From a virus, in the IMG/VR virus record IMGVR_UViG_3300042503_000464, positions 1 through 21,727 of that record: a DNA stretch of 21,727 nt, one strand, 5' to 3'. Shown here one piece after another: positions 1 through 21,727 of the stretch. The first letter of the stretch is position 1. Every line of letters begins with the position of its first letter. The notes under the pieces are model-generated. The model ran no database searches and was not told where the DNA came from. It worked only from the letters and a program-made list of their open reading frames with translations. Position numbers and translations under genes: made by a program.

Positions 1-2
1 GG

Positions 3-368
3 CCGCAGAAGGGCATCTTCGACTCCTTCCGCGACATGACCACGCAGCCCATGCTGGCCGTGGAGCGGTCCAGCGACAAGCACCTACGCGCAGCGGGGGC
101 GCAGCCGTTCGTTGAGCAGGGCAAATTGCTGTTCCCGCAATCGGGCGACGGCAGGGTGCTACCCGCCTTCCAACCCGTCATGGACGAAATGATGGCGTTC
201 CCGGCAGGCTCACACGATGACACCGTGGACGCGGTGGTAGACCTGTGCGGGGAAGCCGTGCGGGGTTCTCTCACGCCAACTGAACGCAACGCGGGGCGGA
301 TTGAACGCCCGGACGCAATCGGGCAACTGTTCGGTGCGCGTGCCCCCAAGCGTCCGTTCTTTGCGTGA
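3..368 (+). CDS. Terminase large subunit, C-terminal part (5' end outside window)
   Basis: The reading frame is open at the left edge, so only about the last 121 residues are present. They match the end of the RNase H-like nuclease domain of phage large terminases: a basic stretch (SSDKHLRAAGAQP) followed by a strand ending in GKLLFP, then EMMAFPAGSHDDTVDA. The H-D-D-T-V-D-A segment (213-233) carries the late acidic residues typical of the terminase metal site. The protein cuts concatemeric phage DNA and drives packaging at the portal vertex. The ATPase domain must lie upstream. The stop overlaps a possible GTG start (365) of the next frame. The family assignment is from motif recognition; the position just before a portal gene supports it. 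Confidence 0.85.
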   Translation, partial: PQKGIFDSFRDMTTQPMLAVERSSDKHLRAAGAQPFVEQGKLLFPQSGDGRVLPAFQPVMDEMMAFPAGSHDDTVDAVVDLCGEAVRGSLTPTERNAGRIERPDAIGQLFGARAPKRPFFA

Positions 369-372
369 AGCA

Positions 373-400
373 TTGCATGGGCAATGCAGGCGGATACCAT
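373..400 (+). promoter_or_regulatory. Candidate sigma70-like promoter P1, leaderless geometry
   Basis: A TTGCAT -35-like box (373-378), a 16-base spacer and a TACCAT -10-like box (395-400) end exactly six bases before the ATG at 407. The predicted +1 would be at or next to the start codon. The boxes are weaker than at 7154 and 20432, but the geometry is the same. A 6+6 base inverted repeat (GCATTG at 370-375, CAATGC at 382-387) spans the -35 region. Inference only. Confidence 0.4.
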
Positions 401-406
401 CTCCGC

Positions 407-2311
407 ATGGCCGACATCGACCTGACCCCCACGGAGGAGATGGCATCGAATGCCGCCCGTGGGCTGGAACTGCGCGAGAAGCACGGACGCGGCGGAACCG
501 CCGTGGGCGTTGCCCGCGCACGCGACATCAAGAACCGGAAGAACCTGTCCCCCGACACCGTTCGGCGGATGCACTCGTTCTTTTCGCGTCACGCTGGGAA
601 TGAAGCCGGGGGTGAGGACGATGCGGGGTATATCTCGTTCCTGTTGTGGGGCGGGGCCGCAGGACGATCATGGGCAAAGCGCAAGAGCGCACAACTTGAC
701 AAGGACGAAAACGCAATGAGCGACACGCGCAAGGAAATCATGGAACGGCTTGGCATGGCGGCGCACCCCGGCGCGAAGGCGAAGATGGGCGGCATGAGAG
801 GGATTGGTGATTGGGCGGTTTCGTTCACAAACATTATTGTTGAAAGACTGCCCGAACTCCGTAAGTTGGCTCGGGATCTAAAAGCAAGCATCAAGGTTTC
901 GTCGCCATCTCCAAATGGCTATGTGTCTGGGACGATCACAAGAAAGTACGGATCATCGGAAGCACCCGATTTGATGGCAAGCGGCAAAGTCAAGTCAATG
1001 ATTCAGTCGCTTGGCGGACAGTTAGATTCTCGTCTTGCAGGCTTCTCCCGCCCCGGCGCGAAGGCGAAGTTTTCTATGCAGTTTGAAGTCGGCAAGACTT
1101 ACGAACACAGTTTCGCTAATGATTCGGATTCCCGCGTGATATGGAAAGTTATGGCGAGATCGGGCGCGATGCTGACCATCAAGCAAGTCGCATCGGGTTA
1201 TCGCGTCAAGACCAACGATCCTTCAGATTACCGACATGGTGTATCTGCCGTGAATGGCGAAACCAAGCGCGTGAAGATTCACAGCGACGAGCGCGGCGAA
1301 TATGCGTACCCGTTTGGGCGATACAGCATGGCCCCAAGCATCCGCGCTACCGATGTTGCACGGGGCTTTTCCCGCCCCGGCGCGAAGGCGAAGATGGCAT
1401 ACGCACCATCGGAATCCGATATGAAGAAGTGGATGAAGGGATGGACACTCCGACTGCCGATGGTTCCCGATGCTGGTATTCGGCACTTCAATTCGTTTGA
1501 GGAAGCCAAGCGGTATGGCGATGCCAAGTGCGGTGGATTCAGTTGCGAGATTTCGTACGATGGTCGGCGGGTTGCCAGCAAAGGCGCATTGAGTCCGGAA
1601 GGATCATGGACCAAGCACTCCCGCAAGGGTACGAAAACTGGGATGCGTCGAATGACGCAACAGGAAACTTCTCATCTAAAGGCTTGGATTGGGAAAAACT
1701 TTCGCACAACGGAAGAAATGATGGATGCGATGACCAAGATGGAAAAGGTGTTTGAGGAGGACAGCGAGCATTGGGAATCGCGTAGTTGGCCCGAAGTCGC
1801 AAAAGCCGCAGGCGTGTGGTCCCGCCCCGGCGCGAAGGCGAAGATGGCGAAGCCGCAGTTCCGCGTTCGCAAGTTGCATGGCGGATACCTTGCCGTGGAC
1901 ATGAATCAAGGTAGCGGGTGGGAACGGTACGACACCACGCACGAAGAAGTGTTTGACGGGCTTGAAGATTACGAACGGGGCTATCAGAAGGCGTACGACC
2001 GTGGGCTACGGTGGAGTGGCGGATCGTGGCGCATTCCTAGCACGAAGGCCTCCCGCCCCGGCGCGAAGGCTCGTCACGCGCTTACCGATGCGTGCTGGAA
2101 GGGCTACGAAGCCGTTGGGACCAAGCAGAAGGACGGCAAGACCGTCCCGAATTGCGTGCCGAAAAACAAGAACGCCATCCGCGAAGGCGAGAAGGTGAGC
2201 GCGTCCGACGATGCCGTGTCGCGTAAAATCCGCAAGTTGATGGACGAAGGCAAGCCGCAGAAGCAGGCTGTTGCCATCGCGCTTGACCTTGAACGTAGGG
2301 GCGAACTGTGA
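407..2311 (+). CDS. Modular phage protein: unrelated domains joined by SRPGAKAK linkers
   Basis: This is a 634-residue protein between terminase and portal. Residues 1-118 form a basic domain with GRGGTAVGVARARDI, LSPDTVRRMHSFFSRH and LLWGGAAGRSWA, a combination I recall from other phage proteins of unknown role. Five linkers follow: AHPGAKAK at 119-126, SRPGAKAK at 214, 322 and 472, SRPGAKAR at 549. They separate modules of about 87, 100, 142, 69 and 78 residues that do not resemble each other. Module B (222-321) opens with FEVGKTYEH and ends with PFGRYSMAPSIRA, like a small accessory domain known from phages and plasmids. The last module has DACWKGYEAVG, VPNCVP and RKIRKLMDEGKPQKQAVAIA, also recurrent in phage proteins. 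The inner modules look less GC-rich than the flanks. I chose ATG 407 because it matches the expected domain start and P1; GTG 365, overlapping the terminase stop, is the alternative. Function unknown. Confidence 0.75.
   Translation: MADIDLTPTEEMASNAARGLELREKHGRGGTAVGVARARDIKNRKNLSPDTVRRMHSFFSRHAGNEAGGEDDAGYISFLLWGGAAGRSWAKRKSAQLDKDENAMSDTRKEIMERLGMAAHPGAKAKMGGMRGIGDWAVSFTNIIVERLPELRKLARDLKASIKVSSPSPNGYVSGTITRKYGSSEAPDLMASGKVKSMIQSLGGQLDSRLAGFSRPGAKAKFSMQFEVGKTYEHSFANDSDSRVIWKVMARSGAMLTIKQVASGYRVKTNDPSDYRHGVSAVNGETKRVKIHSDERGEYAYPFGRYSMAPSIRATDVARGFSRPGAKAKMAYAPSESDMKKWMKGWTLRLPMVPDAGIRHFNSFEEAKRYGDAKCGGFSCEISYDGRRVASKGALSPEGSWTKHSRKGTKTGMRRMTQQETSHLKAWIGKNFRTTEEMMDAMTKMEKVFEEDSEHWESRSWPEVAKAAGVWSRPGAKAKMAKPQFRVRKLHGGYLAVDMNQGSGWERYDTTHEEVFDGLEDYERGYQKAYDRGLRWSGGSWRIPSTKASRPGAKARHALTDACWKGYEAVGTKQKDGKTVPNCVPKNKNAIREGEKVSASDDAVSRKIRKLMDEGKPQKQAVAIALDLERRGEL
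761..784 (+). repeat. Linker repeat copy 1 (AHPGAKAK)
   Basis: This is the first and most divergent copy. The last 18 bases (767-784) equal copies 2-4, while the first two codons encode A-H instead of S-R. It is in frame and followed directly by ATG GGC. Confidence 0.85.
1046..1069 (+). repeat. Linker repeat copy 2 (SRPGAKAK)
   Basis: This 24-base in-frame unit is identical at the nucleotide level to copies 3 and 4, although flanking coding sequence is unrelated. Confidence 0.9.
1370..1393 (+). repeat. Linker repeat copy 3 (SRPGAKAK)
   Basis: Identical over 24 bases to copies 2 and 4, and followed directly by ATG GCA. Confidence 0.9.
1820..1843 (+). repeat. Linker repeat copy 4 (SRPGAKAK)
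   Basis: Identical over 24 bases to copies 2 and 3, and followed directly by ATG GCG. Confidence 0.9.
2051..2074 (+). repeat. Linker repeat copy 5 (SRPGAKAR)
   Basis: The first 20 bases equal copies 2-4. The last codon is Arg instead of Lys, and the final CWKGY module follows. Confidence 0.9.
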
Positions 2312-3777
2312 GCAAGAAGCGCGGTCAAAACCTCAACCCGTTGATGAACGGGCTGACACCGGACGAGCGGCCCCGTAAGCCACTCCCGGCCCCGGTTGAC
2401 CGCGCACCGTCTGCACCCCTTGCTACTCCGGTCGAAGTCCAGCGGTCATTCTTCACGACCGCCGACAAACTGCTCCGCAACAGCAGTTTGGCGTATCGCC
2501 TGAACCCGCAGTATCAGATGATGATGCGGGCGGATGCGGACATCGAAGGTGTCCTGCGGTCCCTGCAAGTCACGCTGGCTTCCCTTGAATGGGCGGTCAT
2601 GGCCGACGATGACGAGAACCCCCGGCTGGTCGCGCTGGCCGAACGCATCGGGAAGATTTACGCAGCCATCCCCCGTCGTTCCGATTTCGTGCGGGCTATG
2701 CACGAAGCGGTGTGGTACGGCAACAGCGCAGCCAACGTGGTGTACGGGCGGCACGCGAACTTTGGCGTGTGCGTGAAGGAGTGGTATCCGTTCCACCCCG
2801 ACACCCTCGCCTACGACCAGCGCGGCAATCTTGCCATGCGCGTCGGCTCGGACTACGGTGCGCACGGCCCGAACGAGCAGAACATCGGCTTCGATAGCCG
2901 CGTGCATATCTTCACGGAGGAGGAGCGAAAGTCGGTCATCCTGCACCGGGTGTTCGTGGCCGCGCCTGACTTCAACGACCCCAACAGCACCGAAAGCATC
3001 TACCGGGGCGTAGGTGCGCGTGATGTCTGTTGGTTTATGTGGTTGGCGAAGCAGGAGATCCTTCAGGACGCGATCACCTACGCGGAGCGGTACGCGATGG
3101 GCATTCGGGTGGGGTACTACCCGCTTGGGCAGGACGCTGGCCGCGCCATGATGGAGAACGTCCTAGCCAACCTGACCAACGACAACTCCGTGCTGCTCCC
3201 GCAGTCGGGCACGGAGAAGGTGTACGACATCGACATCAAGGAGCCGAACGCGGGCCGCGCCACGGTGTTCCTTGACCTAGTGAACTGGTTTAGCAGCAAG
3301 ATCAAGGAAGCGATCCTCGGGCAGTCGCTTTCCAGCGAGGCAGGCAGCACGGGGCTTGGTTCAGGGGTGGCAAGTCTGCACGCCGATACCCTGTCCCGCA
3401 TCATCCGCTACCACGCGGACGCGCTGGCCGACAGCCTCACGAACGACTTTGTGCGGGTGGTGGCGCGGATGCTGGGGGCGACGGAGGAGGAATCCACCGC
3501 CCTGCGCTTCCAGTTTGCGCCGGAGCGACCCGACCCGAAGGAGCGGTTGGAAGCCATTGAGAAGTTCGTAACGATGGGTGGCCGGGTGTCCGAACGCGAG
3601 GTGCGCGACCTGCTTGGGCTGTCGCAGCCACAGGAGGACGAACCCATCCTCGGCTCCTCGCAGGCAGGCAGCAACCCGCTGGATGCCATCCTCGGGAAGA
3701 ACGGGACCGCCGCGCCGGAAGGCACGGAACCCGCCCCGGATGCCCCTGTGACGTTCACGATGAAGCGGTGGGTGTAA
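2308..3777 (+). CDS. Portal protein, DUF935 / Mu gp29-like
   Basis: This 489-residue protein is the dodecameric DNA channel at one capsid vertex and the docking point for terminase and connectors. Its length fits DUF935 portals. Recognisable family features run along the chain: RNPQYQ-like early segment with MMMRADADIEGVLRSL, a central WYPFHPD, KQEILQDAITYAERYAMGIRVG, and the wing/clip-type signature KIKEAILGQSLSSEAGSTG followed by SGVASLHADTL. The C-terminus is a low-complexity Pro/Gly/Ala tail. The GTG start shares GTGA with the upstream stop, which implies translational coupling. The next gene follows after three bases. Similarity to Mu gp29 is by motif memory, not alignment. Confidence 0.9.
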   Translation: MSKKRGQNLNPLMNGLTPDERPRKPLPAPVDRAPSAPLATPVEVQRSFFTTADKLLRNSSLAYRLNPQYQMMMRADADIEGVLRSLQVTLASLEWAVMADDDENPRLVALAERIGKIYAAIPRRSDFVRAMHEAVWYGNSAANVVYGRHANFGVCVKEWYPFHPDTLAYDQRGNLAMRVGSDYGAHGPNEQNIGFDSRVHIFTEEERKSVILHRVFVAAPDFNDPNSTESIYRGVGARDVCWFMWLAKQEILQDAITYAERYAMGIRVGYYPLGQDAGRAMMENVLANLTNDNSVLLPQSGTEKVYDIDIKEPNAGRATVFLDLVNWFSSKIKEAILGQSLSSEAGSTGLGSGVASLHADTLSRIIRYHADALADSLTNDFVRVVARMLGATEEESTALRFQFAPERPDPKERLEAIEKFVTMGGRVSEREVRDLLGLSQPQEDEPILGSSQAGSNPLDAILGKNGTAAPEGTEPAPDAPVTFTMKRWV

Positions 3778-3780
3778 CCC

Positions 3781-4905
3781 GTGGCGAAGCGCGCCGCGCC
3801 TATCGCGGACCTGCTCCGCGCCGTCTATGCGGACGGGGCGCAGGCGTACCGCCGTGCCATCGCAGCGCAGGTGGAGGACCGCGACCCGACCGCCGAATGG
3901 GACGCATGGGAAGCCGATACCGCCGCCCTGCTGCTTGCGTCGTGGGCGTTGGGAGCGCATTACAGTCTGCACGCCGCTGGGGTGGACATCCCCAAGCCGA
4001 CCGCCCCCGCCCGGTTCGACCGTGAGGTGCCGGATATCGGGGTGCGCTTCAAGGCAGGCCCAGCGCGAGAAGTCATCCGCAGATTTGCCGACCTGCTCCC
4101 GATCACCCGTGCGAAGTGGGATGCGCTGATCGACAACGCCTTCCAAGCCGCCGGGGAGTTGCGGAAGGACGAAGCCAATACCGCCCTGACCAAGATGCTG
4201 GACCGCAGCCCCGACTTGGCGCGGCTGGTGCTTCCGGCGATGCTTGGGACCAAGCCCCCGCCCGTGCCGGGGCAGCAGCCCGCGACCCTGCCCGAAGGCG
4301 TGCAGGTGCGCCGGACCCCCGGCGTGCAGGCGATTGCCCGTGGCGCGTTCTTCGTCACAGGCATGACGGCGAAGCAGGCTACGGAAGTCAAGTCCCTGCT
4401 GGCAAAGGTGATACGTGGAGATGTCACCCGGTCGGTGGCCGGGAAGCGGCTTGAACGGCTAGGGGTAGGCGACTTCGTGGAGCAGGCTACGTTGACCACG
4501 GGGACCGACCTGACGGCGGCACGGCTGGAAACGGTCTACCGGACCAATCTGAACCGGGCATCCTCGCAGGGGCAGTTGGACATCGTGCGCGACGAGAAGG
4601 TGCAGGCGTTCGTCCCGGTCATGCAGTTCAGCGCGACGAAGGACAACCGGACCCGCGACACGCACCGGGCGATGGACGGCTACGTGGCGACCGTTGAGCA
4701 AATTGACGCGCAGGGGATCAACACCCCCGGCGGCTTCAACTGCCGCTGCGGATGGAAGCCGATCCCGGTTGCCGTGGCGATGGCGAAGGGCTGGGTGGAC
4801 GATGACGGCCAACCCGACTACGCGGCCATCAAGCGGCACAACGGGCGACGGCAGGCATTGATCGACACAGGCAAGTTCCCCGACGCAGGTTTCGTATCGG
4901 GTTGA
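3781..4905 (+). CDS. Mu F-like minor head / head morphogenesis protein
   Basis: This 374-residue protein starts with GTG. The C-terminal third carries the Mu F (SPP1 gp7-like) domain: RLETVYRTNLNRASSQGQ (helix with the Y-R-T-N pattern), then K-D-N-R-T-R-D-T-H-R around residues 287-296, and the terminal NTPGGFNCRCGWKP with the Cys-Arg-Cys at 321-323. Family members are minor capsid proteins bound near the portal that travel into the virion and are sometimes needed for DNA ejection or assembly. The gene follows the portal directly, as in Mu and many siphophages. The N-terminal 230 residues are helical and do not match anything I know. Confidence 0.88.
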   Translation: MAKRAAPIADLLRAVYADGAQAYRRAIAAQVEDRDPTAEWDAWEADTAALLLASWALGAHYSLHAAGVDIPKPTAPARFDREVPDIGVRFKAGPAREVIRRFADLLPITRAKWDALIDNAFQAAGELRKDEANTALTKMLDRSPDLARLVLPAMLGTKPPPVPGQQPATLPEGVQVRRTPGVQAIARGAFFVTGMTAKQATEVKSLLAKVIRGDVTRSVAGKRLERLGVGDFVEQATLTTGTDLTAARLETVYRTNLNRASSQGQLDIVRDEKVQAFVPVMQFSATKDNRTRDTHRAMDGYVATVEQIDAQGINTPGGFNCRCGWKPIPVAVAMAKGWVDDDGQPDYAAIKRHNGRRQALIDTGKFPDAGFVSG

Positions 4906-4920
4906 CACAAGGGATTGTGT
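4905..4920 (+). repeat. Small inverted repeat (possible operator)
   Basis: ACACAA and TTGTGT form perfect 6-base arms with a 4-base spacer. The repeat overlaps a TTGACA hexamer and the -35-like TTGTGT of P4, directly after the Mu F-like stop. It may be an operator or chance. Confidence 0.35.
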
Positions 4921-4942
4921 ACGCATTGCAGGACGCTACGAT
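4915..4942 (+). promoter_or_regulatory. Candidate promoter P4 before the head-fibre cassette
   Basis: TTGTGT (4915-4920), a 16-base spacer and TACGAT (4937-4942) lie upstream of the ATG at 4974, leaving a short leader with a GAAAGG Shine-Dalgarno at 4961. A better -35, TTGACA at 4902, has no matching -10 at the right distance. Weak. Confidence 0.3.
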
Positions 4943-4973
4943 GGATAGCGTTCCGGAAACGAAAGGCATCGAC

Positions 4974-5513
4974 ATGGCAGACGCAAGCATCATCACCTAT
5001 CAGCGACCGTACACCAACGTGAGCGTGGCAAGCGTGGGTTCGTCCTACGCGAGCATCGCCACCCTGTCGGCCACCAAGCCTTCAAGCGGCGTGGTGCATG
5101 ACCAGCAGTTGAACGGAAGTTCGCCTTCGCTGCTTCGGATCATGCCTTATGCGAGCAGCACCAGCATCGGTTCGGCTACGGGCGTGCGCGTGGTCGGATA
5201 CACGGGCGAAGTCAACAGCGCGGACGGCCTGACGTACTGGCTCCCGACCGTGCTTGCGGATTTCAACCTGACGTTTACCAGCGGCACGGTCCCGACCTAC
5301 AGCCTTGATAGCGCAACGCAGCGACCGTTCGCGGTCATTGCACAGGTTGCTGGCACCCCGGCGGCGAACCTGTATAGCCCCGGCACGGCAGCGGCGAGTA
5401 ATGTCGAAGTGGCTTCCGCAATGGTGGACATTGCAGGGCACCAGTTGGTGCAGGTGCAGTTCAAGGCCGCAAGCGGCACGCCGACGATGGGCGTGTTCGT
5501 GACTACGCTCTAA
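4974..5513 (+). CDS. Hypothetical virion protein, Ser/Thr/Ala-rich
   Basis: This 179-residue protein is rich in Ser, Thr, Ala, Gly and Val with alternating hydrophobic residues, consistent with a beta-sheet surface protein. There is no signal peptide or membrane segment and only small charged content. I start it at ATG 4974 (MADASIITYQ), which has a GAAAGG ribosome site eight bases upstream; an in-frame TTG at 4902 would add 24 unlikely residues and would overlap the upstream gene. The stop overlaps the ATG of the fibre gene by one base (TAATG). The position between Mu F and the protease/scaffold suggests a capsid decoration or fibre-base protein. I do not recognise the family. Confidence 0.7.
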   Translation: MADASIITYQRPYTNVSVASVGSSYASIATLSATKPSSGVVHDQQLNGSSPSLLRIMPYASSTSIGSATGVRVVGYTGEVNSADGLTYWLPTVLADFNLTFTSGTVPTYSLDSATQRPFAVIAQVAGTPAANLYSPGTAAASNVEVASAMVDIAGHQLVQVQFKAASGTPTMGVFVTTL

Positions 5514-6847
5514 TGCGCCGCAGCACCCGCTACAACCGTCCCGGCCTGTCGGGTTCATCCCGATCCGCGATGCTGTTGGGTGCGGACGGCGACGGCTCCA
5601 CGCTTACGTTGGACTTCACTACGGGATCGCTCGATTCGCGCCTTCAGTTTGATCGGTTGAGTCCTGCGTATTTCATCAACAGCAGCGGAATCTTGACTTC
5701 TGTCGGAAATAACGTAGCGCGGTTCGACCACGATCCGGGCACGTTCGCGGTACGGGGGCTGCTGATTGAAGGTGCAGCGTCTACGCTCAACTCGCGGAGC
5801 GAGGACTTTGCCAACGGATACTGGGCGAAGGTTGATTCCACTATTGATACCACGACATCGGTCGCAGGACCGGACAACGTGGCGGCGACTACGCGCAGGA
5901 TTGTCGAGTCGGCTACAACGGCGCAGCACGGGATTCGGCGCGGCATCACAACGACAGCCGGAACGACATACACCTTTTCTGTATTCGTCAAGCCGGGATC
6001 GTATAACTCGTTCGGGGTTGAGGTGTATTGGTCCGCCGCGTACAACGCAAAGGCAGAAGTCACCAGTATCAGCGGCAACACCGCGACGGTGACATCTGCG
6101 AGCGGCGTGAACGCAACGTTGGCGCGGACCGTGTTGAGTGCAACGGGCTGGTATCGCTACGCGCTGACGTTTACGCACCCCGCAGCGGTTGGATCGGCTA
6201 CGCCCGACTTCAACGTGTTCATAAAGCAGATCAATCCATACGCTGGAAACGGCACGAACTTTATGGATGTGTACGGGGTCATGCTGGAAGCGGGATCGGC
6301 AGCATCGTCGTATATTCAAACTATTTCCAGCACAGTTACAAGGGTGGCCGACTTCTGTCGGATGACCGGGACGAACTTCTCGTCGTGGTATCAGGGCGGG
6401 ACGCAAGGCACGTTCTACGCGGATTGGTTCGGCGGGGTGCGAACGGGCGCAAGCGGAAGCACCAACCGCACCGTGCTGTCCACGGATGACGTATCCACCA
6501 AGCACCTTCACTTCCTGCAAACCGCCGCCGCAGGCAACCTGCGCGTAACTGACTTCGGTGGCGCGAACAACGTCACGACGGCCAACACGCTCACAAGCGG
6601 CGCGAGGACGAAGGGCGCGTTTGGGTACAACGGCAGCAGCGCGAGCGTCTGCCTGAACGGTGGCACGGTTGCCACAGGCTCCTCGCTCGCGTTCTCGGTG
6701 ATCCCGACATGGCTTGTCATTGGCGCGACCAGCACAAACGGTACAAGCCTGACCGACGCGAACGTGGTCCTGAACAACTCCATCCGGCAGATCAAGTACT
6801 GGCCGACACGACTGCCTGACTCCACGATCCAAAACCTTACCCTATGA
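5513..6847 (+). CDS. Putative head fibre with lectin-like domains
   Basis: This 444-residue protein has the layout of a common phage fibre/spike family. It contains an N-terminal segment LTLDFTTGSLDSRLQFDRL followed by SGIL...NVARFDHDPGT and GLLIEGAASTLNSRSEDF, and a central beta-sandwich beginning TAGTTYTFSVFVKPGS. A C-terminal concanavalin-like half ends with IRQIKYWPTRLPDSTIQ. Related proteins bind carbohydrate or decorate virions. It lies in the head gene block rather than the tail block, so a capsid fibre is more likely than a tail fibre. It is translationally coupled on both sides by overlaps of 1 and 4 bases. The lectin fold is inferred from pattern; the sugar target is unknown. Confidence 0.75.
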   Translation: MRRSTRYNRPGLSGSSRSAMLLGADGDGSTLTLDFTTGSLDSRLQFDRLSPAYFINSSGILTSVGNNVARFDHDPGTFAVRGLLIEGAASTLNSRSEDFANGYWAKVDSTIDTTTSVAGPDNVAATTRRIVESATTAQHGIRRGITTTAGTTYTFSVFVKPGSYNSFGVEVYWSAAYNAKAEVTSISGNTATVTSASGVNATLARTVLSATGWYRYALTFTHPAAVGSATPDFNVFIKQINPYAGNGTNFMDVYGVMLEAGSAASSYIQTISSTVTRVADFCRMTGTNFSSWYQGGTQGTFYADWFGGVRTGASGSTNRTVLSTDDVSTKHLHFLQTAAAGNLRVTDFGGANNVTTANTLTSGARTKGAFGYNGSSASVCLNGGTVATGSSLAFSVIPTWLVIGATSTNGTSLTDANVVLNNSIRQIKYWPTRLPDSTIQNLTL

Positions 6848-7149
6848 CCGATTTCATGCTCCGAACTGATACGGAAGCGCAAATGGAAGATGCGCTGGAA
6901 GCAGCAGGAATCCTCATTGAGCAAGAGGTGTCCATTGGGGAACTTGCGCTTGTTCCTGTTGCAAATTGCGCGGTGGATTACATCGGACCCATCCCGCCCG
7001 CGATTGACGAGGACGGCAAAAGCACCTACCCCGGCGATCCGCGCTTCCACGCCAACATCCGGGTGACCTTTGAACTGACGGATGAGCAGGTGGAGTGGCT
7101 TCCGACGTTCACCCCGGAACCAAGCATTCCCTACCGCGTATTTGCCTAA
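6844..7149 (+). CDS. Conserved phage hypothetical protein, fibre-associated
   Basis: This acidic 101-residue protein has the pattern DFMLRTDTEAQMEDALEAAG, then CAVDYIGPIPP, then HANIRVTFELTDEQVEWL and a proline-rich end with PYRVFA. I recall similar small proteins next to phage fibre genes but no proven role. A fibre chaperone or adaptor is a reasonable guess. The ATGA overlap with the fibre stop means the two are co-translated. No catalytic motif, signal peptide or membrane segment is visible. Confidence 0.7.
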   Translation: MTDFMLRTDTEAQMEDALEAAGILIEQEVSIGELALVPVANCAVDYIGPIPPAIDEDGKSTYPGDPRFHANIRVTFELTDEQVEWLPTFTPEPSIPYRVFA

Positions 7150-7153
7150 CCCA

Positions 7154-7182
7154 TTGACTTGCAATAACTCCTGCGAGATACT
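7154..7182 (+). promoter_or_regulatory. Leaderless sigma70-like promoter P2
   Basis: TTGACT (7154-7159), a 17-base spacer and GATACT (7177-7182) are followed by six bases and then the ATG of the protease/scaffold gene. The five-of-six -35 match, ideal spacer and four-of-six -10 match are seen directly. No Shine-Dalgarno precedes this ATG, so transcription would start at the start codon. This is the only sizeable gap (39 bases) in the head block. Confidence 0.65.
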
Positions 7183-7188
7183 TCGGCA

Positions 7189-8370
7189 ATGAACACCCCT
7201 TCCCACCGCGTAACGGACAACGGCAAGACCGTGACCATTCACGGGCTGGAAGTGTTTTGCGCCTACGATCCTGCGCTGGACGGCGAATCGGACCCCGAAC
7301 TGACGAAGTTCGATAACGAGCGCGTGCAGGATATCGTGGAAAGCACCCGGCGATACATGGAACGCGGGTCGCTTCCCCGGCTGGTGGTCATGCACGAAAA
7401 GGACGGGAACGAACCCAAGTCCAGCGTGGGCCGCTTTACCAACATCGGGTACGAGGAGCGCGACGGGGTGGGCTTCATCGTGGGCGACTGCGAGGTGGAG
7501 AAGCCCGTATTCGACAAGTTGCTAGCGACCAATGCTTTCCCGCGCCGTAGCGCGGAGATTTGGTCGGAGCAGAATCACCTGTCGGAAGTGGCGTTGCTGG
7601 GGCGTGAAACCCCCCGCCGTCCCCTTCCCGACACGCACTTCACCCGCAAGGGTGAACTGGTCCGGTTCGCACGTTCGCTGCGCTTCGACATGGGGACGGT
7701 CGGAGGCGGGCTATCCACTTACGTTCCCGGTACGAAGGACAACAACATGGCTGACGATGACATCCGGAAGGAAGTCGCCGCGCTGAAGTGTGACATGGAC
7801 GAGATGAAGTCCATGATGAAGAAGCACTTTGGCGAAGGCAAGGAGGAGAAGGAGGAGATGGCGGCGGAAGATATGCTCACGGAGCAGTTCGCGGAGGAAT
7901 CCGGCGAAGGCGACGGCGTGCATATCGACATCGACTCCCACGGTGGCGAGGAGGAGGAGGAGGAGATGGAGATGGGTATGTATGCCCGTCCCGGTTCCGC
8001 CGACACCTTCGCGCTGCGCCGCGAGAACGCCAAGATGAAGCGCGAACTGGACTCGCTTAAGGCGGAAATCCGCCGTGAGAAGTTTGGCCGCGAACTGGAC
8101 ATCATGGAGAGCGAGGGATATCGCATCCCCGCCGCCCAGCGTCCCCGGCTTGTTGCCGAACTTCAGGCGAGCAACGACCCGGCGGGAACGCTGGAGGGTT
8201 GGCGGGAACTGTTCACCCGCGATCCCATGAACGTGCGTATCGACATGAGCCGCGCCGCCCTGCCCAGCAGCACGGACATCAACAAGAACGAAATCTCCAG
8301 CATGGTCCGCGAGTTCGCTGGCCGTCCTGAAGAGTTCGCCAAGGCAATCAACAGCCGCATCAAGCGGTAA
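7189..8370 (+). CDS. Prohead protease (Mu I-like) fused to scaffold
   Basis: This 393-residue protein has residues 1-165 resembling the Mu I-type prohead protease: LVVMHEKDGNE (His69), SVGRFTNIGYEE, GDCEVEKPVFD, then FPRRSAEIW (Ser121) and SEVALLGRETPRRP. His69 and Ser121 are my candidate catalytic residues. Residues 187-393 are scaffold-like: a highly acidic stretch (about 217-262, with six consecutive Glu), a coiled coil around 274-305, and a basic C-terminus ending NSRIKR that could bind capsid protein. A glycine-rich junction, VGGGLSTYVP (171-180), is repeated in the capsid N-terminus. An internal ATG at 7747 (residue 187) has AAGGA upstream and could give a separate scaffold. The gene appears leaderless from P2. 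Confidence 0.85.
   Translation: MNTPSHRVTDNGKTVTIHGLEVFCAYDPALDGESDPELTKFDNERVQDIVESTRRYMERGSLPRLVVMHEKDGNEPKSSVGRFTNIGYEERDGVGFIVGDCEVEKPVFDKLLATNAFPRRSAEIWSEQNHLSEVALLGRETPRRPLPDTHFTRKGELVRFARSLRFDMGTVGGGLSTYVPGTKDNNMADDDIRKEVAALKCDMDEMKSMMKKHFGEGKEEKEEMAAEDMLTEQFAEESGEGDGVHIDIDSHGGEEEEEEMEMGMYARPGSADTFALRRENAKMKRELDSLKAEIRREKFGRELDIMESEGYRIPAAQRPRLVAELQASNDPAGTLEGWRELFTRDPMNVRIDMSRAALPSSTDINKNEISSMVREFAGRPEEFAKAINSRIKR
7731..7749 (+). promoter_or_regulatory. Possible internal ribosome site and nested scaffold start
   Basis: AAGGA precedes an in-frame ATG at 7747 with about eight bases between. The ATG opens MADDDIRKEVAALK, exactly where the scaffold half begins. Lambda C/Nu3 makes its scaffold by the same nested strategy. 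Not proven. Confidence 0.4.
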
Positions 8371-8388
8371 ACAGGAAAGGAACTACCA

Positions 8389-8778
8389 ATGTCAATGGGA
8401 TTCACCCCGAACTTCATCGCAAGCGGCGATATCAACCCGTTCCGCTTTGTGGAGATCAACACTTCCACGGCTTTCACGGGCCAGCAGGCCAACGCAGCAT
8501 CGGACAACGTGCTTGGTGTCACGGATGGCAGCGTCAAGCGGTTTGATCTGACCGTCCACGCTGCGGCTGGCGACCCGATTACCCTCCAGCCGTCGAACAC
8601 GGTGCAGGTTGAAGCGGGCGCGGCAATCAGCACCATCGGTTCGCTCCTGACTTCGGATTCGTCCGGTCGGGCAGTCGCTGGTGCGTCTACCAACATCTGT
8701 TACTACATGGCACTTGAAACCGCTGGCGGCCCGGGTGAGATCATCCGTGCATTCCGCTTCGGCACTCGCGCTGTCTAA
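8389..8778 (+). CDS. Capsid decoration / cement protein
   Basis: This 129-residue protein is small, beta-rich and immediately upstream of the major capsid gene, the usual place for lambda D-like or DUF2190-like decoration proteins. Family-like features are FRFVEINTSTAFTGQQANAA, a central VQVEAGAAISTIGSLLTSD followed by SSGRAVAG, and ALETAGGPGEIIRAF near the end. Such proteins bind the expanded shell and stabilise it after packaging. A clear AGGAAAGGA ribosome site precedes the chosen ATG; the second in-frame ATG is six bases later. It is probably transcribed from P2 with its neighbours. Confidence 0.75.
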   Translation: MSMGFTPNFIASGDINPFRFVEINTSTAFTGQQANAASDNVLGVTDGSVKRFDLTVHAAAGDPITLQPSNTVQVEAGAAISTIGSLLTSDSSGRAVAGASTNICYYMALETAGGPGEIIRAFRFGTRAV

Positions 8779-8791
8779 AGCCATTACCTAC

Positions 8792-8798
8792 AAGGAGG
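8792..8798 (+). promoter_or_regulatory. Strong ribosome binding site of capsid gene
   Basis: AAGGAGG, eight bases before the ATG at 8807, is one of the best Shine-Dalgarno matches in the window. This fits the need for the most abundant virion protein. Confidence 0.8.
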
Positions 8799-8806
8799 AA
8801 TAAACA

Positions 8807-9844
8807 ATGGCATTCTCTGTTGTCGGTGGTGGACTTTCGACGTACATCCCGTCCACCAATGATCTTGCGACGGGTGCGCTTCAGGTGGAGTTCACCCGTA
8901 GCGTCAACTCGTTCGCTCTCACCCGGTACGCGCAGTTGGTTCCCGTCACGAAGATGACGGGTTACTATCTGCGGCAGGACGTTCCGGACAATGTTCGTCT
9001 GACGAGCGACCGCGAGTTTGCTTGGCCGCTGGGCAATGACCGCCCCACGGGTAAGCAGAACTCGTTTGACTTCGTTCAGTACGCCACGCAGCGTTTCGCG
9101 TTCCCCTTCTACATCCCGCAGGAGACTGCGACGCAGGCCGCGTGGGATGTCGTGGCGCAGCACGCTCGCAGCAAGGCGCAGTTGGCGATGACCTCCCGTA
9201 CGAACCGTGCGGCGGCCATCCTGACTGATACGGGCAACTGGGGCAGCAACTTCGTTGCGAACCCCACGGCTTCCCCCATCTCGGCGGCTTCGCACTGGAA
9301 TGGCAGCACGATTGCGAACGCATCCATTCAGACTTCCATTCAGGCGGTCATGCGGCAGGTGAGCCTGTCGAGCGGCGGCGCGATTGCTCCGAATCAACTC
9401 ATCATGGTCATTTCTCCGACCGTGGCAAATGTGATTTCGCAGTCTCCGGAAGTTCGTGAATACGTCCGCAACTACCCCGCCGCCCTTTCGTTCCTTCAGG
9501 GTTCGGATACGTTCTCGCGGTGGGGCATTCCCCCGACCCTGTTCGGGCTGGGCGATGTCGTGGTGGACGATTCGGTGAAGGTGACGAGCAAGAAGGGTGC
9601 AACCCTTTCGACTTCGTACATCTACGGCGAGTCGGCCATCTTCGTGTCGCGTCCGGGTGGACTGGTCGGCGTTGAAGGCGCATCGTCCTTCAGCACGTGC
9701 CAAATCTTCGCGTACGAGGACATGACCGTTGAGCAATTCAACGATCCGATGAACCGTCGCATTGAGGGTCGCGTGATCGACAACTCGGTGGCTGCGGTGG
9801 TGGCCCCGGTTGGTGGCTATCTGATTCAGGACGTTATCTCCTGA
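8807..9844 (+). CDS. Major capsid protein
   Basis: This 345-residue protein follows the protease/scaffold and decoration genes. The predicted secondary structure pattern fits an HK97-type fold: an N-terminal arm (residues 1-30), a long helix-rich P-domain with ARSKAQLAMTSRTNRAAAIL, an A-domain beginning APNQLIMVISPTVANVI and a C-terminal beta region with AIFVSRPGGLVGVEG. SFSTCQIFAYEDMTVEQF and a C-terminal A-domain strand (GGYLIQDVIS) close the chain. Residues 6-19 repeat the junction peptide of the protease/scaffold, which may be a processing or scaffold contact site. The strong ribosome site supports high expression. It is the best capsid candidate by position, size and expression; the fold is inferred. 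Confidence 0.85.
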   Translation: MAFSVVGGGLSTYIPSTNDLATGALQVEFTRSVNSFALTRYAQLVPVTKMTGYYLRQDVPDNVRLTSDREFAWPLGNDRPTGKQNSFDFVQYATQRFAFPFYIPQETATQAAWDVVAQHARSKAQLAMTSRTNRAAAILTDTGNWGSNFVANPTASPISAASHWNGSTIANASIQTSIQAVMRQVSLSSGGAIAPNQLIMVISPTVANVISQSPEVREYVRNYPAALSFLQGSDTFSRWGIPPTLFGLGDVVVDDSVKVTSKKGATLSTSYIYGESAIFVSRPGGLVGVEGASSFSTCQIFAYEDMTVEQFNDPMNRRIEGRVIDNSVAAVVAPVGGYLIQDVIS

Positions 9845-9869
9845 TAAGTGAAGCAGCGGACAACGGGTG

Positions 9870-9889
9870 GGGGGGGCTTCGGCCCCCCC
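9870..9889 (+). other. Very stable G7-C(UUCG)G-C7 RNA hairpin after capsid gene
   Basis: Seven G pair with seven C around a C-UUCG-G tetraloop (loop at 9878-9881). No U-run follows, so this is not a standard intrinsic terminator. It may protect the capsid mRNA 3' end, cause pausing, or lower readthrough to the connector genes. Confidence 0.65.
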
Positions 9890-9914
9890 TCCCCGGCTTC
9901 TGAAAGGCGGCACG

Positions 9915-10400
9915 ATGGCATACGCTGATTACGCCGACCTAGAGGCTGCGCTGGATCAGAACATCATCGCGCAGTTGTGTGGGGATGCGGGCACCCCGAT
10001 GCCGGGGCCGAACCCGATGACCACGCACGCGCTGGACCGGGCGACGGCCATCATCCGGTCATACGTCCGGGTCGGCAACATTTACACGGACGCGGAATTG
10101 GCTGCGTTGGACGCGGCCAACGATCCGTTGCTGGTCACGATGGCGGTAGACCTTGCGACGGAGTTCCTGTTTCAGCGGCGCGGGTCGAAGTTGACCCCCG
10201 CGATTGAACAGCGCATCAAGCAGACGTATTCCATGCTGGAGGGACTGCGGGACGGCAAGATGCTGTTCGGCTCCGTGGGGGCGAATGCGGACGCGGGTAC
10301 GCCCGTGGTCAAGGCGGTTGGGTCCGCTGTGACCGGGTGGTACAACCAAGTGTCCAACTCGCAATTCTTCCCGCCCCGCCGACCCACGGCCTATCCGTGA
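9915..10400 (+). CDS. Head-tail connector, DUF1320 / Mu gp36-like
   Basis: This 161-residue protein matches the helical connector pattern: YADYADLEAAL, then HALDRATAIIRSYVRVG, and DPLLVTMAVDLATEFLFQRRG. Such adaptors form a ring beneath the portal. I use ATG 9915 (MAYADYAD) because AAAGGCGG lies just upstream; the GTG at 9867 would translate the GC hairpin into an implausible leader. The C-terminus is disordered and Pro/Arg-rich. The stop TGA overlaps the GTG of the next gene. Assignment rests on pattern and position. Confidence 0.7.
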   Translation: MAYADYADLEAALDQNIIAQLCGDAGTPMPGPNPMTTHALDRATAIIRSYVRVGNIYTDAELAALDAANDPLLVTMAVDLATEFLFQRRGSKLTPAIEQRIKQTYSMLEGLRDGKMLFGSVGANADAGTPVVKAVGSAVTGWYNQVSNSQFFPPRRPTAYP

Positions 10401-11023
10401 ACTGGCGTAGCCGGGTGCGGCAGGCGTTGGGCGACCCGTCCGTGGCGGCGGGCATCGCGCAGATTGTCGCGTTTTACATGAAGGACCACATTGACCGTTC
10501 GGAGGGGCGAGGCGCGGGTGGGCAGGCGGTCGCCTACGCCCCGCTAAAGGCCCTGTACGGCGAGTTCTGGACGAACAAGCCCGTGAAGGGCGGTACGGTG
10601 GTCAAGACCCGGCAAACGGCTTCAGGACGCACGGAATACCTTGTGCGCGTTCCGGGCTACCGGAACGGGCAACAGCCCCTTCGGGACAGCGGACTGCTCT
10701 ACGGCAGTCTGACGGCCACCGGGAAGGCAAGCGGCAGCAGCATCAAGGTAACCCTGCGCGGCCCGAAGTACGCCCTGTATCAAGACAAGGGGCTTACGAC
10801 AAAGCGCACCAACTACATCCCCCTCACCCTTGCGGCCAAGCGCGGCCACGGCACGGGCAACGATCCCGGCAAGGAAGGGTTCACGGAGGGGCGCGACTAC
10901 CTGCTGGCTCGGCGGGGAGTCAAGGTGCCAGCACGACCGTTCCTCCTTCCGACGCGGCAAGAGATGACCGCTGTTGGAAAGAGCATCTATCTCGGACTAC
11001 GATCCATTCTCAAGAGGACTTGA
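10397..11023 (+). CDS. Tail completion / virion morphogenesis protein
   Basis: This 208-residue basic protein has the hallmarks of the phage virion morphogenesis and HK97 gp10-like families: a helical N-terminus, PLRDSGLLYGSLTATG, KVTLRGPKYALYQDKG, and a C-terminal VPARPFLLPTRQEM that matches the (I/V)PARPFL box. These proteins sit at the head-tail joint and are needed to join heads to tails. I start at GTG 10397, which shares GTGA with the upstream stop; the upstream in-frame ATG at 10337 lies deep inside the connector gene and is unlikely. The tail tube gene begins three bases after the stop. Confidence 0.75.
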   Translation: MNWRSRVRQALGDPSVAAGIAQIVAFYMKDHIDRSEGRGAGGQAVAYAPLKALYGEFWTNKPVKGGTVVKTRQTASGRTEYLVRVPGYRNGQQPLRDSGLLYGSLTATGKASGSSIKVTLRGPKYALYQDKGLTTKRTNYIPLTLAAKRGHGTGNDPGKEGFTEGRDYLLARRGVKVPARPFLLPTRQEMTAVGKSIYLGLRSILKRT

Positions 11024-11026
11024 CCC

Positions 11027-11527
11027 ATGCCTATTGCCCTGTACGTCCCCGGACCCACCATCATTTCCGTTGATACGGCCAACAGCGGCACGTACACGGA
11101 ACTTGGTCGGTCGGACAACGACAATCTGCCGTCCATCTCGTTCACCGACCATCGCCACGAAGTCAAGACGGTTTCCAGCGGCGCGGTGCCGGAGGAAATC
11201 GTCATGCAGAACACCGAAGCCATCGTGACTTGCGCGCTGGTGAAGTGGGACGCGGATGTCCTGACCAACCTGCTAGCGGACAACCGTGGCAATGCCTTCA
11301 CCCCGGTTGTGGGGCGGCAGTTGGTGAGCAACAACGGCTTCTTCGGTCTGCGTATTCGGTCGGTGGCAAACGGCAATCTCGCCTACACCTTTACCCACGC
11401 CTTCCTGCGTTCGGACGGCGTTTCGGATTCTCAATGGGGCAACCGCGAGCGCGTGCTTGCGCTGAACTTCCATTGCATCCCGAACCCCTCCACGAACCTT
11501 CTCTACGCCTACGCGACGGTTTCATAA
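11027..11527 (+). CDS. Putative tail tube protein
   Basis: This 166-residue, mostly beta protein begins MPIALYVPGPTIISVDTANSG. It contains SFTDHRHEVKTVSSGAVPEEIV and AIVTCALVKWDADVLTNLL, then a beta-rich C-terminal half. The arrangement of a strand pair, an H-R-x-E loop and a helix before the closing sheet is like tail tube proteins, and the place between completion protein and chaperones is where one is expected. No sheath gene accompanies it, so the tail would be non-contractile. AGAGGA precedes the ATG. An alternative is a head-tail joining or minor tail protein. Confidence 0.55.
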   Translation: MPIALYVPGPTIISVDTANSGTYTELGRSDNDNLPSISFTDHRHEVKTVSSGAVPEEIVMQNTEAIVTCALVKWDADVLTNLLADNRGNAFTPVVGRQLVSNNGFFGLRIRSVANGNLAYTFTHAFLRSDGVSDSQWGNRERVLALNFHCIPNPSTNLLYAYATVS

Positions 11528-11790
11528 TGCCCATCGAACTGACCGAAAACGACGATCCCATGCTGTTCGCCGTGTCGCTTCCCAACGGGCGACTGGTGTT
11601 CCAGTTCAACGAAGTGACCGCGACGCTTCAGGCGATGAACGGCGGGCAGAACCCCGGCGTGCCGGAACTTGCCCGCGCCATGCGCGAGGCGAGCCGCACG
11701 GCAGACGTAGCGAAGGACGCGACGGACGCGCAGTTGTTTGCCGCGTATGCGCGTGCAGCGCAGAGGGTGGAGCAGGCGGGAAACGGCTGA
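11527..11790 (+). CDS. Tail assembly chaperone, short form (lambda G-like)
   Basis: This 87-residue acidic helical protein begins MPIELTENDDPMLFAV and ends just after a slippery heptamer. It overlaps the tube gene by one base (TAATG). The same frame extends upstream to 11230 without a stop, but that part lies inside the tube gene and is a shadow. In lambda-like phages a short chaperone and a frameshifted longer form bind the tape measure protein and recruit tube subunits. This gene has the place, size and frameshift signal of that system. The residues themselves are not strikingly similar to any member I know. Confidence 0.7.
   Translation: MPIELTENDDPMLFAVSLPNGRLVFQFNEVTATLQAMNGGQNPGVPELARAMREASRTADVAKDATDAQLFAAYARAAQRVEQAGNG
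11778..11784 (+). other. Programmed -1 ribosomal frameshift site GGGAAAC
   Basis: The heptamer is in the exact X-XXY-YYZ phase of the chaperone frame (G GGA AAC), two codons before its stop (TGA at 11788). Slippage to GGG AAA opens a long -1 frame. A possible stimulatory hairpin starts about 12 bases downstream (GTAG 11796-11799 with CTAC 11816-11819, or GCCCG with CGGGC). Confidence 0.8.
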
Positions 11791-12032
11791 AGGCGGTAGC
11801 CCGGTTCGTAAGCGTCTACGGGCGACCGCCGACAGAGTTCGATAAGGACACGGCGATGGGCCTCATGGCGAACATCCCCGCAGTCGAAGCAGCGCAAGCA
11901 CTTGTGTTTGCCCGCGCCATTTCGATTGCCTTTGGTGATGGGAAGCAGATGGCTTCGACGGTGTACGCCGCGACGGGCAGCAGTCGGCTGGCGCAGAAGA
12001 TTGAGATTGATTCCATGAGGCAGGCGCGATGA
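11784..12032 (+). CDS. Chaperone frameshift extension (lambda T-like)
   Basis: This is an open -1 frame of 82 codons with no convincing start of its own; the first ATG is near 11860 without a ribosome site. Read by -1 slippage at 11778, it fuses to the first 86 residues of the short chaperone and gives a protein of about 168 residues. The extension reads RLKAVARFVSVYGRPPTEFD and continues through AVEAAQALVFARAISIAF to DSMRQAR. Frameshifted chaperones contact the tube protein with this domain while the shared N-terminus coats the tape measure. It overlaps the next ATG (ATGA). Confidence 0.75.
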   Translation, partial: RLKAVARFVSVYGRPPTEFDKDTAMGLMANIPAVEAAQALVFARAISIAFGDGKQMASTVYAATGSSRLAQKIEIDSMRQAR

Positions 12033-12487
12033 CGAACACGGGCGAAATCCTGTTTGAAATGCGCGACCGACTCGCGGAGTGGATGCAGGAGCGCGGCTAC
12101 GGATCGAATGTCTACATCGTGGAAGCCCCGATTGATGACATGGTGGGTACGTACGCCATACAAATTGTTCCCGGCCCGGATACGGCAGCGCACCCAAACA
12201 GCGGCGTAGGGCTGATTCGGACGAGCGTAGACATGGTGGTGTGGTGGCGCGGCATGGCCGACCCGGTAATGCGCGGCACGTATCGAATCGCAGGAGGCGA
12301 AGGCATCCAGCAGTTCGCGGATGTCCTGCGCGAATGGCTGGTGCAACGCACCTTCGATGGTCGCATGGTGGTGCCGATGACGTTCCGTAACGGCGGCACG
12401 GTGCAGGCGGTGCCGGAACTGGAGGGGTGGCTGACGCTGAAGGACACCTACGAGTTCGGCTATGAGATGGATTGGGAGGTGAAGTAG
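12029..12487 (+). CDS. Possible tail terminator-like protein
   Basis: This 152-residue protein has an N-terminal helix (GEILFEMRDRLAEWMQERGY), a strand with YAIQIVPGPD, RTSVDMVVWWRGMADP, a glycine loop (IAGGEGIQQFADVLREWLVQ) and beta strands up to YEMDWEVK. The alternating pattern, with a central helix of about 15 residues and a final strand pair, is like tail terminators, which cap the tube and fix tail length. It lies after the chaperones rather than before the tube, which would be an unusual order. The ATG shares ATGA with the frameshift product. Low-to-moderate confidence; a minor tail protein is the alternative. Confidence 0.45.
   Translation: MTNTGEILFEMRDRLAEWMQERGYGSNVYIVEAPIDDMVGTYAIQIVPGPDTAAHPNSGVGLIRTSVDMVVWWRGMADPVMRGTYRIAGGEGIQQFADVLREWLVQRTFDGRMVVPMTFRNGGTVQAVPELEGWLTLKDTYEFGYEMDWEVK
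12475..12482 (+). promoter_or_regulatory. Ribosome site GGAGGTGA fixing a GTG start
   Basis: A near-perfect anti-16S match lies seven bases before GTG 12490, inside the end of the upstream gene. It decides the start against the in-frame TTG at 12472. Confidence 0.75.
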
Positions 12488-12489
12488 CC

Positions 12490-13488
12490 GTGGAGGATCT
12501 AGGAACAATCAGCATCAACATCCGCGAACTTGGCGGCGGGGGCGGGGGTGGAGCGGGTAGCGGCAACGTCGGCGGTGGTCCGGGCGGCGGTGGTGGCGGC
12601 TTTCAGACGAGCATCGGCAATCGACTGCTCGGACCGCTGACGGCCATGCAAGACCGCATTTCTTCGGCGGTTGGATTTGTGGCAGGAGCGGTGAGCAATC
12701 GGTATCAAGCCTTCAGCGATGTCAAGCGCACGGTGGCATCGGGCATGGTGGCGATGCAGGTGGACCGCGCACGCGCTGCGGGCTTTGCGAGCAACCTTCG
12801 GTCTGAACTGGTGGGGTTCTTTCGTGCGCCAACGATGGGCGGCTACGCGCAACTCATGCGTGAAGGCACGGCGACCAGCACGGTTATCAATGCGCTTGGC
12901 AAGACGGGCAAGGTGGTGGACAAGGCGTTGTATCGCCTGTCGGTGGTCGGCTCTGTCGCATCGGTCGCGCTTGCCGGGTTGCGTGCGTCAGCAGACTTCA
13001 CGGCCAAGCGCGTGGAGGCAGTCGGCACCTATAGCGGTCGCGTGCAGTTTGAATTGCTGCGACAGCAGTTCCTCAAACTCGATATGGCAATGTACGAAGC
13101 CGCAGAGAACGGGAAACTGTACGCACGGGTACTTCGGACCCAAACGTACGAAATCCATATGCAGGCGTTCTTTACCCGTGAACTAGGTCGATTCACTTCG
13201 GTACTGTCACAGGCGTTTTCCGTGCTTACGGGAATGTTGTATCACTTGGGAACTGCGGTTCTGTTCATCATGAACATTCCCTCGCGGATGGCAGAAGCGT
13301 TGGAAGCCCCATTCCGATACCTGCTTGATGCCGCTCTGCCGGGGAGCGCGTTGTATGGATTGCGCGAGGTGCTGAAGTATCTCGGCATCATTGAGGACAA
13401 CACGCGCAAGACGAACGAAGCCGACCCAAACGATGTCAATGCGTGGTTCCAAGCGGATATTCGCGCAATGACCGGAAAGGCGTATTGA
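12490..13488 (+). CDS. Short tape-measure-like protein with poly-Gly N-terminus
   Basis: This 332-residue protein starts with GTG. Residues 15-37 are a glycine-rich tract (18 of 23 Gly by count), likely flexible. The rest is helical, with a hydrophobic stretch at about 149-165 and a longer one at about 233-263 that could cross or insert into a membrane. This is the usual make-up of a tape measure: a helical ruler with hydrophobic segments that enter the host membrane at ejection. It follows the chaperone pair, as expected. At roughly 0.15 nm per residue the tail would be about 50 nm, short for a siphovirus. I know no close family. Confidence 0.6.
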   Translation: MEDLGTISINIRELGGGGGGGAGSGNVGGGPGGGGGGFQTSIGNRLLGPLTAMQDRISSAVGFVAGAVSNRYQAFSDVKRTVASGMVAMQVDRARAAGFASNLRSELVGFFRAPTMGGYAQLMREGTATSTVINALGKTGKVVDKALYRLSVVGSVASVALAGLRASADFTAKRVEAVGTYSGRVQFELLRQQFLKLDMAMYEAAENGKLYARVLRTQTYEIHMQAFFTRELGRFTSVLSQAFSVLTGMLYHLGTAVLFIMNIPSRMAEALEAPFRYLLDAALPGSALYGLREVLKYLGIIEDNTRKTNEADPNDVNAWFQADIRAMTGKAY

Positions 13489-13489
13489 G

Positions 13490-15328
13490 ATGCCAAGCAC
13501 ACTCGTCATGCAGTTGTCAACGGGCGCGAGCGCGACGTTCAACAACGTGCAGGTGGATGCCTACAACTGCGATCCAATCTATGCGGAGGGAACGCAGATT
13601 GTCGCGGAGCAGAAGCGCATGGTGCGCGGCACGGCCATCGTCAATACGGGCACGACGAACTACAGCACGTTCCTGAACACGCTGCGCGATTCGGCGGGCA
13701 GGCTGAATAGTGCCGCGCTGACGGTCAACGGCCAAAGCCTGTTTGCGGCATCAACAGATGCACGCGGCTGGCCGACCGCGAAGGTGGAAACAACGGAAAT
13801 CGTGGGCACGCAGACGGCGTTGATGCGGTTTGAGATTGAGAACCACGTGACGTTCAGCGGCAATCAGACGGTGACCGCACACCGTTGGACGCAGCGGATG
13901 TCGATGGACGCGGCAGGGAAGCCGACGCGCACCGTGAACGGCACGCTGCACATCACGCGCAGCACTTCGGGAGGCTCCACAACAGCGGCGACGAGTCCCG
14001 CATCATGGACGGGGCGTGCGCCTTATGCCGACCTGTTCCGGAATGCGATTATCCCGCCCGTTCCGGGTCCGGGCTGGCGGCGCGAGGGGCAGGAGTTTGC
14101 GCTGGACGAGTTGGGCACGATGCTCACGTACTCGTTTACGGACAAATGGCACACCCATGACCTTCCGGACGGCGTGAAGGTTGGCAACATGAACTGCGTC
14201 TACGAGCGGTCGATGCAGAATGCCACGCTCGCCACGATTCAATTCTCCTGCGAACTGGAAGGCGAGCAGGGGTTGAAGAACATCACGGGCACGACAGGCA
14301 ACCGGAAACTGGTGGAGGCGGCAGTCGAACTTGCCAAGACGCGGGTAGACCTGAACTTCCAGCAGACTTGGATCACGCGCCTACGGGTTGAGGAGCGCGA
14401 ACTTCTGACCGGGTTTTCGATCCGGTTTGAACTGGACGCGATGGTGCAGCCGAAGGGCAGCGATTCGGCAAGCAGCACCAGCATTCTCGGGCTGGCCTAC
14501 ATGGTCGGCAACCAGTTTACGATCACGCGCACGGAAACGCGGGAAGCCCCGCCGTACGGCTCATCCATGCTGGTATCGGGAATTGAATCGCAGTACGCGA
14601 TGCTTCCCTACTTTGTCGGCAACCTGATTGACGGCATGGCGAACACGGGCGGGACCATGCCGCAGGCGGCGTTGTTCACCATTCCCCAAGCCAATACGTT
14701 CGGCCCCATCAATGTTGCCATTATCAGCAATGCCGATGGCGTGAACTTGATGAACACGGAATTGGGCGGCGCGTTCAGCGGAACGCAGTCGCAGCCCGCA
14801 TCCGTGAGCGGATTCACCACGGCAATCGGGGATACTCACGGCCACACCAAGACCACGGTAGACCCCGGCATCGTCCGGTTGTCTCCCATGTACGTCGATG
14901 CGCCGGACCTGCTGTTTCAAACGCGCAAGCCTACGGCGGTGGTGACCGAATACATCGAAGTGTCGCGGATGAATCAAGCCCCGCCACGGTATCAGCGACC
15001 GCTTCCTACGCAGGCGTACCTTGCAAGCGAGGATTGGCGAGTATCGCACGGCAAGTATGACCCGCAAGGAAACCGCCTGTTTAGTGGCGTGTTTGAACGG
15101 TCCTACGTGACCTACGACGTAGGCGCAGGCAGCACGGTTGGCTTCAGCACGTTTACGGCCCCAAGCGGCGCGAACGTGCGTCGGTGGTCTACACCGAACA
15201 ATGGACTGCTTCCCCCTGTGTCACCCGCGACCACAGCAGGAAGCGATGTCCCATCGTCTAGCAGCCTTGCGGCGGCGACGGATGCGCGGCAGCAATACGT
15301 TGTTACCACGGCTACGTTGGTCACATGA
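13490..15328 (+). CDS. Large tail-tip protein, distal-tail-like position
   Basis: This 612-residue protein begins one base after the tape measure stop. The N-terminal part is beta-rich (STLVMQLSTGASATFNNVQV, with CDPIYAEGTQ and QKRMVRGTAIVN), suggesting strands of a tip ring. It goes on with long beta segments such as YTYSFTDKWHTHDL-like and NFQQTWITRLRVEEREL. The C-terminus is Ser/Ala-rich. In siphophages the gene after the tape measure is usually the distal tail (Dit) protein, which links tube to hub. This one is longer than a typical Dit and may contain extra domains. No enzyme motif is evident. ATGA overlap joins it to the next gene. Confidence 0.6.
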   Translation: MPSTLVMQLSTGASATFNNVQVDAYNCDPIYAEGTQIVAEQKRMVRGTAIVNTGTTNYSTFLNTLRDSAGRLNSAALTVNGQSLFAASTDARGWPTAKVETTEIVGTQTALMRFEIENHVTFSGNQTVTAHRWTQRMSMDAAGKPTRTVNGTLHITRSTSGGSTTAATSPASWTGRAPYADLFRNAIIPPVPGPGWRREGQEFALDELGTMLTYSFTDKWHTHDLPDGVKVGNMNCVYERSMQNATLATIQFSCELEGEQGLKNITGTTGNRKLVEAAVELAKTRVDLNFQQTWITRLRVEERELLTGFSIRFELDAMVQPKGSDSASSTSILGLAYMVGNQFTITRTETREAPPYGSSMLVSGIESQYAMLPYFVGNLIDGMANTGGTMPQAALFTIPQANTFGPINVAIISNADGVNLMNTELGGAFSGTQSQPASVSGFTTAIGDTHGHTKTTVDPGIVRLSPMYVDAPDLLFQTRKPTAVVTEYIEVSRMNQAPPRYQRPLPTQAYLASEDWRVSHGKYDPQGNRLFSGVFERSYVTYDVGAGSTVGFSTFTAPSGANVRRWSTPNNGLLPPVSPATTAGSDVPSSSSLAAATDARQQYVVTTATLVT

Positions 15329-17130
15329 TTCAGGCGTTCTTTACTACTTCCAGCAGCACGGTGATCCCGGCCCGCGTGCCGGACGGTGACCTGCTGGACC
15401 TTGCCGCGAGCGTCGGCGTAGAACCGGGCGACCTGTTCGGCATCGACATTCCTTCCGGCGCGACTCGCCACGCTCGGGTTCGAGTGTTGGTGGCGCAGGA
15501 TCAGTTGACCGCGCTTTACAACAGCGTGTCGGACGGGTCGAACCCTAGCGCGACGTTCACGTGGCAAGAGAACGATAACGCCACGGCCATGACGATGGAC
15601 GTATGGCTGCTTCCGCCGCGACCGCTTTACATGGTCGCGGGCGGTGCGGGCGTTGCCGTGGTGGAAGCGGTCGATGCGCGTTGGTGGTGGTCGCAGTCGC
15701 AGGCGAACACGCTCAACGCCGTGCCGCTTCAGGGCGTGCTTCGCAGCGCGGACGGGCGATGGGGAATCAAGGCAGCAACAGCAAGCACGCCACCGGGATT
15801 GATGAGCGCGCTGATTACCGCGATCAGTTCAGCGGGGTTGCCGGGAACGATTGGGCTTGGCAGTTATTCCGCCAATTCCCTGCTTATCAATCGGTTAACT
15901 GACTTCGTGCTTACGCCGGAATGCTCGATTGCGATGGCGATTGACACGCTGGCAGCAGCGACCGGGTTCATGGTGCAATGGGATACGTCCACCATGACCC
16001 TTGAACTGGTGCCTGTGGGGGGCGATGCGTCCACGCTCAATTCGTGGATGACCACGAACAAGGTGGCCTATGCGGGCGGCGCGCAACCCCCCGCGAACAC
16101 CTTTAGCCCGACCGAACCGCTGGCAACCTTGTGGTACGGCAATGCGGCGCAACAGCGCAACATGATGCCGAACGCGGTCACTACCTCCTTCCCGTATCGC
16201 ACGGTTGAGGGTAAGACCCGTTACAACAACACGGCGACCGACTCCACCACGCTCATGTTTGCGACGGAGAAGGAGTTTGGGTGGGAAAGCACGATCACGA
16301 CCGGGCGAGCGCGGGCCGACATCGGTAAGCGGCTGTTGAAGGAACCGCGTCCGCTGGTCGCAAGCAGCACGCCGGGGTTGACCCCGCTGACCCCGGCTAC
16401 GGCGATCCTCGGCACGACCGCCCCGTCATGGAACTATCCGGCATATATCACGCAGGTAGTGAACCTGTTGCAAACGCGGGCATCGGTGATGTCCGGGCGC
16501 ATCGGGTGGGGTGGATGGGCGGCGGTGCCAACGGGCAGTTTTCGATGCACGATGCTGCGGTACTGCTTGTCCGTTCGTACTGGCGAATTGGTCCCGGTGA
16601 CGATTACGGACTGCGATCAAGACGATTGGCTGCTCGGCCCGGACGGGATGATGGAGTCCGACCCGAAGCAACTGACGCTATCAAAGGGCACGACGCATCT
16701 TCGGCGGTTGTGGAATGGCGCGGTCATGGCGGATACAGCCCCGCCAAATACGCGGGTGTTCGCGGCTCGCATCACGGGCAGCACCGAAATCTGCGACGGA
16801 TGGAAGTGGGAATACCAGTTTGAGGAAGTCGAACCCGCAAAAATCCCGTGTCCAATGGTGGTTTCGATTGCGCCGTTTGATCGAACAGGTACAGCGCTCA
16901 ACCTCATGGAAGAAACGAATGACTCCGTGACGGGGTTTATTGCTCCCGGAGTGTCGCAGGCCAATTACCCAAATGCGACCGTTTCACCGATAGCGATTGC
17001 AACGGGAACGATCGTTACGATGGTGGAACAGTTCCCGGCAATTTCCGATGGAACGACGGCAGAAGTTCCTGTGCCGAAATACTGGTTCACGATTCCGAAC
17101 GCGGTGTTGGTTGAATGCGAAGGAGAATGA
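15325..17130 (+). CDS. Tail-tip hub / Tal-like protein
   Basis: This 601-residue protein opens MIQAFFTTSSSTVIPARVPD. It has a helix-rich middle (SIAMAIDTLAAATGFMVQWD) reminiscent of the hub fold in phage tail-associated proteins, and further beta segments such as DCDQDDWLLGPDGMM. A beta-rich C-terminus is Pro/Thr-rich, ending VPVPKYWFTIPN. The position after the Dit-like gene and before fibre genes fits the hub that closes the tail and anchors the receptor-binding protein. I see no lysozyme or peptidase motif. Function is inferred from order only. Confidence 0.55.
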   Translation: MIQAFFTTSSSTVIPARVPDGDLLDLAASVGVEPGDLFGIDIPSGATRHARVRVLVAQDQLTALYNSVSDGSNPSATFTWQENDNATAMTMDVWLLPPRPLYMVAGGAGVAVVEAVDARWWWSQSQANTLNAVPLQGVLRSADGRWGIKAATASTPPGLMSALITAISSAGLPGTIGLGSYSANSLLINRLTDFVLTPECSIAMAIDTLAAATGFMVQWDTSTMTLELVPVGGDASTLNSWMTTNKVAYAGGAQPPANTFSPTEPLATLWYGNAAQQRNMMPNAVTTSFPYRTVEGKTRYNNTATDSTTLMFATEKEFGWESTITTGRARADIGKRLLKEPRPLVASSTPGLTPLTPATAILGTTAPSWNYPAYITQVVNLLQTRASVMSGRIGWGGWAAVPTGSFRCTMLRYCLSVRTGELVPVTITDCDQDDWLLGPDGMMESDPKQLTLSKGTTHLRRLWNGAVMADTAPPNTRVFAARITGSTEICDGWKWEYQFEEVEPAKIPCPMVVSIAPFDRTGTALNLMEETNDSVTGFIAPGVSQANYPNATVSPIAIATGTIVTMVEQFPAISDGTTAEVPVPKYWFTIPNAVLVECEGE

Positions 17131-17131
17131 C

Positions 17132-17470
17132 ATGGACAAGTGGCAAATCATCTTCCTCAAGGATGCGACCTACGAACAGCAGATTGCGCTGTCCGGAATC
17201 CCTGACATTGCGACGGCGACCGAATGGACGGTGCGTTGCGCCAAGCCGCAAACCGCCCCATTCCTTACGGCCACAATCACCAACGGCATGATTATTGATA
17301 CAACGCCCCCGGTCACGGGAACCAAGATCCTGCGCGTTCCAGCGGCGACTACGGCGACGTTCCCGGTGGGCAATGCGCGGTTCGATTTCGAAGTCACGTT
17401 CCCAACCGGGATCATCCGGCGGTATTACGAAAACGGCGACGTTCAGGTGCAGCCGAAGGTGGGAACATGA
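17132..17470 (+). CDS. Small beta-sandwich protein before tailspike
   Basis: This 112-residue protein begins MDKWQIIFLKDATYEQQI. It has an Ig-like or BppU-like alternation of strands: TEWTVRCAKPQTAP, ATITNGMIIDTTPP, then a C-terminal ATFPVGNARFDFEVTFPTG. The end (RYYENGDVQVQPKVGT) is like small phage baseplate proteins that precede fibres, in which a strand carries a G-x-(V/I) tail. AAGGAGA six bases upstream sets the start at ATG 17132. The TGA overlaps the tailspike ATG. Probably a link between the hub and the spike. Confidence 0.6.
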   Translation: MDKWQIIFLKDATYEQQIALSGIPDIATATEWTVRCAKPQTAPFLTATITNGMIIDTTPPVTGTKILRVPAATTATFPVGNARFDFEVTFPTGIIRRYYENGDVQVQPKVGT

Positions 17471-20427
17471 GCGCAGAAATTACGGTCACGACTACGGGCG
17501 TTGGTGTCACCCTTGCTTCGGGCACCGTGACCAGCATTACGGCTGGCTCCGGACTGACGGGCGGCGTGATTACGACCAGCGGGACCATCGCGGTGGACTT
17601 TGCTCCCAACGGGGCAGGATCGGCTACGCAGGTGCCGGGAGCGACCGACCTGCGGCTGTCCAACGCACGAACTCCGACCGCACACGCGGCATCCCACGCT
17701 GCGCTTGGTGGCGACCCGGTGCAACTGGACATCTCCCAAGTCACGAACCTTGTCACTTCGCTGGCCGGGAAACTGAATAACACCGTGACGGTGACGGCGG
17801 GTACGGGCTTGACGGGTGGCGGCTTGGTGTCGGGAAACCCGACCATTGCAGCCGACATTGCTCCGTCCGGTGGCGGCACGGCTACGCAACTGGTAAGTGG
17901 GACCGACTCGCGGCTGTCGAACGCCCGGACCCCGACCAGTCACGCCACGACGCACGGCCTGTTGGGGAGCGACCCTATCCCGGCGGGTGGACTCGCTCAA
18001 ACGCAAGTTGCAAACCTTGTCGCGGACTTGGCGGCGAAAATCAACGCTACCCGGCAAGTCATCGCGGGCAACGGGCTGACGGGGGGCGGCGATCTATCTG
18101 CTGACCGCACGTTCAACGTGGATTTCGCGCCATCCGGGGGTGGTGGTGCGGGGGAAGTGGTGGAGGCTACGGACAGCCGACTGACGAATAGCCGCGCGCC
18201 TAATGGTGCGGCCAGCGGAGATTTGTCCGGTACATATCCCGGCCCTACGGTCAGCAAGTTTGCGACGGTAGGAATTGATACGTCGGCTCCCACGACAAAC
18301 GACGTTTGGGTGTTCAACGGGTCGCAATGGGTGCATCAAGCGCAGAACACGCTGAACACGAACCCTATTGGCACGGCAAGTGGTGACCTGTCCGGCACTT
18401 ACCCAAATCCCACGGTTGATGGACTGGCGGGTGTTGCTCTCAATACGTCTGCCCCGGCAACAAACGACGTATGGGCATTTAGCGGTTCGCAATGGGATCA
18501 CGTTGCGCCGACAACCCTTGCTACGAGTTCCTCACTTGCAAACTACACGCCCACGCCCGGATCGGTGACGCGCACCGTTGCCAACAGGCTTGATGACACG
18601 TTGAGCGTCAAGAACTTTGGTGCAGTTGGAGATGGAGTAACGGATGACACGGCGGCAATTCAGGCGGCACTTGATGCAGCCGCTGCGCTAACCCTCAACG
18701 GCATCGGCAAGTCGGTCTATGTTCCTAGCGGGACATATCGCACGACTGCGGTGTTGGAAGTCAAAGAGGGAACTAGGTTCTACGGCGACGAAGGAACTTC
18801 CGTCATTGATGTGCAGCCAACCGTAAGCACTTCGACCTTCAATAACGGCATCCTAATCAAAGGCAACAACGTCACTATTGATGGTCTGCGAATCAATGGA
18901 ACAAACGAAGCGGCTTTTGTTGGCGGAATCCGAACTGTTTATGCTGCGGGCATCCTCGCAGACTCTCAAATTAGCGGGGTTGTGGCTCGTAATCTGACGG
19001 TCAAGAATTGCCGGGTCTTCAAGTGGGGCCTAGGTATTGAACTCCGCCGTGCTGACAACTCAACCATTCACAATAATAGGTTTTGGGGCGGGGCGCAGCA
19101 GGGCAATGCACTTACTGAACCAAGCACTTCGGACATCTCCATCTATGGATCTGCTGCACCAAATCAAGGTTCAAGGTTTACGATCACGAACAACCTCTGT
19201 TATGGAAACCAAGATTCCGGAATCGCATTCAACGCGATCAAAGACCGTTTTGTGATCTGTACAGGCAACATCATCCAGCCGATGCAGCAAGACGGCATCA
19301 CCCCGGTTGGAACAGGTGCTTCTAATAAGTCAAGGTATGGGATCATCTGCTCCTACATAGGTAGTGATCCTAGTGATCCATCACCAACGGGTACAAACTC
19401 ACTAGTCAGCAACAACATTGTTACTGACTATGGACATTGCGGGATTAACTCTCAAGTTGCTACGCGTCCGGGCGGCGATATTTCATTCGTCGGAAACGTA
19501 ATCACAAACTGCGGGTTCTCAACGGTTTATCCGGTGGATGCGTCACTAAAGGGAGGTATTTGGATTCAAGGTGGTGCAGACTCAATTACCGGAAACGTAG
19601 TCATTGGGTGTTTCCGTGTTGGGATTGAACTCAATTGCGGAAACCCTATTGATCCCAACATCCAACACTCGCGTGCAGTTGTTTCGTCTAACAACATTTC
19701 CAAAGTTTCGGGCGACCCAAACAACCCCTCAACCAGCGGTTGGGGAATCAACATTTCTGGTGCCAATGTCAGCGGCGTTCTTGTGAATGGAAATAGGATT
19801 GAACGGCCCGCCAACATTGGAATTAAAGGCGGTGGTCAGAACGTCCAAATTTCAGACAACTCACTTGATATTCGCCATGCTCTAGGCGGCATTCAGGTCA
19901 GTCAAAGCGGGACTCTTGCGTGTTCTGTGTGCAACAACCGCATTGTTGGAACTGACAACACGACCAACAGCGAGTTCAATTCGGGTATTTGGTTTAGTGG
20001 AACGGTGCATTGCGTCGGTAATGTCATCAATACGTTCCATCGAGGAATCAATCGGCAAAGCGCCCCAAGCGCCCTGCGCGATATTTCTACCAACTGCTCG
20101 GCAAACGCAATTATCGACTGCAATCGCGGCATTGCGTGTGCAGGTGGCGCATGGATTGTTCAGGCCAACACGCTGACAAACTGTACTACTGATCTTCAGG
20201 GAAGTGCTTATCAGGGCACAACGGTAAAAGCAGCCAGCGGCCAAGCATTTGGTGGCGGGTTCAATGTAATCTGCTGCGATACCACAATTCCATCGGGTGG
20301 TGCAGGTGGTCAATGGGCAGTCGGGGATCGTTTCCTGAACTCAAATCCGGCAGTCGGTTCAGCAAAGGGGTGGATTTGCACCGTGGCGGGCACGCCCGGA
20401 ACGTGGGTTTCCGAAGGCAACCTATAA
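17467..20427 (+). CDS. Tailspike with pectate-lyase-like beta-helix
   Basis: This 986-residue receptor-binding protein carries three repeats beginning at residues 27, 112 and 201, each G-x-GLTGG, (D/N)FAP and SRLSNARTP-type, about 85-89 residues long. Two shorter repeats at about 250 and 305 (ASGDLSGTYPxPTV then NDVW and GSQW) follow. From residue 379 comes the Pectate_lyase_3-like motif LSVKNFGAVGDGVTDDTAAI and YVPSGTYRTTA. A right-handed parallel beta-helix runs to about 920, and a C-terminal GDRFLNSNP...GW.C..AGTPGTW motif closes the chain. Such spikes bind and usually cleave capsule or O-antigen; no catalytic pair can be assigned. DNA for the helix is visibly less GC-rich than the rest, suggesting domain exchange. 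Confidence 0.88.
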   Translation: MSAEITVTTTGVGVTLASGTVTSITAGSGLTGGVITTSGTIAVDFAPNGAGSATQVPGATDLRLSNARTPTAHAASHAALGGDPVQLDISQVTNLVTSLAGKLNNTVTVTAGTGLTGGGLVSGNPTIAADIAPSGGGTATQLVSGTDSRLSNARTPTSHATTHGLLGSDPIPAGGLAQTQVANLVADLAAKINATRQVIAGNGLTGGGDLSADRTFNVDFAPSGGGGAGEVVEATDSRLTNSRAPNGAASGDLSGTYPGPTVSKFATVGIDTSAPTTNDVWVFNGSQWVHQAQNTLNTNPIGTASGDLSGTYPNPTVDGLAGVALNTSAPATNDVWAFSGSQWDHVAPTTLATSSSLANYTPTPGSVTRTVANRLDDTLSVKNFGAVGDGVTDDTAAIQAALDAAAALTLNGIGKSVYVPSGTYRTTAVLEVKEGTRFYGDEGTSVIDVQPTVSTSTFNNGILIKGNNVTIDGLRINGTNEAAFVGGIRTVYAAGILADSQISGVVARNLTVKNCRVFKWGLGIELRRADNSTIHNNRFWGGAQQGNALTEPSTSDISIYGSAAPNQGSRFTITNNLCYGNQDSGIAFNAIKDRFVICTGNIIQPMQQDGITPVGTGASNKSRYGIICSYIGSDPSDPSPTGTNSLVSNNIVTDYGHCGINSQVATRPGGDISFVGNVITNCGFSTVYPVDASLKGGIWIQGGADSITGNVVIGCFRVGIELNCGNPIDPNIQHSRAVVSSNNISKVSGDPNNPSTSGWGINISGANVSGVLVNGNRIERPANIGIKGGGQNVQISDNSLDIRHALGGIQVSQSGTLACSVCNNRIVGTDNTTNSEFNSGIWFSGTVHCVGNVINTFHRGINRQSAPSALRDISTNCSANAIIDCNRGIACAGGAWIVQANTLTNCTTDLQGSAYQGTTVKAASGQAFGGGFNVICCDTTIPSGGAGGQWAVGDRFLNSNPAVGSAKGWICTVAGTPGTWVSEGNL

Positions 20428-20431
20428 ACCG

Positions 20432-20460
20432 TTGACTCCTACAGCCAAGTCATCTATTTT
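20432..20460 (+). promoter_or_regulatory. Leaderless sigma70-like promoter P3
   Basis: TTGACT (20432-20437), a 17-base spacer and TATTTT (20455-20460) are followed by six bases and ATG 20467. Geometry is identical to P2. No Shine-Dalgarno is present. It would separate transcription of the lysis-type genes from the tail genes. Confidence 0.65.
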
Positions 20461-20466
20461 GCTCTT

Positions 20467-20727
20467 ATGTCCGAATCTCCCCAAACGCGCATCATGCTTG
20501 AGCGGTTGCAACTGATTGCGACCGCCATACTGCTGTTCGGCTCCCTCATCTACGTTGGCAAGCGAAGCGAGCAGGACGAAGCGCAAAGCCGCGTGTTGAA
20601 TAACATCGCCGCTGACATTACGGTGATGAAGGAACGCAACGCCGACGCGAACGCGCAGATTCGCGTGATTGGCGAGCGCGTTTCGCAGGTGGAGAAGCGA
20701 CTGGAGCGCATGGAGCAGCCCCGGTGA
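20467..20727 (+). CDS. Small membrane protein with coiled coil (holin- or i-spanin-like)
   Basis: This 86-residue protein has one membrane segment (about residues 14-30, LQLIATAILLFGSLIYV) and a charged helical coiled coil (about 34-83, with VSQVEKRLERMEQ). This layout fits an inner-membrane spanin (membrane anchor then periplasmic coiled coil) or a phage membrane protein of another kind. The start is unusual: no Shine-Dalgarno, but P3 points directly at it. The stop overlaps the GTG of the lipoprotein gene (GTGA), which supports a functional pair. I do not recognise a family. Confidence 0.65.
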   Translation: MSESPQTRIMLERLQLIATAILLFGSLIYVGKRSEQDEAQSRVLNNIAADITVMKERNADANAQIRVIGERVSQVEKRLERMEQPR

Positions 20728-21218
20728 GGCTTGCGGCGGTGCTATGCGCCGCCGTGCTTGCCGGGTGTGGTGCTACGCAGAACATCGCAGGAAGCGCAAA
20801 CGAGATCCGGACAGAAGCACGATTGCTTCTGCTTCACGGCAACGAGACAGGCGACCCTGTGGTGATTGAATCGGCAACCCGTATCGACGCGCTGGCGGCG
20901 AACATTCACGCGGTGCTTCCGGGCACGCAGAACGTCACGCCGTGGTGGGGGCAAATCATTGCATGGGTGGCGGGCTGTTCTTTGGTGCTTGCCATCATCG
21001 TGTTCCTGTGGCAGACGGGAATCGGGCAGGCCATCCGCGTTGCCGTGGGCTGGCTTCCTCGCCGGAAGGTGTCGCAGGCGGAACTGGCGGTTGATATGCT
21101 CGACCCGGACCGACCCGAAGGGGATCGGGAGTTTGTAGCGGCACTTCGGGCACAAGATCCGGAGTTCGATGCCGCCTATCGCAAGGCTTCAACAAGGAGG
21201 AAGAATGATTCTCGCTGA
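20724..21218 (+). CDS. Lipoprotein with transmembrane segment (spanin-like)
   Basis: This 164-residue protein begins with a signal peptide MRLAAVLCAAVLAGC with lipobox LAGC and Cys15 as the lipidation site. Residues 16-74 form a probable periplasmic helical region. Residues 76-98 (WGQIIAWVAGCSLVLAIIVF) are a membrane segment, followed by a 65-residue charged tail. A lipobox plus a later membrane segment is the plan of unimolecular spanins, which join outer and inner membranes of Gram-negative hosts at lysis. The periplasmic part (about 60 residues) seems short to cross the periplasm, so a plain membrane lipoprotein remains possible. Overlap with the coiled-coil gene suggests joint action. Confidence 0.65.
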   Translation: MRLAAVLCAAVLAGCGATQNIAGSANEIRTEARLLLLHGNETGDPVVIESATRIDALAANIHAVLPGTQNVTPWWGQIIAWVAGCSLVLAIIVFLWQTGIGQAIRVAVGWLPRRKVSQAELAVDMLDPDRPEGDREFVAALRAQDPEFDAAYRKASTRRKNDSR

Positions 21219-21318
21219 CGCTCTCGGAACGCTTTGGTGGTCGGCCCTGTGCGTGGTTGTTGGATTCGCGCTGGGTTGGTTCGTCAAGAGTAAGTACGGC
21301 AAGCACTTCACGTTGTGA
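21205..21318 (+). CDS. Tiny membrane protein, 37 residues
   Basis: Begins MILADALGTLWWSALCVVVG and has one hydrophobic segment (about 8-27) and a basic tail (WFVKSKYGKHFTL). The AAGGAGGAAGA ribosome site precedes the ATG, which lies 14 bases inside the upstream gene. Length and topology fit a small phage membrane protein next to lysis genes, perhaps a holin-like or anti-holin-like peptide. The ribosome site is the main evidence that it is real. Confidence 0.6.
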   Translation: MILADALGTLWWSALCVVVGFALGWFVKSKYGKHFTL

Positions 21319-21727
21319 GCGGCATCACGGCATATTCGTGTTGTTGCGAAACCGGGGTGACGTACTACGCCGAAAAATGCGAGGCGTATACGGATGACTA
21401 TTGCTGTGACCTTGTGTGTTGCAGCGGCCCGGAACGCATTGAGTTCTGCGAATCGTATTTGGCGTTCATCGGAATCCCGCTTCCATTGGACCCGACCAAG
21501 TGCTACTTCGTTGCATATCTCAACTGCGTGTATGAAGTCAAAGGCACGTTGGAGTTCCCGTGCCCGCCGGGGTCCGGGTTGTTCCCTCTCAACGTCGGCA
21601 CGCTGCTAGAGATTCGGGACAAGGGAGAAGGGCCGTGCTGCGTCCCGAAAGAACAGGAGCAAGTGCCGCCGGGTGGAATTGCCGACCTTGAGGTGGAGGG
21701 GAACCCGGTCATCACGGAACCCGCGAA
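21315..21727 (+). CDS. Cysteine-rich protein, truncated by window end
   Basis: This frame is open from GTG 21315 (sharing GTGA with the upstream stop) to the right edge: at least 137 residues and no stop. It has 14 cysteines, many in pairs or triplets (SCCCE, YCCDLVCCS, GPCCVP), with few basic residues and no clear signal peptide. The spacing suggests disulphides or metal binding. The neighbouring overlap style is that of the other real genes. I do not recognise it; its C-terminus lies outside the window. Confidence 0.55.
   Translation, partial: MSGITAYSCCCETGVTYYAEKCEAYTDDYCCDLVCCSGPERIEFCESYLAFIGIPLPLDPTKCYFVAYLNCVYEVKGTLEFPCPPGSGLFPLNVGTLLEIRDKGEGPCCVPKEQEQVPPGGIADLEVEGNPVITEPA

Follow-up and report, generated by a model that had tools for sequence, protein, structure and literature searches.

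Does the short gap before g21 hold a promoter whose transcript would begin on the start codon itself, and does the same arrangement recur elsewhere in this phage? The question is raised by positions 20432-20469, where direct reading gives TTGACT-N17-TATTTT-N6-ATG, letter for letter as first described; the two hexamers match 9 of the 12 positions of the sigma-70 consensus TTGACA/TATAAT at a spacing within 16-18 bases. The window, meaning the whole stretch of DNA analysed, is a linear virus record of 21,727 bases with about 60% G+C. Among the proteins it encodes are a Mu-type portal (PF06074), a Mu F-like protein, a capsid protein, and a tail protein of the pectate-lyase type. Its genes are tightly packed, and two 39-base gaps (7150-7188 and 20428-20466, the latter directly behind the tail-fibre gene) hold the 7154 and 20432 sites. 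Anti-Shine-Dalgarno matches of at least 4 bases are absent before the starts at 407, 7189, and 20467; the capsid gene at 8807 carries a strong Shine-Dalgarno (SD) sequence, AAGGAGG.

The original prediction of a leaderless promoter at this locus gains comparative support from a geometry kept over diverged spacers, from a sharp peak at a gap of six bases between -10 element and ATG (gap 6), and from the missing SD. Taken together, these sequence features lead us to assign a probability of roughly 0.86 to the reading that the 20432 site is a genuine host sigma-70-type promoter with its +1 at the A of the ATG, yielding a leaderless mRNA. The elements, their exact spacing, their conservation, and the absence of an SD can be read from the sequences themselves (Table 1).

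Table 1. Features of the g21 locus and its companion sites in the window
Feature	Position	Strand	Basis and remarks
-35 element TTGACT	20432..20437	+	Direct reading; kept in L074 despite a different spacer
17-base spacer CCTACAGCCAAGTCATC	20438..20454	+	Direct reading; varies among relatives
-10 element TATTTT	20455..20460	+	Direct reading; TAGGAT in the same place in L073, L075, L104
Six bases GCTCTT, -10 to ATG	20461..20466	+	No SD; predicted +1 at A 20467; gap-6 peak
g21, 86 aa	20467..20727	+	ORF; N-terminal hydrophobic helix, coiled-coil-like tail; homologues L073-L106
g22, 164 aa	20724..21218	+	ORF; lipobox (LAGC), hydrophobic helix; overlaps g21
Promoter TTGACT-N17-GATACT-N6 before g08	7154..7188 (ATG to 7191)	+	Pattern scan; orthologue conservation
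g08, 393 aa	7189..8370	+	ORF; precedes g09 and the major capsid gene
Major capsid gene	8807-9844		Capsid by phrog_1005
Promoter TTGCAT(373-378)-N16-TACCAT(395-400)-CTCCGC(401-406) before g02	373..406 (ATG to 409)	+	Comparison with relatives
g02, 634 aa	407..2311	+	ATG 407 start common to orthologues

From this arrangement we infer the transcription start at the A, leaderless translation, the timing of expression, and the extents of the operons. The housekeeping sigma-70-type RNA polymerase of the host would read TTGACT/TATTTT and start at the A of the ATG, ribosomes would begin on the 5'-terminal AUG without an SD site, and the g21-g22 block, presumably transcribed jointly, would gain its own transcript behind a tail-fibre gene subject to exchange among relatives. 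Promoters arranged in this way would head the g02-portal and g08-capsid blocks, as well as two small genes in the near-complete relative G001 (IMGVR_UViG_3300044986_000212, whose final 100 bases are repeated near its start). Read-through from upstream genes could cover g21 and g08 as well.

The window has three such sites, not the two originally counted, which had left out the one at 373-409; the g02 block opens at ATG 407 and continues through the portal into head genes. In the mechanically produced ORF list g02 begins at GTG 365, while the orthologues and the promoter favour ATG 407. TACGTT-N6-ATG at the start of g18 (15325) was not counted, because it sits within conserved coding sequence. 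The description of the 7154 site as belonging to a head gene holds on location, g08 standing two genes ahead of the one for the major capsid protein, and a protease or scaffold role for g08 is a guess from position. Calling g21 a lysis-type gene is plausible, judged by eye from its N-terminal hydrophobic helix and coiled coil and from the lipobox protein encoded next, but family profile searches gave no match for g21 or g22; the g21 product may possibly be a holin or inner spanin.

Comparison with relatives, 70 viral contigs with the capsid protein and 34 with g21, bears most directly on whether these sites are kept. Across 11 orthologue sequences at g08, conservation is 92% in the -35 and 88% in the -10 element, as against 50% in the spacer and 52% in the gap; in L003, homology restarts at the -10 element, yet the -35 is still TTGACT. 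At g21, spacer and gap bases differ in L074 with both hexamers unchanged. In L073 the g21 protein is identical and nucleotide homology to the window restarts exactly at ATG 20467; the DNA upstream is unrelated, yet it carries TTGAAC-N17-TAGGAT-N6-ATG, and L075 and L104 have TTGTGT-N17-TAGGAT-N6-ATG. These upstream comparisons place the g21 promoter at the border of an exchanged tail-fibre gene. At g02, TANNNT-N6-ATG/GTG is kept in many relatives despite unrelated upstream sequence and is absent in a few. The TANNNT-N6 pattern is absent from the AT-richer g21 homologues L082-L105, in which a conserved block, CTCGCCTTTAGTTTGCAATTAAATAC, stands directly before the ATG and sequence further upstream varies.

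It was also proposed that identical architecture at separate genes reflects a phage-wide rule. The recurrence is borne out by G001, with five gap-6 sites (three at g08, g21, and g02, the other two at small genes, of which one precedes the terminase), but the sites stand only at the heads of blocks, and many other genes have SD-like sequences or overlap a neighbour.

Could such sites be chance matches in short, AT-rich gaps? The pattern first suggested, TTGACW-N17-NATNNT-N6-ATG, matches the window at 2 places and none of 100 dinucleotide shuffles, a result that is weak alone since the pattern was devised post hoc, with the sites already seen. A generic sigma-70 promoter scan likewise found promoter-like sites in the window no commoner than in shuffles, which leaves geometry and comparison, and not hexamer scores, to carry the case. 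On those grounds the expectation that the pattern would exceed chance is upheld, with relatives serving for the wider scan because the window is a virus fragment: in 36 related contigs, orthologues included, TTGACN-N17-NANNNT-N6-ATG has 20 matches against 0 for the reversed pattern, and a spacer-by-gap matrix over 1.23 Mb of dereplicated sequence has its top cell, with 11 sites, at spacer 17 and gap 6 (next highest 6, most 0-3). TANNNT lies exactly 6 bases before 32 of 1,855 non-redundant ATG candidates, whereas the other gaps average 5.2 (Poisson P about 2e-15, an approximate value, as dereplicated rows keep orthologous starts with diverged flanks), and TANNAT shows 18 at gap 6 against a mean of 1.6 at other gaps. 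GTG starts have no clear TANNNT excess at gap 6. When a -35 or extended -10 plus an ORF is required, gap 6 yields 3 sites in the window and 5 in G001, with 0-2 at other gaps and 0 at gap 6 on the antisense strand. With the geometry also kept across independent upstream sequences, we regard chance as almost out of the question. For orientation, TTGACN-N17-TANNNT-N6-ATG is sparse in 14 bacterial genomes, at 0-8 per genome.

If the promoters are true, RNA might still start 1-4 bases before the ATG or at several positions, leaving very short leaders. Start sites often wobble by 1-2 bases, and in some relatives the -10 element lies 8-10 bases from the g08 ATG, which makes a short leader and not none. 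The peak at exactly 6 is sharp, however, the seventh base is A, and a separate hairpin class (below) shows the same N6 step; we therefore think such leaders unlikely at this site. A phage-modified or phage-encoded RNA polymerase, raised in the original prediction, would account for fixed geometry at several genes but is very improbable, as the elements fit plain sigma-70 -35/-10 and extended -10 forms. Searches of 16 long relatives gave no Sigma70_r4 domain, although the controls for it responded, and no integrase either, and no modified polymerase is thus needed; a small factor acting on the host sigma is possible. The PF00940 search for T7-type polymerases left its controls unmatched and is uninformative on RNA polymerase genes. 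The reading that remains preferred is a host sigma-70-type promoter starting on the A.

The other idea put forward, a host that favours leaderless starts, is possible. An alignment search with the capsid found no match in GTDB contigs, and a capsid relative is absent among 50,697 annotated phage records. Terminase matches of 22-30% occur in many phyla, the best in Planctomycetota. A 12,179-base contig, L197, found in 1 of 392 genomes from the same phylum as a Planctomycetota MAG, encodes a 38% capsid homologue, a terminase, and a portal; it is a distant relative with these three genes in a different order, and none of its structural genes has a clear gap-6 site. The corresponding sets for an Acidobacteria MAG (347 genomes from its phylum) and an Armatimonadota MAG (201 genomes) gave no capsid homologue. 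These matches give a weak hint of a host in Planctomycetota.

The leaderless gene of lambda is cI, alike in being a phage message that starts at AUG and different in being a single regulator gene, as opposed to blocks with structural and probably lysis functions. It was in lambda that leaderless initiation was first observed (PMC3160421). Closer in position is the Corndog group of Cluster O mycobacteriophages, in which the predicted SigA-like promoters PL1, PR2, and PL2 place +1 on the first base of the start codon and one such promoter serves a structural-operon gene (PMC4351075). Those are other phages with another host, and the window's family has no capsid relative in annotated phages; in this family, moreover, conservation over diverged spacers was tested. 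Leaderless genes with TANNNT about 12 bases before the start and no SD are common in some phyla, among them Actinobacteria and Deinococcus-Thermus; in Deinococcus, the TANNNT promoter is stronger when a -35 lies 17 bases upstream of it (PMC3160421, PMC12340547). Those are cellular genes, however, and most Deinococcus cases lack a -35 (PMC3160421, PMC12340547), whereas each of the window's three sites has one. Thermus phage P23-45, a user of host RNA polymerase whose gp39 displaces sigma region 4, has extended -10 middle and late promoters (PMC7403470), a likeness to relatives of the window described next.

Leaderless phage promoters, then, are already known, although starting a gene in this manner is uncommon, and the window adds a new instance from an uncultivated phage family, conserved across divergent relatives; the less familiar parts are the position at module borders and an extended -10 built from a stop codon. 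The extended -10 motif, TGN-TANNNT, can substitute for a -35. In other relatives the -10 element directly follows the stop codon of the upstream gene, as TGATANNNT-N6-ATG (13 at gap 6, 0-3 elsewhere), and stop codon, promoter, and leaderless start fit within 18 bases. The abutting stop is TGA in 14 of 14 cases, ATG and GTG starts included, against a family-wide TGA share of 63% (binomial P 0.0016), and TTG stands at the right -35 distance in only 1 of 14 ATG sites with an extended -10. Open-access papers yielded no account of leaderless phage genes whose extended -10 is supplied by a stop codon, though one may exist.

Tentatively, at a little under even odds, we suggest that leaderless promoters act as portable caps at module borders, with TGA in relatives doubling as the TG of the extended -10 and the -35 there dispensed with. 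If true, exchanged modules could carry in or retain start signals of their own for transcription and translation. A family with a mixed SD and leaderless plan, and with -35 and stop-codon-built extended -10 versions before the same gene, offers a natural series for testing by what means promoters persist through the exchange of modules and what benefit leaderless starts bring to phage structural and lysis genes. A practical consequence is that gene callers reliant on SD can mis-start such genes, as with g02 (GTG 365 instead of ATG 407).

A second promoter class, with several copies in some relatives, has the form TTGCAC-CCT...AGGG-TANNNT-N6 followed by a hairpin, for example GTCGAGCATGTCGCTCGGC, after which there is usually an SD-like stretch and then a gene. 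Counting from the -10, the hairpin begins at the seventh base, and folding predicts that this base is paired (-12 to -14 kcal/mol). Were it the +1, an equal distance in the leaderless class would fall on the A of the ATG, and the N6 step hints at an independent mark of the +1 position. The class occurs in L121, L123, L130, L131, L135, L141, L145, and L146, with the hairpin GTCGRGC-ATG-... and a CCT...AGGG inverted repeat in the spacer, and resembles a phage regulon whose operator sits between -35 and -10. Some small leaderless genes have a GC-rich inverted repeat (such as CCCC...GGGG) in that interval; they lie at 7264 in L108, 18560 in L107, and 9616 in L121, and on the minus strand of L123. 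The three of them that were compared with Pfam matched no family significantly, and these genes are possibly self-regulated.
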